This document shows, piece by piece, positions 1 to 64,000 of a DNA stretch of 64,000 bases. The translations under genes were made by a program, and so were the position numbers. The notes beneath the pieces are model-generated. The model made no database searches. It saw only the letters and a program-made list of their open reading frames with translations, and was not told where the DNA came from. This DNA is from Aggregatilineales bacterium (GTDB lineage: Bacteria; Chloroflexota; Anaerolineae; Aggregatilineales; Ch27). Within the stretch, counting starts at the first letter, position 1. Every line of letters starts with the position of its first letter. The DNA lies in contig JARKOQ010000005.1 of NCBI GenBank assembly GCA_029976005.1, forward strand, positions 1 to 64,000, written 5' to 3'.

Positions 1-163
1 GGGGAATGGGTGTCAAGCTGGCCGACAGGCACAGCCTGATGGGGACGAGGCCGGTCGCAAAGCGGGAACAGGGCACGGAAAAGGCACGGATAGATACGGC
101 TTCAGAAGCATGATCCGTAGTGACTCATTGAAAATGATTGCATGGATGGATCGGGCGTCGCGC

Positions 164-270
164 GGTCGCGGATTGGAAATCCGACTCAGAACACGAAGTC
201 CTCCGGACTGAACCGCCGTCTTTAGTCCGGAGGACTTATTCTCCAGAGTCGTGGATTTCAATCCGCGACC
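164..270. repeat. Long two-tier cruciform-forming inverted repeat
   Basis: The outer arms GGTCGCGGATTG...AATCC and GGATT...AATCCGCGACC pair with a few mismatches. Inside them the perfect arms AAGTCCTCCGGACT (196-209) and AGTCCGGAGGACTT (224-237) flank a 14-nt loop. There is no U-tract after either arm, so a simple terminator is unlikely. It lies downstream of the minus-strand epimerase gene and could mark the 3' end of its transcript or be a mobile palindrome. Confidence 0.6.
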
Positions 271-274
271 CGGC

Positions 275-294
275 GATGACACATCCGTGTCATC
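275..294. repeat. Perfect 8-bp hairpin
   Basis: GATGACAC, a 4-nt loop ATCC, then GTGTCATC. It sits directly beside the larger cruciform and inside the flanking 10-bp inverted repeat. Confidence 0.45.
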
Positions 295-402
295 AATTTC
301 GCACTCATACTGTGCCAATCCGTGCCCTCTCCGTTTTGTCCGTATGCGGGGTTTGGGGATTGGCTCAAACCCGGAATACGCCGGACGATCAGCCGAGAAT
401 GG

Positions 403-1419
403 TTAGCCGCGGCGCTGGACGCCCAGTCCTGGTGCGGATGGCAGGTGAAGCCGGCCCTGATCCCAGATCATGCCCGTGTACGGGTCGTTGACCACCAGCA
501 GATTACCGTCCAGGTCGGCAAAATCCACGAGCGGGGCCAGGTGGGCCGCTGCGCTGACGCCGACGATGCTCTCGACCATGCAGCCCAGCATGACCTTCAT
601 GCCCAGTGTCCGGGCCAGGGCGATCATCCGGCGGGCCTCGCGCAGACCGCCGCACTTGGCGAGCTTGATGTTGATCCCGCCGATGGCTCCGGCCAGGGGT
701 AGGATATCGCGCGAGTCATGAATGGACTCGTCGGCAATCAGCGGGGGCATGTCTTCCGGCAGGCGGGCCGCCAGGGTATGCCAGCCCTCGCGGTCATGCT
801 GGGCCACGGGCTGCTCGATGAACTGAAGGTCGTACCGCGCCAGGCGGGGAATGATGGCGGCGGCTTCGTTGGCGGTCCAGGCCGCGTTGGCGTCCACGCA
901 CAGGCTGCCGGGGTATGCCTCGCGGGCCATCCGCACCAGGGCCTCGTCACGCTCCAGGCTGCCGGAGCCGAGCTTGATCTTGAGGACGGGATACCCGGCT
1001 GCTTCCTGCATGCGCTGGCGGAACTCCGCGTCATCGGCCATGCTGATGGTGTATGAGCTGAGCGGGGCGCGTTCCGGATTGAGGCCCCACAGGCGGTACA
1101 AGGGCTGGCCGAGAGTCTTCCCCCAACGATCGTGGAGCGCGAGGTCGAGCGCGGCGCGGGCCGGGGCCGGGCCGGAGGGCAGCCGGTCGAGCAGGTCTTC
1201 AACCAGCAGCGGATCGCCTTCCAGGGCGGCCGCGACTTCGGGCCGGGCGACATAGGCCAGGACGTCCGGCACCTGGGCCGGATAGTAAGGGGTAATGGCG
1301 GCCACGCCAACCCCCTCATCCACATGGACGAACACGTTGTCCCGGCTGGTACTGGTGCCATGTGCGATCCGGAACGGCATGGAAAGGGCCAGGGATATCG
1401 GCTCGGCGTGAAGGCTCAT
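403..1419 (-). CDS. Enolase-superfamily dipeptide epimerase (L-Ala-D/L-Glu epimerase-like)
   Basis: This 338-residue protein has the muconate-lactonizing subgroup layout: an N-terminal capping domain and a C-terminal beta/alpha barrel. Visible catalytic motifs are KIKLG (second Lys as acid/base), the metal ligands in DANAAW, EQPV and ADES, and the barrel Lys in KLAKCGG. The C-terminal DLDGN motif is typical of dipeptide epimerases. Such enzymes epimerise L-Ala-L/D-Glu or related dipeptides in the cytoplasm, often for recycling of peptidoglycan peptides; exact specificity cannot be read from sequence. The gene is divergent from the fumarase genes. Another MLE-like racemase activity is possible. 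Confidence 0.8.
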   Translation of the reverse strand: MSLHAEPISLALSMPFRIAHGTSTSRDNVFVHVDEGVGVAAITPYYPAQVPDVLAYVARPEVAAALEGDPLLVEDLLDRLPSGPAPARAALDLALHDRWGKTLGQPLYRLWGLNPERAPLSSYTISMADDAEFRQRMQEAAGYPVLKIKLGSGSLERDEALVRMAREAYPGSLCVDANAAWTANEAAAIIPRLARYDLQFIEQPVAQHDREGWHTLAARLPEDMPPLIADESIHDSRDILPLAGAIGGINIKLAKCGGLREARRMIALARTLGMKVMLGCMVESIVGVSAAAHLAPLVDFADLDGNLLVVNDPYTGMIWDQGRLHLPSAPGLGVQRRG

Positions 1420-1594
1420 GCGGTGCTCCTCCGGGGGCAGGTCTGGGAGACGAGGACAGTCCTGGGAGCGATTATAGCTTCAGTCGAGGCGGGTGAGTAA
1501 TGTCAGCCGGGCAGGTGCTTTTAGGAGCTACACGGTATACTTTGCGGGTGTTATTGTTGAAGTGTCACTCGCTTACGACTGTGGAGGCGCGCGT

Positions 1595-2464
1595 ATGCAA
1601 GATTTGACCGAGGCGCTCGTAGAGTTGTTTCGCCGGGCTGCGACCGATCTCCCGGCCGATGTCGAGCAGGTGCTGCGCGAGGCTCACAACCAGGAGGACG
1701 AAGGCTCCGCCGCGCAGAGCGTTCTGGCGAGCATCCTGGAGAACGTGACGCTGGCCCGCGAGCAGTCCACCCCGATTTGCCAGGATACCGGCACCCCCAT
1801 TTTTTACGTGCACTATCCGCTGGGATGGTCGACGATTGCCCTGCGCAAGCAGATTCGGGCGGCGGCGGCCGAAGCCACGCGTCGGTCCTACCTGCGGCCC
1901 AACGCGGTGGACAGCCTGACCGGCAGGAATTCCGGGGATAACACCGGACTTGAATTCCCGGTCATTCACTTCATCGAGTGGGAGGAGGACTACCTCCAGA
2001 TCGATGTCACGCTCAAGGGCGGCGGCTGCGAGAACGTTGGCATCCAGTACAAGCTGCCGGACAGCGAGTTCAAGGCCGGGCGTGACCTGGAAGGCGTGCG
2101 CAAGGTTGTGCTGGATGCGGTCGTCAAGGCCCAAGGTCAAGGCTGCGCGCCGGGTATTCTGGGCGTGGCGATTGGCGGCGATCGCGGCACCGGGTACGAG
2201 CTTTCCAAGGAGCAGTTCCTGCGCCCGATCGGGACGCGCAGCGAGAACCCCGATCTGGCCGGACTCGAGGAGCGGCTGCTCGAGGAATCGAATGCGCTGG
2301 GAATCGGCCCGATGGGGTTTGGAGGCAAAACCACCGTCCTGGACGTGCAGATCGACGCCGCGCACCGGTTGCCCGCAAGCTACTTTGTCACCGTGTCTTA
2401 CATGTGCTGGGCTTGCCGTCGGCGGCGGATGACGGTCCGCGGCGAGGAAGTGACCTACCAGTAG
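1595..2464 (+). CDS. Class I fumarate hydratase, alpha subunit
   Basis: The product is the catalytic N-terminal half of a two-subunit iron-sulfur fumarase or tartrate dehydratase, which interconverts fumarate and malate in the cytoplasm. The Fe-S cluster cysteines are seen in PICQDTGTP, GQGCAPG and the C-terminal YMCWACRR region, and GGGCENVG is conserved. The ORF is open from 1493, but the ATG at 1595 has GGAGG eight bases upstream and begins the family-typical MQDLTEALVELFRRA, giving 289 residues. The beta-subunit gene starts 14 bases after the stop, so the two are surely co-transcribed. Tartrate dehydratase is the main alternative; the neighbouring aspartase-like gene favours fumarate. Confidence 0.88.
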   Translation: MQDLTEALVELFRRAATDLPADVEQVLREAHNQEDEGSAAQSVLASILENVTLAREQSTPICQDTGTPIFYVHYPLGWSTIALRKQIRAAAAEATRRSYLRPNAVDSLTGRNSGDNTGLEFPVIHFIEWEEDYLQIDVTLKGGGCENVGIQYKLPDSEFKAGRDLEGVRKVVLDAVVKAQGQGCAPGILGVAIGGDRGTGYELSKEQFLRPIGTRSENPDLAGLEERLLEESNALGIGPMGFGGKTTVLDVQIDAAHRLPASYFVTVSYMCWACRRRRMTVRGEEVTYQ

Positions 2465-2478
2465 GGGGACTCAGGATC

Positions 2479-3096
2479 ATGATCGAACTCCAGACGCCAA
2501 TAACCGAGGATCAGGTCAGGGCGCTGCGCACCGGGGACGTGGTCAAGCTCAGCGGTCTGGTGGTGACCGCGCGGGATGCAGCCCATAAGCTCATGATCGA
2601 GAATTTCGTGCAGCCTGCCGAGCCGAAGCTGCCCGATCTGTACGCCCGGCTTCGACCGCTGCTGGACGGCGGGGTGATTTATCACTGCGGGCCGGTTGTG
2701 GCACAGAACCAGGATGGCTCCTACCGGTTTGTCGCGGCCGGACCGACCACGAGCAGCCGTGAGGAACCCTACGAGGCGGACGTGATCAGACACTTTCACG
2801 TGCGGGCCGTGATCGGCAAGGGTGGGATGGGGGCCAGGACTCTGGCCGCCTGCAAGGAGCAGGGGGCCGTCTACCTTCACGCGGTGGGCGGCGCGGCCTC
2901 CCTGATCGCGGCCACCGTCGAGGAAGTGGCGGATGTGTTCCTCAAGGACGAGCTGGGCGTCCCTGAGGCTTTCTGGGTCATTCGGGTCAAGAATTGGAAC
3001 CTGGTGGTGACGATGGACGCGCACGGCAACAGCCTGCACGAAACCATCCACAAGACTTCCGAGGCCCGCTTCAAGGAGTTGGCGGGACTGGCCTAG
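2479..3096 (+). CDS. Class I fumarate hydratase, beta subunit
   Basis: This 205-residue protein is the C-terminal (beta) half of the heteromeric class I fumarase/tartrate dehydratase. The opening IELQTPITEDQVRALRTGD and the GKGGMG and HAVGGAA segments match the family, as does the terminal FKELA region. The ORF track starts at 2404, but that lies inside the alpha gene; the ATG at 2479 follows a GGGGA stretch and gives the usual N-terminus. It forms the active dehydratase with the alpha subunit. A good intrinsic terminator follows at 3116-3151, so the pair forms its own transcription unit. Confidence 0.87.
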   Translation: MIELQTPITEDQVRALRTGDVVKLSGLVVTARDAAHKLMIENFVQPAEPKLPDLYARLRPLLDGGVIYHCGPVVAQNQDGSYRFVAAGPTTSSREEPYEADVIRHFHVRAVIGKGGMGARTLAACKEQGAVYLHAVGGAASLIAATVEEVADVFLKDELGVPEAFWVIRVKNWNLVVTMDAHGNSLHETIHKTSEARFKELAGLA

Positions 3097-3115
3097 AGTC
3101 CTTTCGGCGCACTCA

Positions 3116-3151
3116 AACCGCTGCCATTCCACCGGATGGCGGCGGTTTTTT
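3116..3151 (+). terminator. Intrinsic terminator after the fumarase genes
   Basis: AACCGCTGCCAT pairs with ATGGCGGCGGTT (one mismatch) across an 8-nt loop and is followed by TTTTTT. It ends transcription 20 bases after the beta-subunit stop codon. Confidence 0.8.
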
Positions 3152-3192
3152 GTTGGTGGGGGTAGCGGACGGAACGGCGATCGGGCGATTGT

Positions 3193-3221
3193 TTGTCCCG
3201 TCACAAATCGCGCGCTAAACT
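3193..3221 (+). promoter_or_regulatory. Candidate sigma-70 promoter for the aspartase gene
   Basis: TTGTCC and TAAACT are separated by 17 bases and lie 40 bases before the ATG, after the fumarase terminator. The -35 and -10 each match four or five of six consensus positions. It would make the aspartase gene separately controlled. Confidence 0.45.
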
Positions 3222-3260
3222 GGAGTTGTGTTATCTAAAATACCAGGAGCATTCTGACCC

Positions 3261-4712
3261 ATGGCAGATTTTCGGATCGAAAAAGACTCTCTTGGCGAGT
3301 TGCAGGTACCGGCGGATGCTCTGTACGGCGTCCAGACGCAGCGGGCCGTGTTGAACTTCCCGGTCAGCGGAATGCGCTGCTATCCGGCCTTTGTCTGGTC
3401 GATGGCGGCCATCAAGCGCGCGGCGGCGGAGGTCAACCACGACCTGGGCCTGTTTCAAGACGTCGAGGCGGACGGGCACAAGCAGAGCGGCGCGGAGATC
3501 GCCAGGGCGATCATGACCGCGGCCGACGAAGTGCTGGCCGGGCAGTGGCGCGATCAGTTTGTGGTGGACCCGTTCCAGGCCGGGGCCGGCACCAGCCAGA
3601 ATATGAACACGAATGAAGTCATCGCCAGCCGCGCCAATCAACTGCTGGGGTATGGTCTGTCCGATCGCGGCAAGCCGGTCCATCCCAACGATCACGTCAA
3701 CATGGCCCAGTCGACCAACGACACGATTCCAACCGCGATCCGGTTAGGGGTGCTGTGGCGGCTGGACGAGCTGCTGAACGTCCTGCACGGTCTGCGGGAG
3801 GCGCTGGCGCGCAAGGCGGTCGAGTTCGACCCCATCGTGAAGAGCGGCCGCACCCATCTCCAGGATGCGGTCCCGGTGCGGCTGGGGCAGGAGTTCGGCG
3901 CGTACGCGAAGGCGATCGAGCGCCACGTCGAAAAAATCCGGTTCGCGGGGGTAGGGCTGCGGCGGCTGGGCATTGGCGGCACGGCGACCGGGACAGGGCT
4001 GAACGCTCACCCGGAGTACCACCGCCGGATGGTGGCGACGCTGTCCCGGCTCACCGGCCTGGAACTCCACGAGAGCGACGACCTGTTCGAGTCGATGCAG
4101 TCGATGCAGGACGCCGTGTTTTTCTCCGGCGCGCTGCGCGCCCTGGCCCAGGACCTGATCCGGATCGCCAACGATTTCCGGCTGCTCAGCAGCGGCCCCA
4201 CGACCGGCCTGGATGAGCTTCGTCTGCCGGCCGTCCAGCCCGGATCGAGCATCATGCCGGGCAAGGTCAACCCGGTGCTGGCCGAAATGCTGGCCATGGC
4301 GATGTACCACGTCATGGGCAATGACCTGACCGTGACGCTTGCCGGGCAGGCCGGGCAGCTTGAGCTGAACGTGATGATGCCGATCATCGCCCACAACCTG
4401 TTCGAGATGATGCACGTCACGATTGGCGCGGTGCGGGCCTTTACCGAGAAATGCGTGGTCGATCTGACCGCCAACGCGGACAAGGCCAGCGGCTGGCTGG
4501 CCAAGAATCCGATCCTGGTGACGGCGCTCAATCCCCTCATTGGGTATGCGAAGGGGGCAGAGGTCGCCAAGAAGGCCCTGGCCGAAAACAAGACGGTCCG
4601 GCAGGTGGTGGTCGAGCTGGGCTACCTGAGCGAGGCCGAGGCCGACGCCGTGCTGGACACCCGCGCCATGACCGAGGGCGGGATTCGCGGATCGGGCGGT
4701 GGCGGCGGCTGA
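3261..4712 (+). CDS. aspA: Aspartate ammonia-lyase (aspartase / class II fumarase family)
   Basis: This 483-residue cytoplasmic enzyme would deaminate L-aspartate to fumarate and ammonia. It belongs to the fumarase/aspartase superfamily, with the signature GSSIMPGKVNP carrying the catalytic serine loop, and the QSTNDT and SGRTHLQDAVP active-site motifs. The Q-AGAGTSQNMNTNEV block and LQDAVPVRLGQEF resemble aspartases more than FumC, which usually has TGSGTQSNMN and LMDATP. The two activities are hard to separate by sequence, so class II fumarase remains possible. The C-terminus ends in a glycine-rich tail. Its place directly after the class I fumarase genes suggests aspartate to fumarate to malate conversion. 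Confidence 0.75.
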   Translation: MADFRIEKDSLGELQVPADALYGVQTQRAVLNFPVSGMRCYPAFVWSMAAIKRAAAEVNHDLGLFQDVEADGHKQSGAEIARAIMTAADEVLAGQWRDQFVVDPFQAGAGTSQNMNTNEVIASRANQLLGYGLSDRGKPVHPNDHVNMAQSTNDTIPTAIRLGVLWRLDELLNVLHGLREALARKAVEFDPIVKSGRTHLQDAVPVRLGQEFGAYAKAIERHVEKIRFAGVGLRRLGIGGTATGTGLNAHPEYHRRMVATLSRLTGLELHESDDLFESMQSMQDAVFFSGALRALAQDLIRIANDFRLLSSGPTTGLDELRLPAVQPGSSIMPGKVNPVLAEMLAMAMYHVMGNDLTVTLAGQAGQLELNVMMPIIAHNLFEMMHVTIGAVRAFTEKCVVDLTANADKASGWLAKNPILVTALNPLIGYAKGAEVAKKALAENKTVRQVVVELGYLSEAEADAVLDTRAMTEGGIRGSGGGGG

Positions 4713-4717
4713 TCGAA

Positions 4718-4743
4718 AGGCGCAGACCGCGGGGCCTGCGCCT
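4718..4743. terminator. Hairpin between convergent genes
   Basis: AGGCGCAG and CTGCGCCT form an 8-bp stem between the convergent aspartase and GH13 genes. On the minus strand the stem is followed by a short TTTC run. It may end both transcripts. Confidence 0.5.
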
Positions 4744-4775
4744 ATCACAGCGCAATAGCTGGTGCGTCCGGCCTG

Positions 4776-6380
4776 CTACGAGCCGAGCGGCGAAAGCCAG
4801 AGGAATCCGAAAGGCGGCAGCACGAGCGTAGCCCCGATTTCGACTCGTTGGCCGGTCAGTTCGTTCCGCGCTGCCCAGAGGCCGAGATGGGCGGTCGGGA
4901 TGCTGACAGGCGCATCGCTCAGGTTGTGCAGCACGAACAGGCGCTGGTCCTCGCTGGCCCGCCAGAAGCACAGGCTGTTGGCGGGGGCGTCCGCCAGCCA
5001 GTCCAGGCGGCCTTCGGACAGGGCGGGCAGCCGCTTGAACGTGTGGGTGAGGTGGCGGATCTGGTTGAGCAGGGAGGCCGGGTCGGCGCGCTGGGCCTGC
5101 ACATTGACCTGCCGGTAGCCATACACCGGGTCGTCGATGACGGGGGAATAAAGTGCGTCCGGTGCGCAGGATGAGAACCCGGCATTGAGGCTGGCGTCCC
5201 ACTGCATCGGGGTGCGGACTCCATTCCGGTCGGGCAGGGCGAGGTTATCGCCCATGCCGATCTCATCCCCGTAGTACAGGACGGGTGTGCCCGGCAAGGT
5301 ATAAAGCATAGAATACATCAGGGCGATCTTGCGCCGGTCGTTGCCCATGAGGGGAGCCAGGCGGCGACGGATGCCCATGTTGAGGCGCTGGTCGCGTTCC
5401 GGCGCGTAGAAGTTCCACATGAACTCGCGATCTTCGGGCGTGACCATTTCCAGGGTCAGCTCGTCGTGGTTGCGCAGGAATGACCCCCACTGGCAGCACG
5501 CCGGGATGTCGGGCGTCTGGTTCAGGATGTCGATGATCGAGGCGTTGTCTTGCCGTGCCAGGGCCATATACAGGCGCGGCATCAGCGGGAAGTGAAAGCC
5601 CATGTGGAATTCGTCGCCGTCGCCGAAATAGGGCAGGGTGTCCTTGGGCCACTGGTTGGCTTCGGCCAGCAACACCCGGCCCGGAAAGGTCTCGTCGATG
5701 TAGCGGCGTATCCGCTTCAGATAGGCGTGAGTCTCCGGCAGGTTTTCGCAGGTCGTGCCCTCCCGCTCGAAGAGATAGGGGACGGCATCCACCCGGAAGC
5801 CATCCACGCCCAGGTCGAGCCAGTACTTGATGATGTCCAGCATGGCCTGCTGCACGCGTGGGCTGTCGTAGTTCAGGTCGGGCTGGCTGGCGAAAAAGCG
5901 ATGCCAGTAGTACTGGCCGCTGACCGGGTCCAGGGACCAGTTGGAGTCGAGCGTGTCGCAGAAAATCACGCGCGTCCCGGCATAGCGATCGGGGGTGTCG
6001 CTCCAGACGTAGAAGTCGCGCAGGCGCGACTCGCGGGAGCGGCGGGCCATCCGGAACCAGGGATGCTCCTCCGAGGTATGGTTCATCACGAGGTCGGGAA
6101 TGACCTTCATGCCGCGCTCGTGAATCTCGTCCACGACCAGGCGGAATTCCTCCAGGGTTCCATACTGAGGGTGGATTCCGTAGAAGCTGGAAATGTCGTA
6201 GCCGTCGTCCTTGAGCGGCGACGGGAAGAATGGCGTCAGCCAGACGCAGTCCACCCCTAACCATTGCAGGTAATCGAGGTGCTCCAGCAAGCCGCCAAAA
6301 TCGCCCCAGCCGTCGCCGTTGCCGTCCGCGAAGGCCCGGGGATAGAGTTCGTAGAAGACGGCGTTTTTGTACCAGGTCAT
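4776..6380 (-). CDS. treS: GH13 alpha-glucan enzyme, trehalose synthase-like (TreS family)
   Basis: The N-terminus WYKNAVFYELYPRAF and the blocks DDGYDISSF, MNHTSEEHPWF, DGFRVDAVPYLF (nucleophile Asp), LLAEANQWP (acid/base Glu) and LRNHDELTL are those of GH13 trehalose synthases, which interconvert maltose and trehalose. At 534 residues it has the catalytic and C-terminal beta domains but no maltokinase fusion. The ATG at 6380 is preceded by AAAGG and starts with the family's conserved residues; the ORF's ten extra residues are not needed. It is the last gene of the minus-strand sugar operon, so it likely acts on the imported disaccharide. An alpha-glucosidase role is the alternative. Confidence 0.78.
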   Translation of the reverse strand: MTWYKNAVFYELYPRAFADGNGDGWGDFGGLLEHLDYLQWLGVDCVWLTPFFPSPLKDDGYDISSFYGIHPQYGTLEEFRLVVDEIHERGMKVIPDLVMNHTSEEHPWFRMARRSRESRLRDFYVWSDTPDRYAGTRVIFCDTLDSNWSLDPVSGQYYWHRFFASQPDLNYDSPRVQQAMLDIIKYWLDLGVDGFRVDAVPYLFEREGTTCENLPETHAYLKRIRRYIDETFPGRVLLAEANQWPKDTLPYFGDGDEFHMGFHFPLMPRLYMALARQDNASIIDILNQTPDIPACCQWGSFLRNHDELTLEMVTPEDREFMWNFYAPERDQRLNMGIRRRLAPLMGNDRRKIALMYSMLYTLPGTPVLYYGDEIGMGDNLALPDRNGVRTPMQWDASLNAGFSSCAPDALYSPVIDDPVYGYRQVNVQAQRADPASLLNQIRHLTHTFKRLPALSEGRLDWLADAPANSLCFWRASEDQRLFVLHNLSDAPVSIPTAHLGLWAARNELTGQRVEIGATLVLPPFGFLWLSPLGS

Positions 6381-6402
6381 CTTGGGTTGCCTTTCAGTAC
6401 AC

Positions 6403-6434
6403 AAACCCACCGGCTGTGGGGTGCCGGTGGGTTT
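6403..6434. terminator. Hairpin between permease and GH13 genes
   Basis: AAACCCACCGGC and GCCGGTGGGTTT form a perfect 12-bp stem with an 8-nt loop in the 91-base gap. On the minus strand it is followed by GTGTAC rather than a U-run, so it may be a partial terminator or an mRNA-stabilising end that lowers GH13 expression relative to the transporter. Confidence 0.55.
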
Positions 6435-6471
6435 CCAGTCGCGTGAATGGATGCGGTTTCGGAGGCGGCCT

Positions 6472-7320
6472 TCACCCTTTGACCGCGCCGGCGGTCAGCC
6501 CCTCGACGATCCGGTTCTGGAAGACCAGCACCAGGGCCAGCAGGGGCAGCGTGACGACCATCGCAGCGGCCATGACTTCCGCGATCGGTTCCTGCCGGGC
6601 GATGTTTCCGCTGAACAGGGCGATCGCCACGGGCACGGTGTAGGAGCCGGGATCGGTGATGGTGAAGGTCAGCGCGAACAGGTATTCGTTCCAGGCCGAG
6701 ATGAACGCCAGGAGGCCGGTGGTCACCAGGGCGGGCGCCGTCAGCGGCAGCAGAATCATGTGGAAAGTCTGGAAGGTGGTCGCGCCGTCGACGTAGGCGG
6801 CCTGCTCGATTTCACCTGGCAAACCACGGAAGAAGCTGGTCAGCACCCAGACGGTGAAGGGCAGGGTGAAGATGGGGTAGGAGATGATCAGCGCCAGCGG
6901 AGAGCCAAAGACGCCCAGGTCCTTGACGATGGCGAACAACCCCGCCAGAACAGAAATCTGCGGGAACATCGTCATGGAGAGCACGGCGTAGAGCATGGCG
7001 GTGCGCCCCCGGAACTGGATGCGCCCCAGGGCGTAGGCGGCGAACGAGCCTACACTGAGCGCGAGCAGCACGGTCAGGCCGGAGACGAGGGCCGAATTGC
7101 CCAGCGCCCGGATGAAGTTGGCGTTGGACAGCACGCTCTGGTAGTTGATCAGCGTCGGGTCGCTGGGGACGTACGACGCGCTCCCCATGATCTCCTGTTC
7201 GCTCTTGAACGAGGAGTTGAGCGCCCAGTAGAAGGGAAACAGGGTGAAGAGTGCGATCGCGACGACCAGCAGCCAGAATCCGATCCGGCCCAGGATGTGG
7301 GTAAGCTGTTTCTGGGTCAT
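6472..7320 (-). CDS. Sugar ABC transporter permease, MalG type
   Basis: This 282-residue inner-membrane protein has six predicted helices and the EAA loop EQAAYVDGATTFQTFHMILLPLTAPAL, which contacts the ATPase. It would pair with the MalF-type protein encoded just upstream; the two genes overlap by four bases (7317-7320), showing translational coupling. Together with the upstream binding protein they form a carbohydrate uptake 1 (CUT1) importer. Substrate is inferred as an alpha-glucoside such as trehalose or maltose from the GH13 neighbour. No ATP-binding subunit is encoded nearby, so a shared MsmK-like ATPase elsewhere is expected. Confidence 0.88.
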   Translation of the reverse strand: MTQKQLTHILGRIGFWLLVVAIALFTLFPFYWALNSSFKSEQEIMGSASYVPSDPTLINYQSVLSNANFIRALGNSALVSGLTVLLALSVGSFAAYALGRIQFRGRTAMLYAVLSMTMFPQISVLAGLFAIVKDLGVFGSPLALIISYPIFTLPFTVWVLTSFFRGLPGEIEQAAYVDGATTFQTFHMILLPLTAPALVTTGLLAFISAWNEYLFALTFTITDPGSYTVPVAIALFSGNIARQEPIAEVMAAAMVVTLPLLALVLVFQNRIVEGLTAGAVKG

Positions 7321-8906
7321 TCTGTCTCCACCCCCAGTGTCCTGACGTAAACGACCGCGAAGATGAAGATCAGGATGAAGATGATCACGCCGATCGCCGA
7401 CGCGTACCCCCCATTCTGGGCCTGGACCAGGGTTTCGTAGTTGTAGGTTGCCATCGAGAGCTTCTGCCGACCCAGGAGGACCTGGAAGACATCGAAGGCG
7501 CGCAGGGCATCCAGCGTGCGGAAGACCAGGGCAACGGCGATGGTCGGACGGAGCAGCGGCAGGGTGACGCTGAAGAACTGTCTGACCCGGTTCGCGCCGT
7601 CCACCGAGGCGGCCTCGTACAGGTCCCCCGGAATGGTCTGAAGGCCGGCCAGGAGCAGCAGGGCCATGAAAGGCACGGTCTTCCAGACATCGACCATGAT
7701 CAAGGTGTTGAGCTGGAGCGATGGATTGGCCAGCCAGGCCTGCGAAGACTGGATGACATTCAGATCAACCAGGATTTTGTTGATCAGGCCGGACTGGTTG
7801 TCGCGCAACATGACTTCCCACAGGCGAGCCGAAATCACGGTAGGGATGGCCCAGGGCACCAGCATCGCGGTTCGCATCAACCCTCGACCGGAGAACTTGG
7901 AGTTCACGACCATCGCCACGAAGAGGCCGAGGACAAGCTCCAAAACTACCGAGATCACGGTGAAATAGAGCGTGTTGCCTACGGCTTGCAGGAAGTCCGG
8001 GTCCGTTCCAATGATGCTCAGGCCCGTCCCATTGCCGCGATCGATCGTGCCGACCGGCCGGAAACCAAGCTGGAGCAGGTCCCGGGAGGGCAGCTCCCAG
8101 CGGGTTGTTCCGGCATTGTCGGTCTGGCAGACCCCGCTTTCGTCGCTGCGACAGTTGACCGATTCGATCCGGAACTGGAGCAGCTTGGCATAATTGTCCA
8201 GGCCCACGAAGTTGACCGTTCCCGTCCCGGCGAAGCGCTTGTCGGTCAGGCTGGTGATGAAGGTCTCCTCCAGGGGACGGGCTGCCACGAGGATCAGCAG
8301 CGCGACGGTCGGCAGCAGCAGGTTCCAGGCCATGCGCGTGTTGCGGGTGGTCAGCGTCTCGTCACCCTCGAAAATGTACTCCAGTACGCCGGTAAGCCAG
8401 CGGCGGGCAAAAAAGACGGGAACGAGGAGGACGAGAAAAGGCAGAATGGCGAGAATTGCTCCGCCGATATCGAATGTCGGATTCGACAGCGTGATGGAGG
8501 CGCGTCCCACGCTCACGAAAGTGATGATGCTGTACAAGACGAGGGCCACGATCATCCACAGCAAGGCCAGTTCGGCCCAGCGGGCGGCGGTCACACTGCG
8601 CTTGCGCAGGTTGAAGCCCAGCCGGAGGAACAGAACGCCGATCAGGATGATCAGAAGCGGCGTGACGATTCCAAAGCTATCGAGGAAGGCAAGAAAGACC
8701 GATGTGTCATTCCGAGTTGCTTCGCGAATCGCCGGGTCACTGTTGATCTGAACAAACAATAAGCCGAACAGGGCCAGCCCCAGGAGCATGAACAGGCCGC
8801 TGATCAATTCTACACCGAGATTCTCAATATCCGTGGCCCGCCTCTGGCGCGGTTGATCGCCAGGCGATCCGGTGCCTTCCAAAGGATGTTTCTTTTCTTC
8901 CGCCAT
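7317..8906 (-). CDS. Sugar ABC transporter permease, MalF type, with long N-terminal part
   Basis: The last ~280 residues form a standard CUT1 permease with the EAA motif YEAASVDGANRVRQFFSVTLPLLRPT. Before it lie about 230 residues with several extra helices, and the region between helices holds an extracytoplasmic loop with two cysteines (VNCRSDESGVCQ), reminiscent of the MalF P2 loop. The ORF opens at 9002, but GGAGG ending five bases before the second ATG of MM (8906) supports this start, giving 529 residues. The usual length for single-unit MalF-type permeases is near 300, so it is long. It couples to the MalG-type gene by a 4-bp overlap. Confidence 0.85.
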   Translation of the reverse strand: MAEEKKHPLEGTGSPGDQPRQRRATDIENLGVELISGLFMLLGLALFGLLFVQINSDPAIREATRNDTSVFLAFLDSFGIVTPLLIILIGVLFLRLGFNLRKRSVTAARWAELALLWMIVALVLYSIITFVSVGRASITLSNPTFDIGGAILAILPFLVLLVPVFFARRWLTGVLEYIFEGDETLTTRNTRMAWNLLLPTVALLILVAARPLEETFITSLTDKRFAGTGTVNFVGLDNYAKLLQFRIESVNCRSDESGVCQTDNAGTTRWELPSRDLLQLGFRPVGTIDRGNGTGLSIIGTDPDFLQAVGNTLYFTVISVVLELVLGLFVAMVVNSKFSGRGLMRTAMLVPWAIPTVISARLWEVMLRDNQSGLINKILVDLNVIQSSQAWLANPSLQLNTLIMVDVWKTVPFMALLLLAGLQTIPGDLYEAASVDGANRVRQFFSVTLPLLRPTIAVALVFRTLDALRAFDVFQVLLGRQKLSMATYNYETLVQAQNGGYASAIGVIIFILIFIFAVVYVRTLGVETE

Positions 8907-8983
8907 CATGACCTCCGCAGGGAAGCCCGCGCTGTTGCGTCTCTGACTGGTTTTTTGCAGGAAACAGCAGTGCAGCAGGGAAG

Positions 8984-9012
8984 CCTGGGGGCAGTGTTTC
9001 ACTGCCCCCAGG
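8984..9012. terminator. Strong intercistronic hairpin after the binding-protein gene
   Basis: CCTGGGGGCAGTG, a TTT loop and CACTGCCCCCAGG form a perfect 13-bp stem between the binding-protein stop (9038) and the MalF start. There is no U-tract on the minus strand. Such stems commonly protect the upstream mRNA so that binding protein is made in excess over permease. Confidence 0.7.
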
Positions 9013-9037
9013 GGACCTACATCATGGGTTGTGCGTG

Positions 9038-10342
9038 CTACTTACCCAGCAGTTCCGCGAGGTCGAGCTCGAGCAGCTCCAGGGCGACGGCCGCATCTTC
9101 TTCGCCGGTCAGGATGCTGTGCACGGCGGTGAAGTACAGGGTCGAAACCTGGTTGTAGTTGGGGCTGGTCACGGTCGACGGACGAGCCACCGCGTTGATG
9201 AACACATCATACAGGCTGCCGAAGAACGGGGTCGCCGCCAGAACATCCGGATCCTCGTACAGGGCCTGGATGGTTGGATTGAACGAACCCTCGATGGCGC
9301 GGATCTTCTGCTCTTCGTAGCTGGTCAGGTAGACCGCCACGGCTGCGGCCGCATCCGGATTCCGCGAGTACTTGGAGACGGCCATCTGCCAGCCGCCCAG
9401 GGTCGCTGCGCGTTGGCCAGCGGCGCCCGCAGGCAGCGGGGAGACGTCGAAGAGGCCCTTGATCGGGCTGTCGTCGGCATTGCCCAGCGAGTAGGCATAC
9501 GGCCAGTTGCGCATGAACAGAGCGTTGCCAGACTGGAACACGCCGCGGGCATCTTCTTCACCGTAGCCGGTCACGCCTGGAGGGCTGATGGTGCCCACCC
9601 AGCTCGCGGCCAGCTCGAAGGCGGCGATGGTGGCCTCGTTGTTGACTTCGATCGTGCCGTCGGGGCTGACGATGCGGGTGTCGCTGGCGGAGTACTGCCA
9701 CTCCAGCGCGTCGCAGGTCAGACCTTCATAGGCGTTGCCCTGCCACACAAAGCCCCAGAACTCCGTATTGCCTTCGGCGCGCTCGCCATCCTGGACCGTC
9801 TGAGCCATCTCGGTCAGTTCTTCCCAGGTCGCGGGCGGGGCATCGTAGCCGTACTTCTCCAGCAGGTCGGTGCGGTAGAAGAGCAGGCCGGCGTCCGTGA
9901 ACCACGGGATGCCCAGCAGCTTGCCGTCCACCGTGTTGTTCTCGACGATGGCGGGGAAGTGAGCCGCGATTTCCTCTTCCGTCATGTACGGGGTGAGGTC
10001 AATCAGGTGCTCGGCCAGGTCGCCGGGCCAGATCACGTCGATCTGGAACACGTCCACGCTGGAGTCCTGGGCCTCGAAGAGCTGGAGGTACAGGCCGAGA
10101 CGGTCAGTGGCGAGGTCCGGGGTTTCCAGGACTTCGACCGTGATGTTCGGGCAGGCTTCCATGAACCGCGCCGCCGCAGCCTGGGTCAGCTCCAGTTCCT
10201 GGCCGACCGCGCCCGCTGCCACGACCACCCTGGCTTCTTGATCGGTGAAGCAGTTGACTTCACCACCCTGGGCGCTCACCGTCAACGGTAGAGCCGCCAT
10301 CACAAGAACCAACGTCAGAAGAACAGCTACCAGCTTACGCAT
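9038..10342 (-). CDS. Sugar ABC transporter substrate-binding protein (family 1)
   Basis: This 434-residue secreted protein begins with a Sec signal peptide, MRKLVAVLLTLVLVMAALPLTVSAQ, with likely cleavage after SAQ. There is no lipobox cysteine. The mature part has the family 1 features: an early VVVAAGAVGQELELTQAAAARF strand-helix, a DVFQIDVIWPGDLAEHLIDL segment, and GALFMRNWPYAYSL-like and LGGWQMAVSKYSRNPDAA motifs. It would capture an oligosaccharide outside the membrane and deliver it to the MalF/MalG pair downstream. It follows the LacI-type gene by 116 bases on the same strand. Close relatives include trehalose/maltose binding proteins. Confidence 0.88.
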   Translation of the reverse strand: MRKLVAVLLTLVLVMAALPLTVSAQGGEVNCFTDQEARVVVAAGAVGQELELTQAAAARFMEACPNITVEVLETPDLATDRLGLYLQLFEAQDSSVDVFQIDVIWPGDLAEHLIDLTPYMTEEEIAAHFPAIVENNTVDGKLLGIPWFTDAGLLFYRTDLLEKYGYDAPPATWEELTEMAQTVQDGERAEGNTEFWGFVWQGNAYEGLTCDALEWQYSASDTRIVSPDGTIEVNNEATIAAFELAASWVGTISPPGVTGYGEEDARGVFQSGNALFMRNWPYAYSLGNADDSPIKGLFDVSPLPAGAAGQRAATLGGWQMAVSKYSRNPDAAAAVAVYLTSYEEQKIRAIEGSFNPTIQALYEDPDVLAATPFFGSLYDVFINAVARPSTVTSPNYNQVSTLYFTAVHSILTGEEDAAVALELLELDLAELLGK

Positions 10343-10387
10343 TTGATTCTCTCTTCTCCAAAAGAAAGGACTGATAGACGGTAGGCG

Positions 10388-10406
10388 TGATTGCGATCCG
10401 AAATCA
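10388..10406. promoter_or_regulatory. Candidate operator before the sugar transport genes
   Basis: TGATTGCGATCCGAAATCA is an imperfect palindrome with perfect 5-bp ends, between the lacI-like gene and the binding-protein gene. It does not share the core of the operators in the lacI promoter, so the link is weak. A strong Shine-Dalgarno-like AAAGGAGGT (minus strand, about 10421-10429) next to it has no start codon. Confidence 0.25.
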
Positions 10407-10458
10407 GGTGTCCGTGGACCTCCTTTCCATAAAGCCGAAGCGTGCTTGAAGAGTCCGT

Positions 10459-11490
10459 CTATTCGAATAAGGCGGCAGAGCCGCGAATGATCAGACTGGT
10501 GTTCAACCGGAGGTGGCGCTCCGGGACGGGTTTGCCCTCGACAAGATCCATCAGCATTTTCCCGGCGTGCAGACCCAGCTCCACACGAGGCAGGCGGACG
10601 GTGGTCAGGCCCGGCTCCAGGTACTGCGCCAGCGGAATGTCGTCGAAGCCAACGATGGAAATGTCGCCCGGAATGCGCAACCCATGTTCGCGGATCGTCC
10701 GGATGGCCCCCAGAGCCACCACGTCGCTCGCCACGAACGCGGCGGTGGGACGATGGGGCAGCTCCAGGAGCCGATTCATGGCCTGCACGCCGCTGTCGTC
10801 ACTGAATTCGCCGCTCTGAATCAGACCTTCATCGATCGGGAGACCGGCGGCCTCCAGGGCCTGGATGTATCCGGTCAGGCGATCGCGACTCGATGTATAG
10901 GTGAGCGGGCCATTGGTAATCATCCCAATGCGGCGATGCCCCAACTGGATCAGGTGTTCCGTGGCCATTCGGGCGCTGGCGATGTTGTCCACGTCCACGC
11001 TGGGCAGGTCGCCCACGTCCGGGGTGCCCTGGATGACCAGGGGAACGCCCTCGGCATCCAGATCGAGCAACTCGCTGTCTTCGACCAGCGGCCCCGAAAT
11101 CAACAGGCCATCCACGCGCTGGCTGCGGATCAGCTCGGCGTAGGCTCCCTTGGAGGCATTCAACCCCATGGCATAAAAGAGCACGTGGTAACCCGCGTGA
11201 TTGACGGCTTGACTCACGCCGTTCAGCAGCCCGCCCATGAAGGCATCGACGGACAACTCCTCAGGCGGCTGGCGAATGATGAAGGCGATGGTGTGCGCGC
11301 GTCCGGTGGCAAGGGAGGTGGCCGCGAAATCGCGGGCGTAGTGCAATTCCCTGGCGGCGTCGAGGATGCGTTCGCGCGTTTCCGGGGAGATGTTGACGTT
11401 CGGCGTATTGTTCAAAACGAATGAAACCGTCGTGCGGGAGACACCAGCGCGCTCTGCGACCTGTTTCATCGTGATGCGTTTGCCGGACAT
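10459..11490 (-). CDS. LacI-family transcriptional repressor
   Basis: This 343-residue protein has the LacI layout: a helix-turn-helix at residues 6-30 (MKQVAERAGVSRTTVSFVLN), a hinge helix ending DFAATSLATGRA, and a periplasmic-binding-protein-like effector domain. The hinge usually reads ARxLxxG. It likely senses the sugar taken up by the operon it heads. Candidate operators overlap its own start of transcription at 11523-11550, suggesting autoregulation and control of the downstream transport and GH13 genes by read-through. Binding protein, permeases and enzyme follow on the same strand. Confidence 0.9.
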   Translation of the reverse strand: MSGKRITMKQVAERAGVSRTTVSFVLNNTPNVNISPETRERILDAARELHYARDFAATSLATGRAHTIAFIIRQPPEELSVDAFMGGLLNGVSQAVNHAGYHVLFYAMGLNASKGAYAELIRSQRVDGLLISGPLVEDSELLDLDAEGVPLVIQGTPDVGDLPSVDVDNIASARMATEHLIQLGHRRIGMITNGPLTYTSSRDRLTGYIQALEAAGLPIDEGLIQSGEFSDDSGVQAMNRLLELPHRPTAAFVASDVVALGAIRTIREHGLRIPGDISIVGFDDIPLAQYLEPGLTTVRLPRVELGLHAGKMLMDLVEGKPVPERHLRLNTSLIIRGSAALFE

Positions 11491-11522
11491 AAACCCTATT
11501 TCGGAACGGATTGATTGGAAAA

Positions 11523-11550
11523 TTAACTCGCGTTAGTAAACCGCGTTACT
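11523..11550. promoter_or_regulatory. Two overlapping LacI-type operators
   Basis: AGTAAACCGCGTTACT (11535-11550) is a palindrome with 5-bp arms around a central CG, and TTAACTCGCGTTAG just beside it has TAAC/GTTA arms around a central CG. Even length with a central CG is typical of LacI/GalR family operators. They lie immediately downstream of the -10 element, over the expected transcription start. Confidence 0.6.
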
Positions 11551-11553
11551 TAC

Positions 11554-11582
11554 ACTATATGATGAAAAAACGACGGCGTCAA
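11554..11582 (-). promoter_or_regulatory. Sigma-70 promoter of the lacI-like gene
   Basis: On the minus strand TTGACG and TATAGT are separated by exactly 17 bases; the start of transcription would be near 11547, inside the candidate operators. Confidence 0.7.
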
Positions 11583-11653
11583 GCATTTCGCTGTGTAAGA
11601 CGGTCGAATGCGATTGTGCAGGTTATACTAATTGGGGGCGGTGAGAGGAAGGC

Positions 11654-11690
11654 AAAAAAAGAGCGCACCGGATGCTGCCCGGTGCGCTCT
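11654..11690 (-). terminator. Intrinsic terminator of the DHOD-like gene
   Basis: On the minus strand AGAGCGCACCGG pairs with CCGGTGCGCTCT and is followed by seven T residues, 20 bases after the stop codon. Confidence 0.9.
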
Positions 11691-11709
11691 GGAGAGACGA
11701 TGCGACAGT

Positions 11710-12696
11710 CTAGTGTATCGAGCTGAGGAGCTTCACGTACTGGGCACGCTCAAAGGCAAACGGATCGTCGCAATGCTTCTGGCTGACCTTGCCCCGGAAG
11801 TCATCCAGCGATTTGTAGCCGCGCTCATCCATCCAGTTCTGGATGTCCAGCAGCATGGTCGACAGGTAGGGGATGCCGTTCTGCAGCAGGGTCGACGCAA
11901 CCTGGACGACCGTCGCGCCGGCGAGGAGGGCCTTGATCGCATCCCGGCCGGTGTGGACCCCGGTATTGACCGCGAGGTCGAGCCGGGTCCGTCCATAGAG
12001 CAGGGCGGCCCAGCGCAGGGGCACCCGCAGCTCCGCCGGGTTGCTGAGCACCATCTCGTTGACGAGGGTTTCGGTGTCGGGGTCGATGTCCGGCTGGAGG
12101 AAGCGGTTGAACAGGACAACCGCGCCCGCGCCGTGTTGTTCCAGTTGCTTGATGACGTTGGCAGGGGAGGTGTAGTAGGGACTGAGCTTGACCGCGACAG
12201 GCAGCGCGACCTCGGCCTTGATCGACTCGATCACCTCGTAGAGGGCTTTTTCGATGTCACTGCCTGACTTGCCCATGTCGGTCGGAACGGAATAGAGGTT
12301 GACTTCCAGACCATTGACGCCGGTGCGGGCGAGCTGCTTGGCGTAGGTGACCCAGGCCCCAGGAGAGACGGCGTTCAGACTGGCGAAGATGGGCATCGAT
12401 ACGGCCTTGCGGGTCTTTTCCACCCACATCAGGTGTTCCTTGCTTCCGCCATGCTCGATTTTCGGGAAGAAGGAAGTGGCTTCCGAGAAACTGTCGCTGC
12501 CGGCCGCCAGGAACTCGTCGAGCTGCATGCTGTCAAGCTGAATCTGTTCTTCGAAGAGGGAACGGATCACCAGCGCGCCCGCGCCCGCGCTTTCGGCCAT
12601 CTGGACGCGGTCGACGTGACTGGAAATGGAGCTTGCGGCCACGACCAGAGGGCTTTTAAGGGGAACACCCAGATAGGTGGTGGACAGATTGGGCAT
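11710..12696 (-). CDS. Dihydroorotate dehydrogenase-like flavoprotein
   Basis: This 328-residue TIM-barrel protein resembles class 1 dihydroorotate dehydrogenases: LSTTYLGVPLKSPLVVAASS at the N-terminus, LEVNLYSVP and PVAVKLSPYY in the barrel, NTGVHTGRDAIKALLAGATVVQVASTLL as the FMN phosphate region. Members like this are often found next to pyruvate:ferredoxin oxidoreductase, as here, and may not act in pyrimidine synthesis. The ATG at 12696 is chosen because AAGGAGAG precedes it. It is divergent from nifJ with a 208-base intergenic region containing a long-spaced inverted repeat, so the two could share a regulator. The substrate is unknown. Confidence 0.8.
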   Translation of the reverse strand: MPNLSTTYLGVPLKSPLVVAASSISSHVDRVQMAESAGAGALVIRSLFEEQIQLDSMQLDEFLAAGSDSFSEATSFFPKIEHGGSKEHLMWVEKTRKAVSMPIFASLNAVSPGAWVTYAKQLARTGVNGLEVNLYSVPTDMGKSGSDIEKALYEVIESIKAEVALPVAVKLSPYYTSPANVIKQLEQHGAGAVVLFNRFLQPDIDPDTETLVNEMVLSNPAELRVPLRWAALLYGRTRLDLAVNTGVHTGRDAIKALLAGATVVQVASTLLQNGIPYLSTMLLDIQNWMDERGYKSLDDFRGKVSQKHCDDPFAFERAQYVKLLSSIH

Positions 12697-12778
12697 GATT
12701 CTCTCCTTCAGACTAGGCTTATATAATCCTATCATACACCCGTTGGCACTATAACTTTAGCCGCCGGGGCCGGGAGGG

Positions 12779-12823
12779 CATAAGTGATAACTGACACCAA
12801 ACTCATGCTATTTTTCACTTATG
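12779..12823. promoter_or_regulatory. Spaced inverted repeat in the divergent DHOD/nifJ promoter region
   Basis: CATAAGTGA (12779-12787) and its exact complement TCACTTATG (12815-12823) are 36 bases apart centre to centre. The first half-site is followed by TAACTGACA. The position between divergent genes suggests binding sites of a shared regulator. Confidence 0.45.
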
Positions 12824-12904
12824 GGCATTTCCCTGAGATGCTAGGCTTGGGGAGAATCGCAAGAGTCCTGTATTTGCTTTGGCATTACTGAGGAAGGGAT
12901 AGAC

Positions 12905-15900
12905 ATGGCCAATCAGCAGGCACGTCGTTTTGTCACGATCGATGCCAACACGGCGGCAGCGCATGTGGCCCATGCAGTCAGTGAAGTCATCGCGATCTAC
13001 CCAATTACGCCGTCGTCGGTGATGGGCGAGATTGCGGATGAAAAGACAGCTCAGGGTGAGAAGAACATCTGGGGAACGGTCCCCACGGTCATCGAGATGC
13101 AGTCGGAAGGCGGCGCCGCTGGTGCGGTGCATGGCGCCCTGACTGCCGGCGCCCTGACGACCACCTTCACCGCCTCGCAGGGGTTGCTTTTGATGATCCC
13201 CAACATGTACAAGATCGCGGGCGAGCTGACCCCGGCGGTCTTCCATGTTGCGGCGCGCGCGCTGGCCGCGCAGGCGCTGTCGATCTTTGGCGATCAATCC
13301 GATGTCATGGCTGCCCGCTCGACGGGCTTTGCGTTCTTGGCTTCCGGGAACGTCCAGGAAGCGATGGACATGGCGATGGTTGCGCATGCGGCGACCATCA
13401 AGGCGCGTGTGCCTTTCGTTCATTTCTTCGATGGCTTCCGTACCTCGCATGAGATTCAGAAGATCGAGGAACTTTCCTTCGACCAGATGAAGGCCATGAT
13501 GGACGAACAGGCGCTGTTCGCCCACCGGCAGCGCGCCCTGACCCCCGATCGGCCGGTCATGCGCGGCACAGCTCAGGACCCGGACGTCTACTTCCAGGGT
13601 CGCGAGACGGTCAATAACTTCTACACCAAGGCCGCCGGCGTTGTCCAGGAATGCATGGATCAGCTCGCCAAGCTGACGGGCCGCCAGTACCATCTGTTCG
13701 ACTACGTTGGCGCTCCGGATGCCGAGCGCGTGGTGGTCGTCATGGGCTCCGGCGCGGAGGCCATCCACGAAGTCGCGGACTACCTGAACGCCAAGGGCGA
13801 AAAGGTGGGTCTGCTCAAGGTTCGCCTGTACCGGCCCTTTGCCGCCGAGCAGTTCGTGGCAGCCCTGCCCAAGACGGTCAAGAAGATCGCCGTGCTGGAC
13901 CGTACCAAGGAACCCGGCGCGCTGGGCGAGCCGCTGTACCTGGACGTGCGCGGCGCGCTGGACGAAGCGGTCGAGGCTGGCCGTCTGGCCAAATCCCCGA
14001 TCGTGGTGGGCGGGCGCTATGGTCTTGGCTCGAAGGAATTCGACTCAGGCATGGCCAAGGCGGTCTTTGACAACCTGGCCGCGGACAAGCCCAAGAATCA
14101 CTTCACCGTCGGTATCATTGACGACGTGAGCGGCACCAGCCTTGACTGGGATCCGGAATTCAGCAGCGAGCCGGCGGGCGTCCACACGGCCGTCTTCTGG
14201 GGCCTCGGCGCTGACGGCACGGTAGGGGCCAACAAGAACACCATCAAGATCATCGGCAAAGGCACGGACTACTACGCCCAGGGCTACTTTGCCTACGACT
14301 CCAAGAAGTCCGGCTCGCGCACGGTATCCTACCTGCGCTTCAGCAAGAACCCGATCCGTAGCACCTACCTGGTCAAGCAGACCAACTTCCTGGCGTGCCA
14401 CAACTTCAGCTTCCTCGAGCGTTACGAGATGCTGAGCGGCCTTAAGAAGGGCGGCACGTTCCTGCTGAACAGCCCGTACGGACCGGAGGAAGTTTGGGAA
14501 CACCTGCCTCTGGAAGTCCAGAAGGCGCTGATTGCCAAGCAGGCCAAGTTCTATGTCATCGACGCGCTGGGCATCGCCCATTCGCTCGGCCTGGGTGGGC
14601 GCATCAACACCACCATGCAGGCGGCCTACTTCGCGATCTCCGGCGTCCTGCCCGAAGATCAGTACCAGCACATGATCGATCTGGCCATCGAAGACACCTA
14701 TGGGCGCAAGGGTGGCAAGATCGTCGAGATGAACCAGCGGGCGGCCTCGATGGCCAAGGAACGCCTGTACGAGGTTAAGGTGCCCGCCGCAGCGACCAGC
14801 ACCATCCGCATGGCGGACGCCGTGCCGGACGACGCACCGGAATTCGTGCGCAAGGTCACGGCCGAGATCATCGCCAAGCGCGGTGATATGCTGCCGGTAT
14901 CGCTGATGCCCGAGGACGGCACGTTCCCGACCGGCACGACTCAGTACGAGAAGCGCAACATCGCTTCCGAAATCCCGGTCTGGAACGCGGATGTCTGCAT
15001 CCAGTGCAACCAGTGCTCGTTTGTGTGCCCGCACGCGGCCATTCGGACCAAGGCGTACGATGCCAAGTACGCGAATGGCGGCTCCCCGGCGACCTTTAAG
15101 AGCACGCAGATGAAGGGCCGCGGCTTCGAGGGGATGCGCTACACCGTCCAGGTCGCGCCTGAGGACTGCACCGGCTGCGGGTTGTGCGTCCAGGCCTGCC
15201 CGGCGTTCGAGAAGGTCGACGGCGTCAAGACTGACAAGCGCGCCATCAACATGGCTGCTCAGGCTCCGCTCCGCATGGACGAGGCCAAGAACTTCAGCTA
15301 CTTCCTGTCCATCCCCGATCCTGATCCGAGCCTGTTCAACCGGTTCACGGTCAAGGGATCGCAGATGATCCGGCCGCTGTTCGAGTTCTCCGGCGCGTGC
15401 GCGGGCTGCGGCGAGACGCCCTACATCAAGCTGCTGACCCAGCTCTTTGGCGACCGGATGCTCATCGCCAACGCGACGGGCTGCTCCTCGATCTACAGCG
15501 GCAACCTGCCGACGACGCCGTACACCAAGCGCGCCGACGGCCTGGGGCCGGCCTGGTCGAACTCCCTGTTCGAGGACAACGCGGAGTTTGGTCTGGGCAT
15601 GCGTCTCACCGTCAACAAGCTGGCTGAGTACGCCCTCGAACTGCTGGACAAGGTCAGCCTGCCTCAGCCGCTCGTCGAGGCGATCCGCACGGCGGATCAG
15701 TCCGCGCAGGAGGGCATCGAAGCCCAGCGCGGGCGCGTGGCCGAGCTGAAGGCTCTGCTCGGGAAGGAATCGTCGGAAGAGGCCAAGCAGCTTCTGTCGA
15801 TCGCTGACTATCTGGTTGCCAAGTCGGTCTGGATCTTCGGCGGCGACGGCTGGGCCTACGACATCGGCTACGGTGGCCTGGATCACGTTCTGGCTTCCGG

Positions 15901-16462
15901 GCAGAATGTCAACGTCCTGGTGCTGGACACCGGCGTTTACTCGAATACGGGCGGGCAGTCCTCGAAGGCGACTCCGCGCGCCGCGGTCGCCAAGTTCGCG
16001 GCGGCGGGCAAGGCGCAGCGCAAGAAGGACCTGGGCCTGATGGCCATGACCTATGGCAACGTGTACGTCGCGCAGATCGCGATGGGCGCGAACATGACCC
16101 AGACCGTCAAGGCCTTCCAGGAAGCCGAAGCGCACCAGGGACCGTCCCTGATCATCGCGTACTCGCACTGCCTGATGCACGGCTTCGATCTGGTCAACGG
16201 CCTCGAAGTCCAGGAACAGGCCGTGGACTCCGGTTTCTGGCCGCTGTATCGCTACAACCCAGACGTGGAAGTGGGCAAGAATCCCTTCCGGCTGGACTCC
16301 AAGATGGACATCGAAGGTCTTGAGGACTTCATGTACCGGCAGGGGCGGTTCAGCATTCTGCGCAAGGCCGATCCCGATCGCGCTCAGGTGCTGGCCAACC
16401 TGATCCATCAGGACGTCATCGATCGCTACGCCCAGTATCAGCGTCTGGCCGAATCCGAATAG
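12905..16462 (+). CDS. nifJ: Pyruvate:ferredoxin (flavodoxin) oxidoreductase
   Basis: This 1185-residue single-chain enzyme oxidises pyruvate and CoA to acetyl-CoA and CO2 with reduction of ferredoxin or flavodoxin. Domains run in the usual order: N-terminal TPP-pyrimidine domain (YPITPSSVMGE), a middle transketolase-like domain, a CoA-binding/EKR region, two 4Fe-4S motifs (CIQCNQCSFVCP and CTGCGLCVQACP near residues 700-760), and the TPP-pyrophosphate domain with CAGCGETPY, ATGCSSIYSG, GDGWAYDIG and NTGGQSSK. Length matches homodimeric PFORs. It starts after GGAAGGGATAGAC. A clear terminator follows. The reaction is oxygen-sensitive, so it suggests an anaerobic or facultative lifestyle. Confidence 0.97.
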   Translation: MANQQARRFVTIDANTAAAHVAHAVSEVIAIYPITPSSVMGEIADEKTAQGEKNIWGTVPTVIEMQSEGGAAGAVHGALTAGALTTTFTASQGLLLMIPNMYKIAGELTPAVFHVAARALAAQALSIFGDQSDVMAARSTGFAFLASGNVQEAMDMAMVAHAATIKARVPFVHFFDGFRTSHEIQKIEELSFDQMKAMMDEQALFAHRQRALTPDRPVMRGTAQDPDVYFQGRETVNNFYTKAAGVVQECMDQLAKLTGRQYHLFDYVGAPDAERVVVVMGSGAEAIHEVADYLNAKGEKVGLLKVRLYRPFAAEQFVAALPKTVKKIAVLDRTKEPGALGEPLYLDVRGALDEAVEAGRLAKSPIVVGGRYGLGSKEFDSGMAKAVFDNLAADKPKNHFTVGIIDDVSGTSLDWDPEFSSEPAGVHTAVFWGLGADGTVGANKNTIKIIGKGTDYYAQGYFAYDSKKSGSRTVSYLRFSKNPIRSTYLVKQTNFLACHNFSFLERYEMLSGLKKGGTFLLNSPYGPEEVWEHLPLEVQKALIAKQAKFYVIDALGIAHSLGLGGRINTTMQAAYFAISGVLPEDQYQHMIDLAIEDTYGRKGGKIVEMNQRAASMAKERLYEVKVPAAATSTIRMADAVPDDAPEFVRKVTAEIIAKRGDMLPVSLMPEDGTFPTGTTQYEKRNIASEIPVWNADVCIQCNQCSFVCPHAAIRTKAYDAKYANGGSPATFKSTQMKGRGFEGMRYTVQVAPEDCTGCGLCVQACPAFEKVDGVKTDKRAINMAAQAPLRMDEAKNFSYFLSIPDPDPSLFNRFTVKGSQMIRPLFEFSGACAGCGETPYIKLLTQLFGDRMLIANATGCSSIYSGNLPTTPYTKRADGLGPAWSNSLFEDNAEFGLGMRLTVNKLAEYALELLDKVSLPQPLVEAIRTADQSAQEGIEAQRGRVAELKALLGKESSEEAKQLLSIADYLVAKSVWIFGGDGWAYDIGYGGLDHVLASGQNVNVLVLDTGVYSNTGGQSSKATPRAAVAKFAAAGKAQRKKDLGLMAMTYGNVYVAQIAMGANMTQTVKAFQEAEAHQGPSLIIAYSHCLMHGFDLVNGLEVQEQAVDSGFWPLYRYNPDVEVGKNPFRLDSKMDIEGLEDFMYRQGRFSILRKADPDRAQVLANLIHQDVIDRYAQYQRLAESE

Positions 16463-16499
16463 CCCCGGCGTCAGGCCGACGGCTCATACAGGCTCTTGC

Positions 16500-16535
16500 A
16501 AGCCGCCTATCAGAGTTCTGGTAGGCGGCTTGTTT
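16500..16535 (+). terminator. Intrinsic terminator after nifJ
   Basis: AAGCCGCCTA pairs perfectly with TAGGCGGCTT over a 12-nt loop, followed by GTTTTC. Confidence 0.8.
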
Positions 16536-16644
16536 TCGTCCAGGTCGGGACCTCGTAGGGAAACCAGTGGGGGGCAGGCTAGCACTTGTTTTTTGTGCAT
16601 GGTAACATCAGTCCAGTTTCTTTAAGACTTTCAAGGAATAACTT

Positions 16645-17376
16645 ATGCGTGTTCTGATCATCTCGGATATTCACGCCAATCTGACCGCACTCGAAGCCGT
16701 GCTGGCGGACGCGAAGGGGCAGTGGGATTTTGTCTGGTGCCTGGGCGATGTGGTGGGGTACGGCCCTGATCCGAACGAGTGCGTCGATCTGTTGCGATCG
16801 CTGCCCCACTTGTGTCTGGCGGGAAATCACGACTGGGCGGCCCTGGGCAGGCTGGATATTCGGACGTTCAACAGCGACGCCCGGCGCGCCGTGACCTGGA
16901 CGACTGAAACCCTGCGGCCCGACAACATCGACTATCTGGCGGCCCTGCCGACCACGTTCGTGCTTGGATCCTACACGCTGGTCCATGGAAGTCCTCGCGA
17001 GCCGGTCTGGGAATACGTGCTCGATCCCCTGATTGCCTCGCTGAATTTCTCCCATTTTGAGACTCTCTACTGCCTGGTGGGGCACACCCACACGCCGGTC
17101 TTCTTCGAGCTGGTCAAGGATCATGGCGAAACCGAGGCCATCACGCCGGTCTACGATCAGCCGCGCGCCCTGAATGGACGCCGCCAGATCATCAACCCCG
17201 GCTCGGTCGGGCAGCCGCGTGACGCCAATCCGATGGCAGCCTATGCCCTGCTGGACGTGGATAAGGCCCGTATGGAACACCGGCGGGCGGAATACGACAT
17301 CGCCGCCGTGCAGGAGCGCATGCGTCAGGCAGACCTGCCGGAACGGCTGATCCATCGCCTGGAACATGGGTGGTGA
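16645..17376 (+). CDS. Calcineurin-like metallophosphoesterase (YfcE/MJ0936-like)
   Basis: This 243-residue protein shows the complete metal-binding signature: SDIHANLTAL (D, H), GDVVGYGPDP (GD), AGNHDW (GNHD), HGSP, and GHTHTP (GHxH), plus INPGSVGQPRD near the C-terminus. These ligate two divalent metals for phosphodiester or phosphomonoester hydrolysis in the cytoplasm. Substrate is not predictable. It sits alone between a terminator and a hairpin shared with the convergent PPC lipoprotein gene. Confidence 0.88.
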   Translation: MRVLIISDIHANLTALEAVLADAKGQWDFVWCLGDVVGYGPDPNECVDLLRSLPHLCLAGNHDWAALGRLDIRTFNSDARRAVTWTTETLRPDNIDYLAALPTTFVLGSYTLVHGSPREPVWEYVLDPLIASLNFSHFETLYCLVGHTHTPVFFELVKDHGETEAITPVYDQPRALNGRRQIINPGSVGQPRDANPMAAYALLDVDKARMEHRRAEYDIAAVQERMRQADLPERLIHRLEHGW

Positions 17377-17407
17377 TGGTGTTTGCTGCGGTGAGACTGC
17401 TGAGGGA

Positions 17408-17427
17408 TCGCGGGCCAACGCCCGCGA
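17408..17427. terminator. Hairpin between convergent genes
   Basis: TCGCGGGC, loop CAAC, GCCCGCGA form a perfect 8-bp stem in the 56-base gap between convergent genes; on the plus strand it is followed by CTCGTTTATG. Possible bidirectional terminator. Confidence 0.5.
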
Positions 17428-17432
17428 CTCGT

Positions 17433-18653
17433 TTATGGATTGGCGCGCGCCTCGTAACGCCAGATTAGCGTGTACTGCCCCAATCCTGGCCCGCCGGGGC
17501 CGACGGCAAGCAGGTAATCCCCGCTTTCCGGGATGACGGCCTGGCGCAAAGCTGCACTGGTTCCACCCCCGCTGTCGTCATCCGAATAGAGGACCTGGCC
17601 GTAAGGGCCGAACAGGCTCAACACCGGATCGAGATTCGATCCAGCGTCGGCGACCGCGGCGGCACTGAGGATGTCCCCTGCCATCAGGCTGAGGGGCCAG
17701 GCATCCTGGAACGCGGGGATGTCCAGCACGCCGGTCTGGGGGACATCCGCTGGCGGCGAAGCCTGGAGGCGGCGGCGCAGCGAAGCGTCATAGCCGAAGC
17801 TGATTTCGAATGATCCCCGTGCCAACCCAACGATGTCACCCACGAAAACCACATACGCCCCGGTCGCGGGCAGCGCGGTGCTGAACAGCAGGGCCTCCGG
17901 CCGGGCTGCGTTGGGATCGCTTTCGGCCACTGCCAGCAGGATGCCGGAGGGCGCGTACAGCTCCACGACCGGCGCGAGCGACCCGGCGGAGTCCAGGCTG
18001 CGTGCCCCGATGCTAATGGTCTTGCCGGCTTCGGCGAAAATTGTGAAGCGTGCCACTTCACCCGGCGCGGCGATCCGGCCCTGGACGGGCTGGTAGGGCT
18101 GCAACTGGCTTCCAGACGGCACCCTGGGCAGGGCGGTCGGCGTGGGCGGGAGCGGTGTGGCGGTGGAAAGGAGGGCGGCTGCATCTGGCGCTTGAGGCGA
18201 GGCCGACAGGGCTGGAGTTGGACTCTGTTCCGTGCGCTCTTCCGGAGTTACAAGCGTCAGGCGGTAGCTCCCGCCTTCCGCGAACACCTGGGTCAGCGTG
18301 ATGACGTAAGTGCCGGTCGCGGGAAGGATCACGTCGGGGATCGTGGCCCGATGGCGGTAGGTTCCCCCGGTCAGGCTGGCAAGCGGCTGGCCCGTGTAGT
18401 CGAGCGTGAGATCCGGGCTGAGACTATCGCTTTCGAACTGGACAGTCAGGCGATCGCCCTGTGTCCCGACGAACGACCAGACGTGCTGCTCACCAGCGGC
18501 CTGCATGGTCTGCTCCACGCTGCGATTGTATTCCAGCAGGCCCGTGTGGGCGACGACCGAGGGCGTCGATTGCGGCTGGCACCCGCTCAGGATGAGCAGC
18601 GCAAGAAGCCAGGGGATGATCCAGCCCGATCGGAGCAGCCTGAGGGCGATCAT
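17433..18653 (-). CDS. Secreted lipoprotein with PPC-like domains
   Basis: This 406-residue protein starts with a lipoprotein signal peptide (LLALLILSGCQPQ, lipobox LSGC). About three repeated beta-rich units follow, each ending in a phrase like LPATGTYVITL, LPATGAYVVFVGD and IPESGDYLLAVGP; these match bacterial pre-peptidase C-terminal (PPC) domains. A Pro/Thr-rich linker (STATPLPPTPTALP) lies between the first and second unit. There is no catalytic domain, so it is probably a cell-surface binding or structural protein. Its ATG overlaps the stop of the glycosyltransferase gene (ATGA, 18650-18653), so it belongs to the galE operon. Function is otherwise unknown. Confidence 0.75.
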   Translation of the reverse strand: MIALRLLRSGWIIPWLLALLILSGCQPQSTPSVVAHTGLLEYNRSVEQTMQAAGEQHVWSFVGTQGDRLTVQFESDSLSPDLTLDYTGQPLASLTGGTYRHRATIPDVILPATGTYVITLTQVFAEGGSYRLTLVTPEERTEQSPTPALSASPQAPDAAALLSTATPLPPTPTALPRVPSGSQLQPYQPVQGRIAAPGEVARFTIFAEAGKTISIGARSLDSAGSLAPVVELYAPSGILLAVAESDPNAARPEALLFSTALPATGAYVVFVGDIVGLARGSFEISFGYDASLRRRLQASPPADVPQTGVLDIPAFQDAWPLSLMAGDILSAAAVADAGSNLDPVLSLFGPYGQVLYSDDDSGGGTSAALRQAVIPESGDYLLAVGPGGPGLGQYTLIWRYEARANP

Positions 18654-19804
18654 GACGCGCGGAGCGCCTGCTCGTAGACGGCGAGGGTCTCTTCGGCCGT
18701 TTTGCGCCAGCCAAACTGCGAGGCGCGGGCCAGACCCAGGTTGCGCAACTGGTCGGCAAGCGGGGGCTGAACCAGAAGACCCAGGATCGCGCCGCCCATG
18801 CCACGGGCGTCGTTGGGATCGACCAGGAAGGCGGCTTCGCCCGCCACTTCCGGGATGGAGGAAGCAGCGCAGGCGACCACCGGGGTTCCGCAGGCCATGG
18901 CTTCCAGGACGGGCAGGCCGAAGCCTTCGTAGCGGCTGGGGAAGACCGATACCTCGGCAAGACGGTACAGGGACGGCTTATCCCGCTCCTGGATTTCGCC
19001 CAGCCACAGGACGCGATCGTCCAGATCGAGCTGGCGGACGTAGGCCGGGAGGTCCGGGAAGCGCGGGCTGCCCCACTGGCGAGGCGGGCGTCCGGCCAGG
19101 ACCAGCGGCACTTCATCGGCCAGGGCCTGGCTGACGTAGGTGTAGGCCAGCAGAAGCGTCTGTACGTTTTTGCGGATGTCGAAGCCGCCCAGATAGAGGA
19201 CAAAGCGTTCCGGCAAATTGTAGTGGGCGCGCACGGCCGCGTCGCGTTCAGCGCCAAGCCGGGGGTGAAAGCGCTCTTCGGCGGCCAACCCGATCGAGGT
19301 GATGCGATCGCGGGAAATCGCCAGCCGGGATTCGATTTCGGCGGCGGAGGCCTGGGAGTCGGTGATGACATGAGCGAGACCGCGCGCGGCAGCCGCGACC
19401 AGGCTGGTGTACAGGCGCGCCAGGAAGCCGCCTTGATAGACCGGCATCGAGAGGGCGATCACGTCGTGGATGGTCGCCACGACAGGGCGGGGGGAAGCCA
19501 GTGGCGGTCCCCAATAGGGCACGTGGCACAGGTCGGCTCCGGCCCGCGCGGCGGCCCTGGGGAAGGTGGCTTGCTCGAACCAGACCTTACCAGGATCGCC
19601 GCCCAGCGGCAGGTGGGTTGGCAATAGCGTGACGCCCGGCGGCACGCCCTGATCGGGCGCGATGTGCGGGGGCAGCACCAGGGTGATCGCCAGCTCCGGC
19701 CGGATAGCGCGCATGGCGCGGATCAATTCACGGGTGTATTGGCCGCTGCCCGTGTCAGGTCGATCCCAGAACCAACCGTTGATGGCGACGTGCATGGCGC
19801 TCAT
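18650..19804 (-). CDS. Family 4 glycosyltransferase
   Basis: This 384-residue GT-B enzyme has the GT4 C-terminal signature: SRYEGFGLPVLEAMACGTPVVAC with the donor-binding E-x7-E arrangement, and FVLYLGGFDIRKNVQTLL at the start of the second Rossmann domain. The N-terminus MHVAINGWFWDRPDTGSGQY carries the GxGxY loop. The ORF track begins at 19996 inside galE; the ATG at 19804 has AGGA six bases upstream and starts ten bases after the galE stop. It transfers a sugar from a nucleotide donor to a surface polysaccharide or glycolipid; the acceptor is unknown. Confidence 0.87.
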   Translation of the reverse strand: MSAMHVAINGWFWDRPDTGSGQYTRELIRAMRAIRPELAITLVLPPHIAPDQGVPPGVTLLPTHLPLGGDPGKVWFEQATFPRAAARAGADLCHVPYWGPPLASPRPVVATIHDVIALSMPVYQGGFLARLYTSLVAAAARGLAHVITDSQASAAEIESRLAISRDRITSIGLAAEERFHPRLGAERDAAVRAHYNLPERFVLYLGGFDIRKNVQTLLLAYTYVSQALADEVPLVLAGRPPRQWGSPRFPDLPAYVRQLDLDDRVLWLGEIQERDKPSLYRLAEVSVFPSRYEGFGLPVLEAMACGTPVVACAASSIPEVAGEAAFLVDPNDARGMGGAILGLLVQPPLADQLRNLGLARASQFGWRKTAEETLAVYEQALRAS

Positions 19805-19814
19805 GGAGTCCTGG

Positions 19815-20828
19815 CTAAACGGGGTCGCTGTAGCCGTGGGGGTGCGACCTGTGCCACAGCCAGGCGCTGTGCACGATGTCGGGCAGACCGGGGTAGCGCG
19901 GCTTCCAGCCCAACTCGCGGCTGATCCGCTCGGATGAGGCGACCAGAATCGGGGCGTCGCCGGGCCGCCGCTCGACTTCCTGTTCGGGGAAGTCAATGGC
20001 CGTGATTTCGCGCGCCACGTCCACGACCTCGCGCACGCTGTACCCCTGCCCGTTGCCGATGTTATAGGTCATTGCGGAGCGATCGTCCAGGGCATTTACC
20101 GCCAGGACGTGGGCCTGGGCCAGGTCTTCGACGTGGACGTAGTCCCGAATGCAGGTGCCGTCGGGAGTGGGATAGTCGGTTCCATAGAGCTTGATGGCCG
20201 GGCGCTGGCCGAGCGGCACCTGGAGAGTCAGCGGGATCAGGTGCGTTTCTGGGCGGTGGGCTTCTCCCCGGATGGCCTGGCCCTGATCGTCCAGCGAAGC
20301 GCCGCAGGCATTGAAATAGCGCAGAGCGCAGTATTTCAACCCGGCCTGGCGGTGGTACCAGTGCAGCATCCGCTCAATCATGAGCTTGGTCTCGCCGTAG
20401 ACATTGGCCGGCCCCAGGGGATCATCTTCCTGGATGGGGCTGTCCTTGCTGGCGTACACGGCCGCCGTGGAGGAGAAGACCATCCGCCGGATGTCGTGGG
20501 CCAGCATCGCATCGAGCAACGTCTGGGTGTTGACCACGTTGTTGCGGAAGTACTTGCCGGGGTTAATCATGCTTTCGCCGGCTTCGATGAAGGCCGCGAA
20601 GTGAACGACGGCATCGAAGGGCTGGGTCTGGAACAGCACGTCCAGACTGCCCCGATCGCCGATATCCCCCCGAATAAATCGGGCGGCCGGCGGAACCGCG
20701 GCGCGATGACCACAGCTCAGGTTGTCATAGACCGTGACCTGGTGGCCGGCTCGTAGAAAAAAGTCCGTCGTGGTCGAGCCAATGTACCCTGCGCCGCCGA
20801 TGACCAGTATGTTCATGGGTTGGTTCAC
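19815..20828 (-). CDS. galE: UDP-glucose 4-epimerase
   Basis: This 337-residue extended short-chain dehydrogenase has the NAD-binding GGAGYIGS motif at residues 11-18, the catalytic YGETK (YxxxK) motif preceded by SSTAAVY, and the family's C-terminal DGTCIRDYVHVEDLAQAHVLAV block. It interconverts UDP-glucose and UDP-galactose to supply sugar donors. It is the first gene of a three-gene minus-strand operon with a GT4 glycosyltransferase and a PPC lipoprotein. The upstream divergent region contains a perfect spaced inverted repeat that could regulate it. Confidence 0.94.
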   Translation of the reverse strand: MNQPMNILVIGGAGYIGSTTTDFFLRAGHQVTVYDNLSCGHRAAVPPAARFIRGDIGDRGSLDVLFQTQPFDAVVHFAAFIEAGESMINPGKYFRNNVVNTQTLLDAMLAHDIRRMVFSSTAAVYASKDSPIQEDDPLGPANVYGETKLMIERMLHWYHRQAGLKYCALRYFNACGASLDDQGQAIRGEAHRPETHLIPLTLQVPLGQRPAIKLYGTDYPTPDGTCIRDYVHVEDLAQAHVLAVNALDDRSAMTYNIGNGQGYSVREVVDVAREITAIDFPEQEVERRPGDAPILVASSERISRELGWKPRYPGLPDIVHSAWLWHRSHPHGYSDPV

Positions 20829-20896
20829 TCCTTGTAGGCGCGCGGTATTGTACCGCAGAGTCGATCCCGTATCGAGCAGTAGCCAGGAACTGAATC

Positions 20897-20920
20897 CAAG
20901 GTTATAACTACCTAACCTTG
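20897..20920. promoter_or_regulatory. Perfect inverted repeat between galE and the response regulator gene
   Basis: CAAGGTTA, 8-nt spacer, TAACCTTG. It lies just before a plus-strand TATAAT (20944-20949), roughly over the -35 position for the response regulator, and 69 bases from the divergent galE start. Confidence 0.5.
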
Positions 20921-20943
20921 TTTCTATGGGGTGAGATTATGAT

Positions 20944-20949
20944 TATAAT
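20944..20949 (+). promoter_or_regulatory. -10 element of the response regulator gene
   Basis: A consensus TATAAT in an AT-rich island, 111 bases before the ATG. No good -35 is present at normal spacing; the inverted repeat occupies that region, which would fit an activator-dependent promoter. Confidence 0.45.
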
Positions 20950-21060
20950 GAGAAAAGAACCATTGTTGCATTTTTCACTGTCAACGCAATAACAATATTT
21001 GCCGTTTCAGCAGACGTTCGTGAAGCACACACCCAAGCGCCAGTATGTCCAGGTGAGATC

Positions 21061-21591
21061 ATGATCAACAGCGGCACGCAGGTAATGGTGATCGATGACG
21101 ATGCCTCGCTTCGTAACCTGATTGCCACGCTTCTCAAAGGGATCGGGATCGATGCCATCCTGGTCAAGGATGGGCAGACCGCGCTGACTCTGCTTGAAGA
21201 GGGCCTGATCCCGTCCCTGATCATCCTGGACCTGATCCTGCCGGGGATTGATGGGTTCTCGGTCCTGGCGCGTATCCGGCAGCTTCGCTCGCTGGATACG
21301 GTTCCCGTGGTCATTCTCTCGGCGTTGATTGAGCCGGAGACCATCCGGCATGGGTTGGCGCTCGGGGCGGACGCCTATGTGACCAAGCCCTACGTGACCC
21401 ACAGTCTGCTTGATCGGGTGCGCGTTCTGATCGCGGCCGGACGCCGGCCGCAGGCGCAGACCCGGCTCTACACCCGGACGGCTCCCCTGACCGATCTGTC
21501 CGTGCTGGGTATCCCCCACTCGGATGCGGCTGAAGCCGGGGCGGGCACTCAGCCCCGCTCGACCAAGATGCCTTCCAACAACGACGAGTAG
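21061..21591 (+). CDS. Single-domain response regulator
   Basis: This 176-residue protein has one receiver domain: the acidic pair in VIDDDAS (residues 11-14), phosphoacceptor Asp57 in LIILDLILPG, the Ser/Thr switch in VVILSA and Lys109 in VTKPY. After residue ~125 there is a ~50-residue tail with no recognisable output domain. It would act by protein interaction in the cytoplasm. No histidine kinase is adjacent. Its 3' end overlaps the 3' end of the convergent GT39-like gene by 43 bases, an unusual tail-to-tail overlap. Confidence 0.87.
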   Translation: MINSGTQVMVIDDDASLRNLIATLLKGIGIDAILVKDGQTALTLLEEGLIPSLIILDLILPGIDGFSVLARIRQLRSLDTVPVVILSALIEPETIRHGLALGADAYVTKPYVTHSLLDRVRVLIAAGRRPQAQTRLYTRTAPLTDLSVLGIPHSDAAEAGAGTQPRSTKMPSNNDE

Positions 21592-24239
21592 TCCAGCCCG
21601 GATGCAGTCAGGACTCGCTGGCCGGTGAGCGGGTCGTACAGGGCCACGATGAGGCGGGCCTGTCCCACGTAACCCACAGCCTCTTCCCGAAAAACGATTG
21701 GATGGATGTCAATCACATATTCACCCGGCTGCCAGCCGGTGGTGGGCCGGGAGCCGTAGGCCGGCGCGCCATCATGCTGGGCGAGCAACTTGCCTTGCCC
21801 GTCGAGCAACTGGACCGTCACGGCAAGCGAGTTTTCGGTTGCCTGGGAGGGCCGCCAGACCAGACCGATGTCGATCGGGGCCAAACCGGATGTCAGCCTG
21901 TCCGGCGCATCGAATCCGTAGAGAGTGCCGACTCCTGGAAACTCGATTTCGGCCAGATGGTTGACGGCGGGCGGAGTGCTCAAGACGGCCAGCGTGTCAA
22001 TCGCGAACTCGCCCAGGATGACCGGCGGATTGTCTCCGGCCTGGGCGCTCAGGGTAAGGGCGCCGGCTGCGCTGGCGGGCAGGGTGAACGTGCGCCAGTC
22101 CAGGACGGCGCCACGTGTGGCCGGGGTATCTGTATTCGCGAGCGTCCAGTCCGAGCCAGCCAGACTCACGGTGATTGGCTGGGGTAAGGTCTCGATCTGC
22201 CAGGGCAGGGTCAGTAGGAGGGTCTGCCCCGGCGCGAGCGGCCCGCCGGGCAGCCTGGAGCAGTCAGCCAGCGTGATGCCGGGACTCATCTCGATCGCGC
22301 AGCCGGCGGCGAAAGGCGGCCAGTCGCCGGCAACGAGGTGCAGATCGCCCAGGGCCGCGTTCTTGCCGGCGGGCGTCCGGCTGACCGGGTCGAGCACGTC
22401 CAGGCCGCTTGGCTGGGCAGCGCTGTACACGCGGAGCTGGATGGGGTAATCGCCCGGCGGTGTGCCCTGGGGCAGCTCGATCAGCACATACGCCTGGGCG
22501 GCTTCGCCTTCGGCGAGGCGCGCCGTGTCGATCTGGGCCGCCGTCATCAAAGGGGCGTCGCTGCTGGCGATCTCCATCCCAAGCCGATTGAGGATTTTGA
22601 GGCTGGCTCGCAGCGGCATGGTTCCCGCGGCGTTCATCTGTGCCTCAAACGGGATGCAAATCCGCGTATTGGCCGGCAGGGCCGACTCAGGCAGTCCGGT
22701 CTGGCGTAATGTGACCATGCCGAAGTCATACGGCACGGCAGCCCGGCGAGGTGGGTGTGCGAGGGTGCCATGAAGGATGATTCCCTCGGAAGCCATGCCA
22801 TTGACCGTCCACTGAAACAGGCTTCCGGTGGTTCCATTACCGAGGAGGCAGGGCAGCATGCCCCGCGCGTCCGCCCCCTGCATGTACCAGATGTTGCGCT
22901 CCACGCGGACGGATTGCCCCTCCGCCAGATGGGTGTTGATCAGGCTCAAGACGTGTTCGGCGTCGGCCCCTTCGGGCAGCTCGACTCGTTCGGCGGCGAC
23001 TCCCAGACGATCCCAGTAGTACATCAGATCGTAGCGCTCGGCGTACGTCCAGGCCAGGACGAGGTCGCCCGGCTGCAATTCGCCGGCATAGTAGGCCGCC
23101 ATCTCGCGAGCCTGATCGTGCTGGTAGGCCGGGTTGGCCTGCCCCGGGAGCACGATCCAGGCGGCGGCGACGCCAATCACGGCGAGAGTTTGAACGAGGG
23201 TGGATAACCGGTAGTGCTTGCTCAGGTTACTCAGACCACCCGCGATCGCGATCAGGGCCAACGGAGCGAAGAGAACCAGATAGCGGCTGTGGAGGTCGAC
23301 GCCGATGACGGCCAGCGCGGCCAGGAGGGTGGCGTACCCGGCCGCCAGCAGCCCTAGCACGAGCCGCCCAGCGGTTCGCCGCGCCGCCAGGAGCGCCAGC
23401 GCGGCCAGCGGCAGCAGGCCCACCGCAATCCATTGGAGCGCCGCCGGGTTGGCGCGCACCATCTCCCAGGACGCCGCCCACAGCCCTTGCCAGGATTGCC
23501 AGATCAGGTCCAGGGTGAGGGTGGGCGGCTTCAGCGTGGCGGCGTTGTCGGTGCTGACGTTGATAAAGCGACTCACCAGTTCCGGCGACCAGGCCAGCAC
23601 GATCCCGATCTGGGCGATGGCCCACAGTCCGGCACGGCGCCAGTCCGGGCGACGCCGGGCGGCAGACCCGATCCAGGCGGCGGCGAAGACCAGATTGACC
23701 GCGCCGAGCACGACGATTCCCGTGTTGTGGGTGTAGAGCGTGCCCAACTCGGCGGCGATCACGGCGATCCAGGCCCAGCGCGGCGGTTTAGGCTTGGTGG
23801 CGATCTCGACCAAACCCAGCGCCAGCCACAGGCCCAGCAGACCCATCTGGCTGTACATGCGGATTTCCTGCGAGGCCCACCACAACAGCGGGTTCAGCGC
23901 GGCCAGGATCAGCGCCAAAGTGCCTGCCCGACGGCCGAACCAGCGCCGCGCCGCCGCCCCGATCAGGGCTACCAGAAGCATCCCCTCGAACAGGGGTAGC
24001 GTCCGCATGGCGACCTCGGAGTCGCCCAGCAGCCGCACCCAGCCGAACAGCAGGCCGAAATAGAGTGGGGGATTGGTGGGATCGTCCACCAGCGCCGCGC
24101 CGAGGGTCGGGCGGGTGGCGGCATGCCAGGCGATGCCCTCATCGAACCACAGACTCTGCTGGCCCAGGTTCCAGGCGCGCAGCCCGGTCGCCAGCAGCAG
24201 AATCAAAACGGCCCATCCCAACGCGCGGCGCGAGGTCAT
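21549..24239 (-). CDS. GT39-like membrane glycosyltransferase with large exported C-terminal domain
   Basis: This 896-residue protein begins with about 10-12 helices bearing GT39/ArnT hallmarks: an acidic pair in the first external loop (QQSLWFDEGIAW), TNPPLYF and LLWWASQEIRMYSQ. Such GT-C enzymes use polyprenyl-phosphate sugars and glycosylate proteins or lipids on the outer face of the membrane. From about residue 370 the chain is soluble and long, with beta-sandwich-like segments, which is not usual for the family. The gene overlaps the methyltransferase gene by four bases (24236-24239). Substrate is unknown. Confidence 0.75.
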   Translation of the reverse strand: MTSRRALGWAVLILLLATGLRAWNLGQQSLWFDEGIAWHAATRPTLGAALVDDPTNPPLYFGLLFGWVRLLGDSEVAMRTLPLFEGMLLVALIGAAARRWFGRRAGTLALILAALNPLLWWASQEIRMYSQMGLLGLWLALGLVEIATKPKPPRWAWIAVIAAELGTLYTHNTGIVVLGAVNLVFAAAWIGSAARRRPDWRRAGLWAIAQIGIVLAWSPELVSRFINVSTDNAATLKPPTLTLDLIWQSWQGLWAASWEMVRANPAALQWIAVGLLPLAALALLAARRTAGRLVLGLLAAGYATLLAALAVIGVDLHSRYLVLFAPLALIAIAGGLSNLSKHYRLSTLVQTLAVIGVAAAWIVLPGQANPAYQHDQAREMAAYYAGELQPGDLVLAWTYAERYDLMYYWDRLGVAAERVELPEGADAEHVLSLINTHLAEGQSVRVERNIWYMQGADARGMLPCLLGNGTTGSLFQWTVNGMASEGIILHGTLAHPPRRAAVPYDFGMVTLRQTGLPESALPANTRICIPFEAQMNAAGTMPLRASLKILNRLGMEIASSDAPLMTAAQIDTARLAEGEAAQAYVLIELPQGTPPGDYPIQLRVYSAAQPSGLDVLDPVSRTPAGKNAALGDLHLVAGDWPPFAAGCAIEMSPGITLADCSRLPGGPLAPGQTLLLTLPWQIETLPQPITVSLAGSDWTLANTDTPATRGAVLDWRTFTLPASAAGALTLSAQAGDNPPVILGEFAIDTLAVLSTPPAVNHLAEIEFPGVGTLYGFDAPDRLTSGLAPIDIGLVWRPSQATENSLAVTVQLLDGQGKLLAQHDGAPAYGSRPTTGWQPGEYVIDIHPIVFREEAVGYVGQARLIVALYDPLTGQRVLTASGLDYSSLLEGILVERG

Positions 24240-25051
24240 AGGCGCTGCCCGGCTTTGCGGCCGAGGTAGAGCAGGTGCCCGGCGCAGCCCAGAATCGCCG
24301 GATCGCGGCTCAGGCGATAGTTGACTTCGACCCAGGCTTCCCAGAGATCGCCTTCCAGCGTACCGATCCGATCCTCGATCATGCTGACCACACCCTCGCA
24401 GGACAGCAGGCTGTCCGTCTGGCAGCCACAGGATTCCATGAGGGGGATGACTTCCGACGGGTGGGCGAAAAAGGCCGAAGTGAAACCGCCGTTGGGGCCG
24501 ACTTCATAGATGCCGGAAGAAAGGATGCTTTCGTAATCTGCCCGCTTTCGCACGATCAATTCCGGGTCCTGGAGTGCGGCGTCTCGCAATGGGGCGTAGC
24601 GGGCGATGAAGGAGGCGGCCAGATGCCCACCGGGCTGGAGCACCCGCAACGCCTCGCGCACCGCCTGCTGCCGTTCGGCGGAGTCCAGGAGGTGATAGAG
24701 CGGCCCCATCAGAAGGATTGCGTCGAACCGATCGGCCGGGAAGCGGCTCAGGTCGGTGGCCGTGCCATGCTCGAAGCCAGCCAGGCTGACTCCCGCCAGG
24801 CGGGCCTGTTCGGCGGCGAAGATCAGGTTGTTGGCGGACAGGTCGAACAGGGTGACGCGATAGCCCTGCCGGGTGAGGGCGATGGCATAGCGACCCGGTC
24901 CGCCACCGATATCCAGAATAGCGGCGGGCGGGGGCGGCAGGAAATCCAGGAGCGCCCGCATCGTCACCGCGAATTCCATGCGATGGCGTTCGAGGCGGTT
25001 CCATTCGTAGTCCGGGCTGCGGTCGTAAAACGCTTCTACCTGGCCTGCCAT
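24236..25051 (-). CDS. Class I SAM-dependent methyltransferase
   Basis: The SAM-binding motif I ILDIGGGPGRYAIAL, motif II TLFDLSANNL, an acidic FDAILLMGPLYHL (post-II/motif IV) and a VLQPGGHLAASFI motif are present in this 271-residue protein. The long ORF opens at 25141; AAAGGAA precedes the ATG at 25051 and gives a normal N-terminus, QVEAFYDRSPDYEWNRLERH. The substrate cannot be read. It lies between aspS and a GT39-like gene on the same strand and overlaps the latter by four bases. Confidence 0.87.
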   Translation of the reverse strand: MAGQVEAFYDRSPDYEWNRLERHRMEFAVTMRALLDFLPPPPAAILDIGGGPGRYAIALTRQGYRVTLFDLSANNLIFAAEQARLAGVSLAGFEHGTATDLSRFPADRFDAILLMGPLYHLLDSAERQQAVREALRVLQPGGHLAASFIARYAPLRDAALQDPELIVRKRADYESILSSGIYEVGPNGGFTSAFFAHPSEVIPLMESCGCQTDSLLSCEGVVSMIEDRIGTLEGDLWEAWVEVNYRLSRDPAILGCAGHLLYLGRKAGQRL

Positions 25052-25153
25052 GCGATTTCCTTTCCCACCGGAGAAAAGCGCGCCCGGCAGCGGACAGGAT
25101 ACCCTATCCCCCACCGGGCGGCAATCGGCATTCCAGGACACCGGGCAGCGACG

Positions 25154-26455
25154 TCAGGGCGTCACGCGCATCATGTCCCTGGGGAAGAGTGTGGCGAGGC
25201 GGATATTGTCCAGGCCAAGGAGCTGCATGATGAAGCGCTCCATCCCGATGGCAAAGCCGCCGTGGGGCGGCATGCCATGCTTGAACGCCTCGAAGTACGT
25301 CTCGAACGGCGCGAGGTCGTAGCCGCGCGCCCTGGCGGCGGCCAGATAGTCGTCGTAGCGGTGCAGCCGCTGGCCGCCCGTCACCAGCTCTGTGCCGCGG
25401 AACAGCAGGTCGAAGCTGTTGGAATACTGGGGGCGGGCCGGATCGGGGTGGGTATAGAACGGGCGCTTGGCCATCGGGTAGCCGGTCACGAACAGGTAGT
25501 CGCTGCCGTGCATCTCCAACGCCCACTGGCCGAGCAAGCGCTCGTGCTCCGGCGTCAGGTCAGGCTCGCCCAGGGCATCCGTGACTCCGTAGGAGTCCGT
25601 CAGAAGCTGCTGGGCTTCGGTGATATGGAGGTGCGGGATGGGGTCTGCGAGACGCGGCATTTCGACCGCCAGCAGGGCGAGTTCGGCCTGGAAGTGAGTT
25701 CCCAGGTGGCTCAGGATGCCACGAACGACTTCGCTCAGGAGGGCCATCACGGTGAAGTGATCGTCGATGAAGCCAAACTCGACGTCCAGGCTGACGTATT
25801 CGTTGATGTGGCGGCGCGTGGAGTGCGGCTCGGCGCGGAACACCGGGCCTACTTCGTAGACTCGCTCGAAGACGCCGACCATGATCTGCTTGTAAAACTG
25901 GGGACTCTGGGCCAGGTAGACCGGCTGGCCAAAGTAGTCCACGGCGAAGACGTTGGCCCCGCTCTCGGTGGCCGAGGCAACCAGCTTGGGCGTCTGGATT
26001 TCGGTGAAGTCGCGCGCGTTCAGGGTTGCCCGGAAGCCCTGCATCACACCCGACGCCAGGCGCAGGATGGCCCGCTGCTGGAGATGGCGGTGGCCGATCA
26101 CCGCGTGATCCAGAAAGGCCGGTTGGCTGGCCCGGATGCGATTCTTATTGAGGCTGAAGGGGGGAGGCTCCGTGACCGGGGAGATCACCGTCACGGTATT
26201 GTCGTACAACTCGTAGCCGCCTGGGGCGGCCGGGGCTTCCACGACGCGGCCCTCGACCTGGAGCACCGTCTCGACCTGAAGCCCCTCGATTGGGGCGAGG
26301 TCAGCGAGGCTGGTGACCGCCTGGATCAGGCCGGTGCGATCGCGGACGACGAGGAAGTTCACTTCGCCCATCTTGCGCAGGGCATGCAGCCAGCCCTGCA
26401 CGCGCACCCGCTCGCCGACGTGTGCGCCAATCTGTGCAGCCAAAATACGGTTCAT
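25154..26455 (-). CDS. aspS: Aspartyl-tRNA synthetase, archaeal type, probably non-discriminating
   Basis: This 433-residue class II synthetase lacks the bacterial GAD insertion and resembles archaeal-type AspRS: an N-terminal OB-fold (VQGWLHALRKMGEVNFL), motif 2 in FRAEPHSTRRHINEYVSLDVEFGFI, and motif 3 in GFAIGMERFIMQLLGL. The His in GWLH and the Pro in AAPGGYEL fall where, from memory of published AspRS2 work, non-discriminating enzymes differ from discriminating ones (Trp and Lys). It may therefore charge both tRNA-Asp and tRNA-Asn. AsnRS was considered, but the RHINEYVSLD segment fits AspRS better. ATG 26455 follows AGGAGG. A T-box leader controls it. Confidence 0.88.
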   Translation of the reverse strand: MNRILAAQIGAHVGERVRVQGWLHALRKMGEVNFLVVRDRTGLIQAVTSLADLAPIEGLQVETVLQVEGRVVEAPAAPGGYELYDNTVTVISPVTEPPPFSLNKNRIRASQPAFLDHAVIGHRHLQQRAILRLASGVMQGFRATLNARDFTEIQTPKLVASATESGANVFAVDYFGQPVYLAQSPQFYKQIMVGVFERVYEVGPVFRAEPHSTRRHINEYVSLDVEFGFIDDHFTVMALLSEVVRGILSHLGTHFQAELALLAVEMPRLADPIPHLHITEAQQLLTDSYGVTDALGEPDLTPEHERLLGQWALEMHGSDYLFVTGYPMAKRPFYTHPDPARPQYSNSFDLLFRGTELVTGGQRLHRYDDYLAAARARGYDLAPFETYFEAFKHGMPPHGGFAIGMERFIMQLLGLDNIRLATLFPRDMMRVTP

Positions 26456-26540
26456 CTCAGACCTCCTGTCAGGTTCTGTTGATCGTGCTTCCCGCGGGCC
26501 GTGGGTGGATGGGGACGAGGCCAGCGGCACGCCGGAAGAC

Positions 26541-26577
26541 AAAAAGCGCCCCCCTCGCCAAGGACGAGGGGGGCGCT
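26541..26577 (-). terminator. T-box-controlled terminator of aspS
   Basis: AGCGCCCCCCTCG, a 7-nt loop and CGAGGGGGGCGCT form a 13-bp stem, followed by TTTTT. It shares bases with the T-box antiterminator, the expected mutually exclusive fold. Confidence 0.88.
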
Positions 26578-26784
26578 CGCGGTGCCACCTTGGATTACCA
26601 GCATTCTCACAAACGCTGGCCTCTGGGAGTCGCCTTAACAGGATCGGAGACTCCGGCGGGGTAACGGGCGCAAACCGATCGACGGCTACTGACAGCCAGC
26701 AGCGCTGCTGGGATTCGCCGTGATAGCTCAGCGGGTCATTCGGGGGCTGCCACGGGCGACCTTCTCAGCATCTAGCCGCTCTCT
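26541..26784 (-). ncRNA. T-box riboswitch, Asp specifier, upstream of aspS
   Basis: Read on the minus strand, the leader starts with AGAGAGCGG, whose AGCGG pairs with CCGCT at the foot of a compact stem I. The specifier is GAC in the context GAAT-GAC-CCGCTGAGC (26735-26737), an aspartate codon. Further on is the conserved T-box AAGGTGGCACCGCG (about 26577-26591); its UGGC bulge matches an uncharged tRNA ending GCCA. It overlaps the 5' side of a strong terminator. Uncharged tRNA-Asp would stabilise the antiterminator and switch on aspS. Confidence 0.88.
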
Positions 26785-26894
26785 GTGCCGCGCCTGGCCC
26801 CGTACTTGGCGCTATCATTGCTTCCATATGTGAGCCGGCAATCGGCGTTGTGGGGATAACAAGACGCCAGCCCAGGGAGTGGACCGGCGTACTG

Positions 26895-26965
26895 AGGCGA
26901 CGGTCGGAATCGAACCGACGATAAGGGTTTTGCAGACCCTTGCCTTGCCACTTGGCGACGTCGCC
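26895..26965 (-). tRNA. tRNA-Cys (GCA)
   Basis: On the minus strand the 71-nt gene folds as a cloverleaf: acceptor stem GGCGACG/CGTCGCC, D-stem GCC/GGC, anticodon arm AGGGT-CTGCAAA-ACCCT with anticodon GCA, T-arm GTCGG-TTCGATT-CCGAC and discriminator U73, which is characteristic of tRNA-Cys. CCA is not encoded. It lies upstream of the aspS leader on the same strand. Confidence 0.96.
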
Positions 26966-27019
26966 GTATACACGCTAGTATAGCCGATGGAAAACCTGTT
27001 GACAAGACGGAGCTTAAGC

Positions 27020-27898
27020 ATGTATTCACAACCTGTTCGCAGGCCACGACGTGGTTTCCGGCCGATCTGGCTGGTCGCATTGATCCCGGCTTGCGGGTTA
27101 TGTCTGGTTCTGGGGGTGCTCCTCGTGGCACTGCTGCCTCGCCTGGCGTTGCAGGCGGTCGGCTTCACTCCCAAGGGAGACATGGAAGCGTTCTGGGTCG
27201 AGCAGCTTACCCTCCAGCCCGCCGCGACCGGCTCTCCGGTGCTGCCACTTCCGCCACCGGCCAACCTGAGCGCGGGAGGCGGCAGCGGGGCCGCGAATCC
27301 GACCCCGGTCGTGATCGCCGGGTCGGGCGGATCGGCGGCAAACGCGGCTGCCGCGGGATCGGCCTATCAGGGATGGTTCGCTTCCGCCACGTCGCCCGAC
27401 AGCGTGGTGGTGGCGGTCGAAGGACGTTCCAGCGTGACGCTCGATACCAGCCAGCCCGCGACGGATGACGTCGTGGTCGGACAGGCCACGGACGGCTATG
27501 GCCTGGGAGTCGTAACATTCGAGGAAGGCGATCTGGCGGGGATTTGCGCGTCACTGCTGCGCGGCTGTGCCACGGACCAATTCACCGTCCAGCGGGTCGA
27601 TTTTCGCCCGAAAGGCGCGGTGATTTATGGCCTGGTCAGCGTGGGGGGACTCTCCCAGGAAATCGGCGCGGTGCTGACCCTGACTGCCGATCTGAAAGGA
27701 TTTCAGGCGGCGGGGGTGGTCCTGAACGGGGCGTTGTATGCGATTCCGGCTCAGGGTGAGATCGCGGCCCTCGTCAACCGGTTGGTGAGCGACGGCAACG
27801 CGGCCCTGCGGGATATGACGGTTCAGGCGGCCGGATACGCGCTGACGCTGGTCCGGATCGAGATCACCGATTCGACGCTGACGCTGGTGCTGCGTTAG
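27020..27898 (+). CDS. Membrane-anchored protein of unknown function
   Basis: I do not recognise a family. The 292-residue product has a basic N-terminus (MYSQPVRRPRRGFRP), one transmembrane helix (about residues 18-42), a Gly/Ala/Pro-rich linker, and an extracytoplasmic domain from about residue 110 with alternating beta-like segments (YGLGVVTFEEGDL, VIYGLVSVGGLSQEIGAVLTL). The ATG at 27020 is preferred because GGAG lies nine bases upstream; the ORF is open from 26987. It diverges from tRNA-Cys and its last four bases overlap the end of the convergent LiaF-like gene. Confidence 0.6.
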   Translation: MYSQPVRRPRRGFRPIWLVALIPACGLCLVLGVLLVALLPRLALQAVGFTPKGDMEAFWVEQLTLQPAATGSPVLPLPPPANLSAGGGSGAANPTPVVIAGSGGSAANAAAAGSAYQGWFASATSPDSVVVAVEGRSSVTLDTSQPATDDVVVGQATDGYGLGVVTFEEGDLAGICASLLRGCATDQFTVQRVDFRPKGAVIYGLVSVGGLSQEIGAVLTLTADLKGFQAAGVVLNGALYAIPAQGEIAALVNRLVSDGNAALRDMTVQAAGYALTLVRIEITDSTLTLVLR

Positions 27899-28686
27899 GC
27901 GAGGTAGAGGCCGCCGGTCGCGCCCCGGATGGTGAATTCCAGGGGATCGACCGCGCCGGCGTAGTCCGGCGTGACGTAGCGGCGCTCGCCATCGGGCAGC
28001 CAGCGATCGCTTTCCAGGTGGACATCGAACAGGCTGCCGGCCTGGACGGTCACGGCGGCGGGGAGCCTGTCGGAGAGCGTCAGGTGGATGTGCCCCAGAC
28101 CGGAACGGAGCGTGATCGGCCCGGCGGGTGTGTCCGGGCCAATCACGTGAATGTCGCCGATGCCGGAGCTGATCCGGGCTGAACCGATCACCAGGCCGCG
28201 CATATCCACCTGGATTTCACCCAGATAGGCGCTCAGCTCGAGGTGCCAGGGAAGGTCTTTAGCCAGGCTGAAGTCCCAGTCGGCCAGGGACAGCAGCCAG
28301 GTTTTGCTGCGCTGCATGCTCAGGATGGCATGGCTGCCTTCCGCCTGAAGCTGGGGGCGGGAGCGGGCCGTATACTGGCCGGCGATCAGCCGCCCCTCGC
28401 GCTGCAAGGCCTGGATGCGCAGATCGAGCGCGCCGCTGTTGGCGCGCAGCGTGGCGGATTCGACGCTGCCGCGCGTGATGCCAAAATTCTGACTGGCCTT
28501 GCTGAGGCTCAGATCGCCGCTCAGCGCGATTTGCAGGCCTAACGCCACCAGCAGCACCGGCCAGAACTGGAGCACGTCGAAATCGAGCAGGAGGTAGTTC
28601 TGAAGCAGCAGGAGGACGCCCCCGCCGATCAGCACCAGCGGCCAGATCCAGAGCGCCATGCCGTATTGAGTCCCCTGCCGGTTCAT
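27895..28686 (-). CDS. LiaF-like envelope protein
   Basis: This 263-residue protein has two or three N-terminal helices (WIWPLVLIGGGVLLLLQNY and FWPVLLVALGLQIAL) followed by a beta-helix-like soluble part with repeated short strands (GEIQVDMRGL, IGDIHVIGP, LGHIHLTL), as in LiaF/DUF5668-type proteins linked to cell-envelope stress sensing. It starts four bases after the sigma factor gene on the same strand, using a GGAGGAGT ribosome site inside the sigma gene's last codons, so it is co-expressed with the primary sigma factor. Its role here is unknown. Confidence 0.65.
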   Translation of the reverse strand: MNRQGTQYGMALWIWPLVLIGGGVLLLLQNYLLLDFDVLQFWPVLLVALGLQIALSGDLSLSKASQNFGITRGSVESATLRANSGALDLRIQALQREGRLIAGQYTARSRPQLQAEGSHAILSMQRSKTWLLSLADWDFSLAKDLPWHLELSAYLGEIQVDMRGLVIGSARISSGIGDIHVIGPDTPAGPITLRSGLGHIHLTLSDRLPAAVTVQAGSLFDVHLESDRWLPDGERRYVTPDYAGAVDPLEFTIRGATGGLYLA

Positions 28687-28690
28687 GGGT

Positions 28691-29917
28691 CTACTCCTCC
28701 AGGAAGTCGCGCAGCATCAGAGCCGACGAGTGGCGCAGCCGGTTGAGCGCCTGGGCCTCAAGCTGGCGAACGCGCTCGCGAGTCACGCCGATTTCCTTGC
28801 CCACTTCTTCCAGCGTATGGATGCGGCCATCGTGCAGCCCATACCGCAACCGCAGGATGTAGGCTTCGCGATCCGGCAGCCGGTTGAGCAGCTCGGTCAC
28901 ATGCTCGCGCAGAAGCTGATCGGCGACCATCTGCGGCGGGGAAGGCACGCGATCGTCTTCGATGAAGTCCCCGATCTCGGCATCCTGCTCCTCGTTGGTC
29001 GGCTCGTCCAGACTGACCGGCCGGCGCGAAATCTCAATCAGCTCGGCCACCTTGTCCGGCTCGATCTCCAGCCGTTCGGCCAACTCGTCGAGCGTGGGAT
29101 CGCGCCCCAAATCCTGCGCCATGAGCGACGCGACGCGCATCAGCTTGTTGATCTGGTCGCCCATGTGGACGGGCACCCGAATGGTCCGGCCCTGATCGGC
29201 GACCGCGCGGCTGACCGCCTGGCGAATCCACCAGGTGGCGTAGGTGCTGAACTTGTGGCCGCGCTGGTATTCGAACTTGCGGACGGCCCGGATCAGCCCG
29301 ATGTTGCCTTCCTGGATCAGGTCGAGAAAGGGTACGCCCCGGCCCACGTACTTCTTGGCGATGCTCACCACCAGACGCGCATTGGCCCGGATCAGATGGG
29401 CCTGGGCTTCTTCGCCGTCGATGATGATGATCTGAAGCTCATCCGTGCTTTCGTCGGAAAGCTCATCCCCATACTTCTCAAGCTGCCTGCGAGCCAGCAC
29501 GCTGGCTTCGATCCGTTTGGCGAGGCTGACTTCCTGATCGGCCGTCAGCAGCGGAACTCGGCCGGCTTCCTTCAGGTAGAGGCCGACCACATCGTCGGTC
29601 TCCATTGCCTGCTGGTAGCCCGCGTCCTCGCGCAGATCGATGTCCTCAATGGTAATGAAATCGTCGCCGGACGCAACTTCGTCGCCTGCCTCCATGCGCT
29701 CCATGTCGGGGGCTTCGGCGACGATCGAGATGCCAGCGTCGGAAAGGCGCTCCAGCAGATCGTCCAGTTGGGCGACGTCGTCGCGCTCGGACTCAGGGAG
29801 AGCCTGGAATACATCGTCGAAAGTGAGGAATCCCTGTTCCTCTCCTTTGGCGAGCAGCACACTCAAAGCGGGTTGATACGTGACTTCCTGGACGGTCATG
29901 TCAAGATCGGTGCTCAT
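28691..29917 (-). CDS. rpoD: Primary RNA polymerase sigma factor (sigma-70/SigA)
   Basis: All regions of a group 1 sigma factor are visible: 1.1 (ALSVLLAKGEEQGFLTFDDV), 1.2 (DDVVGLYLKEAGRVPLLTADQE), 2.1-2.4 (LVVSIAKKYVGRGVPFLDLIQEG and FEYQRGHKFSTYATWWIRQA), 3 (IRVPVHMGDQINKL) and 4 (LRLRYGLHDGRIHTLEEVGKEIGVTRERVRQLE). The presence of region 1.1 argues for the housekeeping factor. The ORF is open from a TTG at 29938; the ATG at 29917 (408 residues) is preferred though no strong ribosome site is seen. A terminator-like hairpin precedes the start and a good promoter lies at 30088-30115. Confidence 0.95.
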   Translation of the reverse strand: MSTDLDMTVQEVTYQPALSVLLAKGEEQGFLTFDDVFQALPESERDDVAQLDDLLERLSDAGISIVAEAPDMERMEAGDEVASGDDFITIEDIDLREDAGYQQAMETDDVVGLYLKEAGRVPLLTADQEVSLAKRIEASVLARRQLEKYGDELSDESTDELQIIIIDGEEAQAHLIRANARLVVSIAKKYVGRGVPFLDLIQEGNIGLIRAVRKFEYQRGHKFSTYATWWIRQAVSRAVADQGRTIRVPVHMGDQINKLMRVASLMAQDLGRDPTLDELAERLEIEPDKVAELIEISRRPVSLDEPTNEEQDAEIGDFIEDDRVPSPPQMVADQLLREHVTELLNRLPDREAYILRLRYGLHDGRIHTLEEVGKEIGVTRERVRQLEAQALNRLRHSSALMLRDFLEE

Positions 29918-29936
29918 ACTGAACGATAACGACAGC

Positions 29937-29967
29937 AAAAAGCCTTGCCGTTACACAGGACAAGGCT
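29937..29967 (-). terminator. Terminator-like hairpin (possible attenuator) in the rpoD leader
   Basis: On the coding (minus) strand AGCCTTGTC and GGCAAGGCT form a stem (one G-U pair) with a 9-nt loop, directly followed by TTTTT. It ends about 20 bases before the ATG and about 110 bases after the predicted promoter, so it could stop transcription before the gene. Alternatively it folds the ribosome-binding region. Confidence 0.6.
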
Positions 29968-30087
29968 CAACCCCGTCAACGACGGTATGACCTCAGTGTG
30001 TGAACCAGCGCACAGGTGCTATGGAAACGCGCTCAATTGTATCAAGAACTCACAAGAACCGGGCCATCCCTGGAATAGGGAGTCGTG

Positions 30088-30115
30088 ATTATAACCCGTA
30101 GGACAAATTTCCCAA
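30088..30115 (-). promoter_or_regulatory. Promoter of rpoD
   Basis: On the minus strand TTGGGA and a perfect TATAAT are 16 bases apart; transcription would start near 30081, giving a leader of about 160 bases that includes the hairpin. Confidence 0.65.
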
Positions 30116-30197
30116 ATCTATCTTGGCATTGTGCCGATTCCGGTCAACCGGGGACGGCTCAGTTCGCAAGCATAAGTGTAATTTTGCTCTAACTCAT

Positions 30198-30203
30198 TAT
30201 AAT
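30198..30203 (+). promoter_or_regulatory. -10 element upstream of the kinase gene
   Basis: A consensus TATAAT in an AT-rich stretch, with no clear -35 partner. It would leave an untranslated leader near 190 bases before the kinase ATG at 30399. No convincing ORF or RNA fold is seen in that leader. Confidence 0.4.
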
Positions 30204-30398
30204 GGGGTTTGGGGATGGTCGGGTCCTGGCCCAGGGATCGATCGTGATACCCGGAGTCACGCCGGCGCATAGCCAGTCTCGTCCCTACAAACCAGCGTGC
30301 TATCAGAACGCGTTTTGCCATTGCGCGCAAGCCAAAGGTGATTTCCAGCAGTGCCGGGGTGTGACGGGGCGCCACAGTGGTCCCAAGGATGATCCAGG

Positions 30399-32486
30399 AT
30401 GAACAGGGTGAACTTCACTGGCGAGCAGATTGGACCTTATATTGTCCGGGAGAGAATCGGCCAGGGCGGCATGGCGGACGTCTATCGCGCCTTTCAGCCG
30501 TCGGTCAAGCGTGAAGTCGCACTGAAGGTTATCCCGCTGTTTGCCACGGGCCAGCAACAGGAGGTGCAGCTTCGCTTCAAGCAAGAAGCGGAGATGATCG
30601 CCTCTCTGGAACACCCGCATATCCTGCCCGTATTCGATTATGGGATTACCGATGAAGTTCTGTATCTGGCGATGCGGCTGCTGCGGGGCGGAACCCTGCG
30701 CGAACTGCTGCTGCGGGGCCTGATGCCCATCGATCAGGCGGCCGATTTGTTCGGCCAGGTTGCGCTGGCGCTGGGGCATGCCCACCGCCGCGGCGTGATT
30801 CACCGCGATCTCAAGCCCAGCAATGTCATGATCGATACCGAGCAGAATGCCTATCTGGCCGATTTCGGATTGGCCAAGGTACTCGGCGGATCTTCCCAAC
30901 TCACCACCACGGGGTCGATCATCGGCACGCCGGCCTACATGTCGCCTGAGCAGCTTCGGGGCGATCCGATCAATCACCGTTCGGACATCTACAGCCTGGG
31001 CGTGATCCTGTATCACATGCTGGCGGGGCGTCCGCCTTTCGAGGCGCTGACGACCTTCTCCCTGATCTACCAGCACGTCGAAAAAACACCACCGCCGCCG
31101 CGCGAATTCAACCCGCAGATTCCGCCCGATGTCGAACTGGTCATCCTAAGGGCTTTGCAGAAGAACCCGGACGAACGGTTCGAGAGCAGCGAGCACATGA
31201 CCGAGGCGCTCAATATCGCTCTCGGACGCAAGACCAGGCTGGACCCAAGCCTGCTCCAACCAACGCCGGATACGGTCGTGCTGCAAACATCCTCCCTGCC
31301 ATACCGGGGGGCGATCGATTCTGGCTCCGGCTCGATTCCGCCGTCGTCTTCCGGCATGACTGCGCCGTCGGGTGGATTGAGTGGGGCAACTTCACAGACG
31401 GTGTCTAACGTGGCAGCCCGGTCGAAAGGGCGTTTGCAGGCCAGAGGGCTGCTCGCTGCCCTGGCGCTGGTCGTGTTGGGTGGCCTGGCGGCGCTGATTC
31501 TCATCCTGACACAGAGTAATCCACCGCTCAAGCCGGCCGAGGTCCTGATGGGTGAAACGGGTACCCCTGAGGACGTGATCCCGACGGAACGGGAGATCGG
31601 GCTTGCCCGGCAATACCTGGGCAGCAGCGGTTTTATTGCATTTATTGTGTGCAATGAAGGCAGCGAGTTTTTCGCCGGTCAGGCGCGGCGGATGGCGGAC
31701 ATTGCCGCGCAGTGGAACCTGGATTTTCAGCGGTATGACAGCCGGACGGATGCCAACCAGCAGATCATCCAGATCGAGCGCGCCCGCGCGGATGGCGCCC
31801 GCCTGCTGGTGGTCTGCATCGTCGATGCCGAGATTGTCAGCGATACCCTCAGCGCGGCGGCCAAGGCCGGGATTCCCCTGATCCTTCAGAACATCAGCGA
31901 TCCACCGTCCTACAAAGGCGTCTTGATCACCCATGACAACTATCAACTGGGACAGGCTCCAGGTCGCTACGCGGGCCAGTACGTCGCGGAGCACATGGGT
32001 GGCGAGGCGAACGTCGTCATTCTGGATTATCCGGATTTGCCCGCGATCGTGGCGCGAGCCAACGGCTTGCAGGATGGCTTGCTCGAATTCGCGCCCGACG
32101 CGCACATCGTCGGACGCTATCTCGGCGGAACTTCCGAGTTCGCTGAGGAGTCGATCCGCGCTTTGATCGAGCAGGACATTCATTTTGACGTGATCCTCAG
32201 CATCAACGATGCTGGCGCGTACGGCGCGATCAATGCGCTATCCGCGGCGGGATTCAGCCCCGATTCCGTGGTCATCACTGGCGTGGATGCCGAAGTTCTT
32301 GCCCGGCGATATATTGCTGATGGCTATTTCATGCGGGCATCCGTCGGTGTGGGACAGGACGAGATTCCCCAGGTGGCGCTCAATCTCGCGGTCAAACTGA
32401 TGGCTGGGGCGACCCTGCCGCAGGTTATCTATACCGAGCCGGGCGATCTGATCACCGCGGAAAACGCGAATTCGGCCGGATCGTGA
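30399..32486 (+). CDS. Transmembrane Ser/Thr kinase with RbsB-like extracellular sugar-binding domain
   Basis: Residues 12-275 are a complete PknB-type kinase: glycine loop GQGGMADV (21-28), Lys43 in VALKVI, HRDLKPSN (Asp137), DFGLAK (155-160) and SPEQLRG. After a Ser/Gly-rich juxtamembrane linker there is one helix (about 350-371, LLAALALVVLGGLAALILIL). Residues 410-690 form a periplasmic-binding-protein type I domain (FIAFIVCNEGSEFFAGQARRM, ARLLVVCIVDAEIVSDTLSAA, DVILSINDAGAYGAINAL, VVITGVDAEVL), as in ribose/galactose-binding proteins. The design suggests a receptor kinase: an extracellular small molecule, probably a sugar, controls cytoplasmic phosphorylation. PknB-like kinases more often carry PASTA or other sensors. 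GNAT and membrane GAF genes follow. Confidence 0.9.
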   Translation: MNRVNFTGEQIGPYIVRERIGQGGMADVYRAFQPSVKREVALKVIPLFATGQQQEVQLRFKQEAEMIASLEHPHILPVFDYGITDEVLYLAMRLLRGGTLRELLLRGLMPIDQAADLFGQVALALGHAHRRGVIHRDLKPSNVMIDTEQNAYLADFGLAKVLGGSSQLTTTGSIIGTPAYMSPEQLRGDPINHRSDIYSLGVILYHMLAGRPPFEALTTFSLIYQHVEKTPPPPREFNPQIPPDVELVILRALQKNPDERFESSEHMTEALNIALGRKTRLDPSLLQPTPDTVVLQTSSLPYRGAIDSGSGSIPPSSSGMTAPSGGLSGATSQTVSNVAARSKGRLQARGLLAALALVVLGGLAALILILTQSNPPLKPAEVLMGETGTPEDVIPTEREIGLARQYLGSSGFIAFIVCNEGSEFFAGQARRMADIAAQWNLDFQRYDSRTDANQQIIQIERARADGARLLVVCIVDAEIVSDTLSAAAKAGIPLILQNISDPPSYKGVLITHDNYQLGQAPGRYAGQYVAEHMGGEANVVILDYPDLPAIVARANGLQDGLLEFAPDAHIVGRYLGGTSEFAEESIRALIEQDIHFDVILSINDAGAYGAINALSAAGFSPDSVVITGVDAEVLARRYIADGYFMRASVGVGQDEIPQVALNLAVKLMAGATLPQVIYTEPGDLITAENANSAGS

Positions 32487-32564
32487 TCGCCTGGCATTGC
32501 CTGGGGTTGACGGGAAACCCGCCACCTGGGAACAGGTTTTTTACCGGTTTGTTCTGCTGGTAGG

Positions 32565-33119
32565 ATGAGCGTGGAACAACATCTCACTTTCGCGATCCGG
32601 CCCGCAACCGCGGACGATTTACCCGCCTGCCTGGGACTGGATCATACGTCCGTCAGTGAATACGTGTGGCAGGTTGAAGCCGATCAAGTCCCGGATGGGA
32701 TGACCTATAATTTCCGAACCGTCCGCCTGCCTCGACCCATGTCGATTCTGTATCCGCACGAGCCTGAAGTCACATTGCAGGCCTGGCAGCTCCGGGATTA
32801 CTTCATCATCGCGGAAGGCGAGCATGGGATTTACGGCTACCTCAGCATGCATGCCGATCGGGTCTACAGCATTGGATGGATCAGGGCGCTGGTTGTCGAC
32901 CGGCCTCGCCGGCGGCTGCGCGTAGGGAGCGCCCTGCTGCTTCACTCCCAGCGCTGGGCCAGGATGAATGGTCTACGCCGGATCACAGTGGAAACGCAGA
33001 CCAAGAACTATCCGGCGATTTCATTTCTTCAACGCCACGGCCTGACCCTGTGCGGCTTTAACGATCGTTACTTTCTCAACCAGGATATCGCGCTCTTTTT
33101 CACTCAGAGCGTGCGGTAG
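32565..33119 (+). CDS. GNAT-family N-acetyltransferase
   Basis: This 184-residue protein has the GNAT fold: an early IRPATADDLPACLGLD, a central IGWIRALVVDRPRRRLRVGSALLLHSQRWA with the acetyl-CoA pyrophosphate loop (R-R-x-x-R-V-G-S variant of Q/RxxGxG/A), and KNYPAISFLQRHGLTLCGFND near the C-terminus. It would acetylate an amine of a small molecule or protein; the substrate is unknown. It lies 78 bases after the receptor kinase gene and 14 bases before the 7TM-GAF gene, so the three may form an operon. Confidence 0.82.
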   Translation: MSVEQHLTFAIRPATADDLPACLGLDHTSVSEYVWQVEADQVPDGMTYNFRTVRLPRPMSILYPHEPEVTLQAWQLRDYFIIAEGEHGIYGYLSMHADRVYSIGWIRALVVDRPRRRLRVGSALLLHSQRWARMNGLRRITVETQTKNYPAISFLQRHGLTLCGFNDRYFLNQDIALFFTQSVR

Positions 33120-33133
33120 TCTATGCTCGATTC

Positions 33134-35071
33134 ATGAACCCTGAACTCGAACTGTCATTTCTAGAGACGATCAATGAGACCCTGACCGCGATCATCGTGA
33201 TCGTGTCGGTCTCGATCCTGTTGTACAACCTGACTCGCAACCTGAGGGCGCGGGTAGCGCGCACGTCCAGCGTGCTGCTGGCCTGCGTGACGGGCGTCTA
33301 CATGGTGGACGTGCTGACCTCGCTTGATCCCACACTGGCCTCGCTCCGGGCGTGGCTGCGCGTGCAATGGGTGGGCATTGCCTTCGCACCGGCAGCCATG
33401 TTCCACCTTTCCGACGCGCTGCTGGCGACCACGGGGCTTGTCTCACGCGGGCGGCGGCGGCGTACGACTCGCGTGTTGTACGGTCTGAGTCTGGTCTTTC
33501 TCCTGCTGGCCCTGTTCACCGACACGGTGGTGTATGGCCTGGTGATGTCTCCGGCTCCACACCTGCTGCCGGGGCCTCTCTTCCTGGTCTACGCAGCCTA
33601 TTTCCTGGTCGCGGTGATTGTCTCGATCTACAACGTGATGCGGGCCAGGAAACGCTGCCGCACAACCTATACCCACCGCCGGATGGGCTATCTGCTGTAC
33701 TCGTTCACACTGCCCGCCTTCGGGATTTTTCCGTATTCACTGTTGTTCGGGGGGACTCAAAGCTCACCGCTGCTGTTCTGGTCGCTGGTCATCCTGAGCA
33801 ATCTCGGCATCGCCCTGATGCTGATCTTCATCTCGTATCCGCTCTCCTTTTTCGGCTCCAGCATCCCGGACCGGGTGGTGAAGTCCGAGTTGCTGAGCTT
33901 TTTCCTGCGCGGACCGGCTACGGGCATCTGGGTCCTGCTGGTGGTCCTGTTCCTCCCCCGCGCGGGGCGCGTCATGGGGCTCCAGAGCGAGGATTTCATG
34001 CCGTTCGCGGCGGTGGCCGTGGTCATGTTCTGGCAATGGGCAGTGTCGGTGCTGCTGCCTCCGCTCGAACGCATTCTCGTCTTTCAGGCCGATCAGGAGC
34101 AGGTCAAGACCATCCAGTCGATCGGCCAGCGTCTGCTCACTTCCAGCGATCTCGATCAACTGTTCGAGGCTATTCTGGCCGCCAACTGCGATCTGCTTCA
34201 GGTCCCCGTGGCGTTCATTGCCACTTCCGAGGGAGAGCAGGTCGTGATCAAGCAAATCGTGGGTAGTTGGACTCCCGGCGAAGACTGGGATGGCAGCGAT
34301 CTCAAGCGCCTTTTCGCGGATGGTCGCGCCAATCCCGACGAGATCGCGATCTGGGATGAGTTCTGGGTAGTGCCCTTGTACAGTGTGCGGATGGTCAATG
34401 GCGCCGCGAACGGCAATGGGCACAACCGTTTGCTGGGGGTGCTGGGCGTGCAGGCCCGCGCGGAGAGTCCGAATCTATCTTCGGACGAGCAGCATGTGTT
34501 CGAGATGCTGGTGCACCGCGCGGCTCAGGCGCTGGACGACCGGCTGCTGCAAATGGACGTATTTGCTTCCCTGGAGGGGCTGCTCCCCGAAATGGAGGCG
34601 ATCCAGCAACTGCGGGACATGACGCGCTATGGCGACTTTCCCGTCTTCGCGGCCTTGCAGAGTAGCGGTGAAGACCACGCCGATGTCGGCTTTGCCAACG
34701 CGGTCTTCGATGCCCTGCGGGACTATTGGGGCGGCCCCCGGCTGACTCAGAGTCCGCTGCTCAACCTGACTGTGGTTCGCGCCGCGATGCCGGAGAACGA
34801 TGGGAATCCGACCAAGGCCCTGCGCGCCGTGCTCCAGGAAGCCGTGAGCCGGCTGCGCCCGGTGGGGGAACGCAGCATGACCCGGTCGGAATGGACCCTG
34901 TTCAACATTGTCGATCTGCGCTTCGTGCAGGGCTACAAGGTGCGCGACGTCGCGACGCGGCTGGTCATGAGCGAAGCGGATCTGTATCGCAAACAGCGAG
35001 TTGCGGTTGAGCAGGTTGCGCGCGTTCTGGCCGACATGGAACGGAGCGCCAAGGAAAGCCAGACCCTGTGA
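33134..35071 (+). CDS. Multi-TM, GAF and helix-turn-helix protein
   Basis: This 645-residue protein has about nine helices in residues 15-310, the first seven resembling the 7TM input module of some histidine kinases. A GAF-like domain follows (about 325-465, beginning QSIGQRLLTSSDLDQLFEAIL). No histidine kinase or cyclase domain is present. The C-terminal part (about 480-640) ends in EWTLFNIVDLRFVQGYKVRDVATRLVMSEADLYRKQRVAVEQVARVL, whose last ~45 residues resemble a sigma-70 region 4-type HTH. It could be a membrane-bound sensor/transcription factor or a scaffold. It sits in a likely operon with the receptor kinase. Confidence 0.7.
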   Translation: MNPELELSFLETINETLTAIIVIVSVSILLYNLTRNLRARVARTSSVLLACVTGVYMVDVLTSLDPTLASLRAWLRVQWVGIAFAPAAMFHLSDALLATTGLVSRGRRRRTTRVLYGLSLVFLLLALFTDTVVYGLVMSPAPHLLPGPLFLVYAAYFLVAVIVSIYNVMRARKRCRTTYTHRRMGYLLYSFTLPAFGIFPYSLLFGGTQSSPLLFWSLVILSNLGIALMLIFISYPLSFFGSSIPDRVVKSELLSFFLRGPATGIWVLLVVLFLPRAGRVMGLQSEDFMPFAAVAVVMFWQWAVSVLLPPLERILVFQADQEQVKTIQSIGQRLLTSSDLDQLFEAILAANCDLLQVPVAFIATSEGEQVVIKQIVGSWTPGEDWDGSDLKRLFADGRANPDEIAIWDEFWVVPLYSVRMVNGAANGNGHNRLLGVLGVQARAESPNLSSDEQHVFEMLVHRAAQALDDRLLQMDVFASLEGLLPEMEAIQQLRDMTRYGDFPVFAALQSSGEDHADVGFANAVFDALRDYWGGPRLTQSPLLNLTVVRAAMPENDGNPTKALRAVLQEAVSRLRPVGERSMTRSEWTLFNIVDLRFVQGYKVRDVATRLVMSEADLYRKQRVAVEQVARVLADMERSAKESQTL

Positions 35072-35237
35072 GGTCTGGCCGGGGCGTATCCCGAATGGGG
35101 GCAGGGTCGAGGAACAGGGCACGGATGAACGCGGACTCAATGGGGCAATTGGGGACAAGCCATGATGCATCCACGCTATCCGGTGGCGTGGCCGCAGGCG
35201 GCTTTTCCCGTGAAACGCCTTCCGTTGTTGGGCATGT

Positions 35238-35266
35238 TTGACAAGGGATTTCGTGCTTCATATAAT
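35238..35266 (+). promoter_or_regulatory. Perfect consensus sigma-70 promoter
   Basis: TTGACA, a 17-base spacer and TATAAT match the consensus at all twelve positions. It drives the S1-domain protein gene, with a start of transcription near 35273. The rest of the 272-base gap (35072-35237) shows nothing clear. Confidence 0.88.
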
Positions 35267-35287
35267 GACGCGCGCAGATGGACGATC

Positions 35288-35344
35288 ATGACTCATTGGA
35301 TGGAACCTGAGTTTCTGGAAATTGTGAGGAGGAAAGGGATTTGA
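35288..35344 (+). CDS. Possible 18-codon leader ORF coupled to the S1-domain gene
   Basis: An ATG 15 bases after the predicted transcription start opens MTHWMEPEFLEIVRRKGI. Its TGA overlaps the next ATG by one base (TGATG), and its last codons contain the GAGGAGGAAAGGG ribosome site of the next gene. This is the layout of a translationally coupled leader peptide, but the ORF is short and its own ribosome site is weak. Confidence 0.3.
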   Translation: MTHWMEPEFLEIVRRKGI

Positions 35345-36339
35345 TGTCGAACAGACTCCGTCGGGGGGATCGTACTGTTTCGTCACCGCCAGCCGTAGAC
35401 GAGGCGTACTGGGCAGCGTTACTCAAGGAAGGCGATATGGGGGCCGAGGAAGAGACCCCCAGCGAAGAGTGGGGGGGCCTCGAAGCGGCCAGAACCTACA
35501 GCCAGCCAGCGGATGGGCAAGAGGATCATGCCTTTCCTCACCCCTCCGATTGGGAGGAAATGCGCCGGATCATGAACTCGGACACGTCGGTTGATCTGCC
35601 AGTGATTGGCAGCAACCGGGGCGGGTTACTGGTCCAATGGCAGAGCTTACGGGGTTTTGTCCCCGCCAGCCAGTTGATCGACTTTCCGCCGGTCACGGAA
35701 GAGCATCACCGGCGCCAGGAATTGAGCAACTATGTCGGGCAGCATCTTTCTCTGCGGGTGATCGAGCTGGATGAGATGCAGAACCGGCTGATTCTCTCGG
35801 AGCGGGCCGCGCAGGTGAATCCGGGGACGCGCTCTGCCATCCTCGACCGCCTGAGCCGGGGGGATACGTGTGAAGGCTGCGTGACCAACATCTGCGAGTT
35901 CGGCGTGTTCATCGATCTCGGTGGAGTCGAAGGCCTGATTCATATTTCCGAGTTGAGCTGGGGCCGGGTAGGGCATCCCGGCGACGTACTCAAGCGGGGC
36001 GAATGGGTCAAGGTCTACGTGATGGAGGTCAGTAAGGACCTTGGCCGGGTGGCCCTGAGCCTGAAACGTTTGCAGCCCGATCCCTGGGAGACGGTCCAGA
36101 CTCGCTATCACGTGGGACAGATTGTTTCCGGAGTGATCACCAATGTGGTCGATTTCGGCGCGTTTGCTTGCATCGAGGAAGGGCTGGAAGGGCTGATCCA
36201 CATCTCGGAACTGGCGGAAGGACATTTCCTGCACCCGCGCAATGTGGTGCGAGAAGGCGAGACGGTGCGGGCGCGGATTCTCAACATCGACGGCCCTTCG
36301 CGCCGCCTGGGACTCAGCCTGCGCGAGAAAGAGGACTGA
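35344..36339 (+). CDS. S1 RNA-binding domain protein (ribosomal protein S1-like)
   Basis: The 331-residue product has an acidic N-terminal ~80 residues and then three S1 OB-folds: a degenerate one (about 80-155, GSNRGGLLVQWQSLRGFVPASQL) and two good ones (GDTCEGCVTNICEFGVFIDLGGVEGLIHISELSW and GQIVSGVITNVVDFGAFACIEEGLEGLIHISELA). It likely binds mRNA at the ribosome or acts in RNA turnover. Bacterial S1 usually has four to six repeats, so this is a short form. The ATG at 35344 has a strong GGAGGAAAGGG site; the TTG three bases earlier is less likely. A consensus promoter implies strong expression. Confidence 0.87.
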   Translation: MSNRLRRGDRTVSSPPAVDEAYWAALLKEGDMGAEEETPSEEWGGLEAARTYSQPADGQEDHAFPHPSDWEEMRRIMNSDTSVDLPVIGSNRGGLLVQWQSLRGFVPASQLIDFPPVTEEHHRRQELSNYVGQHLSLRVIELDEMQNRLILSERAAQVNPGTRSAILDRLSRGDTCEGCVTNICEFGVFIDLGGVEGLIHISELSWGRVGHPGDVLKRGEWVKVYVMEVSKDLGRVALSLKRLQPDPWETVQTRYHVGQIVSGVITNVVDFGAFACIEEGLEGLIHISELAEGHFLHPRNVVREGETVRARILNIDGPSRRLGLSLREKED

Positions 36340-36369
36340 GTCTGGTTCTGGAAAGCGATTTGATCACAG

Positions 36370-36412
36370 GGAGCTGGGACGGCCTGATGAACGACCGAAT
36401 TCAGCTCCTTTT
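36370..36412 (+). terminator. Intrinsic terminator after the S1-domain gene
   Basis: GGAGCTG and CAGCTCC form a 7-bp stem with a 25-nt loop, followed by TTTT. Confidence 0.55.
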
Positions 36413-36490
36413 GTGTGCCCGGTAGACGGAACAAATGTGCTATGATTGGTCTGTTGGCGCACTGTCTGGTCTGGCCCTGGTAGTGTTACA

Positions 36491-39205
36491 ATGTGGGCGC
36501 AGTTCTGGGATTGGATACAAGGTAAACCGGGTTCAATGGCGGGTCAAAAACAACCACCGTTCTGGCAATCCACACTGGATAAGCTCAAAAGCAGGCTCAA
36601 GCGATCCCCTGGCGCGAAGCCGCCGGCTTCGAACCGAGGCGGACGGCGACGCGCGGGCGTGACTCCGGCTCAACGGGTTCAAGATTTCGTTGAACGGGCG
36701 CGAGATATCCTTGCCAATCTGCCGGAAGGGAGCGACGAGATCGCGGCCCTCCTGCTGTTGGTATTTGGCGTGGTTTCCCTGCTGGCGCTGCTCAATTTCT
36801 CGCCGGAGGAGGCCGTTACCAGCAGTTGGGCGCAGGCTATTCGCCAGCTTTTCGGGTTGGGCAGCTTTGTGGTTGCGTTCGGCATCCTGGGGTTGGCCGT
36901 GATGATTCTGCTGCCCAAGCTGAACCTGGAACTCCAGTGGCATTTTCCGTGGTCGAGGCTGCTGGCAATCGAGATAGCCTTTATTTCGCTGCTGGCGCTG
37001 TTTCACTTGCTGGCCAACGATCCTGAGCCGCGCGCCCTGGCGCGCGCCGGGGGTGGCGGAGGATACGTCGGCTGGGCGCTGAGCCAACTGGTGGCCGTGG
37101 TCTTCGACCCGATCTCCTCGACGATCCTGTACGGTCTGATCTTCCTCATCGCGCTTGGCCGGGCGGCTGGCATCCGGCGAAGCCATCTCAGCCTGGTTTT
37201 GAACTGGCTGCGCGAGTCTGTCCAAAAACTGGCCGACCGGCTTGAGAAGGAGACGGAAGAGCTGGCCGATCGGGCGGAAGCGTCCGCTTCCTCGGAACCC
37301 GCGCCCGTGGCAGCACCGGCGCGCCTGGCGCGGCCTTCGGTGGTGCCACGCCAGGCGCCCTTGCCACACGTGCGCCCGGCGGTCAGCCCACCGGCCAGCG
37401 ACGATGCCGACGAGGATGGCTTTGCCGAGGAGGATTCCGAGGACGACTCGTGGCTGGATCGGGAGCATTTACCGCATTACGTCCAGCCCGATCAGGAACG
37501 ACTGGAACGCGGGCTTAGCTCGCCCGGTATTCCCGGTGAGCGGCCATCCGTCGTCCAGCGCGACGAGGAGGATGGCTCGGCCATGCCGGCGCTGGCCCGG
37601 CCCAAGAAGGCTTCGACCGCCTACAAGACCGTGCGCGGGGCGGATGGGCAGATCATCCGGCAGTTCAGCGTGGATGATCTTCAGGAGCAGCGCAAGGTGG
37701 GCAAGCGGCAGGATGAACTGCCCCCCTTTGATCTGCTCGAAGACAACGACCTCAATCGCCCAACCGACGAGGAGATCAACAAGAACGCGCGGATCATCGA
37801 AGAAACCCTGCGCGAATTCGACATCCACGTGGAAGTTGTCGACATCAAGATCGGGCCGGCCGTGACCCAATACGCGGTTCAGCCTTTCAAGGAGATGATC
37901 AATGAGGAGGGCGAACGGTTCCTGTACCGGGTGCGGGTAGGGCGGATCGCCGCGCTGGAGCGCGACCTGGCCCTGGCGCTCTCCGCCAAACGGCTGCGCA
38001 TCCAGGCCCCCGTGCCGGGCCATACCTATGTCGGCGTGGAAGTGCCGAACCGCGAGCCGAGCATTGTTTCCCTGCGGGGCGTGATGGAGAGCGCGACCTT
38101 CTATCGCCAACGGTCACCGCTGGCCTTGCCGCTGGGGCGCGACGTGTCCGGGGCCTCTTTCGTGGCCGATCTGGCGACGATGCCTCACCTGCTGATCGCC
38201 GGGACGACCGGCTCCGGCAAATCGGTCGCGCTCACGGCGATGACGGCGGCGCTGGTCATGAACAACCCGCCGGATCGCCTTAAGCTGGTCCTGCTGGATC
38301 CCAAGATGGTGGAACTGACCCGCTTCCAGGGATTGCCGCATCTGCTGGGACCGGTCGAGGTCGAGCAGGAACGCATCATCGGCGTCTTGCGCTGGGCGGC
38401 GCGGGAGATGGATCGGCGCTACAAGCTGCTGGAAGTCGCCGCCGCGCGCAACATCGAGACCTACAACCGGGCGCTGGGTCGCCGTCGCAAGGACGAGCAT
38501 CTGCCCTACGTTGTCATCATCTTCGACGAGATCGGCGACCTGATGCTCTCGCGGCCCGAGGAGACCGAAAAGCTGCTGGCCCGCCTGGCCCAGATGGCCC
38601 GCGCGGTGGGTATTCACCTGATGGTCGCCACCCAGCGGCCGTCGGTGGATGTGATCACCGGGTTGATCAAGGCGAATTTCCCCGCCCGAATTTCATTCGC
38701 GGTGGCGTCAGGCGTTGATTCACGCGTCATTCTGGACTCGGTCGGCGCGGAGACTCTGATGGGGCGCGGTGACATGCTGTATCAGGCGGCAGATGCCGCC
38801 GGCCCGCAGCGCTTGCAGGGCTGTTTCGTTTCAGATGGCGAATTGCAGCGGATTCTGGAGTATTGGGCCGATTGGACCGGGCAGCAGGTCGCCGAAGGGC
38901 TTCTCGACGCCCACCGGGTCTCTCCCTGGGAACGCGGCATGACCCGGCGCGAAATCTTGTCCGAGACCGATCCCATGTTGGAGGAGGCGATTCAGATCGT
39001 GCTGGAAGCCGGAGAAGCCTCCGCCTCGCTGCTTCAACGCCGCATGGGTGTGGGATATCCGCGCGCGGCCCGGCTGATGGACCTCATGCAGGAACTGGGG
39101 ATTGTGGGCCAGGCGACATCTGGCGGCCGGACGCGCGAAGTTCTGTATCGACCGGGCGACGATCCCTTCAAGAACATCGTCGATAAGCGGGTACGGGGCG
39201 AATAA
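36491..39205 (+). CDS. ftsK: FtsK/SpoIIIE DNA translocase
   Basis: This ~904-residue protein has four N-terminal helices (from EIAALLLLVFGVVSLLALL to ILYGLIFLIALG), a long Pro/acidic linker, and the RecA-like motor: Walker A AGTTGSGKSV, Walker B VVIIFDEIGDLM, and MVATQRPSVDVITGLIKANFP. A winged-helix gamma domain (ASASLLQRRMGVGYPRAARLMDLM) at the end would read the polar KOPS-type sequences. It pumps chromosomal DNA through the closing septum. The start is uncertain: the ATG at 36491 overlaps an extended -10 (TGTTACAAT), so the ATG at 36536 may be the true start. Confidence 0.93.
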   Translation: MWAQFWDWIQGKPGSMAGQKQPPFWQSTLDKLKSRLKRSPGAKPPASNRGGRRRAGVTPAQRVQDFVERARDILANLPEGSDEIAALLLLVFGVVSLLALLNFSPEEAVTSSWAQAIRQLFGLGSFVVAFGILGLAVMILLPKLNLELQWHFPWSRLLAIEIAFISLLALFHLLANDPEPRALARAGGGGGYVGWALSQLVAVVFDPISSTILYGLIFLIALGRAAGIRRSHLSLVLNWLRESVQKLADRLEKETEELADRAEASASSEPAPVAAPARLARPSVVPRQAPLPHVRPAVSPPASDDADEDGFAEEDSEDDSWLDREHLPHYVQPDQERLERGLSSPGIPGERPSVVQRDEEDGSAMPALARPKKASTAYKTVRGADGQIIRQFSVDDLQEQRKVGKRQDELPPFDLLEDNDLNRPTDEEINKNARIIEETLREFDIHVEVVDIKIGPAVTQYAVQPFKEMINEEGERFLYRVRVGRIAALERDLALALSAKRLRIQAPVPGHTYVGVEVPNREPSIVSLRGVMESATFYRQRSPLALPLGRDVSGASFVADLATMPHLLIAGTTGSGKSVALTAMTAALVMNNPPDRLKLVLLDPKMVELTRFQGLPHLLGPVEVEQERIIGVLRWAAREMDRRYKLLEVAAARNIETYNRALGRRRKDEHLPYVVIIFDEIGDLMLSRPEETEKLLARLAQMARAVGIHLMVATQRPSVDVITGLIKANFPARISFAVASGVDSRVILDSVGAETLMGRGDMLYQAADAAGPQRLQGCFVSDGELQRILEYWADWTGQQVAEGLLDAHRVSPWERGMTRREILSETDPMLEEAIQIVLEAGEASASLLQRRMGVGYPRAARLMDLMQELGIVGQATSGGRTREVLYRPGDDPFKNIVDKRVRGE

Positions 39206-39254
39206 CGCATCCGGTCTGACTCTGACCCTCTTCTCCCTAAAGCGGAGTGAAATC

Positions 39255-41732
39255 GTGGACGAGAAAAAGAGAACAACCGCATTCAGCCTGTTGGGAATGG
39301 TGCGCGCCATCGGCCTGCGCACGTCGCTCGATTCGGCGGTGTATGACGTGGTGCGGCGCAGGCAGGCCGCCCGCTTCGCCGCGCCGGAGACGCAGCCGGG
39401 ACCGTGGCAGTCTCCCAGCGAACTGAATGCTTTCAAGGCCGATCAGACGGGCGCAGAGTTCCATTCGGACAGCGGCAGCCTGCGCGTCGACGTGGTGGGC
39501 GAGCAGTGTTTCCGCGTACGCTTCGCGCCGGACGGACAGTTCGCGCCGCTGTTTTCGTATGCCGTGGTCGAACGGCGCGATACCCAGCCTGTACCGTTCT
39601 CGATCGTCGAGACCGACACGGCGATTGAGGTGCGAGCCGAGCACCTGGCGGCCGAGATCGGCCGTGACGACCTGAGCGTGCGGATCACGACGCCTGAAGG
39701 GCGGGTTGTGTGCGAGGACGCGGGCGGTATTGCCTGGCGCGGGAAGGCCGTCCGGCACAGCGTCCTGCTGGCAAAGGCTGAGGCCGGGCACGGTCTGGGG
39801 GAACGGGCATTTGGCCTGAACCTGCGCGGGCGGACGTATGGACTCTGGAACACCGATCCTGCCGGTTACGCGCCGGGGGTGGACCCGATCAACCTGTGCA
39901 TCCCGTTCTACGTGGGCCAGGATGGGCAGGGCGCGCGCGGTATCTTCTGGGACAACCCGTCGCGCGGCACGATTGCCGTTGGTGCGGCGGGCGCCGAGGA
40001 TGAGCTGGTGTTCAGCGCCGAGTCGGGCGAATTGTGCTACTACGTGTTCCCCGGCCCGACCCTGAATGACGTGGTGGAACAATACACGGCGCTGACCGGC
40101 CGGATGCCCATGCCGCCGCTGTGGACGCTGGGCTATCAGCAGTGCCGCTGGAGTTACATGAGCGCCGACGAGGTCCGGGGGATCGCGGCGGAATTCCGGC
40201 GGCGGCAGATTCCGTGCGACGCGCTGTATCTGGATATTGACTACATGGATGGCTTCCGGTGCTTCACCTGGAATCCGCGCACGTTCCCCGAACCGGAGCG
40301 GCTGACGGCCGATCTGGCGGCCCAGGGCTTCCGCACGGTCGTCATGATCGATCCGGGGATCAAGCAGGATCACGCTTACGCAGTGTGCAAGAGCGGGTTG
40401 CAGGAGGACGTCTTCCTGAAGTACCCGGATGGCTCGCTCTTCGTCGCGCCGGTCTGGCCCGGCAACTGCTACTTCCCGGATTTCACGAGCGCGCGCGTGC
40501 GCGCTTGGTGGGGGGAGTGGTATCGGGGCATGCTGGACAAGGGCGTGGCGGGTTTCTGGAATGACATGGGCGAGCCGGCGATCTTCTGCATGGCCGGGGC
40601 GGACAAGAACGTGCCTGACTTCGTGCCCCACGATTGGGATGGGCGGGGCGCGACACACCTCGAAGCGCACAACGTGTATGGCATGCAGATGGGGCGCGCG
40701 ACGCGCGAAGGGCTGGAAGCCTTGCAGCCGGATCGGCGGCATCTGGTCATTGTCCGCGCGGGATACGCGGGCGTGCAGCGTTATGCTTCCTCCTGGACGG
40801 CGGACAACCTCTCGACCTGGGATCACCTGCGCGTGACGATCGGGATGTGCCTGAATCTGGGCCTCTCCGGGCTGGCGTTCACCGGGCCGGACATCGGCGG
40901 TTTTGGCGGGAATGCCGACGGCGAGCTGTTCGCCCGCTGGATTCAGCTTGCCACGCTGCTGCCGTTCTTTCGGGGCCATACCGCCAAGGGGACGATCCCG
41001 CACGAGCCATGGGCCTTCGGCCAGCCCTACGAGGATATCAACCGGCGCTACATTGGACTGCGTTACCGCTTCCTGCCCTACCTGTACACGGCCATGGCTG
41101 AATGCGCGACCTACGGCTGGCCGATCATTCGCCCGACGAAGATTCTCGACGCCGCAGTGGGCGACTGTGACGACGCCTACCTGCTGCGGGATGGCGTGCT
41201 GGTCGCGCCCGTGGTCCAGCAGGGCGCCGATCGCCGCCAGGTCCGGCTTCCGGCCGGCGGCTGGTATGACTACTGGACGGGCCAGCCGGTGAAGGGCGGA
41301 GAAACGATCGAGGTCATGGCTCCGCTTGAGCATCTGCCTCTGTACGTCCGGGCGGGCACGGTCCTGCCTCACTGGCCGGCCATGCAACACACGGGCGAGA
41401 GGCCGGTGGACGAGCTTGAACTACGTGTCTATCATGGCGAGGGCGAATCCACCCTGTACGAGGATGCGGGTGAAGGCAAGGCGTACCAGGCTGGAGCCTA
41501 TCGCTGGTCGCGTTTCTTCTGCCAGCCGTCCGCCGCCGGGCTGTCCGTGCGGTGGGAGATTGCCGGCGATTTCCAGCCTGAGTACAGGCGTGCGCGGGTG
41601 CTGGTCTATGGTCTGGCGGCACGACCAGCCAGCGTGCTGGTCGATGACCGGCGGATCGAGGATTGGGACTGGCAGGATGGCGTCTTGACCGTTTCTTGCG
41701 CGCCGTTCGCTTCGCTGGTTGTGAACGGATAG
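39255..41732 (+). CDS. GH31 alpha-glucosidase
   Basis: This 825-residue enzyme has the GH31 layout: N-terminal beta domain, barrel with nucleophile Asp in GFWNDMGEPAIF and acid/base Asp in SSWTADNLSTW, and C-terminal beta domains. DIDYMDGFRCFTWNP and GPDIGGFGG are further family blocks. It would release glucose (or xylose) from alpha-linked oligosaccharides. There is no signal peptide, so it is likely cytoplasmic. The GTG at 39255 is chosen: GGAGTG lies six bases upstream, and the ORF's 51 extra residues overlap the end of ftsK. The usual DMNE is DMGE here. Confidence 0.92.
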   Translation: MDEKKRTTAFSLLGMVRAIGLRTSLDSAVYDVVRRRQAARFAAPETQPGPWQSPSELNAFKADQTGAEFHSDSGSLRVDVVGEQCFRVRFAPDGQFAPLFSYAVVERRDTQPVPFSIVETDTAIEVRAEHLAAEIGRDDLSVRITTPEGRVVCEDAGGIAWRGKAVRHSVLLAKAEAGHGLGERAFGLNLRGRTYGLWNTDPAGYAPGVDPINLCIPFYVGQDGQGARGIFWDNPSRGTIAVGAAGAEDELVFSAESGELCYYVFPGPTLNDVVEQYTALTGRMPMPPLWTLGYQQCRWSYMSADEVRGIAAEFRRRQIPCDALYLDIDYMDGFRCFTWNPRTFPEPERLTADLAAQGFRTVVMIDPGIKQDHAYAVCKSGLQEDVFLKYPDGSLFVAPVWPGNCYFPDFTSARVRAWWGEWYRGMLDKGVAGFWNDMGEPAIFCMAGADKNVPDFVPHDWDGRGATHLEAHNVYGMQMGRATREGLEALQPDRRHLVIVRAGYAGVQRYASSWTADNLSTWDHLRVTIGMCLNLGLSGLAFTGPDIGGFGGNADGELFARWIQLATLLPFFRGHTAKGTIPHEPWAFGQPYEDINRRYIGLRYRFLPYLYTAMAECATYGWPIIRPTKILDAAVGDCDDAYLLRDGVLVAPVVQQGADRRQVRLPAGGWYDYWTGQPVKGGETIEVMAPLEHLPLYVRAGTVLPHWPAMQHTGERPVDELELRVYHGEGESTLYEDAGEGKAYQAGAYRWSRFFCQPSAAGLSVRWEIAGDFQPEYRRARVLVYGLAARPASVLVDDRRIEDWDWQDGVLTVSCAPFASLVVNG

Positions 41733-41770
41733 CTTCCTGAATTGGATGGCCAAAGTCGATGATATGGCGC

Positions 41771-41808
41771 GGCAGACTGCGGCAACGCCCGGTCTGCCAC
41801 GCTATAAT
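41771..41808 (+). promoter_or_regulatory. Hairpin and -10 element before pgeF
   Basis: GGCAGAC (41771-41777) and GTCTGCC (41792-41798) form a 7-bp stem, and a consensus TATAAT follows at 41803-41808. No good -35 exists at normal spacing. The stem may end the GH31 transcript while the -10 starts the pgeF group. Confidence 0.4.
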
Positions 41809-41840
41809 CCTGGTGAGACTCGCGTACTGGAAGGTGTCTG

Positions 41841-42632
41841 TTGCAGCGGATAGAGACGGCGGGGCCGGTTTACTACCAATTCGATCAATGGGCCGGGGCT
41901 GACGCGGTGATTCACGGGGTGTTCACCCGGATCGGGGGAGTCAGCCGCGCGCCCTGGCGTTCTTTGAACGTGGGAAGCACGGTCGGCGACGACCCACAGG
42001 CGGTCGAGCGCAACAGGGCCTTGATGTACGAGGCGCTTGGGTTGAACTCCGGGCAGGTCCATACCGTGTGGCAGGTGCACGGGGTGCGGACGATCGTGGC
42101 GACCGAGCCGCTGGCGGCCGGCGCCGTGCTGGAGCAGGCGGACGGTCTCGTGACCGACCGGCCTGGGCTGGCGCTGGTGATGCGCTTCGCGGACTGCGTG
42201 CCGGTGCTCCTGTACGATCCCACGCGGCAGGTTGTGGGAATCGCGCATGCCGGGTGGCGGGGCACCGTGGCCGGAGTCGCGACCAGCGTGGTCCAGACCA
42301 TGCGCGAGCAGTTTGGATGCAGGCCGGAGGACATCCAGGCCGGGATTGGCCCCAGCATCGGGCCGGACGAGTATCAGGTCGGCGAGGAAGTGGCGGCGGC
42401 CGTACGGGAGAATTTGCCCGATCCCGAGTCGCTGCTGGCGCGCAGCAACGGCGCGTTCCAGTTCGATTTGTGGGAGGCCAACCGTCGGATTCTCGAAGCC
42501 TCCGGCGTGACCCAGATCGAGCTGGCGGGGATTTCCACGGCCCGGCGGACCGACGAGTTCTACTCCCACCGGGCCGAGCATGGCCGGACCGGCAGGTTCG
42601 GCGCGGTGATTTGCCTCAACGCGGGGGCATAG
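41841..42632 (+). CDS. pgeF: Polyphenol oxidase family protein, YfiH/PgeF-like (YlmD)
   Basis: This 263-residue protein carries the conserved zinc-site motifs of the PgeF/LACC1 family: the first His in WQVHG, the Cys in FADCVPVLLYD and the second His in IAHAGWRGT. Members act on purine nucleosides or correct mis-joined peptidoglycan precursors (PgeF). It uses a TTG start with GGAAGG upstream. It is followed by yggS, yggT and yggU homologues, the order seen near cell-division genes in other bacteria. Confidence 0.9.
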   Translation: MQRIETAGPVYYQFDQWAGADAVIHGVFTRIGGVSRAPWRSLNVGSTVGDDPQAVERNRALMYEALGLNSGQVHTVWQVHGVRTIVATEPLAAGAVLEQADGLVTDRPGLALVMRFADCVPVLLYDPTRQVVGIAHAGWRGTVAGVATSVVQTMREQFGCRPEDIQAGIGPSIGPDEYQVGEEVAAAVRENLPDPESLLARSNGAFQFDLWEANRRILEASGVTQIELAGISTARRTDEFYSHRAEHGRTGRFGAVICLNAGA

Positions 42633-42664
42633 TACGTTTTTGGTCGGGAGTTGCGTGGCATATC

Positions 42665-43435
42665 ATGATTGATGGAGTGGACTCATCCACGATCCAGGCA
42701 CGGGTGGGCGAGGTGCGCCGGCAGATAGCGGACGCCTGCGCGCGCGCAGGCCGATCTGCTGACACGGTGACTCTGGTCGCGGTCAGCAAGACCAATCCGG
42801 CCGAGGCGGTCATCCAGGGAATCGCCGCCGGTCTGACCGATTTTGGCGAGAACCGGCCCGAAGAGGCGGTCGAAAAGATTGCCCAGGTGAGCGCCGGACT
42901 CGGCGCGACCCAGGGCGGGGGTGGTCTGCCGCGCTGGCACATGATCGGGCACGTCCAGAGCCGCAAGGCGCGTCTGCTGGTGGGCCGTTTCGCGCTGGTG
43001 CACTCGATCGACAGCCTCAGGCTGGCCGACAAGCTGGCGCGGTTGTGCCAGGAGCAGGAGGCGCGGCAAGATGTCCTGCTCGAAATGAACGTCAGTGGGG
43101 AAGAGAGCAAGTCCGGCTTCGCGGCGACCGGCTGGGCGAATTCACGGACAGTGCGCGAGTCGCTTTGGAGCGACATTCGGAGTATTCTAACCCTATCGGG
43201 GGTTGTCGTGCGCGGTCTGATGACCATGGCCCCGATCGTGGAGGATATGGAGCAGGCGCGCCCGGTGTTCGCGGATTTGTTCTGCCTGCGAGAGGCTTTG
43301 CAGACTGAGTTCCCTTTGGCGGACTGGTACGAACTCAGCATGGGGATGACGGATGATTTTCAAGTGGCGATTGCCGAAGGCGCCACACTGGTACGGATTG
43401 GCCGGGCGATCTTTGGGCCACGGCAGACAGGGTAG
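42665..43435 (+). CDS. yggS: YggS/PROSC-family PLP-binding protein (YlmE)
   Basis: The 256-residue protein has the PLP lysine in LVAVSKTNP (Lys42), the GENRPEEAVEK block, WHMIGHVQSRK and the phosphate-binding SMGMTDDFQVAIAEGATLVRIGRAIFG. This family keeps free pyridoxal phosphate in balance and has no known enzymatic reaction. The ORF track opens at 42068 within pgeF; the ATG at 42665 matches the family start, though its ribosome site is weak. A stretch around residues 140-170 (SGFAATGWANSRTVRESLWSD) is longer than in short homologues. Confidence 0.93.
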   Translation: MIDGVDSSTIQARVGEVRRQIADACARAGRSADTVTLVAVSKTNPAEAVIQGIAAGLTDFGENRPEEAVEKIAQVSAGLGATQGGGGLPRWHMIGHVQSRKARLLVGRFALVHSIDSLRLADKLARLCQEQEARQDVLLEMNVSGEESKSGFAATGWANSRTVRESLWSDIRSILTLSGVVVRGLMTMAPIVEDMEQARPVFADLFCLREALQTEFPLADWYELSMGMTDDFQVAIAEGATLVRIGRAIFGPRQTG

Positions 43436-43441
43436 GGGATT

Positions 43442-43699
43442 GTGAGCTTTATTCCATTTTTGCTCGTGACGGTTGGACGCCTGTATATGTTTGTATTGCT
43501 GGCGCGGGTTTTGTTGAGCTGGATTCAGATCGACCCCTATCATCCAGCCGTGCAGTTCCTGTATCAGATCACGGAGCCGGTGCTGCGACCCATCCGCCAG
43601 ATGCTGCCGGAAGGCGGCCCGCTGGACTTCAGCCCGCTGGTGGCGATGCTGCTGGTGCAGTTGCTGACGAGTGTGGTTGCAACCACGTTCGGCGTTTAG
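43442..43699 (+). CDS. YggT-family membrane protein (YlmG)
   Basis: This 85-residue membrane protein has two helices and the family motif RVLLSWIQIDPYHPAVQFLYQITEPVLRPIRQMLP. YggT/YlmG proteins are linked with cell division and chloroplast nucleoid organisation. It starts with GTG six bases after the yggS stop and is clearly co-transcribed. Confidence 0.9.
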   Translation: MSFIPFLLVTVGRLYMFVLLARVLLSWIQIDPYHPAVQFLYQITEPVLRPIRQMLPEGGPLDFSPLVAMLLVQLLTSVVATTFGV

Positions 43700-43714
43700 A
43701 AAGGGTAGACGCAG

Positions 43715-44023
43715 ATGCGTAAGTTCGAGATCAAAGATGCGGTCGGGGGCGCTGCATTCACGGTGCGGATCGTGACGCGCGCCGCCCAGAGCGAGGTGGC
43801 CGGTCTGCAAGACGATGGCGTGCTGAAGATTCGCCTGACGTCGTCCTCGACGGAGGGCGACGTCAATGAGGAACTGATCACGTTTCTGGCGAAGGTGATC
43901 GCAGTTCCCAAGGAACGGATCGAGATCGTCGCCGGCTTGAACAGCCGCGAAAAACTGATCAGCGTCGAGGGGATCGATCCTGGGCTGCTCGAACAGCGCC
44001 TGGCCCCGCATCTCGAGAAGTAA
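43715..44023 (+). CDS. DUF167/YggU-family protein
   Basis: This 102-residue protein shows the DUF167 pattern: FTVRIVTRAAQSEVAG, LKIRLTSSSTEGDVNEELITFLAK and IEIVAGLNSREKLI. Function is unknown, but it is a frequent neighbour of yggS and yggT. It follows yggT by 15 bases with AAAGGGTAGACGC upstream. Confidence 0.9.
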   Translation: MRKFEIKDAVGGAAFTVRIVTRAAQSEVAGLQDDGVLKIRLTSSSTEGDVNEELITFLAKVIAVPKERIEIVAGLNSREKLISVEGIDPGLLEQRLAPHLEK

Positions 44024-44029
44024 TCGTCG

Positions 44030-44824
44030 ATGCTGCGCCGGTTAGTGCTGGCTCTTTTCCTGTTGGTGGGCCTGGCGGCTTGCGTGGGGCAGCCCGATCG
44101 GGCCTTGCCAACCCAGGCATTGATCGCGTCGACCAATACGCCCACATCGCCGCCGCCCACACCGACAGAGACGCCGCTGCCCGCTCCGAGTCTGCCTGAC
44201 GCGACGGCGGCGCTGGTGACGACTCCGGTGGAGATCCAGCTTGTCCTGGGGCGGGTGCTCGCCGATCTGGCTGCCCGGCTTGAGGTGGGCACGGATCGCA
44301 TCGCGGTCACGGCCGTGGAAGAGGTCACCTGGCCGGACGCGCGCCTGGGGTGTTCTGGCGAGGCCCAGGGTGAGCCGCTCATGGGATACCGGATCGTGCT
44401 GACGGTTGACGATGTGTCCTATGAGTACCATACCGATTTCAAAGACCGATTCGTGACTTGCGATTCCGGCGCGCAGCCGACCGGGGAGCCGGTCCTGCTT
44501 GTCGATCCGGTCGTCAATGCCCTGGTCGATCTGGCCCAACGCAATCTGGCCGAGCGGCTGGACCTGCCCCAGCGCCGGGTCTTCCTGGTCGAAGTCAAGT
44601 CCTATCTCTGGCCGGATAACCTGCTGGGATGCGCGATTTCGGGCGAGGCGGCGGTTGCCGAGCCGGTGCCCGGCTATCAGATTGTGTTCCGGGTCGGGCG
44701 CGAGAATTACTACTATCACACAGATTACCGGCAGGCGATCTTCTGTCCTGAAGAGGCACTGCGTCTGCCTGACCTGACCGGGGGTGTCACGGCGACTCCG
44801 ACCGCGACTCCTTCGGCGCAGTAA
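44030..44824 (+). CDS. Lipoprotein with two tandem copies of a WPD-LGC domain
   Basis: The 264-residue product starts with a lipoprotein signal (LVLALFLLVGLAACVGQ) and a Thr/Pro linker. Two repeats follow. Repeat 1 (about 70-145) reads LAARLEV...VEEVTWPDARLGC...GYRIVLTVDDVSYEYHTD...C, and repeat 2 (about 165-245) reads LAERLDL...VKSYLWPDNLLGC...GYQIVFRVGRENYYYHTD...C. Each has two cysteines that could form a disulfide. The domain is an extracytoplasmic unit of unknown function; I do not know a formal family name. It starts six bases after the yggU stop, so it is part of that operon. Confidence 0.72.
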   Translation: MLRRLVLALFLLVGLAACVGQPDRALPTQALIASTNTPTSPPPTPTETPLPAPSLPDATAALVTTPVEIQLVLGRVLADLAARLEVGTDRIAVTAVEEVTWPDARLGCSGEAQGEPLMGYRIVLTVDDVSYEYHTDFKDRFVTCDSGAQPTGEPVLLVDPVVNALVDLAQRNLAERLDLPQRRVFLVEVKSYLWPDNLLGCAISGEAAVAEPVPGYQIVFRVGRENYYYHTDYRQAIFCPEEALRLPDLTGGVTATPTATPSAQ

Positions 44825-44848
44825 TCCGCTTTTCTGACTTTCCGAGGC

Positions 44849-44875
44849 GACGGCAGGTCTGGCCGACCTGCCGTC
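44849..44875 (+). terminator. Hairpin between two secreted-protein genes
   Basis: GACGGCAGGTC, a 5-nt loop and GACCTGCCGTC form a perfect 11-bp stem 24 bases after the stop; only TT follows, so termination may be partial. Confidence 0.55.
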
Positions 44876-44903
44876 TTGCATGTGTGGGTGGAGTGGGGTT
44901 GTG

Positions 44904-46604
44904 ATGAAAAGAGCTTCCGTAGGGTTGGGGTTGCTTGTTTTGTTGATGGGGGCGATTGTGTCGCCCGGAGCGATCAGCGCGCAGGGCGATTCGACGTGCC
45001 GTGCTGCACTTGATCAGGCGGTGGCCCAGGTTGCGGCGGCGTGCGCCGGTCTGGCGGACGGCGCGATCTGCGCCGGAGAGGCGGTGCGCTTGATCGATCT
45101 CTCCGGATCGGCGGCTGCGTCCAGTCCGGTGGCATCGCTGGAGGGCATCCAGCGCGTCGAAAGCGGAGCGTTCCAGGACGGCGGGCAGGGTTATGGCGTC
45201 AGCATGCTGCGGGTGCCTGCTCTGGAGTCGGGCCTGTTCCTAACGGCGATCCTTTTTGGCGACGCGACCCTGACCGGCGTGGACGGGCCGCCAATCGCGC
45301 CGGCCTGCACGGCGACCTCGATCGGCAAGGTGAACGTGCGGATGCAGCCAAATACCGAGGCCAACATCCTGGGGCAGCTCACCGAAGGGCAGACCGTGCC
45401 GATCGGCGCGCGCCTGGCCGATGGCTCCTGGTGGCAGGTGGATTGGAACGGACAATCAGCCTGGATTTTCTCCGAGCTGGCGCTGACCGACTGTGACCCG
45501 GCAGGGATGCTGGTCTCCGATCCGGCGACGGGAGAAATCAGCGGCGGGCAGGCATCGCCCTCTTTTCAGAACGCCGTGCTGGAGAGCAGCTTTCTGGTGA
45601 GCACCTGTGCCGGTATTCCGAGCGGCGGACTGCTGGCGCAGACTCCATCCGGCGGCGCGACGTGGCGCATCAACGATCTGGTCATGCGCCTGGATGGCAC
45701 GGCGCTGATCCAGGCCGGAGAAAACGATGTTCTGCTGGTCAATGTGTTGGAGGGGACCGTCGGGTTGGCCTTTCATGGGCTGAACCGGCAGGCGGCCGCC
45801 GGCCAGATTCTGCGCGTTCCGCTGCAAGCGGGACAGCCAGTCGGGATTCCAGGACCGGCTATGGATGGACTCGTGCCGGACGCGGCGGCGCTGCCGATCG
45901 CCCTTTTGCCGCGCCCGATCGCCCTGCCGGATATAGCTGACCTGGCGACGCCTTCGATGACCGCCGAGGGCCTGGTCTGTGGCGTGCAACCGGCACAGGT
46001 CGTGGTTCCCGTGGAAGCGGGCATGGCTCGCATCGCGGTTTCGGCCGCGCCGGGGGAGACCCTCCGGATCAGCGCCGAGGCTGGCTCGGCGTTTCGCGCG
46101 CTGGCCGTCCAGGATGCGACCGGGACCGAGACCGTGCTGGTGGAGGGCAACAGCCCGGATCAAGTGGCGGACCTGACAGCAGGTTCCGGCGGGACTCTCG
46201 TGTTCCTGGCTCAGGCGGTGACCGATGCCCAGGTGCGTTTTGGCGTTACTTGCGGGCTGCCGGAAGCCGCCCCACTGCCTGAACGTCAGTCCTGCGACGC
46301 GGTGCTGATGCGCTGGATGCGCGTTCAGGGCAATGCCGTTGAGTTTTCTGCTCCGGCCGGGGCGGTGGTGAGCGTCATCGCCCAGCACGACCTGCCCAGC
46401 GAAGGCTCTGCCCGACAGCTGACCGCGCTCGACGAATCCGGGAATACCCTGGCCGAAATGCCCTTCCTGGGATTCTCGACGGTTCAGGCGGCCGGGCAGC
46501 TTGAGTTCAGCGTGCCCGAAGATGGCGTATTTACGATCCGCTGGGACGGCGATCCCTTCAACCCGGTGGATGTCGAGGCGGTTTGCAGCGGGCCGGCTGA
46601 ATAG
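44904..46604 (+). CDS. Secreted SH3-domain protein of unknown function
   Basis: This 566-residue protein has a signal peptide (MKRASVGLGLLVLLMGAIVSPGAISAQ). A bacterial SH3 domain lies near residues 140-195 (ATSIGKVNVRMQPNTEANILGQLTEGQTVPIGARLADGSWWQVDW), of the kind that binds peptidoglycan or other wall ligands. The rest is beta-rich and includes a FecR-like LIQAGENDVLLVNVLEGTVGLAF segment and two C-terminal beta domains. No catalytic motif is seen. The ATG at 44904 is chosen because it starts the signal peptide. A strong bidirectional terminator follows. Confidence 0.72.
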   Translation: MKRASVGLGLLVLLMGAIVSPGAISAQGDSTCRAALDQAVAQVAAACAGLADGAICAGEAVRLIDLSGSAAASSPVASLEGIQRVESGAFQDGGQGYGVSMLRVPALESGLFLTAILFGDATLTGVDGPPIAPACTATSIGKVNVRMQPNTEANILGQLTEGQTVPIGARLADGSWWQVDWNGQSAWIFSELALTDCDPAGMLVSDPATGEISGGQASPSFQNAVLESSFLVSTCAGIPSGGLLAQTPSGGATWRINDLVMRLDGTALIQAGENDVLLVNVLEGTVGLAFHGLNRQAAAGQILRVPLQAGQPVGIPGPAMDGLVPDAAALPIALLPRPIALPDIADLATPSMTAEGLVCGVQPAQVVVPVEAGMARIAVSAAPGETLRISAEAGSAFRALAVQDATGTETVLVEGNSPDQVADLTAGSGGTLVFLAQAVTDAQVRFGVTCGLPEAAPLPERQSCDAVLMRWMRVQGNAVEFSAPAGAVVSVIAQHDLPSEGSARQLTALDESGNTLAEMPFLGFSTVQAAGQLEFSVPEDGVFTIRWDGDPFNPVDVEAVCSGPAE

Positions 46605-46638
46605 AAAAAGCCCCGCCAACGTTCAGGCGGGGCTTTGA
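46605..46638. terminator. Bidirectional intrinsic terminator
   Basis: AAAGCCCCGCC and GGCGGGGCTTT form an 11-bp stem with A- and T-rich flanks on both strands, between convergent genes. Confidence 0.88.
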
Positions 46639-46655
46639 TTTTCTCAATTGCGCGA

Positions 46656-49367
46656 TCAGACGGCGGCCGGGAGGCTTTCGCCCGTCCGATCCTGGTAGTC
46701 CGCCAGGGCCGCGAACGCGGCGGCCCGAACCTGATCGCTGCTGTCGCCGAGGGAGCGATACAGGTGCGGTAGCGCGCGCACGTAGGCCAGGTAGCCCAGC
46801 GTCCGGGCGGACGCGATCCGGTAGGCCTGATCCCCTGCGGAGAGCATTTTCACGAGCAAATCCGGGTTGTAGGGGTCTTCAACCCCGGTCGCATCGCCAT
46901 TTTCCGCATCAAGCGGGGCGGGCGGCGGAAGTTTGGCATTCTCGACGGCCCAGTCGACGACCCAGGCCAGATCGCGCACGGCGGGATGGGCGGCGACCAC
47001 CACGTCGGCCCGGCGCTGCGCCCTGGCGAAGGCCTGCTCGGCCGCGCTGCGGACGTACCACTGGCTGTCTTCCAGCAAGGCGCGATACAGATCGGTCAGC
47101 GCCCAGGGCGCGCCGAGGCGGGCCAGTCCGAACACCGCCGCGCGGCGAACCATCATGTCCTCGGACGTGATGGCGGTGTGCAGAATCTGGTGACCGTCGC
47201 CGGGGATGGCGGCCAGCGCCTCGGAGACGGCCTGCCGCAGGCTTTCTTCCCCATGCAGCAGCCCATCCACCATGACTTCCAGGGCTTTCTCCGATCCAAT
47301 GGCCCCCAGGGCCAGCCCTGCGGCAAGCTGAACGTCCAGCACGTCGTCTTCCAGCATCGGGCGCAGGTCTTTGATGGCGTCCGTCTCACCCAACGCGCCC
47401 AGGCCGATACACCCCAACAGGCGAACCTGGGTATCGGCGGAACGCAATGCCTGCCGGAGGATGAACAGGACGCTCTTGTCCCGGCTGGCGACCAGCGCGG
47501 CCATGGCCCGTTCGCGCAGGATGGGGAACTGGGTTGGGGCGATCAGTGCTGCCGCCAGCCGCTTGAAGACCTCGCCGCGCCAGGGGACGTTGGTGGGCGC
47601 ATATGGCAGCCAGTGGGTCAGATCGAACAGGTTGCTGAAGAGCAGATCGGGCGACTGTGAAAGCCTGCTGACGACGGCTTTGTTGGCGATTTCGGTCGGC
47701 GCCATGGCGACGGCGAAGGGGATGCAGTCCTTCCAGGCCGGATCGGCGACGATGGTCTCGATGGGAGTTGGGCTGTCCACGCCGACGATCGTGGTGCTGG
47801 CCAGGAATGCGCGCAGCAGGGGATGGACGAAGTCGTAGCGTTCGCCAATACGGCTGACCATCAGCCCTGACGAAACGGTCAAGGTCTTGACGAAACGGTC
47901 GACATCGATGGCAAAGCTTTCCTTGGCGCGGTTGCCTTGGCTCTCCACCCGGCGCATCGCGTTCTCAACATGGGCCTGAATCTGGGCTACGTCGAGCGCA
48001 CCCTCGGTCTGGATGCGGGCCGCAAGCTGGGCGATGGTGTAGAGCGCTTCCTCCGCCAGGGTCTCGTTGCTCTCGATTTCCTTCATCCGGAAGCGCGTAG
48101 CGATGAAGTCATTGAACCATTCCAATGGGCCCGGAGTGCGGCTGTCATCCGCGAAGGCGATCATCAGCCGCAGCAGCAGATTCAGCGGAGTCAGACCCCG
48201 GTTATCGGTCGCGGCGAGTCGCATGGCGCGCTCCGAGGGCGGCTCGACCAGGTTACGCTTCGAGCCGGCGAAGCGCGGCCAGATTCCAGCCCATGCCTCG
48301 GCCAGATCACGGGCCATCGTGTCGGTCCACGGACGGATGAAGAGTGGGGTGAGACCAAGCTGGAGCAGCGGATAGTAGCCCGTGGCCGGACCGGCAACGA
48401 TGACGGTGCAGTGGGGGTAGGTTTCCATGAAGCGGCGCAGCCAGGCCAGTTTGGAGGCCTGCTCGCGCGCGGGCAACTCGTCCAATCCATCCAGCAGCAC
48501 CAGCGCCTGACCACTGTTCAAGCGGTTGTAGACATAGCGCGGCACGGTCAGGGCCGTGATCCGGCGCACGTTGTGTTGGATGGCGCGCACCAGGGGTTCG
48601 GCGGGGTCGATGGCCTTAGGCGTTTCCGGGTCGATGGTGACGTCGCCCAAATGGACGAGGATCGGCATCAGACGGTGGAAATCGACGCGGGGCAGCGCCT
48701 TTTCTTCTTCGCCCAGCGCCTCGGCGGCCTGTTCCTGAGCGCGGGCAATCTGGGCCAGGGCGCGCGCCTGGATTTCGGCGCGGGCCTTGGCGCGGAGATC
48801 GCGTTCCTGCTCGGAAAGCTGGGCCTCTTCCTGATCGATCGCCTGCTGGACGGTGTCCGCGACCTCCTGGAACTCGATTTCGCCCAAAGCCCACAGCGCG
48901 ATGGTGGCCAGCGCCGTACTGCGCCCGCTGCCGGGCAGGCCAAGCAGGGCCAGACGCTGTTCGCCGACGCCCAGGTCCTTGACACCAATACTCTTGACGT
49001 TGTAGGGGGCAAAACAGGCCGGAAACTCGTGGATTTCGGGCACGACGTGGAAAACATCCTGCATGAGGCGCTCGCCGGTGGTGTCGTAGGTTTCGACGCC
49101 GATGACGAAACGTGGTTCGACGACGACTTCGGTCAGGTTGAGCCGGTTGCCAAACAGGTGGTACTGCTGGCTGTAGCGCAGCATGTCGATCTGATAGCGC
49201 GCGTCGGCGGTTCGTGTGGCGAACCGGCGGGCGCTTTCGGCTCGCTGGGAGGCTTCGCGGCGCATCCGGGACAGCCAGTTTCGCAGGCGGTAGAGGATGA
49301 AGCCCAGGATGCTTGCGCTGGCAAACCCGGCGATATAAGAGACGGGATCAAAACGAAATTCGGACAT
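46656..49367 (-). CDS. Membrane-anchored NACHT NTPase with HEAT repeats
   Basis: This 903-residue STAND-type NTPase has one N-terminal helix (about residues 10-28) and a NACHT core: Walker A GLPGSGRST (143-151) and Walker B ALVLLDGLDELP (288-299). The Walker A lysine is replaced by Arg149. A charged, helical ~60-residue insertion (about 165-225, EEAQLSEQERDLRAKARAEIQ) separates the two motifs. The C-terminal third consists of HEAT repeats (VRLLGCIGLGALGETDAI, VQLAAGLALGAIGSEKAL, VRRAAVFGLARLGAPWAL, VRAAAFAALADYQ). Such proteins sense a ligand and assemble. No nuclease or other defence gene is adjacent. It follows a zinc-ribbon gene by 16 bases. Confidence 0.82.
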   Translation of the reverse strand: MSEFRFDPVSYIAGFASASILGFILYRLRNWLSRMRREASQRAESARRFATRTADARYQIDMLRYSQQYHLFGNRLNLTEVVVEPRFVIGVETYDTTGERLMQDVFHVVPEIHEFPACFAPYNVKSIGVKDLGVGEQRLALLGLPGSGRSTALATIALWALGEIEFQEVADTVQQAIDQEEAQLSEQERDLRAKARAEIQARALAQIARAQEQAAEALGEEEKALPRVDFHRLMPILVHLGDVTIDPETPKAIDPAEPLVRAIQHNVRRITALTVPRYVYNRLNSGQALVLLDGLDELPAREQASKLAWLRRFMETYPHCTVIVAGPATGYYPLLQLGLTPLFIRPWTDTMARDLAEAWAGIWPRFAGSKRNLVEPPSERAMRLAATDNRGLTPLNLLLRLMIAFADDSRTPGPLEWFNDFIATRFRMKEIESNETLAEEALYTIAQLAARIQTEGALDVAQIQAHVENAMRRVESQGNRAKESFAIDVDRFVKTLTVSSGLMVSRIGERYDFVHPLLRAFLASTTIVGVDSPTPIETIVADPAWKDCIPFAVAMAPTEIANKAVVSRLSQSPDLLFSNLFDLTHWLPYAPTNVPWRGEVFKRLAAALIAPTQFPILRERAMAALVASRDKSVLFILRQALRSADTQVRLLGCIGLGALGETDAIKDLRPMLEDDVLDVQLAAGLALGAIGSEKALEVMVDGLLHGEESLRQAVSEALAAIPGDGHQILHTAITSEDMMVRRAAVFGLARLGAPWALTDLYRALLEDSQWYVRSAAEQAFARAQRRADVVVAAHPAVRDLAWVVDWAVENAKLPPPAPLDAENGDATGVEDPYNPDLLVKMLSAGDQAYRIASARTLGYLAYVRALPHLYRSLGDSSDQVRAAAFAALADYQDRTGESLPAAV

Positions 49368-49383
49368 AGACGCCGTCCTGTGT

Positions 49384-50085
49384 TCAGGAAAGAACCAGAA
49401 TGCGACCGCAGTTCACACAGTAGACCAGGCCGCGTCCCAACTTGACCTGCTGGACGATGGTCGAGGTCTGAGTCGATCCACAGGCTTTGCAGAGATTGTC
49501 GATGAGTGGGGCAACGACGTAACCCCGTTTACCGGGCAGCAGTCGCCGGTAGGTCGCCAGACTTTCGGCTTCTACCCCCTGCGAGGCGGCTGCGCGCTGT
49601 TCCTGCAGGCCGGCCAGGATGTGCTCCAATACTTCCCGCTGGCGCCGGTATTCCGCCTGGGAGGCTTCCCATTCAGCCTGCGTCTGATCGAGGCGTCTGG
49701 CGGCTTCTTCACAGGCCGCCTGGCTGGCTTCGATCTCCACCATGACATCGAGAAGCTGGTCTTCCAGATTGGCGCGCCGCCGCTTGAGCGAGGCGGTTTC
49801 TTCCTGCAAGTCTTGAAGCTCTTTGGGATTTCTGACGCTGCCCCCGTACAGGCGTTGTTCCGCCTCGGCCAGCCTGGAGCTCAGCCCTTTGATCTGAAGC
49901 TCCAGATCGCTGGCCTGGCGCTGCCACGGGGCGAGTCTGGCCTTTGCCTGCTGGAGCGCGGCGGCCGCGGCTTCAGGCGCGCTCCGGTCTCCGATCCGGG
50001 CCTGGACGTCCGCCAGTTGAGATCGATGCTCGTTGATGGCCAGATCGACCGTCTGGAGCTGAAGAAGTGCTTGGGCTTGATTCAT
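49384..50085 (-). CDS. Coiled-coil protein with C4 zinc ribbon (CT398-like)
   Basis: Residues 1-170 of this 233-residue protein form a long antiparallel coiled coil (INEHRSQLADVQARIGD through EETASLKRRRANLEDQLLDVMVEIEASQA). The C-terminus has a four-cysteine zinc ribbon, CKACGSTQTSTIVQQVK...YCVNCGRIL. Family members are thought to bind nucleic acid or act as scaffolds, and exact roles are not known. It precedes the NACHT gene in the same operon. Confidence 0.82.
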   Translation of the reverse strand: MNQAQALLQLQTVDLAINEHRSQLADVQARIGDRSAPEAAAAALQQAKARLAPWQRQASDLELQIKGLSSRLAEAEQRLYGGSVRNPKELQDLQEETASLKRRRANLEDQLLDVMVEIEASQAACEEAARRLDQTQAEWEASQAEYRRQREVLEHILAGLQEQRAAASQGVEAESLATYRRLLPGKRGYVVAPLIDNLCKACGSTQTSTIVQQVKLGRGLVYCVNCGRILVLS

Positions 50086-50197
50086 AAGCTGGTATCCGAA
50101 AGCCGTGTAACGATGTACAATGGCGAAGGCACCGTCTGGCTGGCATTATACACGGGCCGGAATCGCGCGGCAAACCAGAGGCTGAAGAGGACGGCGT

Positions 50198-51841
50198 ATG
50201 CAAAGCCTGAAGACGACTCACATCTCCTCGGCGGAATGGCGCTGGGTATTTGTGATCGGAGGAATACTGGCGGCGCTGACACTGGTGCCCTATGCGTGGG
50301 CGCTGGCGGCGAATGCAGGCTCGGCCGATTGGCAGTTCATGGGGATTCTGGCGAATCCGCAGGACGGCGCGAGTTACCTGGCTAAGATCGGCCAGGGGAT
50401 GCGCGGCGCATGGCTGCTGCACTTCGCCCATACCCCGGAGCCGCATACGGGTGCGGCCATCCAGCTCTTTTACCTGATGCTGGGCCATCTGGCGCGCCTG
50501 ATTGGGGTCTCCAATCTGGTTATCTTCCACCTGGCGCGCGTGCTGGCGACGCTGTTCATGTTCAGCGCGTTGTACCAGTTCGGGGCGACAGTGTGGACGC
50601 GCCTGCGCCCACGCCGGATGTTCTTCGCGCTGATCGCGCTGGGTTCCGGCCTGGGCTGGCTGGTACTGCTGGCGAATTCCGCCCTGAAGGATGTGCCTGA
50701 TTTCACCGTGCCGGAGGCCTACCCGTTTTACAGCGCCTACGCCAATCCGCATTTTCCCCTGACTATCGGCTGTCTGGCACTGATTGCGGGCATCTACCTG
50801 GGCGTCTTTCGAATCGACAACGACAGCGAGCCTTCGGCGGTCAACGGCGGGTTGGGCGTGCTGCTTCTTACGCTGGTTGTTGCCTTCGTGCTGCCTCAGG
50901 CGCTGATCCCGTTTGGCGGCACGCTGGCGGCTTACGTCTTGCTGCGGGGAATCCGCAGACGTGCCATCTCCGCGTCGGATTTGCGCTGGACCGCCATGTA
51001 CTTCCTGCCAGCGGCATTGATGGGCCTCTACTACTACGTCGTGCTGCACTACAACCCGATCATGGATCGAATCTGGAACGGGCAGGTCGCGGCGGAGAGC
51101 GCCTCACCGCTGCTGGTCCTGACCGGCTACGGGCTGCTGCTCCTGGTGGCGATTCCAGGGCTGGTTCGCGCCTTCATGCGTTTTGAGGCCGATGGCGACC
51201 AGCTCATGCTGATCTGGTTCGTGGTCAACCTGCTGCTGGTTTTTCTGCCCTTCAACCAGCAGCGGCGGTTGATGATTGGTCTGATCATCCCCATTACGTT
51301 CTTTGCGGTGCGGTCGCTGGAAGATTTCTGGCTGAACCGGATTCCGCAGCGGACGCGCGGTCTGGCGCAGGTTCTTCTGATCGTGCTCGTGGCTCCCAGC
51401 AATGTGCTGGCCCTGGGTATTCCCCTGTTCGGTCTGGTCAATCCTGAGGCCGGGCTGAGCCAGCGCCTGATGGTCGAGCGCGGTTACTGGGAGGCCATGA
51501 ACTGGCTGGCGGATAACGGCAAGCCGGACGACGTGGTTCTCGCCGGGCCTAACATTGGCCTGTGGATTCCGGCCTGGAGCAGCAAGCGGGTGGTCTACGG
51601 CCACCCCTGGGAGACACTGGACGCGGATGTCAAGCGCGCCCAGGTGCAGGCCTGGTATTCCGGCGAGAACTGCGATGATCTGCTGGCGCGGTACCACGTG
51701 CGCTACGTCGTGCTTGGCCCGCAGGAGCGGGCGCTGGGCGATGGACTGCCCGGCAGCGACCGGTGTTACGCCGATCTGGCCGCCAGCAGCAGTCGCGTGC
51801 TTGAATTCACGGACGTGTCCCTCTTCGAACTGACCAACTAG
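50198..51841 (+). CDS. Polytopic membrane protein, GT-C glycosyltransferase-like
   Basis: I do not recognise a specific family. The 547-residue protein has about 12 helices up to residue ~420 and a short soluble end (LMVERGYWEAMNWLADNGKPDDVVLAGPNIGLWIPAWSSKRVVYGHPWET) that resembles the tail of GT39/DUF2723-like transferases. The first external loop contains ILANPQDGASYLAKI. It is the first of a run of surface-glycan genes; a strong GAGGACGGCGT precedes its ATG. YfhO-like starts 12 bases after its stop. Confidence 0.6.
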   Translation: MQSLKTTHISSAEWRWVFVIGGILAALTLVPYAWALAANAGSADWQFMGILANPQDGASYLAKIGQGMRGAWLLHFAHTPEPHTGAAIQLFYLMLGHLARLIGVSNLVIFHLARVLATLFMFSALYQFGATVWTRLRPRRMFFALIALGSGLGWLVLLANSALKDVPDFTVPEAYPFYSAYANPHFPLTIGCLALIAGIYLGVFRIDNDSEPSAVNGGLGVLLLTLVVAFVLPQALIPFGGTLAAYVLLRGIRRRAISASDLRWTAMYFLPAALMGLYYYVVLHYNPIMDRIWNGQVAAESASPLLVLTGYGLLLLVAIPGLVRAFMRFEADGDQLMLIWFVVNLLLVFLPFNQQRRLMIGLIIPITFFAVRSLEDFWLNRIPQRTRGLAQVLLIVLVAPSNVLALGIPLFGLVNPEAGLSQRLMVERGYWEAMNWLADNGKPDDVVLAGPNIGLWIPAWSSKRVVYGHPWETLDADVKRAQVQAWYSGENCDDLLARYHVRYVVLGPQERALGDGLPGSDRCYADLAASSSRVLEFTDVSLFELTN

Positions 51842-51852
51842 AGGAGGGGCGG

Positions 51853-53754
51853 ATGGACCGGCCCTGGCTGCGCTGGACTCCCTTTGCCTTGCTGGGCGGC
51901 GTTCTGCTGGCCTGGCTATGGCCGCTGCTGGCCGGCGAGACGCTGTTCTGGGGCCTGCCCACCCTGCAATTCTATCCCTGGCGCGCCTATGCGTTCGATC
52001 AGCTCCGGGCGGGCCAGCTTCCCCTGTGGAACCCCTACAATGGCGGCGGTGCTCCGCTGCTGGCCAACTACCAAACGGCCGTCTTCTATCCTCCGAACTG
52101 GCTGCATCTTGTCCTGCCGCACGTCACCGCCATGAACCTCCTGGCCGTCGGGCACGTGATCTGGGCCGCGGTGGGGATGTGGTTCTTTGCGGGGGCATGG
52201 AAGCTGCCGCCGCTGGGCCGCGGAATCGGCATGCTGGCCTATGGGTTGGGCGGATATCTGGTGGCGCGCCTGGGGTCGTTTCCCACGGCGGCGGCGACCG
52301 CCTGGTTCCCCTGGATGATGTGGGCCTGTCACCGGGTTGTCATGGAGAAGCAAGCTTCCAGCGTGGCATGGCTGGCGCTCGCGACCGGCCTGCTGCTGCT
52401 GGCCGGACATGCCCAGACCGCGTTCTACGTCCTCCTGGCAAGTGGCGCGTACGTGCTCTGGCTGAGCGGCACGCATCATGGTTGGCGCGCGCGGTTCCGG
52501 GTGTGGGCATGGGCGGCCGGGGCGGTCGCCCTGGGGGTGGGGCTGGCGGCGATCCAGCTCGTCCCCACGGCGCAACTGCTGGCCGTGTCCGATCGGGCAT
52601 CGGGACTGGATTACGACTGGACGACGAACTTCAGCTACTCGATTGCGCGCGCCATGACGCTGGCGGCCCCCAATATCTACGGCACGCCGGCGGACGGTTC
52701 CTATGTCACGGAAGGCGCATATTTCGAAGATGCCGCGTACATCGGCCTGCTGCCGCTGGTCGCCGCCTTGTTCGCGGTGATCGGCTGGGTGCGGGCACGC
52801 CGGGGGAAACAGCCGGACGCTCCGGCGGCGCTGCGTGGAGTCCCGTTCTGGGTGGGCATGGCGATCGTCGCCTTTCTGATCGCGCTGGGCAAAAATGGGC
52901 CGGTGTTTCCGCTGCTCTACCGGTTCGTGCCGACCTTCAAGGATTTCCAGGGGCCGGTGCGCTGGCTGATTTTGAGCGTGTTTGGCCTGAGCATCCTGGC
53001 CGGGATCGGTGTGAGCCATGCCTGGAACAAAGGACGATGGACGATTTTCTGGAGCCGGTTGATCGCGGCGGGCGGGCTGGGGATGGCGGCGGTGGCGGCC
53101 CTCGTCGCGCCCCGGTTGCTGCCGGATGACATCCCGGCCCTCCAGGCGATGGTGAGTGGCTTCGTCTCGCTTGGCCTGTGGCTGAGCGGCTGCGCGATCC
53201 TGACGCTGCTCATGCCGGAAGCGGGCGGCCGGTGGCGGTCCGTCTGGCAGGTGCTGGTTCTCGTCTTCGTGGCTGCCGATTTGTTCTGGGCTTCTCGCGG
53301 GCTGAATCCGACCGTCCCGGCCGAGTTCTTCGAGCCGCGCCCGGCCAGCCAGACAGACGAGCTCTTGTACCTGCCGGAAGCCTACGAGGAGCGCCTGAAG
53401 TTCGAGACCTATTTCCTCATGGATGACTACCGGGTCGCGGCGGCGCGCTGGCGCGATCTGCGTGACAGCCTGCTGCCGAACCTGAACATGATCGACGGCG
53501 TGCGCCTGTTCAACAACTTCGACCCGATCGTGACGGAACGCTATGCGCATGCGGTCGGGGAACTGGAAGCGCGCTTCTCCGAGGCCGATCGGGTGGTTGT
53601 GCTCGAAGATGTGCCGGTCGATGTGTCGGAGGAGCCTTTTGGAGCGGACGCGGTCGCGGTGGGGGCGGGTATTTCCCTGGTCGCGCTGCTCCTATGGGGA
53701 GGACTGTGGGTAGGACGTTTGGCCCGTTCGCGCGCCAGCGATAAGCGCGTATAA
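51853..53754 (+). CDS. YfhO-family membrane protein
   Basis: This 633-residue protein with about 12-13 helices has the YfhO features: a first external loop QFYPWRAYAFDQLRAGQLPLWNPYNGGGAPLLANYQTAVFYPPNW and a later QLVPTAQLL segment. YfhO proteins are GT-C-like and take part in glycosylation of lipoteichoic acid or other surface polymers. The last ~110 residues form a soluble domain and one more helix. It follows the preceding membrane protein by 12 bases. Confidence 0.78.
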   Translation: MDRPWLRWTPFALLGGVLLAWLWPLLAGETLFWGLPTLQFYPWRAYAFDQLRAGQLPLWNPYNGGGAPLLANYQTAVFYPPNWLHLVLPHVTAMNLLAVGHVIWAAVGMWFFAGAWKLPPLGRGIGMLAYGLGGYLVARLGSFPTAAATAWFPWMMWACHRVVMEKQASSVAWLALATGLLLLAGHAQTAFYVLLASGAYVLWLSGTHHGWRARFRVWAWAAGAVALGVGLAAIQLVPTAQLLAVSDRASGLDYDWTTNFSYSIARAMTLAAPNIYGTPADGSYVTEGAYFEDAAYIGLLPLVAALFAVIGWVRARRGKQPDAPAALRGVPFWVGMAIVAFLIALGKNGPVFPLLYRFVPTFKDFQGPVRWLILSVFGLSILAGIGVSHAWNKGRWTIFWSRLIAAGGLGMAAVAALVAPRLLPDDIPALQAMVSGFVSLGLWLSGCAILTLLMPEAGGRWRSVWQVLVLVFVAADLFWASRGLNPTVPAEFFEPRPASQTDELLYLPEAYEERLKFETYFLMDDYRVAAARWRDLRDSLLPNLNMIDGVRLFNNFDPIVTERYAHAVGELEARFSEADRVVVLEDVPVDVSEEPFGADAVAVGAGISLVALLLWGGLWVGRLARSRASDKRV

Positions 53755-53755
53755 T
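53750..53755 (+). promoter_or_regulatory. Possible -10 element for the sugar transferase gene
   Basis: TATAAT overlaps the stop codon of the YfhO-like gene, 36 bases before the next ATG. The -35 region is poor. Confidence 0.3.
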
Positions 53756-53790
53756 AGTTGTGGATTCGTGGATGAAATCTAGAGGCTAAC

Positions 53791-55221
<1,431 letters not shown>

Positions 55222-55225
55222 GCCC

Positions 55226-56332
55226 CTAACCGCTGGCGATCGCAAACAGCAGCGAGATGATCCACAGCGTGCTGTAACGCAGCGCGCGAGCCTGATGGCG
55301 CCAGGCGGCGTAGAGCACGAGTCCGATCACCAATCCGACGATGAAGCGCAGCATCCCCAGTGGCTCGCGCCAGGTGCTGAACGGCACGAAGGGGATGACG
55401 GCCGCATTGGCGAGCAGCAGGAAGATGTAGGGATGTCTCTGGCCGTGCAGGAACGCCTCGATCCCCTGCCAGAGGCTCCACAGCGTCGGCAGGATCACCC
55501 CAGGTATGAGTAGCGCCCCCAAAATGATGAAGACGCTCAGGCTGCCTTCGGTGAGAATCCGGACGAAGCCCATGAATGGGATCAGCTCGAAGGGGGTGGC
55601 CATCGCGCCGCCGGAGCCGATGCCAGGGCTGCCGAACTGGAGAGCGAGCGCGATCTGCCACAACGCGAATGGGAGCGCGGCAATCGCCCCCAACAGCACG
55701 CCAGTGCCCCAGCGTCGCTGGGTGAACAGATAGACGACGTAGCCCGCCGCAAAGAGGAGGGTTGTCTCCCTGGTCAGTGCGGCCAGGGCGAGGGCGATTG
55801 CGGCCGCCCATATCCGACCGCGTCTTTCGGCGTCGATAGCGAGCAGCACCAGCGCGTAGGCAAGCGGTTCGGCCAGACTCAGCCGGACGGCCATGAAGAC
55901 CCCGGCAAAGAGGCCGTAAGTCAGCGCGTACCAGGGCGAGATGCCCTCCCGCGCCAGCAGACGCTCCACGAGAAGCGTGCCCCCGGCCAGACTGACCAGG
56001 TTGATCAGCACAAGCGCCCAGGGGATGAGCGCGAGCTGCCCCAGCGCCAGCAGACGGGCCAGGACCGGCAGCAGGATGCGCTGGTAGCGGTACGCGGGGA
56101 CGTCGATCAGCGCCGCCGCGCCGGATGGATCGACGGCGATGAAATACGTGAACTGACCGTCGTAGCCCTCCGTGCCGGCGGGGTCACCTTCGGTGAAGCG
56201 CGTCCCAAGAGTGACGAAGACCCGCGCATCGGCTCCATTGAGAAGGAAAACGGCGATCAGGTAGACCAGACTCAGCAGCAGAACGATGTGCCAGGGCCGG
56301 ATCGCGAGTCGGGGTTGGGTCTGAGAGGGCAT
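55226..56332 (-). CDS. Polytopic membrane protein, possible GT-C transferase
   Basis: This 368-residue protein has about ten helices. The first external loop holds FTEGDPAGTEGYDGQFTYFIAVDP, and RLSLAEPLAYALVLLAI and LALAALTRETTLLFAAGYVVYL follow; this pattern occurs in putative glycopolymer-forming GT-C-like proteins, with the YDGQF acidic residue as candidate catalytic site. The role is inferred from the neighbouring glycan genes. It is on the opposite strand from the rest of the cluster. Confidence 0.55.
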   Translation of the reverse strand: MPSQTQPRLAIRPWHIVLLLSLVYLIAVFLLNGADARVFVTLGTRFTEGDPAGTEGYDGQFTYFIAVDPSGAAALIDVPAYRYQRILLPVLARLLALGQLALIPWALVLINLVSLAGGTLLVERLLAREGISPWYALTYGLFAGVFMAVRLSLAEPLAYALVLLAIDAERRGRIWAAAIALALAALTRETTLLFAAGYVVYLFTQRRWGTGVLLGAIAALPFALWQIALALQFGSPGIGSGGAMATPFELIPFMGFVRILTEGSLSVFIILGALLIPGVILPTLWSLWQGIEAFLHGQRHPYIFLLLANAAVIPFVPFSTWREPLGMLRFIVGLVIGLVLYAAWRHQARALRYSTLWIISLLFAIASG

Positions 56333-56429
56333 GGCTGACCTGTGGAACGCTGGCTCAGGGTGTGTTTATCCGACCTGATTGTAGTATCATGATGACGTTT
56401 TGCAATCGTCCCAACGAACCGAGGATTCG

Positions 56430-58766
56430 ATGGCCGAACGACGGAATTCAGCGCTGCACGCGCTCGTGATCCTGATGGTGCTCTACCTCCTGACCGTGGG
56501 GGGCACGTTCAACGGGCTGGTCAACGGCACGATTGCCCGGACGAGCCTGGTGCTGCTGACCGGGGGAATCGCGGGCTGGCTGATTCTGCGTTGGCGGCGC
56601 GGCTGGCAGTGGGCAGACGTGCCTCTTGAGAAGCCCATGCTGGCTGCGCTGATCGCCGTTGCGATCAGCGTTTTTTTCAACCTGGATGCCGGTCGCAGGC
56701 TCAGTCTTGGGGTGTGGTACTGGACGTTCTACCTGGCGATCTGGCTGCTGCTGAGCGACCTGATCGGGCACGGGATGCCGGTTCGCTGGCTGCTGGACGG
56801 GGTTCTGGCGACGAACGTGCTGGTCGTGCTGGTTGGATTCTGGCAGGAACAGGGCTGGATCACGCACTGGATTCAGGTTACGGGCGCGGGGATTGGCGTG
56901 CCGTTCATTCCGGCGCGGCCCGGCAGCCTGATCGGCAATCCCAACGCGCTGGGCACGTTTCTGGCGGTGGCGATCGTGCTTCAGGTGGGGCGGCTGACCC
57001 AGGCGCGACGCTGGCGCTCTCGTATCGGATGGCTGATTCTCAGCGCGGCTTCGCTGGCCCTGCTGTTCGTGACGCTCTCGCGCGGGGCGTGGCTGGGGCT
57101 GGCGGCGGGACTGGCGGCCTGGGTGCTCTTCCTGATCTGGGGGCGCGGGCTGCTGTCTATCCAGGCGGTGCGCGGCTGGTGGCGCCGACATGGCCTGCGC
57201 TGGCGACTGCTCGTCGCGGGCGGCGGGGCGGCGATTCTGCTGGCAGGAGTGGCGCTGGCTCCCGTGGCCTGGAACGCGATGGACCAGCCCGGCCGATCGG
57301 TATCGCTGCGCCAGGCGATCTGGCAGGCGGCCTGGGATGCCTTCATGCAGCAGCCACTGACCGGAACCGGTCCGTTCACGTTTGGGGGCACGCTGCTGAT
57401 CCGGCAATCCACGCCGCCGGAGACCCCACATTCGCATACTCATAATCTCCCCCTGCAGGTTGCCACCGAGACGGGATTGCCCGGACTGCTGGTTCTGGGC
57501 TGGACGCTGGTCGCGGTCGGGCTAAGCATCTGGCGTTGGATGGCCGCGAAGCCGTCCAGGGCTGCCCTGGCGGAGATGGGGGCGGTGGTCGCGGCTCTGG
57601 TGGCCTTCCTGACCCACCATCTGACCGACGTGACTTCGATGATGCCTTCGATCGCGATCCTGGGGGTGGGGCTGCTGGCGTGTGTGATGGCGCGCCCGGC
57701 GGAGCAGGTTCCGGCGGAGCCAGTCCCGGCGGCCGCCCGACTGTACCGGCTGGGTGTGCCGCTGGTGTGGGCCGGGCTGCTGGTCACCGGATGGGGATCG
57801 CACCTGATTCAGAGCGATTACCTGAATGCCATGCTCCAGGCCATCAATGGGGATTGGGTGGCCGGGGCCGATCGTTTGGACGGCGTGATCGCGCGCGATC
57901 CGATGATGCCGATCTATCCGGCGGGCCAGGCCATGGCCCTGACCATTGCCGCCAATCAGGGTGACGAGAGCGTGCTGCCCAGGGCGGAAGCGGCCTGGGA
58001 GCGGGCGATCGGACTCGAGGATCGGTACGCAGCCTGGTGGGCCAACCTGGCCGCGGTGCGCTGGCAGCGGGGCGATCATCCTGGGGCGATCGAGGCGATG
58101 ACGGCGGCGCTCGAATGCGCTCCCGAGGCCGGCACGCTGTGGCTGAATCTGGGGAACTACCTCGAACTGTCCGGCCGCGCCGGCGAAGCGGCGGAGGCCT
58201 ATCTCCAGGCTTTGGGCTTCAAGCCAGATTGGTACGAGGCTGATTTCTGGGACGGAAGCGTGGTTCGCCGGCAGGCGCGGTCAGCGTTCGCGCAGGAGGG
58301 CGGCGGCTCCGACCGGCTCGCCCTCGTGGTGGAAACCCTGCTGGCGGGCGACGCCGAAAACGCGCGGCGGATGCTTCTCGACTTCCCCGGCCTGAATCAC
58401 GCGTCTCCCGGCGAGCGGGTAACGCTGGCCGTGTTGTACGAGGTTGCTGGCGAGCATGAGCAGGCCGATTTGTGGTTGGATTCGGCCGCGCTTAGCCTTC
58501 AGAACACATACGACCAGGAATGGCTGGCGGTCGGGAAGGCGCTGTTTGGCCTGTGGCGGGGGGGCGAGGACGCGGAAGCCCGGCTGGAAGCGGCTCAGGT
58601 CGCGCTGTATGGCAGCGCGCGGGGGTACACGTTCTATTCGGGGCAGAATCTCTCGTGGGCGCAGTACCTCCGGGATGGGCTTGCCGAGCAGCTTGCCCCG
58701 CAACTGATCGACCTGCCCGCGCGGCCGCTGGCGGCCCGCCTGCTGGACTGGGGACGCGATGACTAG
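56430..58766 (+). CDS. O-antigen ligase-like protein with TPR domain
   Basis: The 778-residue protein has about 12 helices in its first ~460 residues and the Wzy_C/WaaL periplasmic loop with GTGPFTFGG and ETPHSHTHNLPLQVATETGLPGLL; the His-rich loop is the usual active-site region of O-antigen ligases and polymerases. After the membrane part come tetratricopeptide-like repeats (WWANLAAVRWQRGDHPGAIEAMTAALECAPEAGTLWLNLGNYLELSGRAGEAAEAY). It would polymerise or ligate the glycan made by neighbouring enzymes. ATG 56430 is supported by GAGG six bases upstream. Confidence 0.82.
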   Translation: MAERRNSALHALVILMVLYLLTVGGTFNGLVNGTIARTSLVLLTGGIAGWLILRWRRGWQWADVPLEKPMLAALIAVAISVFFNLDAGRRLSLGVWYWTFYLAIWLLLSDLIGHGMPVRWLLDGVLATNVLVVLVGFWQEQGWITHWIQVTGAGIGVPFIPARPGSLIGNPNALGTFLAVAIVLQVGRLTQARRWRSRIGWLILSAASLALLFVTLSRGAWLGLAAGLAAWVLFLIWGRGLLSIQAVRGWWRRHGLRWRLLVAGGGAAILLAGVALAPVAWNAMDQPGRSVSLRQAIWQAAWDAFMQQPLTGTGPFTFGGTLLIRQSTPPETPHSHTHNLPLQVATETGLPGLLVLGWTLVAVGLSIWRWMAAKPSRAALAEMGAVVAALVAFLTHHLTDVTSMMPSIAILGVGLLACVMARPAEQVPAEPVPAAARLYRLGVPLVWAGLLVTGWGSHLIQSDYLNAMLQAINGDWVAGADRLDGVIARDPMMPIYPAGQAMALTIAANQGDESVLPRAEAAWERAIGLEDRYAAWWANLAAVRWQRGDHPGAIEAMTAALECAPEAGTLWLNLGNYLELSGRAGEAAEAYLQALGFKPDWYEADFWDGSVVRRQARSAFAQEGGGSDRLALVVETLLAGDAENARRMLLDFPGLNHASPGERVTLAVLYEVAGEHEQADLWLDSAALSLQNTYDQEWLAVGKALFGLWRGGEDAEARLEAAQVALYGSARGYTFYSGQNLSWAQYLRDGLAEQLAPQLIDLPARPLAARLLDWGRDD

Positions 58767-58816
58767 ATCACTGTGCACAACTCACAATCGGCCTATAGCA
58801 GAACGCCCAATCGCGC

Positions 58817-58822
58817 TATACT
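58817..58822 (+). promoter_or_regulatory. Possible -10 element for the isoaspartyl peptidase gene
   Basis: TATACT lies 58 bases before the ATG, without a good -35. The remainder of the 114-base gap shows nothing else. Confidence 0.3.
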
Positions 58823-58880
58823 TTGCCCCTGATCAGGTGGTCTTTGGTTCGGTCTATATCGATGTCGTGAGGAACACGTG

Positions 58881-59789
58881 ATGTCACTTCCCGCATTGGT
58901 TGTCCACGGCGGTGCTGGAGATATACCTTCCCAGGAACATCCTGAGTACATCGTGGGATGCCGGGCGGCTTTCGAGGCCGGGTGGACGCTTCTGGAGCAA
59001 GGTGCGTCCGCGCTGGATGCCGTCGAGGCCGCCGTTCGCTCGATGGAGGACAACCCCATCTTCGACGCGGGGGTGGGGAGCGTCCTGAACAGCGTGGGTG
59101 AGATTGAGCTGGATGCCATCATCATGGATGGCGCGACGCTGGGTCTGGGGGCTGTCGCAGCGGTGCGCGGCATCGCCAACCCGGTGACGCTGGCCCGGCG
59201 AATCATGGAAAACACCTCCCACAGCGTGCTGGTAGGTAGTGGGGCGCGGCGCTACGCCGAGCAGATCGGACTCCGGTTGTGCAGCCAGGCGGAACTGACC
59301 GTGCCGCGCGAAGTCACTCGCTACCGCGAGCACCAGCAGGCGGCGGAAGCCCAGAAAGACGGGCGGGCCCAGGCCATTTTCGACACGGTGGGGGCGGTTG
59401 CCGTCGACCGGGCGGGCAACGTCGCCGCGGCGACTTCGACGGGGGGAATCGCGTTCAAGCTGCCCGGCCGCGTGGGGGATTCCCCGCTGGTGGGATCGGG
59501 CGCTTATGCCGACAACTGGAGTGGGGCGGCTTCCGCGACGGGGTACGGCGAGCTGATCATGCGGGTGGTACTCAGCAAGGCCGCAACCGATTTTCTGGCG
59601 GCGGGCCTGACGGCCCAGGCGGCGGCCGAGCGGGCCATCCAGGTGCTCCACGAGCGAGTGGGTGGCGAAGGGGGTATCATCGTCGTGGATCGGAATGGCG
59701 GGGTTGGGTTCGCGCACAATACGCCTCACATGGCGGTGGCCCGGCGAACCGCCGACGGCCAGATCGAAGTGCGGATTCGGATTCCCTGA
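58881..59789 (+). CDS. Isoaspartyl peptidase / type 2 L-asparaginase (Ntn hydrolase)
   Basis: This 302-residue precursor would cleave itself before the threonine in NVAAATSTGGIAFKLPGRVGD, giving alpha and beta subunits with Thr as nucleophile. N-terminal LVVHGGAGDI and SMEDNPIFDAGVGSVLN and the DGATLGLGAVAAVRGIANPVTLAR blocks fit the family. It removes isoaspartyl dipeptides or hydrolyses asparagine, thus releasing aspartate. AGGA lies eight bases before the ATG at 58881; the GTG just upstream is an alternative. The next gene starts nine bases after its stop. Confidence 0.92.
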   Translation: MSLPALVVHGGAGDIPSQEHPEYIVGCRAAFEAGWTLLEQGASALDAVEAAVRSMEDNPIFDAGVGSVLNSVGEIELDAIIMDGATLGLGAVAAVRGIANPVTLARRIMENTSHSVLVGSGARRYAEQIGLRLCSQAELTVPREVTRYREHQQAAEAQKDGRAQAIFDTVGAVAVDRAGNVAAATSTGGIAFKLPGRVGDSPLVGSGAYADNWSGAASATGYGELIMRVVLSKAATDFLAAGLTAQAAAERAIQVLHERVGGEGGIIVVDRNGGVGFAHNTPHMAVARRTADGQIEVRIRIP

Positions 59790-59798
59790 GGCAAGCCC

Positions 59799-60266
59799 AT
59801 GGCTCAAGGTGGCTGGTGGCGGCATGTGAGGGCGTGGTGGATTTTCCAGCGTGGGCTGATGCTGCGCTGGCTGGGTCACCGCACCGTTCGGCGCGCCTAC
59901 TACGAGGCGGCATCGGATGCGTTCAGCGCTGCCCTGGCCCTCGCGCCCGATTACGAGGATGTCTACCTCGCGCGCGGGCTGTTGTACTGGCGCGAATTGC
60001 AGCGTCCCGATCTGGCCGTGGCTGATTTTTCCGCGCTGCTCGGCGGGCATGTGGCGCAGGCCGAAGTCTTCTTCTACCGGGCGATGGCCTACCAGGCGCA
60101 GGGGCATTACGCAGCCGCAGCCGAGGATTTGCGCGTGGCCGTGGCGGGCGCGGCGGGTTTTCCCTGGCGGCGCAACGCCGCTCACCAGTTACAGACCATC
60201 GAGGCCATTCTGGAGGACCTCCCACCTCAGCTTGGTCCGCCCTCCTTGCCGTCGGGGCCGGTCTAG
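59799..60266 (+). CDS. Small TPR protein
   Basis: The 155-residue protein contains about three tetratricopeptide-like helical pairs (YYEAASDAFSAALALAPDYEDVYLARGLLYW, LAVADFSALLGGHVAQAEVFFYRAMAYQAQGHYAAAAEDLRVAV). No signal peptide or catalytic motif is seen; it may mediate protein contacts. It is probably co-transcribed with the isoaspartyl peptidase gene. Confidence 0.7.
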   Translation: MAQGGWWRHVRAWWIFQRGLMLRWLGHRTVRRAYYEAASDAFSAALALAPDYEDVYLARGLLYWRELQRPDLAVADFSALLGGHVAQAEVFFYRAMAYQAQGHYAAAAEDLRVAVAGAAGFPWRRNAAHQLQTIEAILEDLPPQLGPPSLPSGPV

Positions 60267-60277
60267 GCCGGCCCGTA

Positions 60278-60286
60278 TGGTATAAT
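60278..60286 (+). promoter_or_regulatory. Extended -10 promoter of rnpB
   Basis: TGGTATAAT has the extended -10 TG and a perfect TATAAT, six bases before the RNA's first paired base. The -35 is weak. Confidence 0.7.
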
Positions 60287-60292
60287 CAGGGT

Positions 60293-60659
60293 GAGCCAAG
60301 TCGATCAGGCGATCGCGGGCCGGGATTCCCGGCACGAGGAAAGTCCGCACTCCACAGGGCACGATGCTGGCTAACAGCCAGGCGGGGCGACCCGACGGCA
60401 GAGTGCAACAGAGAGGTAAATTGCCCCCGGCAGACCGGGGGCGAGGGTGAAACGGTGCGGTAAGAGCGCACCGGCGCTGCTGGTGACAGCAGCGGCCAGG
60501 CAAACCCCATCGGGAGCAAGACCACGCAGGCGCGAGAAGCGGCTCGTTTCGTTTGAGCGCCGGGTGGGTCGCTTGACCCTGATGGCAACATCAGGGCTAG
60601 ATAGATGATTGCCGCCCGGCATGCCGGGTACAGAATGCGGCTTATGATCGGCTTGGCTC
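60293..60659 (+). ncRNA. rnpB: RNase P RNA, bacterial class A
   Basis: The ~367-nt RNA is the catalytic subunit that removes 5' leaders from tRNA precursors. Conserved segments are visible in order: GAGGAAAGTCCGCACTCCAC (CR-I), GGGTGAAACGGTGCGGTAAGAG, CGCACCGG, and the 3' ACAGAATGCGGCTTA (CR-V). The ends GAGCCAAGTCGATC and GATCGGCTTGGCTC pair as helix P1. Short ORFs predicted over it are not genes. Confidence 0.97.
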
Positions 60660-60689
60660 TCTCATAACCGCGCGGGCGAAGAACTGACC

Positions 60690-60726
60690 AGCGGCATGAC
60701 GATACCCATCGTCATGCCGCTTTTTT
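60690..60726 (+). terminator. Intrinsic terminator after rnpB
   Basis: AGCGGCATGACGAT, loop ACCC, ATCGTCATGCCGCT: a perfect 14-bp stem followed by TTTTT, about 30 bases after the mature RNA. Confidence 0.92.
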
Positions 60727-60752
60727 GTGTTTTCGGTGAGCTATGCCCGGAT

Positions 60753-60768
60753 GTTAAGCGCGCTTAAC
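60753..60768. promoter_or_regulatory. Perfect 16-bp palindrome upstream of pstS
   Basis: GTTAAGCGCGCTTAAC is perfectly self-complementary and lies 140 bases before the pstS ATG, after the rnpB terminator. The TTAA half-sites are a candidate for binding by a dimeric regulator of phosphate uptake. No standard Pho box was recognised. Confidence 0.45.
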
Positions 60769-60907
60769 GTGAATGGCGCAGAGATTTAATGGGGTCTTCG
60801 CCAGATTTTCAACAGGTCTGGTTATACCTATATTGGCAGGTTCAGGGGAACGCTGCCATTTGAAACCGAGGCTCATTTTTACGGCTCACTATCGAAGAGG
60901 GAAGGGT

Positions 60908-61876
60908 ATGCAGACTCGTAGCTTGTTGCGCAAAGTGGTTGGACTTCTTATCGCGTGTGCAATAGTTCTGCCTGGTGTCGGCGCTCTGGCGCAGGGGACC
61001 GGCGACGTGATTGCGCTGCCTGCGGTTGATCCGCTGGCGGTGACGGGGGATGTGTTGACGGCGGGCAGTTCGACGGTGGCGCCGCTAAGCGAGCGGATCG
61101 CGGAGCGGTTCCGTGACGACGGGTACGCGGGCAACATCACGATCGACGTGATCGGGAGTGGGGCCGGGTTCGAGCGGTTCTGCACGAACGCGGAGACGGA
61201 CATTGCGAACGCGAGCCGGCCGATCAAGGACAGCGAGTTGGAAGCGTGCCGGGGCAACGGGCGCGAGCCGATCGAGTTCCGGGTGGGGACGGACGGCGTG
61301 GCGGTAGTGATGAGCCAGGCGAACGACTTTGCGACGGACGTGACGCTGGAAGAGCTGGGGCTGATCTTCAGCACGGCGGAGACGTGGGCGGACGTGCGGG
61401 CGGAGTGGCCGGCGGAGCCGATCCAGCGCTTCATTCCTGGGACGGACAGCGGGACGTTCGACTTCTTCGTGGAAGTGGTGTTCGCGAAGGACGAGGCGCC
61501 CATTCTGTCGGCGGCGAACCTGCAGTTGAGCGAAGACGACAACGTGCTGGTGCAGGGTGTGCTGGGCAGCCCGTACGCGGTCGGGTTCTTCGGGTATGCG
61601 TACTATGCCGAGAACGCGGACAGGCTGAAGGTGCTGAGCCTGAACGGCGTGGAGCCGAGCGAAGAGACGGTCCAGAGCTTCGTCTACCCGCTGGCGCGGC
61701 CGCTGTTCATGTACTCGACGGCGACGATCATGGCCGAGAAGCCGCAGGTGGCGGCCTTCATCAACTACTACCTGACGGTGGTGGACGATGAGATCGAAAG
61801 CGTGGGGTACTTCCCGGCCAGCAACGAGGCGCTGAATGGCGCTCGTCAGGCCTGGCTGGATGCCGTTGGCGGCTAG
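60908..61876 (+). CDS. pstS: Phosphate ABC transporter substrate-binding protein
   Basis: The 322-residue protein begins with a signal peptide (LLRKVVGLLIACAIVLPGVGALAQ). The mature part has the PstS phosphate-binding loops: TAGSSTVAPLSERIAERF, GSGAGFERFC and DIANASRPIKDSE, and FIPGTDSGTFDFFVEVVF. It delivers phosphate to PstC/PstA. There is no lipobox. The ATG at 60908 has a GAGGGAAGGG site; upstream ORF residues are not part of it. Codon use from about 61010 is strongly biased to GCG, ACG and CGG, unlike pstC. A strong hairpin separates it from pstC. Confidence 0.95.
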   Translation: MQTRSLLRKVVGLLIACAIVLPGVGALAQGTGDVIALPAVDPLAVTGDVLTAGSSTVAPLSERIAERFRDDGYAGNITIDVIGSGAGFERFCTNAETDIANASRPIKDSELEACRGNGREPIEFRVGTDGVAVVMSQANDFATDVTLEELGLIFSTAETWADVRAEWPAEPIQRFIPGTDSGTFDFFVEVVFAKDEAPILSAANLQLSEDDNVLVQGVLGSPYAVGFFGYAYYAENADRLKVLSLNGVEPSEETVQSFVYPLARPLFMYSTATIMAEKPQVAAFINYYLTVVDDEIESVGYFPASNEALNGARQAWLDAVGG

Positions 61877-61900
61877 TTTCCGATAGTGACGTGATGTGTG

Positions 61901-61932
61901 AATGGGGAGGGTGGGCCAATTCCCTCCCCATT
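61901..61932 (+). terminator. Hairpin between pstS and pstC
   Basis: AATGGGGAGGG and CCCTCCCCATT form a perfect 11-bp stem with a 10-nt loop, 24 bases after the pstS stop. CTGTG follows, with no U-run. It likely stabilises pstS mRNA or ends part of the transcripts. Confidence 0.7.
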
Positions 61933-61965
61933 CTGTGCGTGTAGTGACACGAGGGAAAAAACACA

Positions 61966-63171
61966 GTGGAATCGCAGATTACCATTCAAAAGAGGGAGCT
62001 TATCGAGGCGGCACTCACCCGCCAGGCGGCCAACCCTCAAGCCGGGCTGCAAAAGCGCCCCCGGTGGTTCGAACAAATCATTCGAGTCCTCCTGCTGTTC
62101 TCCGGCGTGATCTCCATCTTTACCACCATCGGTATCGTGATCGTTCTGGGAACCGAGTCCCTGCTCTTTTTCACACCTCCCGCCTGGATCGATTCGTTCA
62201 AATCGCTGGAAGAGCTGGCCTATCCCACCAGCGATACGCTGCACGTTTCCGACGCATCTGCTTTCGTGGTGGGCGATCAGATTCGGATCATCAACGAAGA
62301 GATGCTGGTGACGGCGGTCGATCTGGATGCCGATATGCTGACCGTCGAACGAGGCTACAACGGCACCGAGGCGGTCGTCCACAATCGGGATGCCGAAATC
62401 CTGCTCGCCGATGTGGTGACGATCGGCGAATTCTTCACGTCGACCCAGTGGCAGCCTCAGCTTGGCAATTTCGGTATCCTGCCCCTGCTCAACTCCACGC
62501 TGATGACCAGCCTGACAGCCATGCTGGTTGCCGTGCCGCTGGGGTTGTTCGCGGCCATCTACCTGAGCGAATACGCGAAGCCCAATGTACGGGCCGCGCT
62601 CAAGCCAACTCTGGAACTGCTGGCGGGCGTGCCGACCGTGGTGTACGGGTACTTCGCGCTGACCTTCATGACTCCGCTGCTGCGCAGCCTGTTTGGCATC
62701 GAGGTCGTCGGGATTTACAACACGGCTTCGGCCGGGCTGGTCATGGGCATTATGATCATCCCCACGATCGCGTCCATCAGCGAGGACGCGCTGCGCGCTG
62801 TGCCTTCGTCGCTACGCGAGGCTTCCTACGGCCTGGGGGCGACCCGGCTGGAAACGGTCTTCAAGGTCGTGGTTCCCGCAGCGCTTTCGGGCGTGATCGC
62901 CTCCTTCATCCTGGGCATGTCGCGCGCCGTTGGCGAGACGATGATCGTGGCGATTGCCGCAGGCGCCGGGCCTGCCTTCACCTTCAACCCCTTCAAGGGC
63001 GCGGAGACGATGACCGGCCACATCGTCCGGATCAGCGGTGGGGACATCAGCTACAACTCGATCGACTACAACAGCCTGTTCGCGATTGGCTTGCTGCTCT
63101 TCGTCCTGACCTTTGCGCTGAACGTCGCCAGCCGCGTCGTTACGTCCCGGTTCCGCGAGGTCTACCAGTAA
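61966..63171 (+). CDS. pstC: Phosphate ABC transporter permease PstC, with extra extracytoplasmic insert
   Basis: This 401-residue permease has the standard core from about residue 150: SLTAMLVAVPLGLFAAIYLSEYA, LAGVPTVVYGYFAL, the EAA loop REASYGLGATRLETVFKVVVPAAL and GAGPAFTFNPFKGAETMTGHI. Between the first helix (about 36-62) and the TIGEFFTSTQWQPQ segment lies an insert of about 75 residues with VGDQIRIINEEMLVTAVDLD and MLTVERGYNGTEAVVH, a small beta-rich unit not found in typical PstC. The start is GTG with GAGGG ten bases upstream. Its stop overlaps the pstA ATG by one base. Confidence 0.93.
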   Translation: MESQITIQKRELIEAALTRQAANPQAGLQKRPRWFEQIIRVLLLFSGVISIFTTIGIVIVLGTESLLFFTPPAWIDSFKSLEELAYPTSDTLHVSDASAFVVGDQIRIINEEMLVTAVDLDADMLTVERGYNGTEAVVHNRDAEILLADVVTIGEFFTSTQWQPQLGNFGILPLLNSTLMTSLTAMLVAVPLGLFAAIYLSEYAKPNVRAALKPTLELLAGVPTVVYGYFALTFMTPLLRSLFGIEVVGIYNTASAGLVMGIMIIPTIASISEDALRAVPSSLREASYGLGATRLETVFKVVVPAALSGVIASFILGMSRAVGETMIVAIAAGAGPAFTFNPFKGAETMTGHIVRISGGDISYNSIDYNSLFAIGLLLFVLTFALNVASRVVTSRFREVYQ

Positions 63172-64000
63172 TGAGCGAGAACAATCCGACCCGGCAGTCC
63201 AATCTGCCGGACGACCAGACTTTCGAGCGCCAACTGGCCCGGCGGCATACGCGGTCCGGGGTGTGGCGGGGCATCTTCCTGATGTCCACGCTGATGGGGC
63301 TGATCGCCCTGGTCGCCCTGTTTGGCAACGTGATCAACGAGGCTTTTGGCACGGTCGCGTTCGCGAGCAAGCTTACCGAGAGCGAGATCAGCGACGTGCC
63401 GCTGTCCGAGCTGGATGGCCCGGCGCTGGCGGCCTTACTTGGGGAGTATGCGCCGCGCCGGCTGCGCGTGATTGTCCGCGATGAATTGAGCGTCGTCAGC
63501 GCGGCCGAGTTTACGACCGTACCGGTGAGCGTCGCGCTGGCTCATGCCGAGATGCCGGAAAGCATGGCGGATCGCACCATTACCGAACTGAGCGACGAGG
63601 AAGTCATTCAACTCCTGGCGCTCAATCTCTCCGCAGATCAGCTTTATGACCACGTCCAGACGGACGTGATTGGCCTGGAATTGCTGAAGAGCTGGCCGCT
63701 GTCCACAACGCTGTTCGACTACGCTACCATTCAGGCCGAATTCGATGCTCTGGTCGAGGAAAAGGACCCGCCCAATCCGCATCTCGAGTTCCGTTCCTGG
63801 CTGAACTGGGACTTCGTGACCGGCTCGCAATCCTCGTATGCGGAGCTGGCGGGGGTGCGGACGGCGATCGTGGGCACGCTGTGGATCATGGCGCTCACAA
63901 TGTTGATCGCGTTCCCCTTGGGGGTTGGCGCGGCGATCTACCTGGAGGAATATGCTCGCGGCGGCGGCTGGTTTGACCGCCTGATCGAAGTCAACATCCG
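63171..64000 (+). CDS. pstA: Phosphate ABC transporter permease PstA, 3' end missing, large N-terminal loop
   Basis: This ORF is not in the track because it runs off the window; 276 codons are present. It starts at ATG 63171 inside the TAATG overlap with pstC. After one helix (about 33-54) there is an extracytoplasmic segment of about 160 residues, rich in acidic residues (ESEISDVPLSELDGPAL, ELSDEEVIQLLALNLSADQLYDHV), before the permease helices begin (VRTAIVGTLWIMALTMLIAFPLGVGAAIYLEEYA). Typical PstA has a much shorter loop there. The insert is close to the binding protein and could take part in substrate delivery. Confidence 0.9.
   Translation, partial: MSENNPTRQSNLPDDQTFERQLARRHTRSGVWRGIFLMSTLMGLIALVALFGNVINEAFGTVAFASKLTESEISDVPLSELDGPALAALLGEYAPRRLRVIVRDELSVVSAAEFTTVPVSVALAHAEMPESMADRTITELSDEEVIQLLALNLSADQLYDHVQTDVIGLELLKSWPLSTTLFDYATIQAEFDALVEEKDPPNPHLEFRSWLNWDFVTGSQSSYAELAGVRTAIVGTLWIMALTMLIAFPLGVGAAIYLEEYARGGGWFDRLIEVNI

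Follow-up and report, generated by a model that had tools for sequence, protein, structure and literature searches.

The 64,000-nucleotide stretch of DNA analysed here (hereafter called the window) harbours on its forward strand a gene coding for a receptor-like protein, in which a Ser/Thr kinase is followed by a juxtamembrane linker, a hydrophobic helix and a solute-binding domain (Table 1). Searches with Pfam profiles identified a Pkinase domain (176 bits, E = 1.2e-51) and a Peripla_BP_4 domain (115 bits, E = 5.1e-33, profile positions 1-256 of 258), both with scores well over the curated cut-offs, and a single hydrophobic helix, whose core spans residues 351-369, separates the two. The same plan, with kinase, helix and sensor in one open reading frame, was found at 46 of the 49 named genome loci collected with the sensor profile, and therefore chance or chimeric assembly can be excluded as the source of the fusion. 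These data confirm that an intact Ser/Thr kinase is joined in one chain to an intact sugar-transporter-type binding domain, as an earlier sequence-only reading of the locus had proposed in describing a complete PknB-type kinase, one transmembrane helix and a full periplasmic-binding-protein (PBP) type I domain.

Table 1. Features of the receptor-like kinase gene and of the two genes downstream (window positions).
Feature	Position	Strand	Remarks
Whole gene, receptor-like Ser/Thr kinase, 695 residues	30399..32486	+	ATG start
PknB-like kinase domain, residues 14-267	30438..31199	+	Pfam Pkinase
Juxtamembrane linker, residues 268-345	31200..31433	+	Ser/Pro/Gly-rich; basic end ARSKGRLQAR
Single transmembrane helix, about residues 346-371	31434..31511	+	Hydrophobicity, positive-inside rule
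Extracellular region, residues 372-695, PBP type I fold	31512..32483	+	AlphaFold2 on residues 382-695
Peripla_BP_4 match, residues 413-670	31635..32408	+	Pfam
Cys418, invariant	31650..31652	+	Aligns with Ser9 of ribose-binding protein
Cys473, invariant	31815..31817	+	Aligns with Asn of the INPVDSD stretch of 2ioy (RbsB Asn64)
Arg553, invariant	32055..32057	+	Aligns with RbsB Arg141
Asn603, invariant	32205..32207	+	Aligns with RbsB Asn190
Asp630, invariant	32286..32288	+	Aligns with RbsB Asp215
GNAT acetyltransferase gene	32565..33119	+	Downstream, 78-bp gap; adjoins the kinase only in the window's own family
Gene for 7TM sensor region and weak GAF match	33134..35071	+	14 bp after the GNAT gene

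Kinase domain and membrane topology

The catalytic domain is complete from the Gly loop to the APE-type motif, as in PknB-like (Hanks-type) Ser/Thr kinases, with GQGGMADVY, the VAIK Lys43, the alphaC Glu63, HRDLKPSN, DFG and SPE all present. In 47 aligned fusion kinases, Lys43, Glu63, the HRD Asp137, Asn142 and the DFG Asp155 are invariant wherever a letter is present. The protein belongs to the same kinase family as the PASTA kinases PknB and Stk1 and shares with them the order of kinase, juxtamembrane linker, single transmembrane helix and outer sensor. Unlike them, it is devoid of PASTA repeats, for which Pfam gave no match. Its match to the NCBIfam PASTA-kinase model ends at residue 371, and with a score of 314.6 bits for NF033483, versus a cut-off of 450, assignment to the PASTA-domain PknB/Stk1 kinases was ruled out.

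Searches of the window's genome (82% complete) gave 25 matches to the kinase and 37 to Peripla_BP_4, and only the window gene figures in both sets as a fusion. Ten other kinases of this genome, scanned for further domains, carry PD40 beta-propeller, SH3_3, RskA_C, 2TM or 3-keto-disaccharide-hydrolase-like domains or no further Pfam domain, and PASTA is absent from all ten. The initial remark that PknB relatives usually carry PASTA or beta-propeller sensors is therefore only partly true here.

The residues flanking the helix are asymmetrically charged. Of the 15 residues preceding the helix in the window protein, four are Lys/Arg, as is one of the 15 that follow it; the corresponding means over 47 fusion proteins are 3.3 and 0.8, and in 46 of these 47 the Lys/Arg are more numerous before the helix than after. 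This positive-inside pattern, a signal based on charge bias only, predicts a single-pass receptor with the kinase inside and the solute-binding domain outside. Free-standing members of the sensor subfamily begin with signal-peptide-like helices, as expected of an extracellular domain. Both lines of evidence agree with the outside, rather than cytoplasmic, location first suggested for the C-terminal domain.

Fold and ligand pocket of the outer domain

The PBP type I assignment of the C-terminal domain was borne out by profile, by sequence comparison with solved structures and by predicted fold. Compared alone with solved structures, the outer domain retrieved sugar-binding proteins (4irx, E = 1.6e-14; 2ioy, E = 4e-11), and a 46-sequence profile retrieved 2ioy (2.9e-31) and the Escherichia coli ribose-binding protein 1dbp (1.5e-22). 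An AlphaFold2 model of residues 382-695, generated with the 46-sequence alignment, has a mean pLDDT of 95.8 and a pTM of 0.89. Its top Foldseek match is the ribose-binding protein 2ioy (E = 2.9e-19, TM score 0.90 by target length), and the next ones include arabinose-, myo-inositol- and galactofuranose-binding proteins. The full-length profile match and the two-lobed fold identify the domain as a PBP type I of the sugar-type Peripla_BP_4 family.

The sensors of 50 kinases and 11 free-standing sisters share six invariant residues, Cys418, Cys473, Arg553, Asn603, Asp604 and Asp630. The ligand contacts of RbsB include Arg141, Asn190, Asp215, Asp89, Arg90 and Gln235. The Arg/Asn/Asp trio is common to the window sensor and the RbsB/CUT2 proteins (2ioy, 1dbp, 4irx), as are the fold and an aromatic pair, Phe424-Phe425, which aligns with RbsB Phe15-Phe16 and whose second member is His in most relatives. 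The window sensor differs from these proteins by being membrane-anchored and C-terminal to a kinase, by having lost other contacts, as Asp89/Arg90 correspond to Asn498/Ile499 and Gln235 to Val651 in the 2ioy alignment, and by the addition of two invariant pocket-rim cysteines. Cys418 and Cys473 are located at the C-terminal ends of model strands 31-36 and 86-92 and occupy the positions of pocket-rim residues in ribose-binding protein.

The loss of the equivalents of Asp89, Arg90 and Gln235, together with a score of 37.8 bits for the RbsB equivalog model versus a cut-off of 337, does not support a ribose receptor proper. Because the Asp89/Arg90 pair, a ribose contact in RbsB, is not kept, the ligand is probably not ribose. 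The label 'RbsB-type' initially given to the sensor thus holds for the fold but not for the sugar, the RbsB ligand residues being only partly kept. An Arg at position 500, fixed in the free-standing relatives, is also lost. With the changed RbsB contacts, this makes the nature of the ligand unsure, and it may differ from that of the free-standing relatives. Other positions, e.g. 428, 432, 477, 496, 500, 503 and 549, are fixed in the free-standing proteins yet vary in the kinases. Constraint outside the central pocket thus appears relaxed, as expected of a domain freed from transporter work, and some of these positions may have served for permease docking.

Distribution, relatives and gene neighbourhoods

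Strong matches to the sensor were found in 68 of the 154 genomes of the window's order, and in 33 of 90 when high-quality genomes are considered. Nearly all are frames of about 600-770 residues, and the fused form appears to be present in about 63 genomes; about 40% of the genomes of the order keep the fusion. The records are named Anaerolineae, Chloroflexi, Aggregatilineales bacterium and similar; two are labelled otherwise (Pleurocapsa, Bacteroidetes), both being metagenome bins with sequences that fall among the rest in the sensor tree. In a sample of 298 genomes of the class, every frame of fused length came from the order, and four genomes outside it had frames of 354-395 residues. Among 400 genomes sampled from the phylum, with at most five candidates scored in each, only the window's own protein and one 27%-identical frame of 380 residues turned up. 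In these samples, the architecture looks confined to Aggregatilineales-like Anaerolineae. As this design is conserved across one Chloroflexota order, the fusion is probably a real receptor. Viral and plasmid origins were rejected, since a search of viral contigs gave no encoded relative, and none of 72,556 plasmids had a place covering 80% of the protein.

In a tree built from 62 sensors with two outgroup rows, a branch with a support of 91 has all 51 kinase sensors on one side, and a kinase-domain tree sets the fusion kinases apart from 17 further kinases encoded in the window's genome, with a support of 94. The sensor tree was not clean when five outgroup sequences on very long branches were used, and these results are therefore consistent with a single origin without proving it. 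The trees could most simply be read as a single fusion, after which the gene was inherited and locally duplicated.

The free-standing sisters belong to a conserved operon, complete or partial at ten places (L040, taken as the reference, L037-L039, L041 and L168-L172). It encodes a SorC/DeoR-type regulator (PF04198), the binding protein, an RbsC-like BPD_transp_2 permease, an RbsA/AraG-like ATPase, a SIS protein with similarity to GlmS/NagB-II and a PfkB kinase, and in some instances a protein of approximately 700 residues without Pfam match. As the operon serves to take up and catabolise carbohydrate, our best guess for the ligand of the subfamily is a sugar or sugar derivative. The location of these exported sisters in CUT2 sugar-uptake operons also indicates that a sugar transporter was probably the source of the receptor's sensor. 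The window protein itself is not a CUT2 transporter subunit, being fused to a kinase; no RbsC- or RbsA-like genes were found next to it, whether in the window or at the loci of relatives that were read. The reference locus (L040:7601-16799) is an apparently uncharacterised sugar catabolic operon, whose 717-residue protein matches no Pfam or NCBIfam model; genes for an FGGY kinase and a phosphotriesterase-family protein are found nearby on the opposite strand.

The neighbours of the receptor kinase genes vary between subsets of loci. Like the GNAT gene, the 7TM-GAF gene is a neighbour of the kinase in no family but the window's own. Its product starts with a 7TM sensor region of the histidine-kinase type, but no histidine-kinase domain was found in it, and it has a sub-threshold ECF-sigma match near the C-terminus. 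At 22 of 46 receptor-kinase loci, a divergent gene for an exported protein of approximately 350 residues with a Peptidase_C39_2 domain and weak TPR matches lies directly upstream (e.g. L075:1572-2654). The window's own family lacks this linkage, with C39 homologues elsewhere in the window genome, and two or three copies of the C39 family are present in each of the six genomes tested, with or without linkage to a kinase. A GH31 glycosidase gene is found near the receptor kinase in the window (39102-41732) and in several distant relatives (e.g. L045:223-2613, L117:5149-7470); it is possibly a hint to the ligand, or a coincidence. As the GNAT and 7TM-GAF genes are restricted to the window's family and the C39 and GH31 genes to other subsets, no neighbour fixes the function.

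Candidate mechanism and alternative readings

We propose that the protein is a single-pass receptor kinase whose outer, CUT2-related domain would act as a Venus flytrap, closing around a small ligand outside the cell. This ligand is most likely a monosaccharide, or a close derivative of one, but not ribose. By analogy with PknB, the receptor is assumed to form dimers, and closure, transmitted through the single helix, would rearrange the two chains in the membrane and thereby start or stop trans-autophosphorylation of the PknB-like kinase. Once active, the kinase would phosphorylate cytoplasmic targets on Ser/Thr. We consider this reading likely. A bolder version, to which we give somewhat less than an even chance, is that a Chloroflexota order converted a binding protein of sugar transport into a dedicated Ser/Thr receptor kinase, all in one chain, that recognises one specific monosaccharide derivative. 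This derivative would probably be unusual and might engage the two invariant cysteines at the pocket rim.

The change of several polar RbsB contacts would also suit a sensor that binds an exported protein or a cell-envelope polymer, using the PBP fold as a docking module and reporting on the state of the envelope as PASTA kinases do, and the C39-peptidase-like genes next to almost half of the kinases could point to such envelope work. However, Arg553, Asn603, Asp604 and Asp630, deep in the cleft, form with their neighbours the most conserved part of the domain, and the C39 family occurs in all tested genomes irrespective of linkage; we consider docking of this kind unlikely. The same conservation bears on the idea that the PBP domain has degenerated into a relic, sensing nothing and only tethering the kinase in the membrane. 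Although a relative has one highly diverged tandem copy (L035), the full length of the domain, its high-confidence model and the invariance of pocket and cysteines in 50 sequences that have otherwise diverged point to selection acting on the cleft, and we regard a relic as extremely improbable.

The close relatedness between the sensor and CUT2 binding proteins, and the presence of both fused and free-standing forms in several genomes (G055, G060), raise another scenario, in which the sensor would dock on a CUT2 permease, with the kinase modifying the transporter or its regulator in response to transport activity rather than to free ligand. Against it, none of the loci read has a transporter or other sugar-uptake gene adjoining the kinase, the kinases vary at many positions that do not change in the free-standing form, and no close free-standing partner of the sensor was found in the window's genome, 82% complete as it is; we deem this scenario very unlikely.

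Solute-binding domains have been linked to Ser/Thr kinases before. A 2005 survey listed, under periplasmic protein domains, kinases of Streptomyces with a solute-binding domain of the Glu/Gln type and a kinase of Nostoc (PCC 7120) with an ANF_receptor domain of the branched-chain amino-acid type (PMC1262709). These also carry kinase and periplasmic-binding-type sensor on one chain, with a proposed role in solute sensing, but they are single cases with amino-acid-type sensors, whereas the window protein has a sugar-type (CUT2) Peripla_BP_4 sensor and belongs to a conserved lineage. In the GlnH-GlnX-PknG system of mycobacteria, from which solute-binding proteins were proposed as a new input class for Ser/Thr kinases, a solute-binding protein outside is likewise proposed to control a kinase inside (PMC6069109). 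That system, however, comprises three separate proteins, has an amino-acid ligand (Asp/Glu) and has a kinase without transmembrane segment, in contrast with the single chain and sugar-type PBP I domain of the window protein. The design, called uncommon in the sequence-only reading, is indeed so, but it is not unprecedented, given the kinases described in 2005. We found no description of the Peripla_BP_4-kinase lineage in the open-licence literature; its novelty lies in the sugar-type sensor, in a conservation that extends to about 40% of the order's genomes and in the transporter-operon context, which narrows the ligand search.

Ligands of PBP-type sensors are routinely found by thermal shift. 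Since the sensor is well folded and of this tractable class, and since its sisters belong to catabolic operons, the question of which molecule would switch the receptor kinase is directly testable, the operons narrowing the field. If confirmed, flytrap control of the kinase would represent a direct pathway from sugar to Ser/Thr phosphorylation in bacteria, whose Ser/Thr kinases respond to mostly unknown stimuli, the identification of which has been called an outstanding question (PMC6069109).

We also identified tandem arrays of two or three receptor kinases with diverged sensors (L016/L035 in G012, G488:C522 and G551:C201), which suggest duplication and new ligand specificities. In one genome (G015, L032 / L121 and L017 / L109), a free-standing binding domain is tandemly duplicated within one open reading frame, and the same genome also holds a receptor-kinase gene interrupted in frame.

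Follow-up and report, generated by a model that had tools for sequence, protein, structure and literature searches.

The gene at positions 33134 to 35071 of the window (the whole 64,000-nt stretch of DNA analysed here) encodes a 645-aa membrane protein. We read its product, with a probability of about 0.6, as a membrane-anchored one-component transcription regulator that is core in its class and often paired with a GNAT acetyltransferase, the receptor kinase beside it being a family-specific newcomer. In the proposed mechanism, the nine-helix receptor part would sense a signal at the membrane or across it, a GAF-like region in the cytoplasm would relay or integrate this signal, and a C-terminal HTH resembling sigma region 4 would bind DNA, so that transcription would be controlled from the membrane. 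The window lies on contig C147 of a draft genome of 4.76 Mb that is 82% complete. An earlier note on this DNA had described three successive genes, for a receptor kinase, a GNAT acetyltransferase and a 7TM/GAF/HTH protein, and all three are present as described (Table 1). The GNAT and 7TM genes are separated by 14 bp and may be co-transcribed. A terminator-like site between the kinase and GNAT genes, at 32524-32537, was considered and dropped, since such sites were not in excess over shuffled sequences (3 found versus 4.1 expected); its fold z-score was 0.07.

Table 1. Positions in the window of the genes and predicted protein regions at the 7TM locus
Feature	Position	Strand	Evidence or remark
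Ser/Thr kinase with extracellular-type Peripla_BP_4 domain	30399..32486	+	Neighbour in the window's own family only; outside the conserved unit
184-aa GNAT acetyltransferase; its gene is a conserved partner upstream of the 7TM gene	32565..33119	+	Pfam Acetyltransf_1, 5e-13
645-aa membrane protein (7TM protein): predicted nine-helix receptor, GAF-like region, sigma-4-like HTH	33134..35071	+	
Predicted membrane region, residues 16-310	33179..34063	+	HisKA_7TM (19-221) plus two further helices; Pfam, family-averaged hydropathy, charge pattern
GAF-like region, residues about 330-470	34121..34543	+	Sub-threshold in the window protein; best homologue match 1.5e-6
Predicted C-terminal sigma-4-like output domain, residues 519-640	34688..35053	+	AlphaFold2 and Foldseek
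Predicted HTH, residues 584-636	34883..35041	+	Recognition helix around SEADLYRKQRVA (613-624); entropy, invariant residues
Three-S1-domain protein; conserved downstream neighbour	35341..36339 (ATG at 35344)	+	Pfam S1, 2.5e-43
FtsK-like protein; conserved downstream neighbour	36446..39205	+	Named from its sequence

The membrane region of the window protein was matched by the Pfam model HisKA_7TM (PF16927) with 34.9 bits, above the curated cut-off of 28.6, and the same model matched 40 of 58 homologues at an E-value of 1 or better. When hydropathy was averaged over 106 sequences of the family, about nine hydrophobic segments were seen. In the same average, loops 1, 3, 5 and 7 were rich in Lys and Arg and loops 0, 2, 4 and 6 were not, a pattern that indicates an N-out, C-in topology. 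The protein is therefore predicted to have about nine membrane helices instead of the seven previously described. A full-length AlphaFold model made from three sequences had low confidence (pLDDT 46), with about nine long helices in the membrane region, and was left out of the fold search. Beyond the helices, Pfam matched GAF in the window protein below its cut-off, and GAF models matched up to 18 of the 58 homologues, the best at 1.5e-6; the GAF-like assignment is weak in the window member. Pfam gave no match to HisKA or HATPase domains in the window protein, and kinase domains were absent among the families listed for the 58 homologues. Thus, the protein appears to lack a histidine kinase core and to be something other than a sensor histidine kinase. 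Of the earlier picture of a 7TM/GAF/HTH protein without a kinase, the receptor-type input and the missing kinase domain stand, the GAF region is visible here at a sub-threshold level, and the number of helices is revised.

The C-terminal part of the protein, a domain of about 120 residues, was modelled separately. AlphaFold2 prediction of residues 505 to 645 with two close homologues reached a pLDDT of 82.7 and placed helices at about 584-598, 603-609 and 614-644, an arrangement like that of an HTH. When this model was compared with the PDB using Foldseek, sigma region 4 structures ranked first: the region 4 chains of 3hug (probability 1.00, target TM-scores 0.64-0.70), region 4 of SigR (5fgm, 0.73) and region 4 of SigmaE (2h27, about 0.66). 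KorA, another HTH protein, formed the main other group of matches. Because the E-values of this search were 0.13 or worse, the predicted resemblance to region 4 of ECF sigma factors is a statement about fold only. The Pfam model Sigma70_ECF scored 14.3 bits in the window protein, under its cut-off of 21.1, while sigma-70 models matched 8 to 10 of the 58 homologues. PDB profile searches with C-terminal and full-length alignments returned nothing significant, and hhalign comparison of the C-terminus with regions 2, 3 and 4 of the window's own RpoD, for which the templates were shallow, gave no signal in any region. The suggestion that the C-terminus is sigma-4-like is thus in line with the predicted fold and its best structural matches, but the sequence models fall short of their cut-offs in the window protein.

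Within the family, conservation is highest in the HTH, whose mean entropy over 106 sequences is 0.99 bits, compared with 1.93 for the membrane region and 2.32 for the GAF region, and residues R619, K620, Q621 and A624 are identical in 106 of 106 distinct proteins. Such an invariant recognition helix suggests that one DNA element, or one partner, has been conserved across the lineage. A profile of the C-terminal domain also picked up additional copies in the genomes of other Chloroflexota, a single genome having as many as 15. Twenty loci carrying such copies were fetched (L178-L197) and a subset of their proteins was scanned; the domain was fused to a receiver (L179, L181), to AAA/STAND and TPR regions (L178, L180, L193), to nSTAND2 (L185) and to HisKA_7TM regions, some of them under cut-off (L189, L190, L194). 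By profile, the output domain of these receiver, STAND/TPR and 7TM fusions is homologous to that of the 645-aa protein (E-values 1e-24 to 1e-8), but it is joined to other input domains, and its recognition helix varies (for example YREQR or FHRAR) where the 645-aa family has a fixed YRKQ. The variety of these fusions is what would be expected of a signalling output module, and the domain is probably one; a STAND-fused copy could be an adaptor instead of a DNA binder.

The 7TM gene is a near-universal core gene of the class. Of the 154 genomes of the order, 147 had a match, as did 290 of the 298 genomes sampled in the class (187 of the 189 of good quality). The matches mostly cover residues 8 to 640; these tallies include some genomes with partial matches only, and a few genomes have none (G037 is an example). 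Across the phylum, 73 of 251 sampled genomes had a match, and full-length homologues beyond the class were found in families f71, f72, f82, f108 and f111. Coverage beyond Chloroflexota came from a single pattern scan of genome contigs, which matched two close relatives and no others. The gene is present in a single copy in the window's genome; many other genomes have second matches to the C-terminal part only.

When 57 regions with a callable 7TM gene were clustered by their neighbours, a GNAT gene was found at position -1 in 36, an S1 gene at +1 in 29 and an FtsK gene at +1 to +3 in 27, and no other neighbour cluster exceeded 19 loci. When a GNAT profile was applied to more loci, 92 distinct same-class proteins had sufficient flanking sequence, and GNAT was adjacent to the 7TM gene in 71 of them; outside the class it was adjacent in 0 of 8. 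An S1 gene followed in 53 of the 92. Mapped on the tree, the GNAT label required 8 changes, compared with 25.5 in shuffles. The conserved order is thus GNAT-7TM-S1-FtsK, without the kinase. Strong GNAT homologues also occur away from the 7TM gene (G143, G158, G185, G245), and one genome (G544) has a strong GNAT homologue with no full-length 7TM match; GNAT is therefore separable from the 7TM gene. Naming its substrate was attempted and dropped: the families nearest to the window protein, RimI and the streptothricin acetyltransferases, were all below NCBIfam cut-offs.

Several other features of these neighbourhoods were recorded. Upstream of the S1 gene, at 35238-35266, there is a promoter with perfect consensus elements (TTGACA, 17 bp, TATAAT). 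A near-consensus promoter follows the 7TM gene in 21 of 107 relatives, as against 0 of 174 for the reverse strand. In the window, genes for RpoD and a LiaF-like protein (27895-29938) are located upstream of the kinase gene in divergent orientation. RpoD, mostly with a LiaF-like gene, precedes the GNAT-7TM unit in part of the order (L118-L132); this adjacency is confined to 14 loci. In four families (L090, L091, L094 and L096) the 7TM gene follows matches to AA_kinase, RRF, undecaprenyl diphosphate synthase and cytidylyltransferase, the Pfam search having been made on L090 only; this is the usual pyrH-frr-uppS-cdsA order. Outside the class (L101-L105), the 7TM gene and a gene for either a lone receiver or a receiver-GGDEF protein overlap, which hints at a connection there with two-component or cyclic-di-GMP signalling. 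Within the class, two-component genes were not recurrent neighbours in the 57 clustered regions.

The earlier note had proposed that the three genes may form one signalling module in which the receptor kinase would phosphorylate the 7TM/GAF/HTH protein. The kinase does precede GNAT in four genomes, which make up every 7TM-carrying member of the window's family. No other locus examined keeps this three-gene order, even though the 7TM gene is found almost throughout the class. The kinases near the gene at L104/L105 and L137/L139 lack a Peripla_BP_4 domain. Elsewhere in the order, full-length homologues of the kinase are encoded on other contigs than the 7TM gene in G025, G061, G065 and G055, and G037 has such a homologue with no 7TM match. 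Moreover, the window's genome contains 11 strong kinase matches, so a single kinase near the 7TM gene is weak evidence for a connection. Given that nearly all sampled genomes of the class carry the 7TM gene, the core function of this gene cannot rest on the kinase beside it in the window. Gene order and distribution together rule out the kinase as part of the conserved unit; it is best seen as a later, family-specific neighbour of an older GNAT-7TM unit. The idea that the 7TM protein is the target of the kinase is not supported, and we regard a three-gene phosphorylation module as very unlikely.

Three further explanations were weighed against the one-component reading. The sigma-4-like domain might act by protein contact, docking on RNA polymerase or a sigma factor and so tethering or modulating polymerase at the membrane. 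Region 4 of sigma factors docks on the beta flap of RNA polymerase, and the fold match is to this very region. The option of a conserved partner for the invariant helix keeps this explanation alive, a recognition helix unchanged across two classes being unusual for an operator-specific regulator, and RpoD does lie upstream of the unit in part of the order. Nevertheless, the other sigma regions are absent, the invariant residues are on the predicted DNA-reading helix and the RpoD adjacency is restricted to the 14 loci; we consider such protein contact unlikely. Slightly less likely in our estimation is a C-terminal domain that serves as a signalling adaptor to partners such as response regulators and does not bind DNA. 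The overlaps with receiver and receiver-GGDEF genes outside the class fit such a role, as does the N-terminal position of related domains in STAND/TPR proteins, but an HTH fold with invariant basic residues does not, and the class lacks recurrent two-component neighbours. Marginally more doubtful again is a two-protein switch in which GNAT acetylates the 7TM protein and sets its activity: the close and frequent adjacency of the two genes speaks for it, while the separability of GNAT, and nearest solved relatives that act on small molecules or protein N-termini, speak against it.

In favor of a membrane-anchored one-component regulator, we counted the HisKA_7TM region without a kinase core, the N-out/C-in topology, the confident HTH model with sigma region 4 as its top fold match, the conservation of the HTH, the module-like fusions, the near-universality of the gene and the GNAT-7TM pairing. 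Counted against it were the Foldseek E-values, the non-significant sequence profiles, the silent hhalign comparison with RpoD region 4, the weak GAF match in the window member and the possible adaptor role of a STAND-fused copy. A bolder proposal, to which we give about the same low credence as to the adaptor, is that this core membrane receptor of a major Chloroflexota lineage uses its region-4-like domain, with its unvarying recognition helix, to retain at the membrane either RNA polymerase or a fixed promoter element. It would then be a membrane-tethered partial sigma factor that directly sets housekeeping or envelope transcription.

The 645-aa protein can be compared with three known systems. 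HisKA_7TM sensor histidine kinases (PF16927) have a homologous seven-helix input region followed by a GAF-like region, but the 645-aa protein has no HisKA or HATPase domain, two predicted extra helices and an HTH as its putative output. Region 4 of sigma-70 factors, especially ECF sigma factors, resembles the fold predicted for the C-terminal HTH; the 645-aa protein differs in being membrane-anchored, in lacking other sigma regions and in showing no significant sequence similarity to region 4. Transmembrane transcription regulators (one-component, CadC/ToxR-like and others) combine membrane helices and a DNA-binding-type domain with no kinase step, as the 645-aa protein appears to do; they are widespread, about 56% of them are single-pass, and they were surveyed with Pfam models of DNA-binding domains (PMC10269533). 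The 645-aa protein has the transmembrane region that defines them, as about nine N-terminal helices with the HTH at the C-terminus, but in the window member the HTH is seen at the fold level and not by a Pfam DNA-binding model, so that it is not a confirmed member of this group. No paper on this architecture was found in the literature searched, the coverage of which excluded most subscription journals. The best reading is a new architecture within a known class, the membrane-anchored one-component regulators.

Since its HTH falls below Pfam thresholds, surveys based on Pfam would tend to miss this protein, which suggests that they can overlook membrane-bound regulators. The analysis also sets a deeply conserved GNAT-7TM pair apart from a misleading local neighbour, the kinase. 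An unannotated gene present in almost every sampled genome of the class, with an HTH missed by standard models, offers a good entry point to the coupling of membrane state to transcription in these little-studied bacteria.
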